From assembly GCA_004367505.1 (NCBI GenBank), contig SFCB01000262.1, positions 1 to 44,780 of the forward strand: a stretch of DNA of 44,780 bases, in the 5' to 3' direction. Position numbers and translations under genes: made by a program. Of the stretch, positions 1 to 44,780 are shown piece after piece. The number at the start of each line of letters is the position of its first letter. Position 1 is the first letter of the stretch. The notes beneath the pieces are model-generated. The model did no database searches, was not told the DNA's origin, and saw only the letters and a list, made by a program, of their open reading frames with translations. This stretch comes from Chloroflexi bacterium OHK40 (GTDB lineage Bacteria > Chloroflexota > Chloroflexia > Chloroflexales > Chloroflexaceae).

Positions 1-371
1 GGGGTCGGTGTAGGCGGCTGCTGACCGAGCTCGGCACGGCGCCGCAGCAAGGGCAGGTAGATGCGGTAGGTAGCGGCCAGCTGCGCGTCGCTCAGCGCGG
101 TAACATCGGTCAACTCCAGGAAGGCGCCCTCAGGGGGGGTCAGGTCGCCCCGCTCGGCCAGGGCCGCCAGGGCGGCCTCGACGGCGGCACGCTCACCAGC
201 CGCCCAGGGAGCTGGATCTGCCGCGAGCGTCGCCGGTTCAACATTCGGCACCAGCGGCTCAGCGGGCGGTTCGCCCTGAGCGAACACCGGGGCCAGCGTC
301 GCCGCGCACAGCACTACCATCAGGAGCGCCAGCGCCACACGCCAGCGGGGCTGTAAGGAATTACGGGCCAT
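1..371 (-). CDS. Secreted protein of unknown function, C-terminus cut by window edge
   Basis: The gene starts at 371 and runs off the left edge; 123 codons are visible. The first 31 residues form a typical Sec signal peptide: basic start (MARNSLQPRWR), a hydrophobic core and an Ala-rich cleavage region ending near AQG. The mature part is acidic and Ala/Pro-rich, then contains a YRIYLPLLRRR segment; similar YLPL stretches are common in secreted proteins of Chloroflexota (recollection, not a search). A purine-rich AAAGGG lies about 8 bases before the ATG and supports this start. No enzymatic motif is visible in the part shown. Exported location is well supported; function is unknown. Confidence 0.7.
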   Translation of the reverse strand, partial: MARNSLQPRWRVALALLMVVLCAATLAPVFAQGEPPAEPLVPNVEPATLAADPAPWAAGERAAVEAALAALAERGDLTPPEGAFLELTDVTALSDAQLAATYRIYLPLLRRRAELGQQPPTPT

Positions 372-565
372 CGTCGTACCCTTTCACACGATTGCGAAGG
401 TTGCCACAGCCCTCTCCGCAATCCGGGAATTGTGCTTACACACCTACGACGCGGCCATTACCTCGCCGGTTCCCCCTCCTCCCGGAAATCCGCCAAAAGT
501 CCGAGAAACGGGTTTACACCTTTAACCATCCTTCGCGCGTGTCGCGCCCTGCGGGTGCCTCACGT

Positions 566-1750
566 TCACATGCAACGGGGCGGGCTCTGGGCCTGCCGGT
601 AGACCCGCTCGAACTCCTCCAGATAGGCGCGGGCCACCTCGGGGTGCTCGATCACCAGCACGTTTTCATCGTTCACCTCCTCGGCCCGCGCGGTAAAGTT
701 GTAGGAGCCGGTGATCACCACCCGCCGGTCGATGATGATCACTTTATGGTGCATGGTGTAGCAGTTGCCGTCCTCAAGCACCGCGAGCCCGAAGCTTCTC
801 AGCCGCGCGAACTCGGATCCCTCACCCCCGGCATTACGCGCCTCGAACACTACCCGCACCGGCACGCCAGCCTGCTGGCGCGCGATCAGCGCATCACCCA
901 CGTCGTTCTCGGTGAAGGAGAAAGCGAGCACATCCACGCTTAGCCGTGCCTGGTCCACCCAATCGCGGACGCGGCTCTTCACCCCTTCCACGGGCGAAAA
1001 GTAGTTCTCCAGCCTGGTCTCGCTGAGACGCAGCTGCGGGTGGGGTGTCGGCCCGAACTTGCCGTTTCCGAACTGGCCAGCGGCCATCCGCTCAAACTCG
1101 GCGGCGTAGTTCGCGACGATCGGCCAGGCGGTGATGCGCAGCAGGTTGTTGTTGTTGCGGTACGTATCATTGATCGTCGCGTTCCACGAGCCCGTCCAGA
1201 CGAGGCGATCGTCGATGATCACGAACTTGCTGTGGAGGAAGGCGTCGCTCTGCTCCCAGCTCACCGGGATGCCCGCCTCCTCAACGATCCCCGCCCACCT
1301 GGCCATCACCGGGTTCGCGAGGCCCTCGCGGTCCAGGGCGAGGCGCACGGCAACACCACGAGCCCGGGCGCGCGCCAGGGCCTCGGCGATGCTGTCGAGG
1401 TTATACTCAAAGCTGACCAGTTCAATGCTGCGGGTGGCCGCCTCGATATCGGCGAGGAGCGCCCGCTCAGGGGCCGGCGGCATCCGGTGGCCCGGTAGGT
1501 CGGGATAGACAAGCTCCGGGGTGGTGAAAAAGACTTCCACCGTCCCACCGGCGAGCGCCGCCACCACAGCGGGGCCTGGCGTGGGCGGGAGCACGCCTGC
1601 CGGGTTGATCCCGGCGCGGCGCAGCAGGCCTGGCAGATCAAGAAGGCCCTGGCCGCTCAACGCGGCCAGCGCAAGCAGCGCGGCAACGACGAAGCGGCCG
1701 AGTAGACGGCTGGCGCGGCGAGTAGCTGTAGCGCGACGACACAGTGCCAT
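566..1750 (-). CDS. Phospholipase D-like protein with two HKD motifs
   Basis: A 394-residue protein of the phospholipase D superfamily, whose members cleave or transfer phosphodiester bonds of lipids or nucleic acids. Both HxKx4D motifs are intact: H173-K175-D180 followed by TGSWN, and H334-K336-D341 followed by TGSYNFT, so one complete two-lobed active site can form in a single chain. Residues 1-35 hold basic residues and a hydrophobic segment, so it is probably exported or membrane anchored. The reading frame is open for 49 codons upstream, but the ATG at 1750 is chosen because it gives a proper signal peptide and because a candidate promoter lies just upstream at 1775-1804. Substrate cannot be told from sequence; a nuclease-like or cardiolipin-type role are both possible. 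Confidence 0.88.
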   Translation of the reverse strand: MALCRRATATRRASRLLGRFVVAALLALAALSGQGLLDLPGLLRRAGINPAGVLPPTPGPAVVAALAGGTVEVFFTTPELVYPDLPGHRMPPAPERALLADIEAATRSIELVSFEYNLDSIAEALARARARGVAVRLALDREGLANPVMARWAGIVEEAGIPVSWEQSDAFLHSKFVIIDDRLVWTGSWNATINDTYRNNNNLLRITAWPIVANYAAEFERMAAGQFGNGKFGPTPHPQLRLSETRLENYFSPVEGVKSRVRDWVDQARLSVDVLAFSFTENDVGDALIARQQAGVPVRVVFEARNAGGEGSEFARLRSFGLAVLEDGNCYTMHHKVIIIDRRVVITGSYNFTARAEEVNDENVLVIEHPEVARAYLEEFERVYRQAQSPPRCM

Positions 1751-1774
1751 GGGGAGCCATCGGTAGCACGTAGC

Positions 1775-1804
1775 TCTATACGTATACCGCAGCATCCCCG
1801 ACAA
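1775..1804 (-). promoter_or_regulatory. Candidate sigma-70-type promoter for the phospholipase D-like gene
   Basis: On the minus strand TTGTCG (1799-1804) and TATAGA (1775-1780) are separated by 18 bases. Each matches four of six consensus positions. Transcription would begin near 1768, just before the ATG at 1750. Predicted from sequence only. Confidence 0.4.
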
Positions 1805-1949
1805 AGATACGGCCCATACCAAGCCCGGTTTGACCGGGCGCACAACGTTGGGTTGCGCAGGGGCCTGCGGCTCCTCCGCGCCTCCCCGCCGCTGCACGGC
1901 ATCAAGCGGGGCGTGATATCAGGCCGCGAGCGCCCAGCAGGGCAACGAA

Positions 1950-1984
1950 CGAGGGGACAGAGAGCGGTGCTCCCCGTCCCCTCG
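1950..1984 (-). terminator. Hairpin downstream of the peptide transporter genes
   Basis: CGAGGGGAC (1950-1958) pairs perfectly with GTCCCCTCG (1976-1984) around a 17-base loop. It lies 26 bases after the stop of the last permease gene, in the right place to end that transcript. Only a weak T-rich tail (TTCGTT) follows, so it may be a stability element rather than an intrinsic terminator. Confidence 0.45.
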
Positions 1985-2010
1985 CCGTTTAGCCACTAGT
2001 CAGCGCGAGG

Positions 2011-3045
2011 CTACAGCCGCGAGCGCGGATCGAGCGCATCGCGCAGGCCATCGCCAACGAAGTTGATACTCAGCACCGTGATAAAGATCAGGAAGCCGGG
2101 GATGAGCGCCAGCCAGGGCGCGCCCTGCAGGTACTGGCTGCCATCGGTAACGAGGCGCCCCCAGGTCGGCGTATCGGCGGGGAAGCCAACACCGAGGAAG
2201 GAGAGCGTCGACTCCGTGATGATCGCGGTGCCGATCTCAAGCGTCGCCGCGACGATAATCGGGCTCATCGCGTTGGGGAGAATGTGCCTGAACATGATCG
2301 ACGCGCGGCTCACCCCAAGGGCCGTAGCGGCCTCAACGAACTCCTTCTGCTTGAGCGAGAGGAAGGAGGCCCGCACCACACGCGCCGTCTGCATCCAGGC
2401 CAGGCCACCGATCACCGTCACCACAATCACGAAGATCCCCGCCTCGGGCGAACCCATCGCCTTGATCACCGGGTCGCGGAAGAGATAGACCGTCAGCAGG
2501 ATGAGCGGGATTCCGGGCAGCGAGAGGAAGAGATCGGTGATCCGCATCAGGATCTGATCCACGGTGCCACCGAAAAACCCGGACACGGCGCCAACCACCG
2601 AGCCAAGCGTAATGGCGATCAGCATGGCGGTGAAACCGACAGCGAGCGAGATGCGACCACCGTAAAGCGCGCGAACGAACAGGTCGCGGCCGAGATCGTC
2701 GGTGCCGAAGGGATGGTTAGCCGACGGCGGCGCGAGAATGGCAATGAAATTCAGGTGGTCGGTAGCGTCACGCAGAGTGGGGTTCTGCTGCAGGAGTGGG
2801 GCACCCTCCTCAGCGCTGATGCGAGCGAACCGATCGATATAGAGCGGGGCGCCGATCGTCACCGTGAGCGTGAGGAAGGCCAGGAGTGCGACGCCGAGCA
2901 TCGCCAGGCGATGCTTGCGGAAGCGGCGCCAGGCATCACCGAGCAGCGTGCGCGGCTTCACCGCGAGCGTGCTGCTGAGCTGCTGCAGGCGCTCGACACC
3001 AGCGCTGGAGAGCGGCGTATCGAGGGTAGGGGTTGCCTCAGACAT
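2011..3045 (-). CDS. dppC: Peptide/dipeptide ABC transporter permease, DppC/OppC type
   Basis: A 344-residue inner-membrane permease of the BPD-type family that forms the translocation pore of oligopeptide importers together with the DppB-type partner. It has a long charged N-terminus, a first membrane helix near residues 50-70, a periplasmic stretch with FGTDDLGRDLF (the DppC/OppC signature), then five more hydrophobic segments. The EAA loop that docks the ATPase is clear: EAATALGVSRASIMFRHILP. It starts 12 bases after the stop of the dppB-type gene and belongs to the same operon. No ATPase gene follows; ATP hydrolysis must come from DppD/DppF-like proteins encoded elsewhere. Substrate could be peptides, nickel or other ligands of this family. 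Confidence 0.93.
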   Translation of the reverse strand: MSEATPTLDTPLSSAGVERLQQLSSTLAVKPRTLLGDAWRRFRKHRLAMLGVALLAFLTLTVTIGAPLYIDRFARISAEEGAPLLQQNPTLRDATDHLNFIAILAPPSANHPFGTDDLGRDLFVRALYGGRISLAVGFTAMLIAITLGSVVGAVSGFFGGTVDQILMRITDLFLSLPGIPLILLTVYLFRDPVIKAMGSPEAGIFVIVVTVIGGLAWMQTARVVRASFLSLKQKEFVEAATALGVSRASIMFRHILPNAMSPIIVAATLEIGTAIITESTLSFLGVGFPADTPTWGRLVTDGSQYLQGAPWLALIPGFLIFITVLSINFVGDGLRDALDPRSRL

Positions 3046-3057
3046 GGGTAACCTCGC

Positions 3058-4017
3058 TTACGAATAGCGCACGCGTGGGTCGAGCACACCGTAGAGCACA
3101 TCGGCGATCAGGTTGAAGATCACGGTGAGGATCGCGAAGATGAAGGTGAGCGCCATTACCACCGGGGTATCGGAGTTGTTGATCGAGGTGATCAGCAGCT
3201 GGCCGAGGCCATTCACCCGGTAGAGGTTCTCGGTGATGATCGCGCCGGCAAAGATCGTCGGGATCCCGAGGGCAATCAACGTCACCACCGGGATCAGACT
3301 ATTCGTCACCACGTGGCGCATCACCACCAGCCGGTCGGTTAGACCTTTGGCCTTCGCCGTGCGCACATAGTCCAGCGTCAGGTTATCGAGCATCGACGAG
3401 CGCATAAAGCGAGTCAGTGCAGCCGTCTGCTGCACAACCAGCACCGAGATCGGCAGCACCATCTGGCGGATCTGCTGCCAGAAGCTGTCCCAATCGGTCA
3501 CCTTCAGCGTCGAGCTATAGACAATTGGGAACCAGCCGAGGTTGATCGCAAAGACGAGCATCAACACAAGGCCGGTGAAGAAGGATGGCACCGAGAAGCC
3601 AACAAAGGAGAAAAAGGTCGCAATCTGATCGAAAAGCGAATATTGTTTTACCGCCGATATAATCCCAATCGGAATAGCGATCAGCACGGCGATCAGATAG
3701 GCCAGCCCCACCACCTGGAGCGTTTGGGGCAACCGCTGCCCGATCAAGTCGAGCACCGGAGCCTTGGTATTGAACGAGATCCCGAAGTTCCCCTGGGAAA
3801 CCTGCTGGAGCCACTTAACGTAGCGCACCGGCCAGGGCTGGTTCAGGCCGAGCTGCTCGCGGATGCGCTCGCGCACCTCTTCGGGCACGGCGGGGTTCAA
3901 CGCAAACTGGGCCAGCGGGTCACCGGGGGCCAGCGCCAGGATGGCGAAGATCACCAGGCTGGTGATCAGCAGGGTTGGTATGGCGATCAGCAGGCGCCTG
4001 ACAACATACTGACCCAT
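3058..4017 (-). CDS. dppB: Peptide/dipeptide ABC transporter permease, DppB/OppB type
   Basis: A 319-residue permease. The N-terminal helix beginning at MGQYVVRRLL and the following ALAPGDP motif are characteristic of DppB/OppB/GsiC. The middle holds further helices and an EAA-type loop (YVRTAKAKGLTDRLVVMRHV). The ATG at 4017 is chosen over an upstream ATG at 4098 because AAGGAG sits 6 bases before it and because the family begins at this point. It lies about 115 bases after the binding-protein gene and is followed closely by dppC. Confidence 0.93.
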   Translation of the reverse strand: MGQYVVRRLLIAIPTLLITSLVIFAILALAPGDPLAQFALNPAVPEEVRERIREQLGLNQPWPVRYVKWLQQVSQGNFGISFNTKAPVLDLIGQRLPQTLQVVGLAYLIAVLIAIPIGIISAVKQYSLFDQIATFFSFVGFSVPSFFTGLVLMLVFAINLGWFPIVYSSTLKVTDWDSFWQQIRQMVLPISVLVVQQTAALTRFMRSSMLDNLTLDYVRTAKAKGLTDRLVVMRHVVTNSLIPVVTLIALGIPTIFAGAIITENLYRVNGLGQLLITSINNSDTPVVMALTFIFAILTVIFNLIADVLYGVLDPRVRYS

Positions 4018-4132
4018 AAGCACTCCTTCAGTCAACCGACCGCGATACGGGGTGGAGGCCGGAAACAACACCGGCATGCAGGAAGTAGGGAGGGGCAAGG
4101 GGCGAACCCGCCCCCTGCCCCTTGTCCGAACC

Positions 4133-5992
4133 TTACGGTACGCGCCGCCACTCCTGGATGTTCCACAGCACCGAGTCGAAGGTGCTGTAGGTGGGGCCCT
4201 CCAGGTTCTTCAGCTTCACCTGGGGCGTCACGCGGTTGACGAGCGGAATAATTGCCACGTCGTTGACCAGGATGTCGTTGAGCTGGATGGCCAGCTCGGC
4301 GCGGCGAGCCTGATCGAACTCGGCGGCGTACTCGGCAAAGAGCGCATCGTACTCAGGGTTGCAGTAGCGACCGTCGTTGTTGCCGTTCCACTGGTTGGCC
4401 GAGGAGTTCACCTCCGAGCACTGCCAGGAGCTGAGGTAGGCCTGCGAGTCAGTGCTATCGGGGCCGTTGGTGTACATCTGCAGGTCGGCGTAGAACTTAT
4501 TCAGCGTGTCGGGGTTACCCGGGTCGCCGCTGAAGAAGACGGCCGCATCGATCGCCTTGACGTTCACCTGGATGCCAATCTCGGCCAGGTTGGCCTTCAC
4601 GATCGCCTGCTCACCCTGGCGCAGCGTATTGATCGAGGTCTGGAAGTCCACAACCAGGCGCACGCCGTCCTTCTCACGCACCGCGCCATTCAGAGTGTAG
4701 CCGGCCTCGTCGAGCAGCCGGTTGGCCTCCTCGACGTTGCGGTCGCAGGTCGTGTTGGGCGAATTCACCTGGGCGGGCACCACCAGGACGTTGCACGTGG
4801 GGTAGCCCGTGGGGCCGTAGAGCTGGTCCACGATCGCCTGGCGGTCGATCGCCAGGTTGATCGCCTGGCGCACAGCCGGATCGGTCAGGAAGGGGTGGGG
4901 CTGGTCGGGCTCACTGCGCTGATCGCCGAGGGCGGGGTCGGGGTTGGAGAAGTTCACCACGATGCGCTCGACGCCGAAGGAACCACCGGCCACCGGGTCG
5001 CAGTTGCCGCTGGCGAGAATAGGCTCAAGCACCGCCTTGGGCACCTGGATGTTCCAGGCGTAGTCAACCTCCTGGGTCTCACAGACAGCGCGGGCCGCCG
5101 AGGCCGCATCGCCGCCGCCCTTGATCTCCACCTCATCGAAGAAGACACTATCGGCATTGCGATACTCAGGGTTCCGCTCGTAGAGCGCCGTATCGCCGGG
5201 GCGCAGCTCGGTGAGCTTGTAGGGGCCGGTGCCGATCGGCGCCAGGTTCGCGGCCTGGCAGGCCGCATCGCTGATCGCGGCGGCGCCAATGCAGTTCTCG
5301 AACTGGGCCTTCTGCAGGATCATACCCAGGGGGCCGACGAAGGAGATATAGGGGTTCGGGTTCGGCTCCTTCCAGGTGATCCGCACCGTCTGCGGATCCA
5401 CCGCCTCAACCGTCTCGATTGGCTCGAGGTTCGAGGCGTTGGTGCAGGCCGTCTCTGGCGTCGAGCAGTACTGCCAGGTGAAGACCACATCATCGGCGGT
5501 GAAGGGCGTGCCGTCCGACCAGTTCGTCTCCACGAGCTTCCACGTGATGCTCGTGTTGTCCTCGGCGATCCCACCATTCTCAACGGTGGGGATCTCCGTG
5601 GCCAGGTAGGGCACCAGCTCATCCGTCTCGCTGAAGCGAGCCAGCGGCTCGAGGATCAGCGTCGCGCCGTCGTAGTCCTTTGTGCCCGAGGCCAGGTGCG
5701 GGTTGAGAATGGTGATCGCCTGCCAGTAGAGGATCGTCAGCTTGCCGCCCGGCTCAGCTGCGGCTGGTGCCTCGGTGGCTGCGGGGGCCGCGGTGGGAGC
5801 CGGAGCCTCAGTGGCCGCCGGAGCCTCGGTGGCTGCGGGGGCCGCGGTGGGAGCCGGAGCCTCCGTCGCCTGAGCGGCGGGGGCTTCGGTAGCCTGAGGA
5901 GCCTGTGCGGGGGGAGCGCCGCCACACGCCGCCAGCAGGAGCGCTAGCGCGGCGAAGACTGGCAGCCAGGACCAGAGCCGTTTGTGGTTCAC
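4133..5992 (-). CDS. dppA: Peptide-type ABC transporter substrate-binding lipoprotein (SBP family 5)
   Basis: A 619-residue family-5 solute-binding protein. It captures the ligand outside the membrane and delivers it to the DppB/DppC pore encoded directly downstream. A lipoprotein signal is present (LLLAAC, lipidated Cys23). Residues about 25-80 are a low-complexity Ala/Pro/Thr/Glu tether, followed by the binding fold; segments such as TFTADDVVFTW and VRQAINLAIDRQAIVDQLYG are family-5 landmarks. The GTG at 5992 is preferred over the ATG at 6016 because AGGAGG lies 5 bases before it. The ligand cannot be assigned; family members bind di- and oligopeptides, nickel or sugars. Confidence 0.9.
   Translation of the reverse strand: MNHKRLWSWLPVFAALALLLAACGGAPPAQAPQATEAPAAQATEAPAPTAAPAATEAPAATEAPAPTAAPAATEAPAAAEPGGKLTILYWQAITILNPHLASGTKDYDGATLILEPLARFSETDELVPYLATEIPTVENGGIAEDNTSITWKLVETNWSDGTPFTADDVVFTWQYCSTPETACTNASNLEPIETVEAVDPQTVRITWKEPNPNPYISFVGPLGMILQKAQFENCIGAAAISDAACQAANLAPIGTGPYKLTELRPGDTALYERNPEYRNADSVFFDEVEIKGGGDAASAARAVCETQEVDYAWNIQVPKAVLEPILASGNCDPVAGGSFGVERIVVNFSNPDPALGDQRSEPDQPHPFLTDPAVRQAINLAIDRQAIVDQLYGPTGYPTCNVLVVPAQVNSPNTTCDRNVEEANRLLDEAGYTLNGAVREKDGVRLVVDFQTSINTLRQGEQAIVKANLAEIGIQVNVKAIDAAVFFSGDPGNPDTLNKFYADLQMYTNGPDSTDSQAYLSSWQCSEVNSSANQWNGNNDGRYCNPEYDALFAEYAAEFDQARRAELAIQLNDILVNDVAIIPLVNRVTPQVKLKNLEGPTYSTFDSVLWNIQEWRRVP
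5769..5862. repeat. Direct repeat encoding the lipoprotein tether
   Basis: Two nearly identical copies of about 40 bases begin at 5769 and 5823, a period of 54 bases (18 codons). They encode repeating Ala-Thr-Glu-Ala-Pro units of the flexible tether. Such repeats change length readily by slippage or recombination without breaking the frame. Confidence 0.75.
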
Positions 5993-6278
5993 TGGGACCT
6001 CCTGATTCAAGACCATCTCCGATATCTAGATGCCAGAGCGCCGGGGGGGCCCGCACCCCGCCGTTCGCTCGTCATCCCGGCTGATGCCGCACCAGATCGC
6101 CGCATGCGCGGAGACACCCAACTTGGCGTTCGACGTTCAAGCATGGGCATTCCTGCGGCGCACATGGCCGGCTCGCTGGCTGGGGCGCTACCACGTGGTA
6201 GATGTGCGACGCTGCAGCACGAAGGTTGATAGCGGCCAACGGTACCTTAACACTACATCGGGCTGTGTGGATTGGTTA

Positions 6279-6308
6279 AAGGTAGCATACCTCTCCCTGG
6301 ACTGTCAA
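6279..6308 (-). promoter_or_regulatory. Candidate promoter for the peptide transporter operon
   Basis: On the minus strand a perfect TTGACA (6303-6308) is followed after 18 bases by TACCTT (6279-6284), preceded by TG one base upstream (extended -10). The leader would be about 280 bases long before the GTG at 5992. The stretch 5993-6278 shows no gene and no further clear motif. Confidence 0.5.
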
Positions 6309-6331
6309 GTCGAGCCGATCGGGAAGCGCAC

Positions 6332-6359
6332 GGCGCGCCGCATCAGAATGCGGCGCGCC
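6332..6359 (-). terminator. Strong GC palindrome after the pyrimidine operon
   Basis: GGCGCGCCGCAT and ATGCGGCGCGCC form a perfect 12-base-pair stem with a four-base loop, about 55 bases after the stop of the dihydroorotase-like gene and just before the next promoter. No T tract follows on either strand, so its terminator role is inferred from position. Confidence 0.45.
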
Positions 6360-6412
6360 TGAACATTCGTGTTAATCTTGTAAAGAATTTACTGGACAAG
6401 ACAACTATTCGC

Positions 6413-7891
6413 CTATTCGTTACCGAGGATGCCCTCCAGCCGTGACGGCGACGGCTGGGCGGACCCGGCAGCCTCACCCTCGTCGCGACGATAGGCGATC
6501 CGCCCACTAACCATGGTGAGGATCACCTGGCCCTTCAGGCGCTGGCCCTGGAGCGGGGTACTCCGGCTCCGCGAAGCGAACTGGCTCGCATCGACTGTCC
6601 AGGCCCGGTCCGGATCGAAGATCACAATGTCGGCTCGCGAACCAGGCCGGAGCGTGGCCGGCGAGCGGCCGAGTACGCTGGCGGGTCCCTCGGTAAGCTT
6701 GGCAACCAGGTCGACCAGATCGAGCTCACCCCGATGAACCAGGGTCAGCACGAGGGCCAGGGCCGTCTCCAGCGCGGAGATCCCCGGGGCCGCCAGGCCG
6801 TACTCGCACTCTTTCTCCACCCGTGACTGGGGCGTATGGCCTGTAGCGATCGCGTCGATCGTGCCATCGCGCAGCCCTTCAAGTAGCGCCTCTACATCCT
6901 CCTCGCTACGCAGGGGCGGGCTCACGCGGGTGCTGGAGTCGTAGGGCGGCAGGAGCGCCGGGTCGAGCCAGGACGGAAGGCTGAGCTCCGGGTTCGGGTT
7001 GCGGCGACGGCGGGGCTTGTTCACAGGCGCGGCTGGCTCGGGCCGGGGAGCCAGGCTCCCGAGCACCCAGCGATCGGTGAGGGTGAGGTGGTGGGGCGAT
7101 ACCTCAGCCGTCACGTGAACACCCCGCGCCCGGGCGGCGCGGATCAGAGCTACGGCGCCGGCGGTGCTCACCTGGCAGAGGTGCAGGTGGCAGCCGGTAT
7201 CCTCGGCCAGGGCGATCTCGCGGGCCACGGCGGCCACTTCGGCGGCGGCGGGAGTACCGGGCAACCCCAGCCGCGTGCTCACCACCCCCTCGTGCATGGC
7301 CCAGCCGGCGCTGAGGCGCGGGTCATCACAGTGCGCCATGACGGGCAGGCCGAGCTCGGCGGCGTAGGCCATGGCGTTCCGCATCAGCGCAGCATCGGCC
7401 ACGGGCCGGCCGGCGTCGCTGAAGGCGATACAGCCGGCCTCGGCCAGCTCGCCGAGCTCGGCGAGGGCCCGCCCCTCCCGGCCTACCGTAAGCGCGCCCA
7501 CCACATCGACGTGAACGTGGCCATCGCGCCGGGCGAGCTCCTGCAGCAGGCGCACGGCTGCGGCACTATCGGGGGTGGGACGGGTGCTCGGCATCGCGCA
7601 GAGGGTGGTGAAGCCGCCACGGGCGGCCGCCAGCGTGCCAGTCGCTACTGTCTCTTTGTGCTCATCGCCAGGCTCGCGCAGATGGGCGTGCAGGTCGGTG
7701 AAGCCTGGGGCCACCACCGCGCCACGGGCATTGATCACCACCACGTCGTCGTCCGGCTGCTCCGTCTCAGCATGCAGCTCGGCGAGGTCAACCACGTGCT
7801 GCACAACGCCATCGGCCACCAGGATGTCGCCCACGGTGGCCACCCGCCGCGCCGGGTCGATGATCGAGCCACTCTTGATCAGGTATCGCAT
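6413..7891 (-). CDS. pyrC: Dihydroorotase-like protein, probably catalytically inactive (PyrC')
   Basis: A 492-residue amidohydrolase-fold protein of the class I dihydroorotase family. Family features are plain: DLHAHLREPG (H68, H70), AARGGFTT, a MAHC motif (H187), SPHHLTLTD, SPPLRSEED and DGTIDAIAT. Compared with the metal ligands of Bacillus subtilis PyrC (H59, H61, D151, H178, H231, D304), only H68, H70 and H187 remain. The bridging Asp is Ala160, the fourth His is Gln240 and the catalytic Asp is Gly351. Substrate-binding Asn residues are also Ser (102 and 324). About 40 extra residues, rich in Pro and Arg, follow LTD at 273. Known inactive PyrC' proteins of pseudomonads hold aspartate carbamoyltransferase together; the pyrR-pyrB-pyrC' order is the same here. 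The ATG at 7891 matches the family N-terminus (MRYLIKSG); the frame is open further upstream. Confidence 0.9.
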   Translation of the reverse strand: MRYLIKSGSIIDPARRVATVGDILVADGVVQHVVDLAELHAETEQPDDDVVVINARGAVVAPGFTDLHAHLREPGDEHKETVATGTLAAARGGFTTLCAMPSTRPTPDSAAAVRLLQELARRDGHVHVDVVGALTVGREGRALAELGELAEAGCIAFSDAGRPVADAALMRNAMAYAAELGLPVMAHCDDPRLSAGWAMHEGVVSTRLGLPGTPAAAEVAAVAREIALAEDTGCHLHLCQVSTAGAVALIRAARARGVHVTAEVSPHHLTLTDRWVLGSLAPRPEPAAPVNKPRRRRNPNPELSLPSWLDPALLPPYDSSTRVSPPLRSEEDVEALLEGLRDGTIDAIATGHTPQSRVEKECEYGLAAPGISALETALALVLTLVHRGELDLVDLVAKLTEGPASVLGRSPATLRPGSRADIVIFDPDRAWTVDASQFASRSRSTPLQGQRLKGQVILTMVSGRIAYRRDEGEAAGSAQPSPSRLEGILGNE

Positions 7892-7979
7892 GTTGCCCCT
7901 GGGGGACCGAAGCGCCCTGAGCTCCAGCCCCACTGCCTCCATCTCGCCGCCGAGCAGATCCTCCCCGAGCTTCCCGTCC

Positions 7980-9625
<1,646 letters not shown>

Positions 9626-9641
9626 TCATTCGCATGCTGGC

Positions 9642-9674
9642 TCCTTTACAGCCTCACAGGGCTGCATTAAAGGA
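9642..9674 (-). promoter_or_regulatory. PyrR-binding RNA hairpin (anti-antiterminator)
   Basis: The minus-strand RNA folds as a lower stem TCCTTTA/TAAAGGA and an upper stem CAGCC/GGCTG with loop CTGTGA. The pattern CAGnCCnGnGAGGCTG followed by AAGGA is the PyrR recognition motif known from Bacillus pyr leaders. It starts a few bases after the predicted transcription start and precedes the leader terminator, the standard order for PyrR attenuation. Confidence 0.88.
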
Positions 9675-9681
9675 CAGCGGC

Positions 9682-9710
9682 ATTGTAGCATCCCGTGTCT
9701 GGCGCGTCAA
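9682..9710 (-). promoter_or_regulatory. pyr operon promoter
   Basis: On the minus strand TTGACG (9705-9710) and TACAAT (9682-9687) are 17 bases apart, each with five of six consensus matches. Transcription would start at about 9675, right at the PyrR hairpin. Confidence 0.8.
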
Positions 9711-9721
9711 CCGGTGGGGGG

Positions 9722-10145
9722 GCCGGATGTGCCTGCCCCCCCGCGTACCGTCGCGCTGCAGCGCGCGGCAACGGGGCGCAAAGCCCGCCTGTATGGGCTC
9801 CCGCGACTGCCGTCGGGGCCTCTTCCCCGCATGCGCGGTTCAGGGGCGGTCAGAACCCGTGTGCGCTGGGTGCCCGCTTTCGCGGGAACGACGCCCAGGC
9901 ACGCCTGCGGCGGTGAGCGGCCAGGACGGGACGCCCGCAGCCTGCCCCCCGCGTACGCGGTTCAGGGGCGGTCAGAACCCGTGTGTGATCGGCAGTTTGC
10001 CGCATCCTGCTGGGCGGCGTCCCCCCGCTCCCGCGCCGGGGGGAGGGCCAGCAGCCCGTCCCAACACCATGAACCACGGTTCCGACCAGACGTACTTTCC
10101 GCCCCACAAGCGTGCGCGGGGGTGGGAGCAGCGCGCGCCACGGCG
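9722..10145. repeat. Repeat-rich intergenic block
   Basis: No convincing gene lies in this spacer. It contains two copies of a roughly 31-base element (core GGTTCAGGGGCGGTCAGAAC) at 9833-9863 and 9955-9985, and a palindromic CCCGC/GCGGG element at about 9873-9892. Related elements occur at 13974-14219 and 34065-34084, so they are dispersed. From 10146 a TTGACA precedes the next gene but without a good -10; TGGTAGGAT near 10221-10228 is an alternative extended -10. Confidence 0.7.
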
Positions 10146-10277
10146 TTGACACCCACGGCGTGCTGGCGGGCAATGCGTTACGCCACACACGAACTGGTGC
10201 GCGCCTCCGTGCCAAAACATGGTAGGATGACCAGGGCCGGCCCCGTCCGGCACCCGCTGCGTCAGGGGATCACCTCC

Positions 10278-11417
10278 ATGCCCCGTGTGCTTTTGCTCCA
10301 CGCCTCCGTTGGCACTGGCCACAAGCGCGCCGCCGAGGCCCTCGCCACCGCCTTCACCCGCCGCCAGCCCGGCGAGGTGCGCGTCGAAGATGTGCTCGAC
10401 CATACCCCCCGGCTCTTCCGCGTGGCCTACGCCCGCTCTTACCTCGAACTGACCGACCGGGCCCCGCTGGTGTGGGGCTACTTCTATACCCAGACCAACG
10501 CCGACCCGAACCTGGCCGAGTTTACCAACAATGTGCGTAAGCTCGTGGAGAGCATCGGCACCAACGGCCTGAAGGATGTGCTGCGCTCCTTCGTGCCCGA
10601 GGTGATTATCTGCACCCACTTTCTCCCGATGGAGCTGCTGGTACGCTATAAGCGTAACGCCCAGCTCCCCCAGCCGATCTACTGCGTCATCACCGACTTT
10701 GCGGCCCACACCTTCTGGACCTACACCGAGATCGACCGCTACTTCGTGGCCGATACGCAAACCCGCGACCAGTTGATCGCCCGGGGCGTGACGCCCGCCC
10801 AGATCACCGTCAGCGGCATCCCGGTGGAGCCAGAGATTGCCGAGCCGAAGGACCGCCTGGAGATGCGCGCCAGCCACGGGCTCCCCACCGACGGAAGGGT
10901 GATCACCCTCTTCGGCGGCGGTGTGGACGACGACCACGTGCGCATGATCGTCCAGGGCCTGCTCCACCGCGAGATTGAGGCCACGCTGGTGGTGGTGGCG
11001 GGCCGCAACCCGACTCTGTTCGAAAGCCTGAGCGATCTGAGTTCTACGCCACGCCTGCGGCTGATCCTCCATGGGTATATTAACTTCGTGGACGATCTGA
11101 TCGTCGCCAGCGACCTGGTGATTACCAAGGCCGGTGGCCTGATCGTGAGTGAAGTGCTCGCCCGTGGCGTGCCGCTGGTGGTGATCGACCCGATCCCCGG
11201 CCAGGAGGAGTGGAACGCCGACTTTGTGGTCAGTTCGGGCGCTGGCGTCCAGCTGCGCATGGCCGAGTCGGTGCCTGCCACGGTGGAGCGGCTGCTCGGC
11301 CACCCCCACTTGCTCGAAGCGATGCGCGCGGCCGCGCGGCACGTTGGGCGGCCCCGGGCCGCCCTGGAGATCGCCGAGCAGGTGATTACCGACTACACCA
11401 GCCGGCGTTACCGGTGA
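10278..11417 (+). CDS. MGDG-synthase-like glycosyltransferase (processive diacylglycerol type)
   Basis: A 379-residue GT-B glycosyltransferase of the MGDG synthase/UgtP group, which moves galactose or glucose from a UDP-sugar to diacylglycerol at the membrane surface. The family N-terminus is clear (HASVGTGHKRAAEAL, residues 8-22), followed by DVLDHTPRLFR and a conserved STHxL-like ICTHFLP. The C-terminal half has LFGGG, a VASDLVITKAGGLIVSE donor-binding loop and PGQEEWNADF. The ATG at 10278 matches the family start; the frame is open far upstream but through repeat sequence. A related gene follows 132 bases downstream, probably in one transcript. Sugar and lipid specificity are unknown. Confidence 0.87.
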   Translation: MPRVLLLHASVGTGHKRAAEALATAFTRRQPGEVRVEDVLDHTPRLFRVAYARSYLELTDRAPLVWGYFYTQTNADPNLAEFTNNVRKLVESIGTNGLKDVLRSFVPEVIICTHFLPMELLVRYKRNAQLPQPIYCVITDFAAHTFWTYTEIDRYFVADTQTRDQLIARGVTPAQITVSGIPVEPEIAEPKDRLEMRASHGLPTDGRVITLFGGGVDDDHVRMIVQGLLHREIEATLVVVAGRNPTLFESLSDLSSTPRLRLILHGYINFVDDLIVASDLVITKAGGLIVSEVLARGVPLVVIDPIPGQEEWNADFVVSSGAGVQLRMAESVPATVERLLGHPHLLEAMRAAARHVGRPRAALEIAEQVITDYTSRRYR

Positions 11418-11549
11418 GCACCTGGCCCACCGGTGGCGCCGCTCCGGTTGTAGCCACCACCCGAGCACGCGCCCCGGCCCATGGGCGCCGCGCGGCACGT
11501 CCCGCGCACCTACCAGCATTGTGCGGTGCCAGATGAGGAGCGCGCCATC

Positions 11550-12764
11550 ATGACAGGGCAGCCGGTTGATGTGCTCTTTGCAATCTCCGACACCGGTGGC
11601 GGCCACCGCAGCGCCGCTGTGGCCATCAGTGCCGCCCTTGACCAGGCCAGCGGCGGTGACCTCAGTTGGTCGATCGATGATATCCTCCGCCTGACCGATT
11701 TCCCCGGCGTTCGTGGCGCACCCGAGCTCTACGACCAGCTCTCCACCCGCTGGTTGCGCCTCTACGATCTCACCTTCCAGCTCACGAACACGACCCGCAC
11801 CGTCGATGTACTCTCGCGTCTCGTCTTCGTGACGGCCCGCCGCAATCTGGCTCGCCTGCTGCGCGAGCGCCGGCCCCGCCTCGTGGTTTCCACCCACCCC
11901 CTCGTCCACCGCCTGGTGGTGGCCGCCCGGCGGGCCCTGCGCATGCCCTTCCGCGTGATCACTGTCGTGACCGACCTGGTGAGTCTCCATGCCTCGTGGA
12001 CCTTCCCCGGGGTGGATCTGGCCCTGGTGCCCACCGACGAAGCCTTCGAGATTATGTACCGGCGTGGTATGCGCCCGACCCAACTCCAGCGCACCGGCTT
12101 CCCGGTGCATCCGAAGTTCGCCGCCTACAGCGCCGACCAGGCCGCCGCGCGGCGCGAACTCGGCCTCGCCGACGATCGCTTTACCATTCTGGTGACCGCC
12201 GGGGGCGTGGGATCGGGCCGCCTGGCACCCCTGGTGCTGGAGCTGGAGCAGGCTTTCCCCACCAGGCAACTGCTCGTTGTCACCGGCAAGAACCGCGCGA
12301 TCTACGAAGAGCTGACTCGCCGCCATCGCTCGCCCCACAGCCATATCTACGGCTTTGTGAACAACATGGAGGCCCTGATGGCTGCGAGCGATCTAGTGGT
12401 TACCAAAGCCGGGCCCGGCACGCTGATGGAGGCCCTGGTGATGCGCAAGCCAGCCATCGTGACCGAGGCGGTGGGGATGCAGGAGCAGGGGAATATCGAT
12501 TTCGTGCTCAACTATGAGCTCGGGCTCTTTTGCCCAACCAACGAGCGGATTGTGGCCGCCGTGCGCGAGCTGGAGAATCCCCAGCGCTACGCCGAGACGG
12601 TCCGGCGCCTGGAGGGTGCGGTGCCTCGGGACGGGGCCGACCAGATCGCCAGGGTGATCAGCGAGCAGCTCGCGCTCGTAGGCAACCCGTCCGCCACCGT
12701 CACCCGTCGCCGCCTGCTCTCGCTCCCCGGCTGGCGCCACCTGCGCGGCCGGTGGGGGCGGTAA
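11550..12764 (+). CDS. Second MGDG-synthase-like glycosyltransferase
   Basis: A 404-residue relative of the preceding protein, with the same architecture: SDTGGGHRSAAVAI near the N-terminus, VSTHPLVHRL in the first domain, VTAGGVGSGRL at the start of the second domain and MAASDLVVTKAGPGTLMEAL in the donor-binding loop. The start at 11550 is chosen because GAGGAG lies about nine bases before it and the family begins here. The pair could add successive sugars to a glycolipid or use different acceptors. It ends 4 bases before a large hairpin and converges with the sortase gene. Confidence 0.87.
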   Translation: MTGQPVDVLFAISDTGGGHRSAAVAISAALDQASGGDLSWSIDDILRLTDFPGVRGAPELYDQLSTRWLRLYDLTFQLTNTTRTVDVLSRLVFVTARRNLARLLRERRPRLVVSTHPLVHRLVVAARRALRMPFRVITVVTDLVSLHASWTFPGVDLALVPTDEAFEIMYRRGMRPTQLQRTGFPVHPKFAAYSADQAAARRELGLADDRFTILVTAGGVGSGRLAPLVLELEQAFPTRQLLVVTGKNRAIYEELTRRHRSPHSHIYGFVNNMEALMAASDLVVTKAGPGTLMEALVMRKPAIVTEAVGMQEQGNIDFVLNYELGLFCPTNERIVAAVRELENPQRYAETVRRLEGAVPRDGADQIARVISEQLALVGNPSATVTRRRLLSLPGWRHLRGRWGR

Positions 12765-12768
12765 CAAT

Positions 12769-12803
12769 ATGGTAGAGCCGCCCCACGGGGGCGGCTCTAC
12801 CAT
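12769..12803. terminator. Bidirectional-type hairpin between convergent genes
   Basis: A perfect palindrome (ATGGTAGAGCCGCCCC and its complement, four-base loop ACGG) fills the gap between the stops of the plus-strand glycosyltransferase and minus-strand sortase genes. The 15-16 bp stem could end both transcripts, though no T tract follows. Confidence 0.6.
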
Positions 12804-12817
12804 GCATGGGGCGGCTC

Positions 12818-13675
12818 CTAGCGCACGGTCTGGGAGGCGATGTCGCGCGCTGGCTCCGGGGCCACCGTGAATGGGACGGCCCGCACAATCACGCGCTGGC
12901 TGAACTTGTCGGGGCCGGTGAGGGGCCAGCAGGTTACCAGGGTGACCACCTCACTATCGGTGGGGCCGATCAGCCGGGCGTTTTCGGCCCGCTGCTCGGG
13001 TGGCACGCCCTCTTCCTGCACCAGCAGGCGCTCCTTGACGGTGTAGAGGTATTGGCGACCGTCGCTGTAGATGATCACCGGGTCGCCAGGGCGCACGTAG
13101 AACAGGTCGCGGAAGACTTTGCCATAGCCGCCTACGTGGCCGGCTAGCACCACGTTGCCACCCTCGCCGGGGTTTGCGGAGCCACGGTGCTGGCCGACGG
13201 CATACTCGGCCACCTGCCAGACGGCGACCTGCTGGCCGTCCTGTTCCACGATCTCCCAGCCCACCTCGATCACCTTCGAGTCGACTGCGATGCTCGGAAT
13301 GATCACCCGCTCGACAGTTGAGGTGTGGGTGACGCTCGATGGCTCGGGCAGAGGCGATGCGATCTGGCCGCTGCTGAGCACCGGCGCGCTGAAGGATGGT
13401 AGGGCGGCAGGTGCGGCACTGCCCGTCCCGACGTCCAGGGAGGGACCGGGCCGCGCGGGGGCCTCTCCGATCACCACTCGCGGCGCGGCGATATCGCTGT
13501 CACCACGGGCGGCAAGGCGCAAATACTCGGCCTGGGCGTAAACCCCACCGACATAGGCGAGCAAGTAGAGCCCGCCAATCAGCATCAGGTTGCCGAGCGC
13601 CATGTAGCGGCGGCGGCGGCGTGTGGCCGGGGCGACCGCCGGGGGCGCCTCGGCGCGACGCGAGGTCGTTACCAT
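12818..13675 (-). CDS. Sortase family transpeptidase
   Basis: A 285-residue sortase, a cysteine transpeptidase that attaches secreted proteins to the cell surface. A cytoplasmic Arg-rich start and one membrane helix (residues about 25-47) are followed by a Pro/Ser-rich linker and the sortase barrel. Catalytic residues are in place: H180 in VLAGHVG, C249 in TLVTCWP and R261 in SQRVIVRA. The ATG at 13675 is used because upstream sequence is repeat DNA. No sorting-signal substrate gene is adjacent. The subclass cannot be fixed by eye; class D/E/F-like features are present. Confidence 0.9.
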   Translation of the reverse strand: MVTTSRRAEAPPAVAPATRRRRRYMALGNLMLIGGLYLLAYVGGVYAQAEYLRLAARGDSDIAAPRVVIGEAPARPGPSLDVGTGSAAPAALPSFSAPVLSSGQIASPLPEPSSVTHTSTVERVIIPSIAVDSKVIEVGWEIVEQDGQQVAVWQVAEYAVGQHRGSANPGEGGNVVLAGHVGGYGKVFRDLFYVRPGDPVIIYSDGRQYLYTVKERLLVQEEGVPPEQRAENARLIGPTDSEVVTLVTCWPLTGPDKFSQRVIVRAVPFTVAPEPARDIASQTVR

Positions 13676-13799
13676 GAGTATCCAGTGATCACGGCGCGAA
13701 CAGATCGCACCGGGCGGATCGATTGCGGCTATCACCCTCGTATACGGCGCGACACTGCGCCGTGGATGTGTTGAGTATAGCAAAGGCCCGCAACAGGCG

Positions 13800-14240
13800 C
13801 CAGGGTTCGGTGGAGTGCCGGATGTTGCTGCCCCCCCGCGTGCCGTAGCGCGGAAGCACGCGGCTCTTGGGCGGCGACGCCCGCCGGCGCGGACCCCCAC
13901 GGACAGCCTGCCCTCCGCTTGCACGGGGGTGGGCTGGCCCGCACGATGGGTCGCCCCAGCCGGCCCTGGGACCGTCGTTCCCGCGCAAGCGGAAACCCAG
14001 GTGCAGCAATGGGGGGCTGGCGGACGCGCTGTCGTCGTTCCCGCTTGCGCGGGAACCCAACCCCTGCGTTCCCGGGGACACACAGGCGCGATGGTAGCCC
14101 CGCTTGCGCGGGGGCGGGCTGGCGTGCACGATGGGTCGTCCCACCCGGCCCCCGCGTTCCCGGGGCACGCAGGCGCGATGGTAGCCCCGCTTGCGCGTTC
14201 AGGGGCGGACAGAACCCGTCTTGCGGGAGTTCAAGGGCAC
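13800..14240. repeat. Dispersed and tandem repeats in a gene-free spacer
   Basis: The 13676-14298 spacer has no convincing gene. It holds a 44-45 base element at 14066-14110 and again at 14154-14197 (GCGTTCCCGGGG...GGTAGCCCCGCTTGCGCG), two related GGGCTGG..GCACGATGGGTCG segments near 13930 and 14115, two GTCGTTCCCGC..GCGGGAACCCA palindromes (13974-14000, 14034-14059) and one truncated copy of the GGTTCAGGGGCGGTCAGAAC element (14193-14219). Confidence 0.8.
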
Positions 14241-14298
14241 CAAATAGGTGGACTTATGCGGGCGATTGGGCCTGGGGAGGCCCTTTGCGCCGGGGCGC

Positions 14299-15312
14299 TC
14301 ACCCTCGCCGCATCCGCCCCCAGAGATCGGTTGCGCGGGCCGCCAGGCCCAGCGGCAGAAGCCGGTCGATCAGGGCCAGCGGCAGCTTGAGCATGCGCGG
14401 TCTCACCCCGCCGAGCGTGAGCGCGTACACCAGGGAGCGGGCCGCCTCGGCCGGCCTTCCGACGCCCGCCTCCAGGTTTGCGATGGCCGCGTAGATATCC
14501 GCCAGGACGGCCCGCCGCTCGCCTGGCCCTCCCGCGTCGGCGAAGTACTCCTCGGCGATCGCCAGCCACTCGCCGTAGAATCCCGCCGGCTGAGCGACCG
14601 TCTTCGAGGCGCCGTGCAGCCGGTAGGTCGCCAGTTCGGCCCGCGTCTGCCGCAACGGCGCCAGCCGGATCGCCCGCGCCCAGTAGTCGGTGTCCATGCT
14701 GTAGCGTCGCCTCAGGCTCAGTGGCCCCACCCGCCCCACCAACTCGCGCCGCAAAAAGACGGTAGGCTGCGCGGGTAGCTCCAGCCGCAACACCGCCAGC
14801 GGTGTGTAGGGCCGTCCCGCGATTCGCCCCAGTGGACGCCCCGCCTCGTCGATATAGCGCGCATCGCCGTACACGGCGCCTGCCTCTGGTGCACGCCGCA
14901 ACGCCGCAACCTGCGTCGCCACCGCCCCCGGCAGGTAGGTGTCGTCCGCGTTCAGCCAGGCCAGTACCGCGCCACGGCAGCGGGCCCAGCCCTTGTTGAT
15001 CGCATCGGACTGGCCGTGGTCGGGCTCACTCAGCCAGTGCAGCCGGGGATCGTCCTCGTGGCTCCGTAGCACGTCGAGGGTCTCGTCACGGCTCCCGCCG
15101 TCGATCACCCACAGCTCAAGGTTCGGGTAATCCTGCCCGAGGATGCTGGCGATCGTCGCGCCGATGTAGCGGCCCTGGTTAAGCGAGGGCGTAACGACGC
15201 TCACCAGCGGGAGCGATGGGTCACGCACGACGGGTGGGGGCAAAGGGCCGGTAGTTGCATAGGCGGCCCAGAGCGGGTACTCGGCGGCGAGCGAGGGAGG
15301 GGAGTTGCTCAT
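14299..15312 (-). CDS. Family 2 glycosyltransferase
   Basis: A 337-residue GT-A fold glycosyltransferase. It starts the catalytic domain at SVVTPSLNQGRYIGATIASI (residues 38-57), has the acidic pair of WLNADDTYLPG (123-124) for metal-bound nucleotide sugar, and an EPDHGQSDAINKG stretch typical of the group that modifies surface glycans. The C-terminal 100 residues are helical and Leu-rich. The ATG at 15312 overlaps the stop of the DUF5672 gene (ATGA), so this is the last gene of the polysaccharide operon. Sugar and acceptor are unknown. Confidence 0.9.
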   Translation of the reverse strand: MSNSPPSLAAEYPLWAAYATTGPLPPPVVRDPSLPLVSVVTPSLNQGRYIGATIASILGQDYPNLELWVIDGGSRDETLDVLRSHEDDPRLHWLSEPDHGQSDAINKGWARCRGAVLAWLNADDTYLPGAVATQVAALRRAPEAGAVYGDARYIDEAGRPLGRIAGRPYTPLAVLRLELPAQPTVFLRRELVGRVGPLSLRRRYSMDTDYWARAIRLAPLRQTRAELATYRLHGASKTVAQPAGFYGEWLAIAEEYFADAGGPGERRAVLADIYAAIANLEAGVGRPAEAARSLVYALTLGGVRPRMLKLPLALIDRLLPLGLAARATDLWGRMRRG

Positions 15313-16079
15313 ATGCGGTAGCCGAAGTGGCGGAAGATCGGTCGCCAGAACCCCCGGCCGTGCCGGTCCCAGCCGTGGCAGCCGAAGGGCAGCGCGCCCC
15401 GGTTCAGCGCCAGGCAGGCAGCCGGCTCGGTCTCGAAGGCAAAGGCGAGCGCGCGCCGGTAGTCGGGGATGCGGAACGCAGGCCGGCGCCAGCGAACGTA
15501 GAGCGACCAGAAGTAGTCTTCGTTGATATCCCAGCGGCGGGCTTTGGCCCCGAGCAAGGCCAGGCTCTCCAGGTGGGCGCTCACATCGCGCAGCGAGAGG
15601 CCACCATTGCCCACGACATTGCGCAGGCCCCGCAGCCTCGGTCGGGCTAGCGGCCAGGTGCGGCAGATGTGCAGCATCACGCGGAGCAGGGAGCGGCCCA
15701 CCCACGGCGCGCCCACGTAGTCATAGCCGGCCGCGCACCACTCGGCGAGCCGATCGGCGAAGACGAAGGCGTCCAGTTGGTAGATCAGCAGATGGCGGTA
15801 GGCCAGGAAGCGCTCGTAGAAGCGTGGGTCCAGCAGCAGCCGGTTGTAGCCCGCGATCCCGGCGAAGTAGCCCGGCGCGAAGCGCTCCACGCCCACTATT
15901 CGCCCCGTGGTATAAGCGCCCAGCGCCAGACCCTCCGGCGCCACCAGGACAATCGGGTGGCGCCCCAGGATCTCCAGGCAGCGCGCAAAGGCCACCGCCT
16001 CGTCTGGGGTGGGTGCGGGGCGGTAGACGGGGATCACCACGACGACGGAAGCGGGCCAGGCGTTCAGTTGGTTTGCCAC
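15309..16079 (-). CDS. DUF5672-family protein, putative glycan-modifying enzyme
   Basis: A 256-residue protein matching the DUF5672 pattern as I recall it: VVVVIPVYRP at the start, HLLIYQLDAFVFADRLAEWC, GYDYVGAPW in the middle, GNGGLSLR, and PFGCHGW near the end. Such genes sit in glycan clusters and the fold resembles glycosyltransferases, but the reaction is not established. Translation appears to start at a GTG (16079) without a clear ribosome binding site. It lies 106 bases after the FkbM gene and is coupled by ATGA to the GT2 gene. Confidence 0.8.
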   Translation of the reverse strand: MANQLNAWPASVVVVIPVYRPAPTPDEAVAFARCLEILGRHPIVLVAPEGLALGAYTTGRIVGVERFAPGYFAGIAGYNRLLLDPRFYERFLAYRHLLIYQLDAFVFADRLAEWCAAGYDYVGAPWVGRSLLRVMLHICRTWPLARPRLRGLRNVVGNGGLSLRDVSAHLESLALLGAKARRWDINEDYFWSLYVRWRRPAFRIPDYRRALAFAFETEPAACLALNRGALPFGCHGWDRHGRGFWRPIFRHFGYRI

Positions 16080-16156
16080 GGGTCGGTTTGCGCCGGGCTA
16101 CACATCGGAAGGCCAGTACTCACCCGACGCCGGCTACACATGCGGCGCGCCCCTGC

Positions 16157-16177
16157 CCGCGCGACCAAACCGCGCGG
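16157..16177 (-). other. Hairpin in the only gap of the polysaccharide operon
   Basis: CCGCGCG and CGCGCGG form a 7 bp stem with a seven-base loop just after the FkbM stop. The same gap (16080-16185) also contains two copies of a GCCGG-CTACACAT repeat. The hairpin may protect the upstream mRNA or reduce readthrough to the last two genes. Confidence 0.4.
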
Positions 16178-16185
16178 AGCGGCTC

Positions 16186-16992
16186 TCAGCGATACGCGAA
16201 GATATCGGCCTGAAACTCCATCCCCAGCAGATCGGGCCGGGCGACGAACGGCCTGGGCGCGGCGTAGGCCTCGTGGAGCTGGTAGCGGAACCCGGCACCC
16301 GCCAGGATGGCCAGCACGCGGTGCAATGTCTGGGGCTGCGCCACCGGCGCGTGATACTCAACGAACAGGCGCTCTACGCGATCCAGGCGGTCGGCGCAGT
16401 CTTCAAGCACCACCGTCTCCGCACCCTCAATATCAAGCTTCAGCATATCCACCGGCTGGGTCAGCATATCCCGCAGGCGCAGCGCCGGCACCTCGATCAG
16501 CGGGCCGCGATCGCCGGGGAGGGCGATACGGCCCGAGAAAGCGCCCTCGGCCCAGAAGCGCAGGGTGGTGGTGCTCGTCCAGACGGCCTGATTATAGAGC
16601 GCAACGTCGTGGAGCGCAAAGGCGCGCAGATTCGTCACGAGCAGAGCGAAGAGCGCTGGGTCGGGCTCGAAGGCGATGAGCCGGCAGCCTGGATAGCGCC
16701 GCTTGAAGAAGATACAGCTCAGGCCGATGTTGGCGCCGCAATCGATGATCAGCGGATCGGGCCGGGAGACGACAAAGTCGTAGCTACGCCGGTCGAAGAT
16801 CGCCGCGACGCCCGCGAGGAAGCTGCCCGCGTCGGCGATCTGCACCCGCCGGTCGAAGAGTGTGGTGGTGGTGGGCCAGTGCCGGGGCAGCAGGCGCAGG
16901 CGCAGAGCCTCGGCTGCTCCGGGCCAGGGGCCGCCGCGCCGCGCCACGCCGGCGCCGATCGCGCGGGCAAGGCCCGAAAGCTGGCCCCTCAT
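16186..16992 (-). CDS. FkbM-family SAM-dependent methyltransferase
   Basis: A 268-residue methyltransferase. Motif I is LIIDCGANIGLS (about 81-92), motif II ends in FEPDP (about 108-112), and VDMLKLDIEGAE is the FkbM hallmark. Members O-methylate sugars or other small acceptors; in this cluster a sugar hydroxyl of the polysaccharide is the likely target. The ATG overlaps the stop of the preceding glycosyltransferase gene (ATGA). Confidence 0.9.
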   Translation of the reverse strand: MRGQLSGLARAIGAGVARRGGPWPGAAEALRLRLLPRHWPTTTTLFDRRVQIADAGSFLAGVAAIFDRRSYDFVVSRPDPLIIDCGANIGLSCIFFKRRYPGCRLIAFEPDPALFALLVTNLRAFALHDVALYNQAVWTSTTTLRFWAEGAFSGRIALPGDRGPLIEVPALRLRDMLTQPVDMLKLDIEGAETVVLEDCADRLDRVERLFVEYHAPVAQPQTLHRVLAILAGAGFRYQLHEAYAAPRPFVARPDLLGMEFQADIFAYR

Positions 16993-17921
16993 CGCGCCCT
17001 CCCCGCGAGCAAACGGCGCCGCAAGAGCAGGCGCAACCGGTTGCGGACACGCTGCATGGGCGAGAGCCGGAAGAAGTGCGTAAAGATATAGGCGTCGGCC
17101 CGGGCATCGCGCACCACAAAGGGCGGATGGACCAGCGGGAAGCGCATCGGCGCGGTGGGCATGTCGGCGTAGGGGCTATCGAAGGTGGTGTGGGTGGCCG
17201 CAGCGCCGTGGCCGATGTTGGCCACCAGGTTGAGGCGGGGCCGGATTACCAGGCCCCGCTGCAACCAGCAAGCGAGGAGCCAGCGCCGCCCCCAGTAGTT
17301 CGCCCGCCCGGCATACACATCCTCCAGGTGGGGCGTCCAGAAGCGGGCCTCCGCCTCGCTACCGAGCACATCGGCCAGCCAGCCGCCATCGCGGGCCGCG
17401 GGCCAGAGACGCATCTCGTGATCGTAGTGGCGCCAGGCGCGGCGCCAGGTGGCCCAGCCCCAGACGAGCATATAGTGCGAGAAGCTGTAACTGGCCGCGT
17501 CGCGGGCCCAGGGGACGATATTGACCCCACCGACCATCATGATGCGCTCGTCGTCGCGGTAGCGGGCCAGCAACTCCTCGCAGAAAGGGAAGAAGCTTGG
17601 GTGGGGCAGGCAATCGTCCTCAAGGATGATCGCAGTCTCCACCTGCTCGAAGACCTGGCTGATCCCGCTGGCCACGCGGTCGGCGAGGCCGCGATTCGTC
17701 GCGGCGTAGTCACGATGCACATCGCACGGCCAGTCTACCTGCTCCACCACGGCCCGGGCGGCTGCTACGAGCGCCACGTCGTCGGGCCGCTCGGCGCGAG
17801 GGCCGTCGGCGATGACGAAGAGCCGGTCCGGGCGGGCGCGCCGAATGGCCGCGAAGACCCGGGCAGTCTGCTCAGGCCGGTTGAAGATGATCAGAACGAC
17901 GGGGGTAGCGAGGCCGGGCAT
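16989..17921 (-). CDS. HlpA-like glycosyltransferase (GT-A fold)
   Basis: A 310-residue protein resembling the group annotated as hemolytic protein HlpA-like, which is a glycosyltransferase family despite its name. It begins TPVVLIIFNRPEQTARVFAAI, contains IILEDDCLPHPSFFPFCEELL with the acidic metal/nucleotide-sugar motif near residue 102, and has SHYMLVWGWATWRRAWRHYD in the acceptor half. The ATG at 17921 has AAGGA upstream and lies 14 bases after the flippase stop; the longer open frame upstream is antisense noise of that gene. Sugar specificity is unknown. Confidence 0.82.
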   Translation of the reverse strand: MPGLATPVVLIIFNRPEQTARVFAAIRRARPDRLFVIADGPRAERPDDVALVAAARAVVEQVDWPCDVHRDYAATNRGLADRVASGISQVFEQVETAIILEDDCLPHPSFFPFCEELLARYRDDERIMMVGGVNIVPWARDAASYSFSHYMLVWGWATWRRAWRHYDHEMRLWPAARDGGWLADVLGSEAEARFWTPHLEDVYAGRANYWGRRWLLACWLQRGLVIRPRLNLVANIGHGAAATHTTFDSPYADMPTAPMRFPLVHPPFVVRDARADAYIFTHFFRLSPMQRVRNRLRLLLRRRLLAGRAR

Positions 17922-17935
17922 AGGGTCCTTCTCCG

Positions 17936-19417
17936 CTAGGGGCCGGCCAGGGGCCTGGGCGCCGCAGGCCCGGCCGTTGGGGGTGTCGGCAGCCCGGCCA
18001 GCCGCAGGCACTCCACCACGGGCTCGCGGTTCAGCCGCCAGGAGAGCACCAGGTAGACGAGCGCGCCCACCGGCAGGGCGACGGCGAGGAGCGCCAGCGG
18101 CGGCAGGGCGGCGAGGAGCGCGCGCAGACCGAGGAGCGTGACGAGGAGCGCGGCGGCGCAGAGCGCCCCCGGCCCGACCGCCCGTAGCAGGTCCACTACG
18201 AGCAGGCCGATCAGCCGGAAGGGGAGCTTGAAGACCGGGTAGGCCAGCAGCAGCATCGACAGGGCGTAGGCCGTCGCCACACCGGTGATCCCGAAGGGAA
18301 GACCAAGCGCAAAGGCGGCCATCATCACCGCGCTCGATCCAACGCCCCAGGCCAGCATCAGATCGGTGCGGCCGCGGGCCTGGTAGATCAGCCCGGTGGC
18401 GTTGGTGAGCACCTGGAAAAGGCCCACGGGCGCGAGAATGACCAGCAGTGGCGCCACCGGCGCCCACTGCGAGCCAAGCACTGCTGCGACGAGTGGGTCG
18501 GCGAGTGCGCCAAGCCCCACGTAGACCGGCGCGGCCAGGAAGAAGAGCAGTGCGCTGAGCCGCAGGAAGATCTGGCCGAAGCGTGCCGCGTCGTCCACCT
18601 GGCTGAACACGGGGAAGAGCACCCGTGCGCCAACCTGGCCAAGCGTCTGGATCGGGTAGAACATGAGCCGGTAGGCCAGGGTGTAGAGCCCCAGGCTCGT
18701 GGGGCCGAGGAAGCGCCCGATGAGTAGGTAGTCGGCGTTGCGCGCAAAGTAGTTGACCAGATTGAAGCCCACCAGGCCGGTGCTGAAGCCACTCACCGCC
18801 GCCGCCGCGCCGCGATCGAAAACCAGGGCCGGCCGCCAGCGGCTCGCTAGCCAGGCCAGCGGCGTGGCCAGCGCGGTAGTCACGAGGCTTTGCGCCACCA
18901 GGCTCCACACGCCCGCGCCGGCCAGGGCGAGGGCCACGGCCACGCCCGCGCCGGCCAGGGAGGAGGCAAGCTCAACGCCAGCCAGCGCGCGGAAGGCTAC
19001 CGCCCGCTGGAGGAGCGCCTGCGGCACCACGCCGAGACCGCCGAGCACAAAGCCCGGGGCAAGGGCCCGCAGTACGGGCGTGAGAGCTGGCTCGCGGTAG
19101 AAGGCGGCAGCAAGGGGCGCGCCGACGATCACCACGGCGGCACAGGCAAGCCCGGCCCCGAGGTTGATCCAGAAGATGGTCGAGAGCAGCGCCGGTGAGA
19201 GCTCGCGACGCTGTACCACGGCGGCGCCCGTGCCTGGATCGCGGAAGAGCTCCAGGAATCCGGTGACCGTCAGGGCCATGCTGATCAGCCCGAAGCCGGC
19301 TGGCCCCACCAGCCGTGAGAGCAGCAGCGTGGTCGTGATCAGCAGCGCCTGGCGCACAAACTGGCTCAGCGCCGACCAGCGCACCCCTCTCGTAGCCGCG
19401 CCACGCAGGTCGCTCAT
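17936..19417 (-). CDS. Polysaccharide flippase (Wzx/MATE-like)
   Basis: A 493-residue integral membrane protein with about 12-14 hydrophobic segments. The opening GVRWSALSQFVRQALLITTTLLLSRLVGPAGFGLISMA is typical of the polysaccharide biosynthesis branch of the MOP superfamily, which flips lipid-linked glycan units across the membrane. It is placed between sugar-transfer genes, and its ATG overlaps the upstream stop (ATGA). The operon shows no Wzy-like polymerase, so the product may be a short glycan or be polymerised by a protein encoded elsewhere. Confidence 0.9.
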   Translation of the reverse strand: MSDLRGAATRGVRWSALSQFVRQALLITTTLLLSRLVGPAGFGLISMALTVTGFLELFRDPGTGAAVVQRRELSPALLSTIFWINLGAGLACAAVVIVGAPLAAAFYREPALTPVLRALAPGFVLGGLGVVPQALLQRAVAFRALAGVELASSLAGAGVAVALALAGAGVWSLVAQSLVTTALATPLAWLASRWRPALVFDRGAAAAVSGFSTGLVGFNLVNYFARNADYLLIGRFLGPTSLGLYTLAYRLMFYPIQTLGQVGARVLFPVFSQVDDAARFGQIFLRLSALLFFLAAPVYVGLGALADPLVAAVLGSQWAPVAPLLVILAPVGLFQVLTNATGLIYQARGRTDLMLAWGVGSSAVMMAAFALGLPFGITGVATAYALSMLLLAYPVFKLPFRLIGLLVVDLLRAVGPGALCAAALLVTLLGLRALLAALPPLALLAVALPVGALVYLVLSWRLNREPVVECLRLAGLPTPPTAGPAAPRPLAGP

Positions 19418-21297
19418 TGCCCTTCCCCGGCCCGCGCCGCCGCGATGATCGCCCAGAGCCGCGCCAGGGCCTCCCGCTGGTCGTAGCAGGCGGCGGCCCG
19501 AACGGCGGCCTGCCGCCCAAGTTGCCCGGCGAGCCCGGGCGATCCGGCGAGAGCGAGCATATGGACGGCCATCCCGGCAACGTCGCCCTCGTCAACGAGC
19601 AGGCCCGTCTCCCCTTCCACAACCACATCGACGATCCCGCCGTGGCGGGTGGCGATCACGGGCAAGCCGGCCGCAGCCGCCTCGAGGATAGCCACCGGGG
19701 TCCCCTCACTGTCGCCGTCGGAGGCCGTGATTGAGTGCTGAACAAAGGCGCGGACCGCGCGCATCAGGGCCGCCACCTCGCTGTGGGGGCGAGGCCCGAC
19801 GAAGGAGACAACCCCGGCGAGGCCGAGCGCCGCTGCCTGCTGGCGGCAGAACGCCAGGAGCGGCCCATCGCCCACGAAGGTCAGGTGGGCGCCGGGGCAG
19901 GCAGCAGCCACCCGGGCGAAGGCGAGCAGAGTGAGGTGGGGGCCTTTCTTCTCGATCATGCGGCCGACGGCCAGGAAGTGGGGTGGGGCCGCCGCCGGAT
20001 CGCCGGGGGTAAAGCGGCTGGGGTCGACGCCATAGGGCAGGTAGTGCAGTCGCTCCGGCAGCGCCCCGAGCGCCAGCAGTTGCCGCTCCATCGCCCGGGA
20101 GACGACCACGATCGCGGCTGCCTCGGCGAAAAGGCGCTGGTAGCCCGGCGCGAAGGCCGCCAGTGTGGGCCGCTGGTAGGCGTCCATGCCATGGAAGTGA
20201 ACCACCAGGGGCACCCCGGCCCGCCTGCAGGCGGCAGCCACCTCGGCGCCGGTGGGGCCATACTCGGCCAGCACCGCCGCAAAGCGGCCCCGGCGCAGGT
20301 AGACCGCCAGCGCCATATCGGTGAACAGGCGGAGCGGGAGCCTCAGCGCGGCGGGGAGCCGGGCGAGATTGCGGCGGGCCAGGCCCAGCGGTGGTGGCAG
20401 GAAGGGGCGCCCATCGTCGCGGCGCTCGGGAAACCAGCCCCCATAGAGCGCGCGCACCGTTGCGGGGAGTTTCTCAACGTGGGCGCGGATGAAGCTCTCG
20501 GAATACACCCCGTCGTTGGGCTGGATCACGCAGAGCCGGGGGCCAGCCTGGGGCAGCAGCCATCCTGGCCGCGCCACACGCACGCCCAGGCGCAGCCGAA
20601 CCAGCCGCTGCAGGGCGCCCACCGGTGGGCGGCGGAGCGGGGACGGGGCGGGCCTGCGCGCCGGCCCACCCGGCAGCGTGATCGCTGCGTGGAGGTAGTC
20701 GCCGGGGTGCCAGATCGGCACCTCGCGGTAATCAAGCAGCGTACCGCCCACCTCCGCAGCGAGGCGCTCCAGGTCGGCCGGGGTGACGTCCTCGTCCACA
20801 GGCTGCAGACCGGCCGGGCGCTCCTCGCGTAGCCAGCGCTGGTGAGCGGGCGTGGGGCAGCTAAGGACAAGCCGTCCACCGGGGGCGAGGGCCCGGCGGA
20901 GCAACTCGTGGAGGCGCGGGCGCTCGGCCAGAGGCACGTGCTCATACAGATCAAGGAGCACGATCGCGTCGTAGTGGCGCTCGGGCAACGGCCAGGCGCC
21001 CACGTCGGCAGCCAGAAAGCGCAGGCCGGGGCGGCTGAAGAGGCGGGTGGCTACAGCTACATTGCGCGGGCTGAGGTCCACGCCGAGCACCTCGGCCCGT
21101 GGGAACCGGCGGCGGAGCATGTGCGAGGACCAGCCGATGCCGCAGCCGAGATCAAGGATGGCGCGGGCGCCAGACGGGGTGGCGGCGAGCGCGTAGGCTA
21201 CTGCGGCATCGGCGCGCGGGTTGCCATAGACCATATCCGCCAGCAGCCGACCTGTGAAATCATCGTAGAAGGGGCGAGCCGCTGGCGGGGCGCTCAT
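19414..21297 (-). CDS. Methyltransferase-glycosyltransferase (GT4) fusion
   Basis: A 627-residue two-domain protein. Residues about 1-200 are a class I SAM methyltransferase: ILDLGCGIGWSSHMLRRRFP (47-66), LGVDLSP (71-77) and DAIVLLDLYEHVPLAERPR. From about 255 there is a GT-B glycosyltransferase of family 4: VVSRAMERQLLALG, YLPYGVDPSRF, VGRMIEKKGPH, an E-x7-E motif in SEGTPVAILEAAAAG and TRHGGIVDVVVEGETGLL. One chain could therefore add a sugar and methylate it or the acceptor. It is the first gene of the polysaccharide operon; a candidate promoter lies about 175 bases upstream. Confidence 0.9.
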   Translation of the reverse strand: MSAPPAARPFYDDFTGRLLADMVYGNPRADAAVAYALAATPSGARAILDLGCGIGWSSHMLRRRFPRAEVLGVDLSPRNVAVATRLFSRPGLRFLAADVGAWPLPERHYDAIVLLDLYEHVPLAERPRLHELLRRALAPGGRLVLSCPTPAHQRWLREERPAGLQPVDEDVTPADLERLAAEVGGTLLDYREVPIWHPGDYLHAAITLPGGPARRPAPSPLRRPPVGALQRLVRLRLGVRVARPGWLLPQAGPRLCVIQPNDGVYSESFIRAHVEKLPATVRALYGGWFPERRDDGRPFLPPPLGLARRNLARLPAALRLPLRLFTDMALAVYLRRGRFAAVLAEYGPTGAEVAAACRRAGVPLVVHFHGMDAYQRPTLAAFAPGYQRLFAEAAAIVVVSRAMERQLLALGALPERLHYLPYGVDPSRFTPGDPAAAPPHFLAVGRMIEKKGPHLTLLAFARVAAACPGAHLTFVGDGPLLAFCRQQAAALGLAGVVSFVGPRPHSEVAALMRAVRAFVQHSITASDGDSEGTPVAILEAAAAGLPVIATRHGGIVDVVVEGETGLLVDEGDVAGMAVHMLALAGSPGLAGQLGRQAAVRAAACYDQREALARLWAIIAAARAGEGQ

Positions 21298-21473
21298 GCC
21301 AGACCCTTCGCGAGGTGGTGGGAACCCGGTTCCTGGGCGTAAATGATTATCAGTAGTGCCGGGTGGTGTTCAACCCGACCATACAACCCGCAATGGAAAT
21401 GATCATGCCCGTAAGTGTTTCCAGATTGTCGAGATGGTATTTGCATCATGGGCGTACGCTCGGCAACGCGGCT

Positions 21474-21502
21474 ATTGTAGCAGCGACAACGAGCCCATGC
21501 AA
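21474..21502 (-). promoter_or_regulatory. Candidate promoter for the polysaccharide operon
   Basis: On the minus strand TACAAT (21474-21479) is a good -10 box; TTGCAT 17 bases further upstream (21497-21502) is a weak -35. The leader to the ATG at 21297 would be about 170 bases and is more AT-rich than its surroundings. Confidence 0.4.
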
Positions 21503-21703
21503 CGCCAGGGGCTGGCCCTCAACCCGGGGCGGCACGAGCGATGCCAGACTGCGAAGGCGACCCTCCAGCGGAGCGCCCTGAGACGGCTCCGTCCTACCGG
21601 TGCAGGGGGGAGGGGGCTATTGTGGCAGATCTGCCGTCCCCTGGCCGAACGCCGGGACAGCCGCCAGGCGTGTGGGCCGCCCAGAGCCGCGTCGTGCCTT
21701 GCC

Positions 21704-21732
21704 TTGACACACCCCGGCGCCGGTGGTACGGT
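21704..21732 (+). promoter_or_regulatory. Promoter for the SulP transporter gene
   Basis: A perfect TTGACA (21704-21709) is followed after 17 bases by TACGGT (21727-21732). Transcription would start near 21739, about 30 bases before the ATG at 21768. The rest of the 21298-21767 divergent spacer shows no gene. Confidence 0.6.
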
Positions 21733-21767
21733 GCAGATCCAGCGACGAGTCGAGAGACGCGATCACG

Positions 21768-23894
21768 ATGATCCAACAGCTTCGGGCCGTACCCGTACTA
21801 CTCACACAGCCAGTGCGGCTGTTGCGGTCCTACCCGCGCGCGGCCCTGATGGCCGATCTGCTTGCGGGCATCACTGTGGGCCTGGTGTTGCTGCCCCAGG
21901 CCCTGGCCTTCTCCCTGCTGGCCGGACTACCGCCAGCCATGGGCCTCTACGCGGCAGTGGTAGCCGCCATCTGCGGGGCACTCTGGGGCTCCTCCAGCCA
22001 CCTGCACACCGGCCCGACCAACACGGCCTCGATCATCACCCTCTCAGTGCTCCTCCCGATCGCGGCCCCCGGCTCCCCCGAGTTTATCGCGGCAGCCGGC
22101 CTGATCGCCGTTCTGGCCGGCGGCATCCGCCTGATCATGGGCCTGGCACGCCTGGGCCTGCTGGTCAACTTCGTCTCCGACTCGGTGGCGGTGGGCTTCA
22201 CTGCGGGCGCCGGCGTTCTGATTATGTCGAATCAGATTGAGCCGCTGCTAGGCATCGATCTCCCCCCAAGCGACGGGCTCATCGAGACGGTGGTAGGTGC
22301 GGCGCGGCAGATCGACGGGACCCACCTGCCCTCGCTGGCTCTCGGTGTTGCCACGATCGTCCTGATCGCGCTCTGGCCCCGGATCACGCGCCGGGTGCCC
22401 GCCGTGCTCGTCGGTGTGTCGCTGGCGAGCCTGGGGGCCTACCTGCTCGATCTCGAAGGCCAGGGGGTAGCGGTGCTTGGCCCGCTGCCCGCCGGACTCC
22501 CACCGCTGGCACGGCTCCCGCTCTTCGACCTCGAACTGATCGGCCAGCTAGCGAATGGTGCGCTGGCCCTGGCGATCATCGGCCTGGTGGAAGCCGTGGC
22601 CATCGCCCGGGCGGTGGCCGGCTACTCCCGCCAGCGGCTCGACAGCAACCAGGAGTTCGTGGGCCAGGGTATTGCCAACATCGCCGCGGGCCTCTTCAGC
22701 GGCTACCCCTGCTCGGGCTCCTTCAATCGCTCCGCCCTCAGCTACCAGTCGGGCGCGCGAACGGCCATGGCCAACGTCTTCTCAGGGATCTTCGTGCTGG
22801 GGGCCACCTTCGCCCTCGCCCCGCTGATCGCCCACCTGCCGCGACCCGTGCTGGCCGGCGCCCTCGCAATCACCGCCTGGAGCATGGTCGATAGGCGCAC
22901 GATCGGGCGGTTCTGGCGCAGCGCCCCGGGCGACGCCGCGATCATGATCGTCACACTGGTAGCCACACTGCTACTGCCCCTGCAATTCGCCATCCTGATC
23001 GGAGTGCTGATGTCGCTCGGCTACTACCTGCTGCGCACCAGCACCCCGCGTGTGGTCGCCGTGCTGCCCGACAGCGCCTTCCGCCACTGGGGCTTCCACC
23101 CCGAACGCCCGCAGTGCCCGCAACTCGCGGTCGTAGACATTCTCGGCGACATCTACTTCGGCGCCGTCAACCATGTCGAGGAGTCGATCCAGGACATCCT
23201 GGCGGCCACACCGGGCCAGCGCTTTGTACTCCTGCGCATGCATAGCGTCCAGCAACTCGACATCAGCGGCATCCGCATGCTGGAGGGGCTGCTGCGGCAG
23301 CTGCGCGAGCGCGGCGGCGACCTGTACTTCGTGCGGGTGCGCGAACCGGTGCTGGCGCGGATGCGGGCCTCGGGCTTCATCGAGCAGCTCGGGCCGGGCC
23401 ACCTCCTCGATGAGGACACCGCGATCGATACGCTCTTCTACCGGGTGATCGACCCGGCAGTGTGCATCTATGAGTGCGAGCGGCGAGCCTTCCGGGAGTG
23501 CCACAGCCTGCCCAAGCGCACCCTGCCCAATGGCGGCGCGCCGGCCATCCCGCTGCTGCCCCTCGGCGCCCGGCCTGTGCCCACGGTGGAGCCTCGCGCC
23601 CTCTGGGAAGAGCTCAAGAGCAACACGCCGCCGCTGGTCGTCGACGTGCGCGAGCCACGCGAATTCCGCCAGGGCCACATCCCCGGCGCGCTACTGCTGC
23701 CATTGCCGCAACTGGTGGGCGCGCCGGCCGACCTGCCACGGGACCGGCCGATCGTGCTCGCCTGCCGCAGCGGCCGGCGTAGCGCCCGCGCCGCCGCCGT
23801 ACTGGCCAACCAGGGCTACGAGCACCTCCGCGTCCTGCGCGGCGGGATGATCCAGTGGGAGGGCGCCAACCTGCTCACAGCCGTGGAGGTCTAG
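21768..23894 (+). CDS. SulP anion transporter with STAS and rhodanese domains
   Basis: A 708-residue three-part protein. Residues about 15-410 are a SulP membrane transporter (ITVGLVLLPQALAFSLLAGLPPAMGLYA and YPCSGSFNRSALSYQSGARTA are its hallmarks), which moves sulfate, bicarbonate or related anions. Residues about 440-560 are a cytoplasmic STAS domain (MHSVQQLDISGIRMLEG). A Cys-bearing linker (CIYECERRAFREC) leads to a rhodanese domain (about 605-705) with VVDVREPREFRQGHIPGA and active-site Cys666 in ACRSGRRS, able in principle to carry sulfane sulfur. The ATG at 21768 starts just before the first amphipathic segment and fits the promoter. The GlpX-like gene follows after 3 bases. Substrate is not known; the rhodanese suggests a sulfur (or selenium) oxyanion or persulfide link, which is inference. 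Confidence 0.92.
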   Translation: MIQQLRAVPVLLTQPVRLLRSYPRAALMADLLAGITVGLVLLPQALAFSLLAGLPPAMGLYAAVVAAICGALWGSSSHLHTGPTNTASIITLSVLLPIAAPGSPEFIAAAGLIAVLAGGIRLIMGLARLGLLVNFVSDSVAVGFTAGAGVLIMSNQIEPLLGIDLPPSDGLIETVVGAARQIDGTHLPSLALGVATIVLIALWPRITRRVPAVLVGVSLASLGAYLLDLEGQGVAVLGPLPAGLPPLARLPLFDLELIGQLANGALALAIIGLVEAVAIARAVAGYSRQRLDSNQEFVGQGIANIAAGLFSGYPCSGSFNRSALSYQSGARTAMANVFSGIFVLGATFALAPLIAHLPRPVLAGALAITAWSMVDRRTIGRFWRSAPGDAAIMIVTLVATLLLPLQFAILIGVLMSLGYYLLRTSTPRVVAVLPDSAFRHWGFHPERPQCPQLAVVDILGDIYFGAVNHVEESIQDILAATPGQRFVLLRMHSVQQLDISGIRMLEGLLRQLRERGGDLYFVRVREPVLARMRASGFIEQLGPGHLLDEDTAIDTLFYRVIDPAVCIYECERRAFRECHSLPKRTLPNGGAPAIPLLPLGARPVPTVEPRALWEELKSNTPPLVVDVREPREFRQGHIPGALLLPLPQLVGAPADLPRDRPIVLACRSGRRSARAAAVLANQGYEHLRVLRGGMIQWEGANLLTAVEV

Positions 23895-23897
23895 CCT

Positions 23898-24881
23898 ATG
23901 AGCGACATCCGCCTGAACCGCAATACCGGCCTGGACCTTGTGCGCACAACTGAGGCGGCCGCCCTGGCGGCGGCCCGCTGGATGGGCCTGGGGCTGCGCC
24001 AGGAGGCCGACGCCGCTGCCAGCGCGGCGATGGCCCGGGCCCTCGACACCCTGGAGCTTGATGGCCTGATCGTGATCGGCGAAGAGCCCCGCCGGGGCCA
24101 GCTCGTAGCCCTGCCCGGCGGGCGCGCGGTGGGCACGGGTCGCGGCACACCGGTCGACGTCGTGGTGGACGCCATCGACGGCCGGCGCCTGCTGGCCCAG
24201 GGCCGCCCCGGCGCCGTGGCGGTGGCCGCCGTGGCCTCGCGGGGCGCCATGTGGGCGCCCGCCACCGCCGCGTACATGGAGAAGCTGGTGGTGGATCGCC
24301 ACGTTGCCCCCCACCTGGTGCCCGAATGCCTCGATGCGCCCGCCGCCTGGACCCTCGGACTGATCGCGCGCAGCAAGGGTAAGGCCGTGCGCGACCTGGT
24401 GATCTTCGTGCTCGAGCGGCCACGCCACAAAGATCTGATCGACGAGATTCGCGCAGCCGGCGCCCGCGTGATGCTCGCCGACGACGGCGATGTGTCTGGC
24501 GCCATCCTCGCGGCGATGCCCGATGGCCCGGTGGACGCTCTCATGGGCATCGGCGGCGCGGCCGAGGGGGTCATTGCCGCTTGCGGGGTCAAGGCCCTCG
24601 GGGGCGGTATGCTCGCCCGGCTCGCTCCACAGAGCGATGAGGAGCGGCGCGCCGCCATTGCGGCCGGCTTCGACCTGCGCCAGATCCTCGCCCTTGAGGA
24701 TCTCGTCGCGGGCGAGCAGATTTTTTTCGTTGTCACCGGTATCACCGACGGTCTGCTCCTCAAGGGCGTGCATTACCAGGGCGACCGTGCGAGCACGAAC
24801 TCGCTCATCCTGCGTAGCGAGACGCGCACGCGCCGCGTGATCTTCGCCGAGCATCTGCTGGAGCCGGGCGGCCCCGGCTAG
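23898..24881 (+). CDS. GlpX-like (class II FBPase family) protein with altered active site
   Basis: A 327-residue protein of the GlpX family, whose active members hydrolyse fructose-1,6-bisphosphate. Overall similarity is clear (TEAAALAAARWMG, YMEKLVV, DGDVSGAIL, GIGGAAEGVIAA, TGITDGLLLKGV). The metal site is altered. Where Escherichia coli GlpX has the GEGEIDEAP loop with essential D61, this protein has GEEPRRGQL with Arg66; the DPIEGT motif (D85, E88, T90) reads DAIDGR (D91, D94, R96). E62, Y126 and E223 counterparts are kept. FBPase activity is therefore doubtful; a different substrate or a regulatory role are alternatives. It starts 3 bases after the SulP stop, so the two are co-transcribed. 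Confidence 0.85.
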   Translation: MSDIRLNRNTGLDLVRTTEAAALAAARWMGLGLRQEADAAASAAMARALDTLELDGLIVIGEEPRRGQLVALPGGRAVGTGRGTPVDVVVDAIDGRRLLAQGRPGAVAVAAVASRGAMWAPATAAYMEKLVVDRHVAPHLVPECLDAPAAWTLGLIARSKGKAVRDLVIFVLERPRHKDLIDEIRAAGARVMLADDGDVSGAILAAMPDGPVDALMGIGGAAEGVIAACGVKALGGGMLARLAPQSDEERRAAIAAGFDLRQILALEDLVAGEQIFFVVTGITDGLLLKGVHYQGDRASTNSLILRSETRTRRVIFAEHLLEPGGPG

Positions 24882-24944
24882 TGGGGCCCCACGATGTTTT
24901 TGCAAGATCGCGATCCCGTGGCGATGCCCCGGTGGCCCGGCGTG

Positions 24945-24990
24945 GCCCGGTGAGACGCCCCGGTGGCATGGTGAGACGCCCCGGTGGGGC
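24945..24990 (+). repeat. Short GC-rich direct repeats
   Basis: Between the GlpX-like and DsbA-like genes the unit GGTGAGACGCCCCGGTGG occurs twice within 40 bases, flanked by partial copies, followed by a GGGGCGCCCCCC and ACACCAGGGGGG stretch. It is too short for a mobile element and may form secondary structure that ends the upstream transcript. Confidence 0.5.
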
Positions 24991-25022
24991 GCCCCCCACA
25001 CCAGGGGGGACCCATGGCCAGC

Positions 25023-25051
25023 TTGTGGCACGGCCCGGGCTGTGGTAGAGT
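25023..25051 (+). promoter_or_regulatory. Candidate promoter for the UGA-containing gene
   Basis: TTGTGG (25023-25028), a 17-base spacer and TAGAGT (25046-25051) preceded by TGG give an extended -10 promoter. The start would lie near 25058, 28 bases before the ATG. Confidence 0.45.
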
Positions 25052-25085
25052 GTGGGCGGCTGTCGGCGGATGGGGAGGGTTTTCG

Positions 25086-25814
25086 ATGCGCTTGTGCTCC
25101 GCCCCGCTTGTGCTCGTGCTTGGGCTGCTTCTCGCCGCCTGCGGCCGGTCTGCCGCCGTGGAGCCCACCGGTGCCACGGCTCCACCGCCGCCAACCCTCG
25201 CCCCGGCTACGCCGCCGCCTACCATCGCCCCGGCCGCAACGGATCGAGTGGCGACGAGCGGTGGCCTCTACACCGGTATCCCCCAGGGCCGCACTCCCGA
25301 GGGCTACGCCTACCTCGGCGCCCCCGACGCGCCGGTGACCCTGGTGATGTACTCCGACTTTCTCTGAACGGCCTGCGCGCTCCACGTGCTGGAGACAGAG
25401 CCACTGATCATCGAGCAGTACATCAGGCCCGGAAAGGTTCGCCTTGTCTACCGCCACCTCCAGCAGCTGGGTGAACGTTCGGAGCTCCTCTCCGAGGCTT
25501 CGGAGTGTGCGGCTGATCAGGGCCGCTTCTGGGAGATGCGGGCTGCCATCTATGGGCGCTACAACCAGCTCTTTACGAACACTGCCGAGCAAGTGGTGGC
25601 TGCCGCTACGGAGGCAGAAGCCAACCCTGAGGCCCTCCAGGCCTGCCTCGACGCCGCCACCCACGAGGCTGCCGTGCGCGCCGACTATGAGGCCGCAACC
25701 GCCGAGGGCGTGCGCTCCCGCCCGGTCTTCCGCATCGGCGAGCGCACTATCATTGGTGGCCAGCCCTTCGCGGTCTTCCAGGGTTTCCTCGACGAGGCCC
25801 TCGGCAACTCCTAG
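25086..25814 (+). CDS. DsbA-like thioredoxin-fold lipoprotein, candidate selenoprotein (UxxC)
   Basis: Read through one in-frame UGA, this is a 242-residue exported thiol-disulfide oxidoreductase. A lipoprotein signal ends in LLAAC (Cys19), a Pro/Thr/Ala tether follows (about 27-55), then a DsbA/thioredoxin-4 type domain begins at GAPDAPVTLVMYSDFL. The next codon, UGA at 25365-25367 (position 94), falls on the first Cys of the expected CxxC; the second is Cys97 (U-T-A-C). The same frame then runs 148 codons with family features: ALHVLETEPLIIEQYI, SECAADQGRFWEMRAAIY and a cis-Pro loop SRPVFRIG. A candidate SECIS hairpin follows the UGA. The ATG at 25086 has GGGGAGGG upstream. Alternatives are a nonsense mutation or a base-call error at one position. 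Selenocysteine would lower the redox potential and speed the reaction. No sel genes are in the window. Confidence 0.82.
25370..25402 (+). promoter_or_regulatory. Candidate bacterial SECIS element
   Basis: Immediately after the UGA the RNA can form a lower stem GGCCUG/CAG(A)GCC with one bulged A, an asymmetric internal loop (CGCG opposite A), and an upper 5 bp stem CUCCA/UGGAG closing a five-base loop CGUGC. The loop begins 18 bases after the UGA and has G as its second base; known bacterial SECIS elements place a small apical loop with an early G about 16-37 bases downstream. The fold was made by hand, without energy calculation. Confidence 0.55.
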
Positions 25815-25961
25815 AGCCTTTGCCGAAGAGGTTGAGCCATCGACAGTGGTGGAAGTGTGTCAGGATGCCATCCGCTTGCGATTCCTGGTCCTCGGTTGCG
25901 GGGTCCGGGTTCTCGCCCTAACGTGGGCACGTAGCCGGCTTCCACGCCCCACGCCTGAACT

Positions 25962-26642
25962 ATGATCTCACGTCGCAGCCTCGCTCTGCCGCTCTACCTG
26001 ATCGCCGCCTGCGGCACCCTGATCATCCTGCTGATGGTCGGCGCGCTACCAGCTCCAACCCTCATCGCCCAGGTGTCGGTCTGCCCCGACCCGGCATACC
26101 CCAACCTCAGCTACGACAACTGCAAGCGCACACAGCAGGCCGGCACTAGCAGCCCGGCACCAACCAGTACGAGCGGCAGTTCCAGCGGCAACCAGCCCCC
26201 GCCCGTCGTCAATACGGCAACGCCTACGGCCACCCGCACCGTGACCGCCACGACCGCGACCCAGGCCCCCTCCGCGACGCTGGCGGCCAGCGCCACTCCC
26301 ACCGCCACGCGGGACCCGGCGTCCATCCCGCCGACGCCGACATCCGGGAGCTTGCTGCCAGCAGACGTCGAGACACTGGCCTGTGTGCCCGGCGAGACAC
26401 TCACTCTCGTGGGCGAGGCGCGGCCAGGCACGGCACTGCTCGCCTACTTTGACGACCGGCCCGTGGGTGGGGGCTTCGCCCGGACCGATGGACGCTTCAG
26501 GATCGAGCTCCTGATCGGCCCCGAACGCCCCGGTCAGTACCTCGTAGAGGTACGCGAACGCGGCAGCAGTGAGCTCGCCCTGCAACTGGGCTGCGCGGTA
26601 CCGGCCTTCACTCCTACGCCAACACCATTCATCGTGCCCTGA
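25962..26642 (+). CDS. Secreted or anchored protein with Ser/Thr/Pro linker and small beta domain
   Basis: A 226-residue protein without a recognised family. It has an N-terminal membrane segment (about 8-37), a short region with two Cys (CPDPAYPNLSYDNC), a roughly 80-residue Ser/Thr/Pro/Ala linker, and a C-terminal domain of about 85 residues (ETLTLVGEARPGTALLAYFD...GRFRIELLI...GQYLVEVRE) that reads like an immunoglobulin-like or carboxypeptidase-regulatory beta sandwich. The end returns to a TPTPTP stretch. It is likely exposed outside the cell. The two Cys pairs could be substrates of the neighbouring oxidoreductase, which is speculation. Confidence 0.7.
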   Translation: MISRRSLALPLYLIAACGTLIILLMVGALPAPTLIAQVSVCPDPAYPNLSYDNCKRTQQAGTSSPAPTSTSGSSSGNQPPPVVNTATPTATRTVTATTATQAPSATLAASATPTATRDPASIPPTPTSGSLLPADVETLACVPGETLTLVGEARPGTALLAYFDDRPVGGGFARTDGRFRIELLIGPERPGQYLVEVRERGSSELALQLGCAVPAFTPTPTPFIVP

Positions 26643-26663
26643 GCCAGTGCCCTCGCCCCTCGG

Positions 26664-27338
26664 CTATTCGGGGTCCCCCTCCCCAGCGGCGTTCAGATCG
26701 AGAATGCCGTTGGGATTTGAAGGATCGAGCACAACGAAATGGCGGGCTGCGCGCAGCTCAATCAGCGTCTGCGCTGCCTGCTCAGTCGCGCGGAGAATGC
26801 GTTCGAGGCCGGCCCGGACCTCGGGATCATCGATCTCCTCGTGGAGCAGTTGGGTCTCACCCATAATCACAGTGAGATGCTGGCTGATATGGTGGGCGGC
26901 AGCGCGAGCGGTGGCGCGCATGGCCTCCTCGTGGGCCCGCAGCCGCTCGATCTCCCGGGCCGAGCGGCGGAGCTGGAAGTGCTCGACGGCACGCTGCACT
27001 GCGGCACGCAGCAGGTCGTTGTTGATCGGCTTGATGAGAAAGTCGAAGGCGCCGAGGCGCAGCGCCTCCACCACGGTCGATAGCGAGTCGCTGCCGGTGG
27101 TCACAATCACCAGCGGTGGCTCAGGCGTGGCGTTAAGCGTCTCGATGAGCTCGAAGCCGCTTCCGTCGGGAAGACCAACGTCGAGCAGCACCACGGAAGG
27201 TCGCTCACGCAGAAGCTGCATGCGGGCCTCGGCCACGCTGCGGGCAGCGATCACGGCGAGCCCATCACGCCGTAACAGGGCGCTCAGCGAGAGCTGCAGC
27301 ACCACATCGTCCTCGACCACAAGCAGCTGCTCTTGCAT
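26664..27338 (-). CDS. Response regulator with a C-terminal DHp-like helical tail
   Basis: A 224-residue protein. Residues 1-120 are a complete receiver domain: acidic pocket E9-D10-D11, phosphoacceptor D53 (LLDVGLPDGSG), T80/T81 and K103 (LIKPI). A coiled linker follows, then AAAHHISQHLTVIMGETQLL (about 147-165), which resembles the H-box of histidine kinases, and a second helix, but no ATP-binding domain. There is no DNA-binding domain. It may act as a phosphate relay, sink or dimerising partner for a kinase. AAGGAG precedes the ATG, and it follows mutM by 42 bases. Confidence 0.87.
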   Translation of the reverse strand: MQEQLLVVEDDVVLQLSLSALLRRDGLAVIAARSVAEARMQLLRERPSVVLLDVGLPDGSGFELIETLNATPEPPLVIVTTGSDSLSTVVEALRLGAFDFLIKPINNDLLRAAVQRAVEHFQLRRSAREIERLRAHEEAMRATARAAAHHISQHLTVIMGETQLLHEEIDDPEVRAGLERILRATEQAAQTLIELRAARHFVVLDPSNPNGILDLNAAGEGDPE

Positions 27339-27380
27339 AGTTGCTCCTTTTGCGGGTGCAGCTCGCGCCGTACGATGGGC

Positions 27381-28211
27381 TCAGCCGGTTATGGGTTGGC
27401 AGACGGGGCACAGGAAGGTACTACGCTGTCCGACGATGATCCGCTCGATCGGGGTGCCACAGCGCTGGCAGGGCATACCAGCGCGATCGTAGACGAGGAA
27501 ATGCTCCTGGTTCTGGCCCTGGCGCCCGTAGCCGTTGCGGTAGTTGCGCAGCGAGCTCCCTTCGTGGGCGATCGCGGTGGCGAGCACCTGGCGGATGGCG
27601 CCGTGGAGCGCAACGATCGCGCCAGTATTGAGCGACGCGGCCGGCGTAAGCGGGTGGATGCGGGCGAGCCAGAGAGCCTCGCTGGCGTAGATGTTGCCCA
27701 TCCCGGCGATCGTGCGCTGATCGAGGAGCAGCGGTTTGATGCGGGTGCGCCGCCCGGCTAATGCGCGTGCCAGCGCCTCGGCGGTGAAGCGCTCATCCAG
27801 GGGCTCCGGCCCGTGCGCCGCGTCCAGGGCAGCCAGCCCCGCCGCATCGAGCAGGCGCACACGCCCGAACTTGCGCTCATCATCGAAGAAGATCCGCCGG
27901 CCGTCGTCCAGACGCAGCACCAGATGCACGTGGTGGCGAGCCGGCTCAGCGGCATCGTGAACGGTCAGGCGGCCCGACATCCGCAGGTGGATGGCGAGCG
28001 TCCAGCCGCCCTCAAGCTCGATCAGCAGCCACTTGGAGCGCCGGCGTACGGCGAGGATGCGCCGCCCGACGATCAGCTCGCGGAACAGCGGGGCCGGGGG
28101 CGTCTCAACCATGCGCTCCCAGTCCAGGCGCTCGACACCTACGATCGTCCGGCCAACGACCTGGGGGGCCAGCGAGCGGGCAGCAGTCTCTACTTCGGGA
28201 AGCTCTGGCAT
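27381..28211 (-). CDS. mutM: Formamidopyrimidine-DNA glycosylase (Fpg/MutM)
   Basis: A 276-residue base-excision repair enzyme that removes 8-oxoguanine and ring-opened purines and nicks the DNA. The N-terminal MPELPEVE carries the catalytic Pro2 and Glu3; Lys60 (RRRSKW) contacts DNA; the H2TH region includes [16 protein letters not shown]. The C-terminal zinc finger is intact (C-x2-C-x16-C-x2-C) with the conserved GQRSTFLC turn. The length is normal. It sits between Moco and regulator genes with a 98-base upstream gap, so it could have its own promoter. Confidence 0.96.
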
Positions 28212-28309
28212 GATTAGGCTTCAGGAGCCAGGAGCCTCAGGATGAGTGGCGCACCGGTGAGGTGTACGAGCCGAGGCGTGGCACGCAGGCAGCGACGGTA
28301 GCCTCGCCT

Positions 28310-28729
28310 TTACTCACGCCACTCGGCCTCGCCGTCGGCCCAGTGCTCCTGCTTCCAGATCGGCGCAATCTCTTTGATCCGGTCCATCACATAGGCTGCC
28401 GCCGCAAAGGCCTCGTGGCGGTGGGGCGCGGCCACGACGACGAGCACCGCCGTCTCGCCGATCGCCAGGCGCCCAACCCGATGGTGCACGGCCACGCGCC
28501 CGATCGGCCAGCGCGCCCGGGCCTCCTCGGCGATCTGCGCCAGCACCGGGCCAGCCATCTCGGCGTAGGCTTCGTAGCTGAGGAAGGCCGTAGGCCGGCC
28601 ACCGAAATGGTTACGGGCCACGCCGGCAAAGGTGACCACGGCACCGTCGCCTGGTGTCTGCACATAGGCCACCAGGGGCGCCGGGTCGAGCGGGCGATCG
28701 GTGATCTCAAAGGGTCGAAAGTCGCTCAT
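28310..28729 (-). CDS. moaE: Molybdopterin synthase catalytic subunit MoaE
   Basis: A 139-residue MoaE, the large subunit that moves sulfur from thiocarboxylated MoaD to precursor Z (cPMP) to make molybdopterin. The catalytic lysines are present as K119 and K126 in MDRIKEIAPIWKQEHW, at the same positions as in the well-studied Escherichia coli protein. GVARNHFGG, EAYAEMA and VHHRVGRLAIGE are family motifs. It follows moaD by 21 bases, forming the usual functional pair. Other Moco genes are not in the window. Confidence 0.95.
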   Translation of the reverse strand: MSDFRPFEITDRPLDPAPLVAYVQTPGDGAVVTFAGVARNHFGGRPTAFLSYEAYAEMAGPVLAQIAEEARARWPIGRVAVHHRVGRLAIGETAVLVVVAAPHRHEAFAAAAYVMDRIKEIAPIWKQEHWADGEAEWRE

Positions 28730-28750
28730 TGCTTGTAGCTCCGGAGCGTA

Positions 28751-29002
28751 TTAGACGCCGCCGCTCACGGGGGGGATGAAGGCCACCTCGTCGCCATCGT
28801 GCAGGGTCGTCGCGGGGCTGGCGAACTCCTGGTTGACGGCGAAGAGCAGCCGGCCGCTATAGCCGGCCAGCCGTGGGTGACGCTCAACGAGCAGGCCCCA
28901 CAGGTCGCCGACAGTCGCCCCGGGCTCCAGGGCCATCTGCTGCTCGGCCTGCCCGACGATGTCGCGGTGGCCGGCGAAGTAGCGCACCCGCACGCTGATC
29001 AT
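28751..29002 (-). CDS. moaD: Molybdopterin synthase sulfur carrier MoaD with GGV tail
   Basis: An 83-residue ubiquitin-fold sulfur carrier. Family features are VRYFAGHRDIVG, NQEFASPATTLHDGDEVAFIPPVSGG. The active carriers end in Gly-Gly, whose terminal carboxylate is adenylated and sulfurated. Here the codons read S-G-G-V-stop, so one Val follows the diglycine. Either the Val is removed before use, the gene has a recent mutation, or such tails are tolerated in this lineage. The ATG overlaps the stop of the photolyase-like alpha/beta gene (ATGA). Confidence 0.9.
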   Translation of the reverse strand: MISVRVRYFAGHRDIVGQAEQQMALEPGATVGDLWGLLVERHPRLAGYSGRLLFAVNQEFASPATTLHDGDEVAFIPPVSGGV

Positions 29003-29469
29003 CCGTCCCCTCCTTCATCACGGAGCTCGGCGGGCCCGGCGCCGGTGGGCCGGAGTGCCTCGGGCTCGGCTGTACGCCAGAACGCGCTGAAACGGCGCGG
29101 CGCCGCTCCGCGCCAGGCCACCAGCGGCTGCGGCTCATGCACCACCACAGGCATGCGCGCGCGCAGCGCATCGAGGCGACTGCGGAAACCGGGCGCTACG
29201 CTGGCCGTGACGTGCACAGCCGTAGCGCCACGGGCCACGGCAAATGCCCACACCTCAGCCACCACGTCACCGCGATGGATCTCTCCGTCCCGCCCCTCGA
29301 TCGCCTCAAGCGCGCACTCGTAGAGGAAGAACAGCCGCTTGAAGCTCAGGCCCACCCGGGCGAGGAAGCCTTCGTCGAAGACGAAGATTGCCGGCGCGCC
29401 GGGGTTCGCCACGAGGGCAGGGTCGGCGGGGCTCAAACTGTCGCCATGGAGCCAGACGATCGTGCGCAT
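28999..29469 (-). CDS. Stand-alone photolyase N-terminal-like alpha/beta domain
   Basis: A 156-residue protein that reads like the antenna (alpha/beta) domain of photolyases and cryptochromes without the FAD domain: MRTIVWLHGDSLSPADPAL at the start, AIFVFDE, a helical FLYECALEAIE segment, then GDVVAEVWAFAVARGATAVHVT, equivalent to the second beta-alpha unit. The C-terminal 40 residues are Pro/Ala/Arg-rich. It lies 40 bases downstream of the gene for the FAD domain, so two polypeptides could rebuild a full photolyase-like protein. The start at 29469 is the best family match; a GTG seven codons upstream is possible. Confidence 0.72.
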   Translation of the reverse strand: MRTIVWLHGDSLSPADPALVANPGAPAIFVFDEGFLARVGLSFKRLFFLYECALEAIEGRDGEIHRGDVVAEVWAFAVARGATAVHVTASVAPGFRSRLDALRARMPVVVHEPQPLVAWRGAAPRRFSAFWRTAEPEALRPTGAGPAELRDEGGDG

Positions 29470-29509
29470 CAGGGTGCGGGCCAGGCCCACAGGCGGCCCG
29501 GGATAAGGC

Positions 29510-30337
29510 TCAGCGCCGGGGGCCCTGCTCAAGAACTTCAAGCGGGACGCCGAAGAGGCGCTGCGCCAGCTGCTCGTAGCTCGCGTCGAAGGGGCAAGCA
29601 CCCCCTGCGGCCGGACAACGCCGGCAGAACGCACCGCCGCTAAAGCGCTCGACATTCTGCCGATTGAAGAAATACGGCTTGTGGCTGAAGGTTCCACCCA
29701 CCCACTGCCACGACAGGCTATTGGAGGCCGGGTCGCCGTCGAGCAGATGGCGGTAGAAGAGCCGGGCGCCAGCGCGCCAATCGACGCGGCGCCAGTGTTG
29801 CAGATAGGCCGCCACCCACATGCGGGCGTGGTTGTGCATGTAGCCGTCACGGTAGAGCTCGCCCAGCGACTCATCGATGCATGCCAGGCCCGTCGCGGCA
29901 GCCACGACATCGTCGGGGACCTCGCGGACAGGGGGCTCGGCGGTGGTCGGGAGCTTGCGCGGCTCGATCGGCTCGTGCACTCGGGAACCGAGGCTGGCGT
30001 AGACGAGCTGCCAGAAAGCGCGCCACCCTAACTCGTTGACGAACTTCTCGACTCCTGGGCCCCGCCCGAAGCGGGCAAGCAGATAGTCCCGCACCTCGGC
30101 GAGCCCGAGCACCCCGTGGCGAATGTAGGGCGAGAGGGCCGAGACGCCACGACGGACGACATCGTTGCGCGTCCGGGCGTAGTCGCGTGGGTCGAAGGCG
30201 GCGAGGCGGGCCAGCGCCGCGCGCCGGCCGCCCGGGGCTGGCGCTGGCTCGGCGGGCCCGCGAAAAAGGCCCCCCAGGGCCTCGGCGAGGTACGCCACCC
30301 GCGCCGCGCGGCTTGTCAGATCGGTACGGAGCTTCAT
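29510..30337 (-). CDS. Stand-alone photolyase/cryptochrome FAD-binding domain
   Basis: A 275-residue protein covering only the FAD-binding helical domain of the photolyase/cryptochrome family. Landmarks are SALSPYIRHGVLGLAEVRD, FVNELGWRAFWQLVY, YMHNHARMWVA (near 167-176), DWRAGARLFYRHLLDGDPASN and WVGGTFSHKPYFFNRQNVERF. The C-terminus has three clustered Cys (238, 241, 248; C-x2-C-x6-C), which might bind a metal or FeS cluster, although classical FeS photolyases use four. The normal N-terminal alpha/beta domain is absent from this gene and found in the next one, so the order is reversed. Likely role: light-driven repair of UV damage or blue-light sensing. Confidence 0.88.
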   Translation of the reverse strand: MKLRTDLTSRAARVAYLAEALGGLFRGPAEPAPAPGGRRAALARLAAFDPRDYARTRNDVVRRGVSALSPYIRHGVLGLAEVRDYLLARFGRGPGVEKFVNELGWRAFWQLVYASLGSRVHEPIEPRKLPTTAEPPVREVPDDVVAAATGLACIDESLGELYRDGYMHNHARMWVAAYLQHWRRVDWRAGARLFYRHLLDGDPASNSLSWQWVGGTFSHKPYFFNRQNVERFSGGAFCRRCPAAGGACPFDASYEQLAQRLFGVPLEVLEQGPRR

Positions 30338-30405
30338 GAGCTAGCAGGCGGTAAGGCGCACACGCAACAACCCTCTGGAGCCGGCAGCCGAGGCGCGGCC
30401 CGGGC

Positions 30406-30774
30406 TCAGTCGCCCGGGGCGAGCCGCCGGGCCGCCCGGCGCTCCATCAGCCACCAGCACAGCCGACGGTGCTGCCGCGAGATCTCCTGGGCGGATCGCC
30501 GCGCGAGGCGGCCGAGAGCCCCGATGATGGGTGTGGGCAGCGCGGCCCAGCGGTTAAGCAGCAGCTTGATATGCACACGGCTCCAGCGCACCACGCGGTT
30601 GCGCGGGCCGACGAGCGCCAGCCCGATCACCAGGAAGATCAGGCCGTTCACGATCGGCATCGGCATCCCGATCAGGCCAATGACGATCAGCGTCCAGCCT
30701 AGCACCGGCTTCAGCACAAACCACGTACCGAGCGCTACGGCCCGCAACAGTGTCAGCAGCAGGGTGAACCACAT
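30406..30774 (-). CDS. Small membrane protein resembling PGPGW family
   Basis: A 122-residue protein with two hydrophobic stretches in the first 60 residues and a GLIGMPMPIVNGLIFLVIGL segment reminiscent of PGPGW-type transmembrane proteins, followed by a basic cytoplasmic tail (RRSAQEISRQHRRLCWW). The ATG at 30774 is chosen so that the protein begins at the first membrane helix; the frame is open upstream. Function unknown. Confidence 0.6.
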   Translation of the reverse strand: MWFTLLLTLLRAVALGTWFVLKPVLGWTLIVIGLIGMPMPIVNGLIFLVIGLALVGPRNRVVRWSRVHIKLLLNRWAALPTPIIGALGRLARRSAQEISRQHRRLCWWLMERRAARRLAPGD

Positions 30775-30843
30775 AGCGAACGCGCCGATGCCTTGCGTCA
30801 GCGTCTCAAGACAAAGATGGGCCGCACCATGGCGGCCATTACG

Positions 30844-30851
30844 AGTATACC
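30844..30851 (-). promoter_or_regulatory. Extended -10 element upstream of the small membrane protein gene
   Basis: On the minus strand TGG-TATACT (hexamer at 30844-30849) is a strong extended -10 box; no convincing -35 is seen. It lies about 70 bases before the ATG at 30774, in the gap after the thiamine permease gene. Confidence 0.4.
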
Positions 30852-30889
30852 ATAGGTCGTAGACGGGGGGTAGGGGCGTTGCAATGGCT

Positions 30890-32641
30890 TCAGAACTCTC
30901 CGCCCGGCGGCCGTACCCGCTCCAGCAGCACAAAGCCGAGGGCGGTGGTGAGCATCAGGATGGTGCTGAGAGCCAGCGCCTGGCCGTAATTGAGCGCGCC
31001 GGGCTGCCCAAGAAAGCGGAAGATCATCACCGGCAGGGTGGGCTGGTCGGGCCGGGTGAGCAACAGGGTGGCGCCGAACTCGCCGAGCGAGACGGTGAAG
31101 GCGAAGATCGCGCCGACGGCGAGAGCGGGCGCGATCTGCGGCAACTCCACCCGCAGCCAGGCCTGCAGCGGGGTCGCGCCGAGCATCGCGGCTGCCTCGC
31201 GCTGGCGCGGCGAGCGGGCGCGCAATGCCGGCAGCAGCGCCCGCACCACAAAGGGGAGGGCCACCAGGCTGTGGAGCAGCGGGAGCAGCCACGGCGAGGT
31301 GCGCAGCCATCCCAGGCCCGGCGTGCTCAACGCCACCAGGTAGCCGAGGCCCAGGGTGGCCGCCGAGGTGCCCAGCGGGAGCATGAAGAGCGCATCCAGC
31401 ACGGCCACACGCGCCATAGGCCACGCGCTACGCCGCCGGTCTCGTCCGCCTTGACCGTTGTGGCTGTTCCAGCTCTGCTGCTCTGGCGCGTGGGCCTGCT
31501 GCGAGCCTGGCGCAGCCAGAAGGTAGGCCGCCGGCACCCCCACCAGCAACGCGATCACCATCGTTGTGCTGGCGATGCGCAGCGAGTTTGCGAGGGCGGC
31601 CGTGGGAGGCACAAAGAAGGCCGAGCCGGTGCGGTTCTCGCCGAGGGCGGTGTAGTAGGCCAGGGTGAGAGGGCCACCTTCCCCGGGAGGCCCGATCAGC
31701 GAGCGGAGGGCGAGGGCCAGGAGCGGACCACCGAGGAGCAGGAGGATGAGCAGGGCATTGGCGCCAACCAGCAGGCGCGCCACGCCACGGGGACGGCGGG
31801 CAACAGCCGAGCGCGGCTGGAGCTCTAACGGTATGGCGCTGCGGGCCGCCAGCCGCGTGTAGGCCAGGCTCAGCAGCAACGTACAGACGATCTGCACCAT
31901 GGCCAGTGTCGCGGCGACATCGAGCCGCAGCAACTGGGCCGTCTGGCGGTAGATCTCGACCTCGAGCGTAGCCATGCGCGGGCCGCCGAGGATGACAATC
32001 ACGCCGAAGCTCGTGAAGGTGAAGATGAAGATCAGCAGCGCCGCAGCCCCGACGGCGGGCAGCAGCAAGGGGAGCGTTACGTGCAGCAGGGTGCGCACGC
32101 GCGAGGCGCCCAGCATCGCCGCCGCCTGCTCCAGACGTGGGTCGAGGCTGGCCCAGAAGCCGCCCACGAGTCGCAGCACCACGGTGTAGTTGTAGAACAC
32201 GTGAGCGAGTAGTACAAGCCAGAGGCCTCCTACCCGGAGCGGCGCCACGGGCAGGCCGGCGGCGGCCAGTGCCTGGCTGAGCAGCCCGCGAGGCCCCAGC
32301 AGCGCCCCGAAGGCCACCGCCACCACCACCGTGGGCATCACGAAGGGCACCCCGGCAACGGCCTGTAACAGACCCTTGCCGGGGAAGCTGTAGCGAGCGA
32401 AGATGTACGCCCCGGGCAGACCAACGGCCAGCGTGAGTAGCGTGGAGAGGGTCGCCTGGACGAAGGTAAAGCCCACCACCCCCAGGTAGTAGGGGGCGCC
32501 AAGGGCGCGGAGCGGCCCCGCGTAGCCCCCGGCGAAGCTCAGCCGCAGGATGGCGAGCAGTGGGTAGAAGAAGCAGAGGGCCAGGTAGAGCAAGGGTAGG
32601 GCCGCCAGAAGGCGGCCCACCACCAGGAGCCCCGCCCTCAC
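30890..32641 (-). CDS. thiP: Thiamine ABC transporter permease ThiP (two fused halves)
   Basis: A 583-residue permease with two homologous membrane halves and two EAA loops (EQAAAMLGASRVRTLLHVTLP and REAAAMLGATPLQAWLRVELP), as in ThiP and the ferric iron permease FbpB. Assignment to thiamine rests on the TPP riboswitch controlling the operon. The GTG at 32641 overlaps the thiB stop (GTGA), matching the coupling style of this genome; an ATG at 32674 inside thiB is the alternative. An unusual polar insertion of about 30 residues (near 385-415, Gln/Ser/Asn/Arg-rich) interrupts a loop in the second half. No ThiQ ATPase gene follows. Confidence 0.9.
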   Translation of the reverse strand: MRAGLLVVGRLLAALPLLYLALCFFYPLLAILRLSFAGGYAGPLRALGAPYYLGVVGFTFVQATLSTLLTLAVGLPGAYIFARYSFPGKGLLQAVAGVPFVMPTVVVAVAFGALLGPRGLLSQALAAAGLPVAPLRVGGLWLVLLAHVFYNYTVVLRLVGGFWASLDPRLEQAAAMLGASRVRTLLHVTLPLLLPAVGAAALLIFIFTFTSFGVIVILGGPRMATLEVEIYRQTAQLLRLDVAATLAMVQIVCTLLLSLAYTRLAARSAIPLELQPRSAVARRPRGVARLLVGANALLILLLLGGPLLALALRSLIGPPGEGGPLTLAYYTALGENRTGSAFFVPPTAALANSLRIASTTMVIALLVGVPAAYLLAAPGSQQAHAPEQQSWNSHNGQGGRDRRRSAWPMARVAVLDALFMLPLGTSAATLGLGYLVALSTPGLGWLRTSPWLLPLLHSLVALPFVVRALLPALRARSPRQREAAAMLGATPLQAWLRVELPQIAPALAVGAIFAFTVSLGEFGATLLLTRPDQPTLPVMIFRFLGQPGALNYGQALALSTILMLTTALGFVLLERVRPPGGEF

Positions 32642-33756
32642 CTGAGCACGATCTCCGTCCACTCCTCGATCCACGCCTCGCGGCCCTGCTCGATCTGCTC
32701 AGGCGTGATCGCGGCGGGTTCCGCAGGTACTTCAGCAAACTGCGTGAACAGATCGGGCAGCGGCGCCTCCGGGTTGGCGGGGTAGACGAACATCTGCAGC
32801 GGAATATCAGCCTGGAACTCGGGCTGCAGCATAAAGTCCACAAACTGGCGGGCCAGCGCTTCGTTCTGGGTGCCCTTGAGGATGCCCACAAACTCAATCT
32901 GTTTGAAGCTGCCGCCGGGCACCAGCAGGTTGCCCGTGGGCGGTTCACTGAGCCGGCCCTCGCTGAAGTAGACCTCGGCCGCCGGGCTGGTGGCGTAGCT
33001 CACCACCAGGGGATAGGGGCCTTCGCCGCTGCTCCCGCTGAACTGCGTGTAGTAGGCGTCGCTCCAGTCCTGGCTGACGTAAACCTCGTTGGTCCGCAGA
33101 TCGCGCCAGTAGTCCTGCCAGCTGTAGTCGCCGTCCTCGCCGAAGTGGGCGATCGTGGCCAGAAGAAAGGCGAGGCCGGGCGAAGAGGTGGCCGGGTTCT
33201 GCACCACGAGTTGCCCGCGCCACTCGGGCCCGGCAAGCTCCTCCAGGCTTGCCGGTGGGGTGCGGCCATCGGCGGCCAGGGCCTCCCGGTCGTAGTTGAT
33301 CACCACGTAGCCATAGTCTACGGGAAGCAGCCGGTTGCTCGGGTCTAGCTGAAGCTCAGCCGGAATGGCGGCGAGGTAAGGTGAGGCGTAGGGCACGAAG
33401 ATGTCGGCTGCGAGGGCCCGGCTCAGAAAGGTGTTATCGACGCCGTAGAGCACATCGGCCAGGGGCGCGCTGGCGCTGAGGATGGCCTGGTTGAGCGCGC
33501 TGCCAGTATCGCCGGCCTTGAGGAACTCCACCTCGGCGCCAGTGGCGGCGGTGAAGGCCGCGAGCACTTCCGCGCTCACGTTGAAGCTGTCGTGGCTCAT
33601 GACAACCAGGCGGCCCGGCCCGTCGGCGGGGGTAGCGGCGGGCACGATGCTCGCGGCGGGCGAAACGACTGGTGGGGGGGTGGGGCGGCTGGCGGCCGGC
33701 TGGCCACAGGCAACCATAAGCAGGGCCAGGGCGAACAGCAGAGCAGAGCGGCGCAT
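32638..33756 (-). CDS. thiB: Thiamine-binding lipoprotein ThiB
   Basis: A 372-residue family-1/ThiB-type solute-binding protein. A lipoprotein signal ends in LMVAC (Cys17), then comes a Pro-rich tether. The fold begins at RLVVMSHDSFNVSAEVLAAFTAATGAEVEFLKAGDTG, a close match to thiamine-binding proteins, and includes DVLYGVDNTFLSRAL, PVDYGYVVINYD and FVDFMLQPEFQ. AAGGAG precedes the ATG at 33756. It captures thiamine or its phosphates outside the cell for ThiP. Confidence 0.92.
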   Translation of the reverse strand: MRRSALLFALALLMVACGQPAASRPTPPPVVSPAASIVPAATPADGPGRLVVMSHDSFNVSAEVLAAFTAATGAEVEFLKAGDTGSALNQAILSASAPLADVLYGVDNTFLSRALAADIFVPYASPYLAAIPAELQLDPSNRLLPVDYGYVVINYDREALAADGRTPPASLEELAGPEWRGQLVVQNPATSSPGLAFLLATIAHFGEDGDYSWQDYWRDLRTNEVYVSQDWSDAYYTQFSGSSGEGPYPLVVSYATSPAAEVYFSEGRLSEPPTGNLLVPGGSFKQIEFVGILKGTQNEALARQFVDFMLQPEFQADIPLQMFVYPANPEAPLPDLFTQFAEVPAEPAAITPEQIEQGREAWIEEWTEIVLR

Positions 33757-33805
33757 CGAAGCTCCTTTCCAGTAGGTGCGCTGGAGCGCCGGCGCCCATA
33801 GCGAA

Positions 33806-33836
33806 GGCCGCCGACCCTGCGATAGGATCGGCGGCC
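33806..33836 (-). other. Hairpin between riboswitch and thiB (possible expression platform)
   Basis: GGCCGCCGA and TCGGCGGCC form a perfect 9 bp stem around a 13-base loop, between the TPP aptamer and the thiB ribosome binding site. Only a weak T-containing tail (TTCGCTAT) follows, so control could be at termination or translation. Confidence 0.55.
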
Positions 33837-33849
33837 ACGGTGGCGACTG

Positions 33850-33946
33850 GCGCTTCCCTACGCTGGCATAACCCAGGTCAGGTTCCACGGGTCAGCGGCA
33901 TCGGTGGGGCCGCAATCTCAGCCGGGCTCTCCCGGCACCCCGAGCA
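33850..33946 (-). ncRNA. TPP riboswitch (thi box)
   Basis: The minus strand carries all thi-box landmarks in order: GGGGTGCC, GGCTGAGA (CTGAGA at 33916-33921), GACCCGTGGAACCTGACCTGG, TTATGCCAGCGTAGGGAAG. This aptamer binds thiamine pyrophosphate and normally switches off the downstream genes when thiamine is plentiful. It precedes thiB by about 95 bases. Confidence 0.97.
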
Positions 33947-33965
33947 GAATGCAGTTGTGAAATCT

Positions 33966-33994
33966 ATGGTAGCACGGTGGCCCCGGATCGTCAA
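33966..33994 (-). promoter_or_regulatory. Promoter of the thiBP operon
   Basis: TTGACG (33989-33994) and TACCAT (33966-33971) on the minus strand are 17 bases apart; transcription would begin about ten bases before the riboswitch aptamer. Confidence 0.75.
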
Positions 33995-34063
33995 CGCGGG
34001 GCGGGTGTGCCGCGTGGGACGCCGTGCCCCCACGGAGGCTTGCCCACCGACCATAGAGCGTGT

Positions 34064-34110
34064 CGTTCCCGCGAAAGCGGGAACCCAGCGAAAGCGGGAA
34101 CCCAGCGCAC
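34064..34110. repeat. Palindromic GTTCCCGC-GCGGGAAC repeats
   Basis: GTTCCCGCGAAAGCGGGAAC (34065-34084) is a perfect palindrome; a partial copy (GCGAAAGCGGGAACCCAGCG) follows at once and a decayed third copy after that. Related units occur near 9873, 13974 and 14034. They resemble REP-type elements. The rest of the divergent spacer to 34341 contains only a possible promoter. Confidence 0.75.
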
Positions 34111-34216
34111 ACGGGAACCCAGCCCCCCGCCGGCGCGGGGGTGAGAGCTGCGCGCACCAGGCCGATCCTAACCAACAGAACTCTTACACTCGCGCCCATA
34201 CAGCCGAAAAGCCGTG

Positions 34217-34225
34217 TGCTATACT
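34217..34225 (+). promoter_or_regulatory. Extended -10 promoter for clpC
   Basis: TGC-TATACT (hexamer 34220-34225) is a good extended -10 element; the -35 position (CATACA) is poor. The leader to the ATG at 34342 would be about 110 bases. No CIRCE inverted repeat or CtsR-type heptad repeat was seen. Confidence 0.5.
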
Positions 34226-34341
34226 ACCAGTGTCTGTCGGCCGCCGGGCAAGCACACCGGCGGTGCGGCGCGGTGGAGCAACGATGCACCACCGTGGCGC
34301 CCATGGGGCCGGCAGCCAGACCACAAGTGAGGGAACGTCCC

Positions 34342-36825
34342 ATGAGACTCGAGCGCTTTACCGAGAAGGCGCAGGACGCGTTCCAGGCGGCGCAGGAGAT
34401 TATGCAGGAGCAGCACCACACCCAGCTGGATGTGGAGCATGTTTTTCTGGCGATGTTGCGCCAGCGCGACGGCCTGGCCGCCCGTGCCCTCGCCCGTTTA
34501 AATGTGGACCCAGAGACGGTATCCCAGCGCGTCGAGCGCGAGCTCGAGAAGTCGCCGAAGGTCTACGGCCAGTACGGCTTTGGGAACCAGGTTTATGTTA
34601 CCCCGCGCACCCAGCGCCTCGTCAAGCGGGCGGAGGAGGAGGCGAACCGCCTCGGTGACCAGTACGTAGGGATCGATCACCTGTTGATCGCCCTGAGCGG
34701 CGAGCGCGAGGGCGCCTCGGCCCGCATCCTCAATAGCTTCGCGATCGACCAGGAGCGGATCTATCAGGCACTCATGGAGATCCGTGGCTCGCAGCGCTCC
34801 GACGACCCAGGCGCGGAGAGCCGCTACGAGATCCTTGAGAAGTACAGCACGGACCTGACGCAGCTCGCCAAGGAGGGCCGGCTCGACCCGGTGATCGGTC
34901 GGGAGGCCGAGATCACCCGCGTGATCCGCATCCTCTCGCGGCGCACCAAGAATAACCCGGTGCTCGTCGGCGAGACGGGCGTGGGCAAGACGGCGATCGC
35001 CGAGGGCCTGGCCCAGCGCCTGGTGAGCGGCGACGTGCCGCCCACCCTGCGCGACCGAAAGCTGCTCGCCCTGGATCTGGCGGGCATGGTCGCGGGCTCG
35101 AAGTTCCGCGGCGAGTTCGAGGAGCGCCTTAAGGCGGTGATGGACGAGGTACGCAACGCCAAGGGTCGGGTGATCCTCTTCATCGATGAGCTCCATACGG
35201 TTGTCGGTGCGGGCGCTGCCGCCGGCTCGATCGACGCGAGCAATATGCTCAAGCCGGCCCTCAGCCGGGGCGAGATCCAGGTGGTCGGCGCTACGACGAT
35301 CGACGAGTACCGCAAGCATATCGAGAAGGACGCCGCGCTCGAACGCCGCTTCAGCCCGGTCTTCGTTGAAGAGCCCGATATCGCAACGACGGTGGAGATG
35401 CTGCGGGGTCTGCGCCGACGCTACGAGGAGCACCACCAGCTCACGATCAGCGACGAGGCGATCACGGCGGCAGCAACCCTTTCGAGCCGCTACATCAACG
35501 ATCGCTTCCTGCCCGATAAGGCGATCGACCTGATCGATGAGGCCTCGGCCAAGCTCCGTATCGACATCTTTGCCATGCCCCAGGGCCTGAAAGAGAAGGA
35601 GGCCGAGCTGCGGCGGCTCCAGCAGGAGGAGGAAGAGGCCGGCGCCCGTCGCGAGTACGAGCGCGCCGCTCTGCTACGCTCCCGCTTCCTGGCCTTGCAG
35701 AGCGAGTTCGAAGCCGAGCGCTCCGCCTGGCTGACCGCCGCCAACCTCGACGAAGTGGTCGACGATGAGGATGTCGCTCAGATCGTCTCTAGCTGGACGG
35801 GCGTGCCCGTGAGCCGGATGCTCGAAACGGAGCGCGAGAAGCTCGTCCATATGGAAGAGCGCCTCCACGAGCGGGTGATCGGCCAGCACGAGGCGATCGT
35901 CGCCCTCTCCGACGCCATCCGCCGCGCTCGCAGTGGCCTGCGCGACCCGCGCCGCCCGATCGGCAGCTTCATCTTCGTGGGCCCCACTGGCGTCGGCAAG
36001 ACCGAGCTGGCCAAGGCTCTGGCCGAGTTCATGTTCGACAGCGAAGAGGCGATGACCCGCGTCGATATGAGCGAGTTCCAGGAGCGCCATACCGTCAGCC
36101 GGCTGATCGGTGCCCCGCCCGGCTACGTCGGCTACGACGAGGGCGGCCAGCTCACCGAGAGCATCCGCCGCCGGCCCTACCAGGTGGTGCTCTTCGATGA
36201 GATCGAGAAGGCCCACCCCGATGTCTTCAACGCCTTGCTCCAGGTGCTCGACGATGGCCGCCTCACCGATGGCCAGGGGCACACGGTGGACTTCCGGAAC
36301 GCCGTGATTATAATGACCAGCAACGCCGGCACCGAGCACCTCCAGGGCGGTGGGATCGGCTTCTCCGCTGGCGGCAAGGGCCCCCGCCAGATCGACCTGC
36401 GCGAGGCCCGCAAGAAGGTGGACGATGCCCTGAAGCAGGCCTTCCGGCCCGAGTTCCTCAACCGCATCGACGACATTATCCTCTTCCACCCCCTGTCGAT
36501 GGAGGATCTTACCCGGATCGTGGATTTGCAGGTGGCCGAACTGGTGGCCCGCCTGCACGACCAGCGGATTGCCCTGACGCTGACCCAGGCCGCCAAGGAG
36601 CACCTCGCTACCGAGGGCTTCAACCCGGTGTACGGCGCTCGCCCTCTGCGGCGCACCGTGCAGCGCCTGCTCGAAACGCCGATCTCCCGCGAACTGCTGC
36701 GCGGTGGCTTTAAGGAGGGCGATACCATCCAGGTGGATCTGGAGGACGGCCAGCTCGTGCTCCATCGCGGTGGCCTCTTGGAGATGGAGAGCAAGCGCCC
36801 GGCTGAACCCCTCGGCGCTGAGTAG
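34342..36825 (+). CDS. clpC: ATP-dependent Clp protease ATPase ClpC
   Basis: An 827-residue Hsp100 AAA+ unfoldase. Two Clp_N repeats (1-145) begin with [18 protein letters not shown]. The first AAA+ domain has Walker A GETGVGKT (210-217) and Walker [11 protein letters not shown] short UVR-like middle segment (about 428-460, [15 protein letters not shown]) identifies ClpC rather than ClpB, whose middle domain is far longer. The second AAA+ domain has Walker A GPTGVGKT (about 547) and [16 protein letters not shown]. The C-terminal D2-small domain follows. The ATG at 34342 with GAGGGA upstream fits the family start. It unfolds proteins for ClpP or acts as a chaperone. ClpP and adaptors are not adjacent. 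Confidence 0.95.
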
Positions 36826-36865
36826 CCGCTGATCCGCGAGCGGCCCGAGAGCCTCGTATCACATA

Positions 36866-36905
36866 CCGAGACGCCCCGACGGGGCGTCTCGGTGTTGTTC
36901 TGGAT
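36866..36905 (+). terminator. Intrinsic-type terminator after clpC
   Basis: CCGAGACGCCCC and GGGGCGTCTCGG form a 12 bp stem with a three-base loop (36866-36892), followed by TGTTGTTCT. It lies about 40 bases after the clpC stop. Confidence 0.75.
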
Positions 36906-36925
36906 AACAATCTTCTCACTCTGTG

Positions 36926-37027
36926 ATGATCGCCAGCGATCGAATCAATCTTTATGGCACCGATATTGCGCTATACATGGCCAAACACCCCGGTGAACAG
37001 CTTGTTATCTGGCTTGAAGAGTGGTAA
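36926..37027 (+). CDS. Possible small protein (33 residues), unknown
   Basis: An ATG frame of 33 codons ending in TAA encodes a small acidic peptide (DRINLYGTDIALYMAK then HPGEQLVIWLEEW). The stretch 36900-37100 is distinctly more AT-rich than the window. The frame opens 18 bases earlier and a GTG is also possible. No clear ribosome binding site is seen. It might be a remnant of a larger transferred gene or not translated. Confidence 0.25.
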   Translation: MIASDRINLYGTDIALYMAKHPGEQLVIWLEEW

Positions 37028-37067
37028 GAAACCGAAAAGAGGCAATGTAGAAGCAACAAAGATCATG

Positions 37068-37073
37068 TATACT
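37068..37073 (+). promoter_or_regulatory. Candidate -10 element before the GAF-domain gene
   Basis: TATACT at 37068-37073 in AT-rich sequence lies about 65 bases before the GTG start of the GAF protein. No convincing -35 was found. Confidence 0.35.
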
Positions 37074-37136
37074 ATAGAGACAACACGATGATCAAGGCCG
37101 CATCATTACCAACGACGCAAGAACGTAGAGGAAGCC

Positions 37137-38180
37137 GTGACAACCGCCGCTCTCACCCCACACATCATCGCACTCCAGAGCAGGGCCGCACGGTTACGCG
37201 AGGCCATCACTGGCTGCGGCGTATTTTTTAGTGCCGCGCGGCAAGCCGACCCACTGGCAACCCTCAGCGACCTCGCCGGGGACTGGCTGCACGCCGAGGA
37301 TGTGCAGATCACCGTCCCCGCCGGCACCGCGCCACTCTACCTCGACGACCCGGGGCGCCTGTGCGGCCCGGTGACGATCGGGCGACGGGTCGTTGGCCGG
37401 ATCGAAGCCCGCCGATCCAGGCCCTTCGATGAGGACGACCGGGCGCTGATCGCCGCCCTGGGTCAGATCGTCGGCGCCGTGCTTGAGCAGAGCACCCTGC
37501 TCGGCCAGATCGAGCAGTACACCAGCCAGGCGCGAGCCAGCGGTGATGCGCTTGAGCGGCTCGAGCGCTTCGGTCGGATCGTCCAGGGCACGATTGCCAG
37601 CCCGGAGGGCGTAGCTCTGGCGGTCGCGGCGGCGCTGCCTACCCTGGTGGGCGGTGAGCGCGCCTCGGTGCTGCTGCTGCCCGTCACCCCTGATGAACCG
37701 CCAGCGCTCGTGCTCAGCAACGGTACACGCTCACGGCCGGAGCGGGCCCGCGAGGTGCTTGCGCACGGCCTGGCCGGCATGGTGTTGCGAGAGGGTGCCC
37801 CGCTGATCATCGACGAGACCGACACCGATCGGCGCTGGCTGAGCCTGCGCCTGAGCCAGAGCGACCAGCGCACCCGCTGCGCAATGGCGGTGCCACTGCG
37901 CTGTGGCACTCAGCCACTCGGCGCGCTGACTGTGACGACAACCGAGAGCAGGCTCTTTGGCCCCGCCGAGCTCAGCCTGCTCGAACTCGGCGCATGCCAC
38001 GTGGCCCTGGCCCTGCGCGCCGCCTCGCTGGCGGCCAGCCAGGCCGCCCGTGCCGCGCGGCTCGCCCCCCTCGCCGACGCGCTCGACGCCGCACTCGCCG
38101 CAGCCGAGGCTGGTAGCCCCGGCGCCCTCGCCACGGCACGGTCACTCGCCGCACAACTGCGGCAGCTTGCCGGCGCCTGA
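37137..38180 (+). CDS. GAF-domain protein, putative small-molecule sensor
   Basis: A 347-residue cytoplasmic protein with probably two GAF-type sensor units. The first, about 30-120, is short and ends in FDEDDRALIAALGQIVGAVLEQSTL; a coiled segment leads to a second, about 140-300, with ALPTLVGGERASVLLLP, GLAGMVLREGAPLIIDETDTDRRWL, CAMAVPLRCGTQPLGALTV and FGPAELSLLELGACHVALAL. The C-terminal tail is Ala-rich and helical. No kinase, cyclase or DNA-binding domain follows, so it would signal through a partner. Translation starts at GTG with AGAGGAA before it. It ends 9 bases from the convergent regulator gene. Confidence 0.85.
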   Translation: MTTAALTPHIIALQSRAARLREAITGCGVFFSAARQADPLATLSDLAGDWLHAEDVQITVPAGTAPLYLDDPGRLCGPVTIGRRVVGRIEARRSRPFDEDDRALIAALGQIVGAVLEQSTLLGQIEQYTSQARASGDALERLERFGRIVQGTIASPEGVALAVAAALPTLVGGERASVLLLPVTPDEPPALVLSNGTRSRPERAREVLAHGLAGMVLREGAPLIIDETDTDRRWLSLRLSQSDQRTRCAMAVPLRCGTQPLGALTVTTTESRLFGPAELSLLELGACHVALALRAASLAASQAARAARLAPLADALDAALAAAEAGSPGALATARSLAAQLRQLAGA

Positions 38181-38189
38181 ACCCCAGCC

Positions 38190-38996
38190 CTAGACCAGCA
38201 GCAGCCTCACTCCGGCCTGCTCGACGGCGCGCCGCGCCTGATCGGGCAGGCCGTCGTCCGTGATCAGCGTGTGGATCGCGCTGAAAGGCAAGACCTTGAT
38301 GAAGCCGCTCCGGCGCCACTTGCTCGAGTCGGCCAGCAGAAAGATCTGGCGGGCTGCGCCGGCCATGGCGCGCTTGACCTGGGCAATCTCCAGGGTTGAG
38401 TCCGTCACCCCGAAGACCGGGTCGATCGACTCGGCGGCCAGAAAGAGCTTCTGGACCACCAGATCGCGCAGGCTCTGCTCCACCAGAGGGCCGAGGGTAC
38501 CGAAGGTGGCGTAGTTCAGCGTGCCGCCGAGCATCCAGACCTCGGCGCCACTCAGGTTGCGCAGCTCAGCGGCCACATTCAGCGCGTTCGTCACTATGGT
38601 TAGCGGCGTCTGCTGGCGGAGATGCCGCACCATCTCCACGACGGTGGTGCCCGCGTCCAGCAGGATCGAGTCGCCCGGCTCGACGAAGGACGCGGCGGCC
38701 TCACCGATACGCTGCTTGGCCTCCCGCTCCATGCCGGTGCGCTGCTCAAAAGCGATCAGCGCGCTGGCGGGCGCGCTAGCAACGGCCCCCCCGTGATCGC
38801 GCACCAGGGCGCCCTCGCGCTCCAGCTGCGCCAGGTCGCTGCGGATCGTCACCGGGGTGACGCCAAAACGCTCGGCGAGCTCGCTCACCCGGGCTGAGCC
38901 TTGCTGGCGCACGAGCTCAACGATGCGGGCGCGGCGATCAAGCATGAGCGGGGCGCGCCCGTCGCCGGCGCCCGGTGGCGGTGTTGTTGGCTCCAT
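38190..38996 (-). CDS. fruR: DeoR-family regulator of the fructose PTS operon (FruR-like)
   Basis: A 268-residue DeoR-type repressor. The N-terminal winged helix-turn-helix (RRARIVELVRQQGSARVSELAERFGVTPVTIRSDLAQLEREG) is followed by a sugar-phosphate isomerase-like sensor domain (ILLDAGTTVVEMVRHL, IVTNALNVAAEL, LFLAAESIDPVFGVTD). Members of this group release DNA on binding fructose-1-phosphate or related phosphosugars. The gene is divergent from the PTS genes with a shared control region. The ATG at 38996 is preceded by GGAGGAGAAGG. Role as fructose regulator is inferred from position. Confidence 0.88.
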   Translation of the reverse strand: MEPTTPPPGAGDGRAPLMLDRRARIVELVRQQGSARVSELAERFGVTPVTIRSDLAQLEREGALVRDHGGAVASAPASALIAFEQRTGMEREAKQRIGEAAASFVEPGDSILLDAGTTVVEMVRHLRQQTPLTIVTNALNVAAELRNLSGAEVWMLGGTLNYATFGTLGPLVEQSLRDLVVQKLFLAAESIDPVFGVTDSTLEIAQVKRAMAGAARQIFLLADSSKWRRSGFIKVLPFSAIHTLITDDGLPDQARRAVEQAGVRLLLV

Positions 38997-39053
38997 AGCA
39001 CCTTCTCCTCCTCGGTGCGTCGTTCGGGCTTCCATTGTACGGCTTCGGCAATC

Positions 39054-39148
39054 CGAAAGTCAAGGAAACCCGATAGCGCGAATCGTCCAAATTTCGAAAA
39101 TAATCGAAAGTGATCTATTGACAAAACGAAATCATATGATAGTATCAT
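39054..39148. promoter_or_regulatory. Divergent fructose-operon promoter with CGAAA operator repeats
   Basis: CGAAA occurs at 39054, 39095, 39105 and 39127; the middle two are exactly ten bases (one helical turn) apart and the last lies within the plus-strand promoter. That promoter has a perfect TTGACA (39118-39123) with TAGTAT or TATCAT 16-19 bases later. The repeats are good candidates for binding sites of the adjacent DeoR-family regulator. The region is strikingly AT-rich for this window. Confidence 0.65.
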
Positions 39149-39231
39149 CCCATACCAGCGACACCCCACCCAACACCCAGCGCGGCGCCGGCGGTCGGTC
39201 CGGCGCAGGGACGGCCACAAAGGAGTGCGTG

Positions 39232-41697
39232 ATGCTTGACCTGACCACCGCCGGCGTACGGCTTGGCGCGAGCGCGGCCAGCAAGGAGGAGGCGATCCGC
39301 CAGGTTGGTGCCATCCTCGTGGCGAACGGGAACATTCAACCGGCCTACGTGGAGAGTATGCTCGGTCGGGAGGCGATCGCCAACACCTACCTCGGCAATG
39401 GCATCGCCATTCCCCACGGCAAGCCCGAGGACCGGGAGCTGATCGCCCGCACCGGTATTGCCGTGCTCCAGGTGCCCGCTGGTGCTCCCTGGAACGGCGC
39501 GGAGCGCGCCCGCCTGATCGTCGGGATCGCGGCCCGCTCCGACGAGCACATCGACGTCCTGCGCCGGCTCACCCGCGTGCTCGGAGACGCTGCCCTCGTG
39601 GAGCGGCTCTGCAGCACCGGCGACGCAGCCGACATCGTCGAGGCGCTGACTGGTGCCCGCCCCGCACCGGCATCACCCCGCATTCCCGACTACGCCCTGC
39701 AGCGGGAGGTAACGATCAGCAACCCCACCGGCCTGCACGCCCGCCCGGCCACCGCCTTCGTGGAGCTGGCCAGAGGGTTCCGCGCCGACATCCGCGTACG
39801 CCACGGTGAGGAGGTCGCCGATGGTAAGAGCCTGCTCGCCCTGCTGCAGCTCGGCGTGACGACGGGCGCCACGCTGCGGCTCTCGGCCCAGGGTCCGGAC
39901 GCCAGCGCGGCCCTCGATGCCCTGGCCGCCGCCGTGGCCGCCGGCCTGGGCGAGGGCGAGGAGCCCGAGCCGCCCGCGCCAGCCGTTCTCCCGGGCTACC
40001 GCCGCGACTGGACCCCCCGCAGCGTTGCTGGCCGGCTCGATGGGATCGCCGCCGCCGAGGGCCTGGCCTACGGCCCCATCCGCCAGCACCGCCGCCGCGC
40101 CCTGGAAGTGGCCGACACCCCCGGCGACCGCGTGACCGAGGCCGAGGCACTCCAGCACTCCCTCGACGCCGCCACCGCCGAGCTCGAGCGCGTCGCCGCC
40201 GAAGTATCCACCCGCCTGGGCTCCTCGCGGGCGGCAATCTTCCGCGCCCACGCCGAACTCCTGGCCGACCAGGGGCTCCTGCGCGAGACGATCGCCCGCA
40301 TCTTCGACGGCCACGGCGCCGCCTGGGCCTGGCAGGAGACCATCCGCGAGCGAGTGGCCCAGCTTGAGAAGCTCGACGACCCGGTGCTCGCCGGCCGCGC
40401 GGTCGACCTGAGCGACGTGGGCCAGCGCGTCCTCCGCCACCTGCTGGGGCTTGGCGAGATGCCCCACCTCGCCCTCGGCGAGCCCGTCATCCTCGTGGCC
40501 GACGACCTGACACCCTCCGACACTGCTACGCTGGACCCGGACCAGGTGCTCGGGCTCTGCACGGCCCTCGGCGGCCCCACCTCCCATACCGCGATCATCG
40601 CCCGCTCGATGGGCCTGCCAGCCGTCGTGGCCGCCGGCCCCGCCGCCCTAGAGCTTGCCGACGGCACACCGGCCATCCTCGACGGCTTCGCCGGGAGGCT
40701 CTACCTGCGCCCGAGCGAACCCGACATCGCCACGGTGCGAGCGCTCCAGCAGGGCCTCAGCCAGGAACAAGCCGAGGCCCAGGCCACCCGCCACCTGCCG
40801 GCAGCCACCAGCGACGGCCACGTCGTTGAGGTCGCCGCGAATGTGAACCGCGTGGCCGACGCGGCCCGGGCGGTTGAGGCAGGCGCCGACGGCGTGGGCC
40901 TGATGCGCACCGAGTTCCTCTACCTGGAGCGCGACAGTGCTCCGAGCGAGGAGGAACAGTACGAGGCCTACCGCGCCATGGTCGCGACGATGGGCGGCCG
41001 GCCGCTGATCATTCGCACCCTGGACATTGGTGGCGACAAAGAGGTGCCCTACCTCGACATCCCCAGAGAGGACAACTCCTTCCTTGGCATCCGTGGCATC
41101 CGCCTCTGCCTGGCCCGGCCCGATCTCTTTGAGCCGCAACTACGCGCGCTCTACCGTGCCGCCGGCCATGGCCCGCTCAAGATCATGTTTCCGATGATCG
41201 CGACCCTGGACGACCTGCGGCAGGCGAAGGCCGTCGCCGAGCGGGTGCGGGCCGAGCTCGGTGCCCCCGCAGTCGAGATCGGCATGATGGTCGAGGTGCC
41301 CTCAGCCGCGATCATGGCCGACCAGTTCGCGCCCGAGGTGGACTTCTTCTCGGTGGGCACCAACGACCTGACCCAATACGTGCTGGCGATGGACCGGCTG
41401 CACCCGCAGCTCGCAAAGCAGGCCGACGCGCTGCACCCGGCAGTACTGCGCATGATCGCCAGCACGGTGACAGCGGCCGAGGCTGCGGGCAAGTGGGTGG
41501 GCGTATGTGGCGGCGTGGCGAGCGACCCCCTTGGCGCGGCCATCCTGGTGGGCCTGGGTGTGCGTGAGTTGAGCGTGAGCATCCCCAGCGTAGCCACCGT
41601 CAAGGCTCACCTGCGCGGCCTGCGCGCCGATGAGCTACGAGCCCTGGCACAGCGGGCCCTGGCCTGCCGCGACGCCCAGGAGGTGCGGGCGCTATGA
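39232..41697 (+). CDS. fruB: Fructose PTS multiphosphoryl transfer protein (EIIA-HPr-EI fusion)
   Basis: An 821-residue protein joining three PTS components. Residues 1-145 are EIIA(Fru) with H62 in [11 protein letters not shown]. Residues about 156-240 are HPr with H169 in [13 protein letters not shown] and Ser200 at the site that is regulated in some bacteria. Residues about 265-821 are enzyme I with H452 in [15 protein letters not shown], the PEP-binding [32 protein letters not shown] and the VCGGVASD Cys. All phosphohistidines are intact, so the chain from PEP to EIIB can run within one protein. AAAGGAG precedes the ATG at 39232. The stop overlaps fruK (ATGA). Confidence 0.96.
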
Positions 41698-42650
41698 AGA
41701 TTGCAACGATTACCCTCAACCCCGCTATCGACCAGACCGTCTTTGTCGACAACTTTTGCGTGGATCAGGTGAACCGCGGCCGGGCGATGCAGCACGACGC
41801 GGGCGGAAAGGGGGTGAATGTCGCCTCGTTCCTGGCGGACTACGGCCTGACGGTGACGGCCACCGGGCTCCTTGGCGCCGACAACGCGACGATCTTCGAG
41901 CGTCACTTCGCGGCCAAGGGTATCGCCGACCGCTTCGTGCGGGTGCCAGGGCTCACTCGCATCGGGGTGAAGATCGTCGACGAGGCGCGCCAGCAAACCA
42001 CCGACATCAACATGCCCGGCGCCGAGCCGCCCGCCGGCGCCATGGATGCCCTGCTCACCACGATCGATGCGCTCGCGGCCGACCACGACTGGTTCGTGCT
42101 CGCGGGGAACCTGCCGCCGGGCCTGCCGGCCGACACGAGCGCCGCGATCATCGCTCGGCTGAAGGCGCGTGGCTGCCGCGTGGCCCTGGATGCCAGCGGG
42201 GCGGCCCTGAAGGCCGGGCTGCGCGCCGGACCAACCCTGGCAAAGCCCAACCTCGATGAGCTGCGCCAGATCAGCGAGGCGCCCCTCACCGGGAATGGTG
42301 AGGTGGCGCGGGCAGCCCGTGAGCTCTGCGCGGGCGGCGTTGAGCTCGCGATCATCTCGATGGGCGCAAAAGGCGCGCTCTTCACCACCGCCACCGGCAG
42401 CGTGCTCGCCGTGCCACCCCCGGTGGCCGTCACGAGCACGGTCGGCGCCGGAGACGCGATGGTGGCCGGGACGATCGCCGGGCTCATTCAGGGGCTGGAG
42501 CTCGCCGCCATCGCCCGCCTCGCCACCGCGTTCTCGCTTGCCGCCCTCGCCCGGGTGGGGGCCCACCTGCCGCCCCGAGCCGAGCTCGAAGCCTCCGCCA
42601 ACCGTGTGATGATCCTGGCGCCGGATGTCCTTCGTACGACTGCGGCCTGA
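41694..42650 (+). CDS. fruK: 1-phosphofructokinase
   Basis: A 318-residue PfkB-family kinase that converts fructose-1-phosphate, made by the PTS, into fructose-1,6-bisphosphate for glycolysis. It shows TLNPAIDQTVFVDNF at the start, GGKGVNVASFLADYG, and the anion hole plus catalytic Asp254 in VGAGDAMVAG. Its ATG overlaps the fruB stop by four bases, and fruA follows after 66 bases. Confidence 0.95.
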   Translation: MKIATITLNPAIDQTVFVDNFCVDQVNRGRAMQHDAGGKGVNVASFLADYGLTVTATGLLGADNATIFERHFAAKGIADRFVRVPGLTRIGVKIVDEARQQTTDINMPGAEPPAGAMDALLTTIDALAADHDWFVLAGNLPPGLPADTSAAIIARLKARGCRVALDASGAALKAGLRAGPTLAKPNLDELRQISEAPLTGNGEVARAARELCAGGVELAIISMGAKGALFTTATGSVLAVPPPVAVTSTVGAGDAMVAGTIAGLIQGLELAAIARLATAFSLAALARVGAHLPPRAELEASANRVMILAPDVLRTTAA

Positions 42651-42716
42651 GGCCGCGCAGCGGGCGCCACGAGCGCGCCCGGCTGAGCCAGACCTCCTAC
42701 GAAAGGGGAACCTGCA

Positions 42717-44171
42717 ATGGCGACGATTGTAGCGATCACCTCGTGCCCCACCGGCATCGCCCACACCTTCATGGCGGCCGAGGGTGTCCAGCGCGGTGCC
42801 GAGTCGCTCGGCCACAGCGTGAAGGTGGAGACCCAGGGCTCCGTCGGCTCCCAGAACACCCTGAGCGAGGCCGACATCGCTGCGGCCGATGTGGTAGTCA
42901 TCGCGGCCGACACCAAGGTGGACCTGAGCCGCTTCGTGGGCAAGCGAGTCTACGAGACCTCGACGAAGGCGGCCATCCACGACGGGGCGGCGGTGGTACG
43001 GGCGGCCCTGGAGCAGGCGAAGGTCTACGGCGTGACGACTACCGCGAGCGGCGCGAGCCTGGTTGATCAGGTGGCCAGCGCCAAGGCGGCCCGCGCCGCA
43101 GGGGTGACGGGCCCGTACAAGCACCTGATGACGGGCGTGAGCTACATGCTGCCCTTCGTCGTGGCGGGCGGCCTACTGATCGCCCTGGCCTTCGCCCTCG
43201 GCGGCATCTACGTCTACGAGGAGGCCAACCGGGGCACACTCGGATGGGCGCTCTTCCAGATCGGCGCGCCCTCGGCCTTTGCGCTGATGGTCCCCATCCT
43301 GGCGGGCTTTATCGCCTTCTCGATCGCCGACCGGCCGGGCCTGGCCCCGGGCATGATCGGCGGCATGCTGGCCTCGTCCACCGGCTCGGGCTTCATCGGC
43401 GGGATCATCGCGGGCTTCATCGCCGGCTACTTCACGCTGTGGCTGAACCGCACTCTCAAGCTGCCGCCCACCCTGGCGGGCCTCAAGCCGGTGCTCATCC
43501 TGCCCCTGATCAGCGCGTCGGTGGTCGGCCTACTGATGGTCTACGTGATCGGGCAGCCGGTGGCCGGCGCGCTGGCCGCCCTGACCGCCTGGCTCCAGGG
43601 TATGCAGCAGAGCAGCGCGCTGGTGCTCGGCCTGATCCTCGGCGCGATGATGGCTTTCGATATGGGCGGGCCAGTGAACAAAGCCGCCTACGCCTTCGCC
43701 ACCGGCCTGCTGGCCTCGCAGGTGACGGCGCCGATGGCGGCGGTGATGGCCGCTGGCATGACGCCGCCCCTCGGTCTGGCTCTGGCGGCCCTGCTCTTCA
43801 AGGATCGCTTCAGCGCCGAGGAGCGCGAGGCGGGGAAGGCCGCTGCGGTGCTGGGCATCTCCTTTATCACCGAGGGCGCGATCCCCTTCGCCGCCAAAGA
43901 CCCCTTCCGCGTCATCCCGTCGATTATGGTCGGCTCGGCTGTAGCAGGCGCCCTCTCGATGGTGTTTGGCGCCACCCTGGCGGTGCCCCACGGTGGGATC
44001 TTCGTCCTGCCCATTCCCAACGCGGTGGGCAACCTGGGGATGTACCTGGTGGCCATCCTCGTGGGCACCCTGGTAACGGCCGGTATGCTCTATGTGCTCA
44101 AGCGCCCGATCAGCACCGGCACCACCGAGCAGCAATCGGCCACGGCAGTGGCAGGCGGCACGGCGGATTAG
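42717..44171 (+). CDS. fruA: Fructose PTS transporter EIIBC
   Basis: A 484-residue membrane transporter. Residues 1-105 are EIIB(Fru), phosphorylated at Cys10 in [17 protein letters not shown] short linker (about 106-135) joins the EIIC domain, with [20 protein letters not shown], a [23 protein letters not shown] stretch, [16 protein letters not shown] and [10 protein letters not shown], which are typical of fructose permeases. It takes up fructose and phosphorylates it at C1 with phosphate supplied by the EIIA of FruB. AAAGGGGA precedes the ATG. Confidence 0.96.
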
Positions 44172-44202
44172 CATAGGCGCCCTGGCGTTGCACCGCCCCG
44201 CT

Positions 44203-44235
44203 CCGTAGCGCCGCCCTGATGGGGCGGCGCTACGG
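44203..44235. terminator. Hairpin between convergent fruA and secreted-protein genes
   Basis: CCGTAGCGCCGCCC and GGGCGGCGCTACGG form a 14 bp stem between the fruA stop and the stop of the opposite gene. It can serve both strands; no T tract is present. Confidence 0.55.
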
Positions 44236-44780
44236 CAATTCCACCACAAAATCGAAGTTCCAGAAGGCGTTTACCTCCTGGTTCAGGCCGAAGATCGCGA
44301 TTTCGACGTGGTACTGGCCGGTGACAAGGGGCGTGCCGTTGGGGAAGGTGGCGCCCTGTACGAGGGCGATCGGGTTGCAGGCCGGGTCGTCACCGCTGAA
44401 CATGCAGTAGGGCGCGTTCAGCTCGGTGCGCTCGTAGACATCGGTCTGGTTGCCGTCGGCGTCTACCTGCTGCACGCGGAACTCTACCCGCTCGATGCCG
44501 GCGCCATCATTCTGACCTACCGCCGGGTCGCGGGCGTCTACGCGGAAGGCTACGAAGTCGCGGAAGGCATCCGGCGGCACGGGCGGCTGGCTGTAGCCGG
44601 GCACTAGCACGGCGCCGGCTACGCCGTTGGTGCTGCCGCCGATCGGAAAGACGCCAGCCACAGGCGGAGGCGTGGGACTCGCTGTCTCGGTGGGCAGGGG
44701 TACAAGCTCGACCGGTGTGCTGGTCGCCGTGGCGACGGGCGGAGGCGTGGGACTCGCTGTCTCGGTGGGCAGGGGTACAA
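44230..44780 (-). CDS. Secreted-type protein with Pro/Thr linker, N-terminus cut by window edge
   Basis: The minus-strand frame is open from the right edge to a stop at 44230; 183 codons are visible. The edge-proximal part is a linker with two copies of VPLPTETASPTPPPVA. The following 140 residues form a domain with an alternating hydrophobic pattern (VEFRVQQVDADG, YHVEIAIFGLNQEVNAFWNFDFVVEL), probably a beta sandwich, with two Cys in CMFSGDDPAC. A GTG at 44661 could start a shorter form, but the continuing frame and linker argue that the start lies outside the window. Function unknown; extracellular location is likely. Confidence 0.65.
   Translation of the reverse strand, partial: VPLPTETASPTPPPVATATSTPVELVPLPTETASPTPPPVAGVFPIGGSTNGVAGAVLVPGYSQPPVPPDAFRDFVAFRVDARDPAVGQNDGAGIERVEFRVQQVDADGNQTDVYERTELNAPYCMFSGDDPACNPIALVQGATFPNGTPLVTGQYHVEIAIFGLNQEVNAFWNFDFVVELP
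44664..44780. repeat. Direct repeat coding for the Pro/Thr linker
   Basis: A 43-base unit (starting GGCGGAGGCGTGGGACTCGC) occurs identically at 44664-44706 and 44738-44780, the second copy touching the window edge. It encodes VPLPTETASPTPPPV. More copies may follow outside the window. Confidence 0.85.

Follow-up and report, generated by a model that had tools for sequence, protein, structure and literature searches.

A putative pseudo-dihydroorotase beside aspartate carbamoyltransferase in the Chloroflexales, arisen independently of proteobacterial PyrC′

The window analysed was the whole 44,780-nucleotide stretch of contig SFCB01000262.1 of Chloroflexi bacterium OHK40, in which a promoter-like site, a putative PyrR-binding attenuator leader, pyrR, pyrB and a gene for a putative pseudo-dihydroorotase (pyrC′) follow one another along the minus strand. 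The promoter-like site (TTGACG-17-TACAAT with TG, positions 9682–9710) gave 10 of 12 matches in a consensus scan, with 0.4 chance occurrences expected in the region, and lies immediately upstream of the leader (9555–9677), which contains an anti-antiterminator hairpin and a terminator-like stem. The leader matched Rfam RF00515 over the full length of the model, yet at 37.4 bits (E 0.0038) it fell under the gathering score of 54. The 3′ end of pyrR (8909–9460, pyr operon regulator/uracil phosphoribosyltransferase; PRK05205, 247 bits, above cut-off) overlaps the start of pyrB (7980–8912, aspartate carbamoyltransferase (ATCase) catalytic chain, 310 aa; PRK00856, 394 bits, above cut-off). These features, all preceding pyrC′, agree with the regulated pyrR–pyrB operon proposed in a preliminary description of this DNA. 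Elsewhere in the window, positions 10200–21297 hold two adjacent MGDG-synthase-like glycosyltransferases (the first recognized by eye, the second by Pfam) and, further on, a sortase and a cluster for polysaccharide synthesis (flippase, glycosyltransferases).

The pyrC′ ORF (6413–7891) starts with ATG at position 7891 and encodes 492 aa; it matched TIGR00857 with 369 bits (cut-off 279), in keeping with the earlier view that the gene is full length, and was the single match above cut-off in a profile search of the source genome. The neighbouring PyrB keeps all its catalytic residues, the 13 catalytic positions being invariant in 56 genomes (the source genome and 55 relatives). A profile search for pyrI found none in 82 of 82 Chloroflexales genomes, whereas six of 14 reference genomes gave a match above cut-off in the same search. 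The ATCase class could not be read off the PyrB sequence, as its best solved match, the class C enzyme of B. subtilis, was only narrowly ahead of the class A enzyme of A. aeolicus.

Active-site residues of PyrC′ were mapped by alignment to the Bacillus anthracis dihydroorotase (DHOase) 3MPG and by a family alignment. Columns carry what we take to be the B. subtilis PyrC numbering, and the motifs agree with those of the solved B. anthracis sequence. Both alignments upheld, residue by residue, the loss of three of the six metal ligands that had been noticed from the sequence (D151 to Ala160, H231 to Gln240 and D304 to Gly351); H59, H61 and H178 are retained as H68, H70 and H187. The preliminary description had also listed two substrate-binding Asn replaced by Ser and an insertion after the LTD motif. 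Both replacements are present, but only N93 to Ser102 is diagnostic, since Ser at the position of N277 (Ser324) also occurs in 26 of 28 intact relatives. The insertion likewise exists, with 26–58 aa against eight in B. subtilis, but PyrC proteins with an intact site carry the loop too; N277S and the loop were therefore dismissed as signs of inactivity. A further part of the broken site, the replacement of the substrate residue H308 by Gln355, had been missed. An AlphaFold2 model of PyrC′ showed a type I DHOase fold (pTM 0.84), with low confidence in the inserted and active-site loops, and its closest PDB structures were the B. anthracis and Aquifex aeolicus DHOases.

In the A. aeolicus enzyme (DHO) zinc is held by the equivalents of H59, H61 and D151, and the β-site His residues equivalent to H178 and H231 could be changed to Ala without effect (PMC3880350). 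As these are dispensable there, H231Q alone proves nothing, and it is D151A and D304G, together with N93S and H308Q, on which a lack of activity can be argued. Activity has been reported for a PyrC paralogue of Pseudomonas that lacks conserved zinc residues (PMC2770081). The residues expected of an active type I DHOase (α-site H59, H61 and D151, and catalytic D304) are incomplete in PyrC′ owing to D151A and D304G, and we infer from the sequence that the protein is a catalytically inactive pseudo-dihydroorotase.

A second pyrC, the lack of which was, together with measured activity of the protein, to count against this reading according to the preliminary description, was found on another contig of the source genome (G000:C226:27336-28319). 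It encodes a type II (E. coli-type) PyrC (369 bits, cut-off 293) in which the nine catalytic equivalents H16, H18, R20, N44, K102, H139, H177, D250 and H254 are all present, as they are in each of the 39 type II sequences analysed from the order. Its best solved relative was the Campylobacter jejuni dihydroorotase 3PNU, with 398 bits compared with 226–229 bits for the E. coli enzyme, which suggests a lateral origin. Both genes also occur together in four single-contig genomes (G030, G042, G043 and G045), so that assembly contamination does not explain the pair. Three other candidates for the active DHOase of the source genome were set aside: an allantoinase (contig C94), a dihydropyrimidinase (C15) and an amidohydrolase (C213) that scored below the curated cut-offs of all the families shown. 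The last (L002, G000:C213:2784-4115) stands between the allantoinase and hydantoinase families and adjoins a putative desuccinylase-like gene.

The six ligands (HHDHHD) of each PyrC orthologue were then scored against the presence of type II PyrC in 82 Chloroflexales genomes. PyrC was broken in 35 of 35 scorable genomes with a full-length type II PyrC and intact in 28 of the 30 scorable genomes without one (Fisher p 2e-16, a value that is blind to phylogeny, rests on few independent events and is not to be taken literally). In one further genome (G022), PyrC was broken and part of a type II gene lay at the edge of a contig. The first of the two exceptions, G051, is an assembly 84 % complete, and all four of its congeners have the type II gene; G001, whose PyrC has D151A and N93D, also encodes a PRK09236 dihydroorotase (724 bits, cut-off 535), the only one above cut-off among the 82 genomes. 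When any second DHOase is counted, the association had no genuine exception in complete genomes that carry the orthologue. The G001 gene (L141, G001:C131:5496-6827) accompanies the mildest PyrC loss, and this genome may possibly represent an early stage of the same replacement.

Named relatives with a broken PyrC included Candidatus Oscillochloris fontis, Oscillochloris sp. ZM17-4 and Roseiflexus sp., and those with an intact one a Kouleothrix sp. MAG and Chloroflexi bacterium AL-N1. The replacements varied by lineage, with G, A or E at D151, Q, N, R or I at H231, and G, N or S at D304. Changes in the Roseiflexus-like genomes (L030, L031, L035, L092, L093 and L095) were limited to D151E, N93D and H308Q; H59, H61, H178, H231 and D304 are retained in this clade, which also has type II PyrC, and to judge by these residues its PyrC may still bind metal.

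Broken copies of the family to which the source genome belongs formed a clade (support 96 and 99) beside an intact clade of that family in the PyrB and PyrC trees, and another Chloroflexales family likewise held both broken and intact PyrC. Four state changes were needed under parsimony. A single broken clade for both families, and with it one common loss, was rejected only marginally (AU p 0.047 with catalytic columns masked). In a broader tree every Chloroflexales PyrC fell within Chloroflexota PyrC (100/98), and the broken PyrC of Rhodospirillales, Kordiimonas and a Pseudomonadales MAG, the last standing in for the canonical Pseudomonas PyrC′ sequence that was absent from the set, formed a clade of their own (99/96). 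Placing all broken forms in one clade was rejected by the AU test (p 4e-54), and neither tree nor test gave the Chloroflexales proteins a place by descent in the proteobacterial PyrC′ clade. Whether the origin is independent or shared with pseudomonads, a question raised at the outset, is therefore answered: the broken PyrC of the Chloroflexales arose independently of proteobacterial PyrC′, and inactivation was probably repeated within the order.

Type II PyrC was present in four of the six proteobacterial genomes with a broken PyrC and absent from the intact-PyrC non-Chloroflexales genomes tested. In the type II tree the two Chloroflexales families were separate with moderate support (92/78); the order may have acquired the gene once, with differential loss, or several times. 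Outside these groups, the PyrC of the Opitutales MAG OFTM265 (L196) has D151G and D304G and is sister to intact Puniceicoccaceae PyrC (100/100); it is probably a further independent pseudo-DHOase, and no TIGR00856 match was found in that MAG.

Within genera, dN/dS of broken PyrC was 0.03–0.135, compared with 0.03–0.10 for PyrB, 0.04–0.125 for type II PyrC and 0.02–0.10 for intact PyrC of the same order. Intact copies shared 110 invariant columns; of these, broken copies retained the nine catalytic ones at a mean of 46 % and the other 101 at 94 %, 55 of the 101 being fully retained. This is the pattern expected if the active site alone was released and the fold and surfaces are still needed.

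The pyrB gene lies directly upstream of the PyrC orthologue in nearly all genomes; in the Herpetosiphon-like g20 genomes, which have an intact PyrC, the two genes are not neighbours. Where pyrB occurred without a PyrC gene, the contig stops beside pyrB (G002, G011 and G064) or, in G066, fewer than 500 bases of contig remain, too little to tell. G066 aside, a PyrC gene accompanied the PyrB subfamily of the source genome wherever the contig was unbroken. No PyrC orthologue was found in family f2, whose unrelated PyrB shares 35–38 % identity; in G031, G025 and G037 of this family a shorter dihydroorotase is encoded close to pyrB. In this family (L147, L156, L157 and L159) the short enzyme has Lys at the metal-bridging site. 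A mirror-tree test of PyrB against PyrC′ given type II yielded a partial r of 0.46, too weak to be used as evidence.

The closest counterparts are the PyrC′ (pDHO, PyrX) of Pseudomonas and smc01361 of Sinorhizobium meliloti, which have, like the protein described here, broken metal and substrate sites, a neighbouring pyrB and a separate PyrC, which is active in Pseudomonas and S. meliloti. In P. aeruginosa, ATCase activity depends on pDHO, for which a scaffold role has been shown (class A2; PMC7053772), and a class A2-like scaffold role has been proposed for smc01361/PyrX (PMC5929573). The source genome shares the class A2 traits: a type I DHOase homologue stripped of metal ligands and substrate residues, adjacent to pyrB with no pyrI, and a separate DHOase with complete active-site residues, as judged by alignment. 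Besides their separate origin, the Chloroflexales copies differ in mostly keeping HxH, where the Rhodospirillales have RxQ, and, compared with Pseudomonas and S. meliloti, in having the long disordered inserted loop and a pyrR operon. The class A1 DHO-ATC of A. aeolicus (3D6N, 4BJH; PMC3880350) has the same type I fold (TM 0.79–0.80 by query) and unites DHO and ATC in one dodecamer, but its DHO is catalytic, whereas in the PyrC′ of the source genome both the zinc-binding and the catalytic Asp are gone. The pseudo-DHO domain of fungal CAD-like proteins (URA2; PMC7053772) is similarly an inactive DHOase homologue that is physically joined to ATCase, and there too the active enzyme is encoded elsewhere; in these proteins, however, the domain is fused into a single multifunctional eukaryotic polypeptide and the Chloroflexales have separate bacterial genes. 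No published report of a pseudo-PyrC in the Chloroflexota was found in the open-licence literature.

The likeness to the inactive PyrC′ of pseudomonads that had been drawn from the sequence is thus strengthened by the second DHOase and by the order-wide co-occurrence, the complex with PyrB being presumed; by analogy, PyrC′ most likely works as the scaffold of a class A2 ATCase. We think it very probable that a type II DHOase took over catalysis and that the old PyrC lost its activity and was kept as a structural partner of PyrB. The ancestral lineage would have had an active type I PyrC sharing an operon with PyrB, and an unlinked type II dihydroorotase, now at another locus, would have taken over the reaction. 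The old PyrC would then have lost its catalytic residues, the rest of the protein being kept under purifying selection; both are seen in the present data. PyrC′ would have been retained because PyrB depends on it structurally, on the model of a class A dodecamer in which two PyrB trimers are held by three PyrC dimers, and the operon would now specify a class A2-like ATCase. At least two lineages of the order would have followed this path independently of each other.

Strong purifying selection could also mean that PyrC′ now catalyses a reaction on a different substrate, with an altered metal site, and HxH is indeed kept in many copies, with the Roseiflexus-like clade (D151E) perhaps still able to hold a metal. 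We consider this improbable, however, because the ligand positions differ by lineage without a new conserved set and the non-catalytic invariant columns are kept, and because PyrC′ always occurs with its cognate pyrB and is missing where PyrB is of another subfamily. The emptied site or the dimer might instead bind nucleotides and control ATCase in place of PyrI, which would suit the general absence of pyrI; such a mainly regulatory PyrC′, which we credit a shade less, is opposed by the variability of the former active-site positions, with no new conserved pocket, and by the PyrR control already in the operon, although regulation would be compatible with scaffolding.

With a redundant catalyst in the genome, PyrC might be a relic heading for pseudogene status after replacement, but the selection data already contradict this: frames are full length across the order, dN/dS is low, non-catalytic invariant residues are retained, and the gene is present, G066 aside, wherever this PyrB subfamily occurs on an unbroken contig. 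We accordingly regard the relic as highly improbable, and give as little credence to a PyrC′ that is still an active DHOase through a different metal arrangement, with type II as an auxiliary isozyme. Although a single metal suffices for the A. aeolicus DHO, which also functions when its two β-site His are missing (PMC3880350), the source protein lacks α-site D151, catalytic D304 and the substrate residues N93 and H308, and it would be left unexplained why a second DHOase accompanies a broken PyrC almost without exception.

Retention of PyrC′ as a structural partner of PyrB may be an instance of a wider rule, to which we incline with some reserve: once a second DHOase of any type is gained, a PyrB-bound PyrC would lose catalysis and stay as a scaffold, a one-way passage from class A1 to class A2 taken at least two and probably at least three times in the Chloroflexales, with two replacement enzymes, and separately in the Proteobacteria. 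The order offers a natural experiment on the passage from enzyme to structural pseudoenzyme, with sister clades of one family carrying the intact or the broken gene, loss coinciding with gain of the replacement enzyme, and broken copies remaining under selection. The PyrC labelled dihydroorotase in many Chloroflexota, for example Oscillochloris and Roseiflexus, is probably not a dihydroorotase, and the ATCase of the Chloroflexales should be a class A complex.

Follow-up and report, generated by a model that had tools for sequence, protein, structure and literature searches.

DsbA-like and DsbG-like selenoproteins with a UxxC motif were described earlier, both in the Sargasso Sea set and in bacteria, and were assigned to COG2761 (DsbA-like) or COG1651 (DsbG-like) (PMC1088965, PMC1794560); with the lipoprotein considered here they share, by description only, a thioredoxin fold, the UxxC motif and a predicted function in disulfide exchange. 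The NCBIfam equivalog family NF041057 ("Rcas_1661 family thioredoxin-like (seleno)lipoprotein") likewise comprises UxxC lipoproteins, has Chloroflexales members in both the selenocysteine (Sec) and the Cys form, and is listed in Table 1 of a 2026 review as a "DsbG-like protein", a high-confidence prediction of a UxxC selenoprotein (PMC13188914). A literature search for Rcas_1661 returned no paper. Among structurally characterized proteins, Corynebacterium diphtheriae TsdA/DsbA (7unn, 4pwp) and Bacillus subtilis BdbD (3eu3) display the same fold, with 28 to 30% and 22% identity, respectively, in structural alignment, but they carry Cys at the first position of CxxC, where the protein of Chloroflexi bacterium OHK40 is predicted to carry Sec.

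The gene under study is located in a window of 44,780 nucleotides, this being the whole stretch of OHK40 DNA that was analyzed. Its product matches NF041057 over residues 9 to 237 with 237.8 bits (E 1.3e-70), above the curated cut-off of 190 bits, and in view of this match and of the listing of the family in PMC13188914 it adds another member to an already known selenoprotein family, as one individual protein that does not differ in kind from the others. Novelty is the sole point on which the earlier, sequence-only reading of this DNA is corrected, the family having already been curated (NF041057) and reviewed (PMC13188914). Based on the comparative evidence detailed below, we propose that the gene almost certainly encodes a Sec-containing, membrane-anchored, extracytoplasmic thiol-disulfide oxidoreductase with a DsbA/BdbD fold, the insertion of Sec itself being a prediction.

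Reading frame, fold and active site

The open reading frame (Table 1) begins with an ATG at position 25086, which is preceded by a GGGGAGGG stretch, and closes with a TAG at 25812-25814, being interrupted by a single in-frame TGA at codon 94. When this codon is read through, the product of 242 amino acids combines a lipobox with a linker of low complexity and a Thioredoxin_4/DSBA domain. The Pfam Thioredoxin_4 profile was matched on both sides of the TGA (4.2e-24, residues 75 to 237), as was DSBA by the read-through protein (2.2e-6), which bears out the initial claim that one UGA splits an otherwise intact thioredoxin-fold lipoprotein. The G+C content of the three codon positions 3′ of the TGA (0.72/0.47/0.80) is coding-like. 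A scan of the window for other TGAs that lie in frame and are flanked on either side by coding signal yielded three weak candidates only, a result which is no proof of the absence of others, since the thresholds applied miss even the TGA at codon 94 because of the G+C-rich second codon positions of the Pro-rich linker.

Residue 94, in the context SDF-L-U-T-A-C, is position 1 of the CxxC motif in the active site, precisely where the sequence-only reading had placed it, at the N-terminal active-site Cys (U94-T-A-C97). Among the positions that are invariant across 15 aligned relatives are position 94 (U or C), C97, the Cys pair C141/C187 and P213; family features, including the cis-Pro loop, consequently persist past the UGA, as had been noted, and the search for decay 3′ of the stop revealed none, the protein remaining conserved in the aligned relatives. 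An AlphaFold2 model reached a mean pLDDT of 87.9, exceeding 95 across the greater part of the domain, and the first matches from a Foldseek search of the PDB included C. diphtheriae TsdA/DsbA and B. subtilis BdbD. Together with the Pfam matches and the invariant residues, these outputs identify the thioredoxin fold, inserted helical domain, CxxC/UxxC motif and cis-Pro that characterize DsbA/BdbD-type proteins. The N terminus is predicted to form a lipoprotein signal whose LAAC lipobox ends at C19. The probable role of the protein is disulfide exchange outside the cytoplasm from a membrane anchor, the direction of which (oxidase, isomerase or reductase) is not readable from sequence.

Table 1. 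Features of the selenolipoprotein locus and of the OHK40 SelD gene (window positions unless a contig is named)
Feature	Position	Strand	Basis or remark
Selenoprotein gene, DsbA-like (Thioredoxin_4) lipoprotein, NF041057 family	25086..25814	+	242 aa, Sec at residue 94 (predicted), TAG stop
Lipobox L-A-A-C (residues 16-19, predicted lipidated Cys19), after hydrophobic signal helix	25131..25142	+	Sequence; helix 6-17 in model
In-frame UGA, Sec reading (U94 of U-T-A-C), CxxC position 1	25365..25367	+	Sequence and relatives
Resolving Cys97 of UxxC, invariant	25374..25376	+	Alignment of relatives
Predicted bacterial SECIS hairpin, stem CUCCA/UGGAG, loop CGUGC (G25386-U25387)	25380..25394	+	Conservation, covariation; 17 nt after UGA
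Pro213 codon, cis-Pro loop (RPVF), invariant	25722..25724	+	Alignment of relatives
Exported/anchored protein, Pro-Thr-rich linker, C-terminal domain with two invariant Cys	25962..26642	+	Relatives' loci, alignment
In-frame TGA of SelD, CAGUASK site	L017 1531-1533, contig C152 (OHK40)	n/a	Profile match and translation

Sec machinery and the distribution of the TGA codon

A search of the OHK40 genome (6.9 Mb in 301 contigs, with a completeness of 100 and a contamination of 3.5) for the Sec machinery, which had been suggested as a check, recovered all four components. The tRNA-Sec scored 70 bits against an Rfam cut-off of 47 and was called as tRNA-SeC with anticodon TCA by ARAGORN, while SelA, SelB and SelD scored 457, 313 and 372 bits, respectively. 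The SelD gene itself contains an in-frame TGA at its CAGUASK site, where SelD proteins of the Sec type usually carry Sec, and its product is probably a second selenoprotein, so that OHK40 would harbor at least two probable selenoprotein genes.

Across a set of 60 relatives and OHK40 itself, codon 94 of the family gene is TGA in 24 genomes and TGC or TGT in 14, with nothing else at this position. This comparison, likewise proposed beforehand, places an in-frame UGA where homologues have Cys, the pattern expected of a bacterial selenoprotein, and the recurrence of TGA at the identical codon in 23 further genomes of the order is far beyond chance. tRNA-Sec and/or SelB exceeded the threshold in 23 of the 24 TGA genomes versus 7 of the 14 Cys genomes (Fisher p 0.0017, the genomes not being independent). 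Both components were present in 20 of the 24 TGA genomes and one of them in three more, while the remaining genome (G058) carries a full-length SelA together with a fragment of SelB situated at the end of a contig. Neither was detected in the other seven Cys genomes, and both are present in six Cys-bearing genomes too. The named relatives belong to the Chloroflexota, mostly to the Chloroflexales (Candidatus Chloroploca, Oscillochloris, Chloroflexus and Roseiflexus); the TGA form was found in assemblies of Candidatus Chloroploca and Oscillochloris from a second collection, and the Cys form at the best-matching Chloroflexus and Roseiflexus loci.

G029 and G033, two Cys genomes from a single genus-level group, also hold a TGA paralogue of the same subfamily with its hairpin (L064 and L061). 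In G027 (L023 / L078), a close relative that shares its genus-level group with four TGA genomes, TGC stands above an unchanged SECIS hairpin, and the genome retains SelA, SelB and tRNA-Sec, suggesting a probable recent change from Sec to Cys; since TGC occurs there together with an intact hairpin, Sec is not indispensable. Through its Sec and Cys forms, among them those of one genus-level group that has both TGA and TGC over an intact SECIS, the family provides a natural series with which the contribution of Sec to disulfide exchange outside the cytoplasm could be examined.

Sister paralogues with the motif U-P-F/Y-C (L062, L063, L065, L066, L068 and L069) share the TGA codon at this position, and their hairpin, with GU in the loop, sits 4 nt further downstream. 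Four of these (L062, L063, L065 and L068) score 150 to 169 bits against NF041057, below the cut-off of 190, and may therefore be missed by annotation. More distant DsbA-like genes of Chloroflexota (L127-L129, L131, L132, L140, L145, L150, L152 and L153), several of them from Anaerolineae, bear TGA at the same CxxC position within a Q/K-U-P-F/Y-C motif; any SECIS of these genes would be placed differently.

The predicted SECIS hairpin and alternative readings of the TGA

Counted from the UGA, bases 16 to 30 read CUCCA-CGUGC-UGGAG, a putative hairpin whose spacing, loop and stem conform to the bSECIS model quoted in PMC13188914. All 28 TGA genes, a count which includes paralogues of the same subfamily, possess a perfect 5-bp stem (5/5 pairs) with GU in the loop, formed by four stem sequences (CUCCA/UGGAG, UUCCA/UGGAA, CGCUA/UAGCG and CGUCA/UGACG). 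Under a synonymous-codon null in which the protein was kept (2000 trials), perfect stems averaged 8.6 with a maximum of 16, and none of the 2000 trials reached 28. In the Cys genes, the stem is intact in 1 of 14 and decayed in 13, which is not above the synonymous null. Over 25 distinct rows, four of the five stem pairs change on both sides and no pair is broken, with a covariation score of 0.576 versus 0.239 for shuffled alignments (0/500 shuffles reach it); slid structures scored no higher than 0.19. Folding of the 48 nt starting at the UGA gave a stem of 5 bp with the 5-nt loop CGUGC at 17 nt (-12.5 kcal/mol). A single-sequence fold with three extra upstream bases favored another minimum-energy hairpin, no better than shuffles (z -0.63), and the SECIS assignment, therefore, rests on conservation and not on energy.

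These data bear directly on other explanations of the TGA. A nonsense mutation, or a sequencing or assembly error, in an ordinary Cys-type DsbA-like gene would need one base only, as TGC is the codon of the near relative G027; however, the same codon is TGA in 24 genomes from separate assemblies and from several genera and families, the frame is conserved 3′ of it and the SECIS covaries, making this explanation very unlikely. The presence of a GTG-started open reading frame (25386-25814) could be taken to indicate a real stop, with a short lipoprotein fragment and a restart at GTG 25386 giving separate or regulated products, or else general read-through with another amino acid. Such a scheme is highly improbable, given that the downstream half is devoid of any CxxC motif, that the Cys orthologues are single uninterrupted genes, that the codon alternates only with Cys (14/14 non-TGA family genes) and that the genome encodes the full Sec machinery.

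Genome-wide reassignment of UGA, for example to Trp or Gly, would also accommodate the in-frame TGA of SelD, but both in-frame TGAs found are at classical Sec positions, and TGA closes 14 of the 27 long ORFs in the window, which is incompatible with a global reassignment; the probability of this reading is close to negligible, in agreement with the original argument that UGA is an ordinary stop here. The Sec reading of the UGA is, in contrast, upheld by the Sec machinery, the alternation of TGA and Cys at the codon in homologues, the lack of decay and the covarying SECIS, which together support the production of an envelope-anchored Sec oxidoreductase by Chloroflexales. The earlier suggestion of a membrane-anchored, extracytoplasmic Sec oxidoreductase is likewise consistent with the predicted lipobox, the DsbA/BdbD fold and the U94/C97 pair. 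Reading by the standard code cuts such genes at the UGA.

In the mechanism envisaged for the Sec reading, which is strongly supported by the comparative data, the hairpin 17 nt after UGA 94 would recruit SelB with Sec-tRNA-Sec, whereupon the UGA would be read as Sec; in the relatives that have neither tRNA-Sec nor SelB, this codon encodes Cys. The protein would then be exported and, judging from the lipobox, lipidated at Cys19, and its fold suggests that Sec94 and Cys97 swap disulfides with exported client proteins, Sec at the nucleophile position being expected to speed exchange or reduction. A plausible client or partner, proposed speculatively, is the product of the gene just downstream, an exported protein in which a pair of Cys residues is invariant.

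The downstream neighbor and the surrounding locus

A homologue of this neighboring gene (25962-26642) is located on the same strand downstream of the (seleno)lipoprotein gene, be it of the Sec or the Cys form, in most of the Chloroflexales loci examined. A Pfam search of its product gave no match, and the C-terminal domain of the family (21 sequences) contains two invariant Cys residues and a G-G-G-like motif, mostly R-P-V-G-G-G. The assignment of the protein as partner or client of the selenolipoprotein is speculative. It is conceivable, if doubtful, that the two genes constitute a dedicated Chloroflexales system in which the Sec oxidoreductase serves a single, specific partner in the envelope; if so, it would represent a substrate-dedicated extracytoplasmic selenoenzyme system, of which no description was found. 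Within the flanks examined, the genes located upstream here, encoding SulP and GlpX, do not accompany the selenolipoprotein gene at other Chloroflexales loci. Elsewhere in the window, a TPP riboswitch was identified at positions 33838-33952 on the minus strand (69.7 bits).
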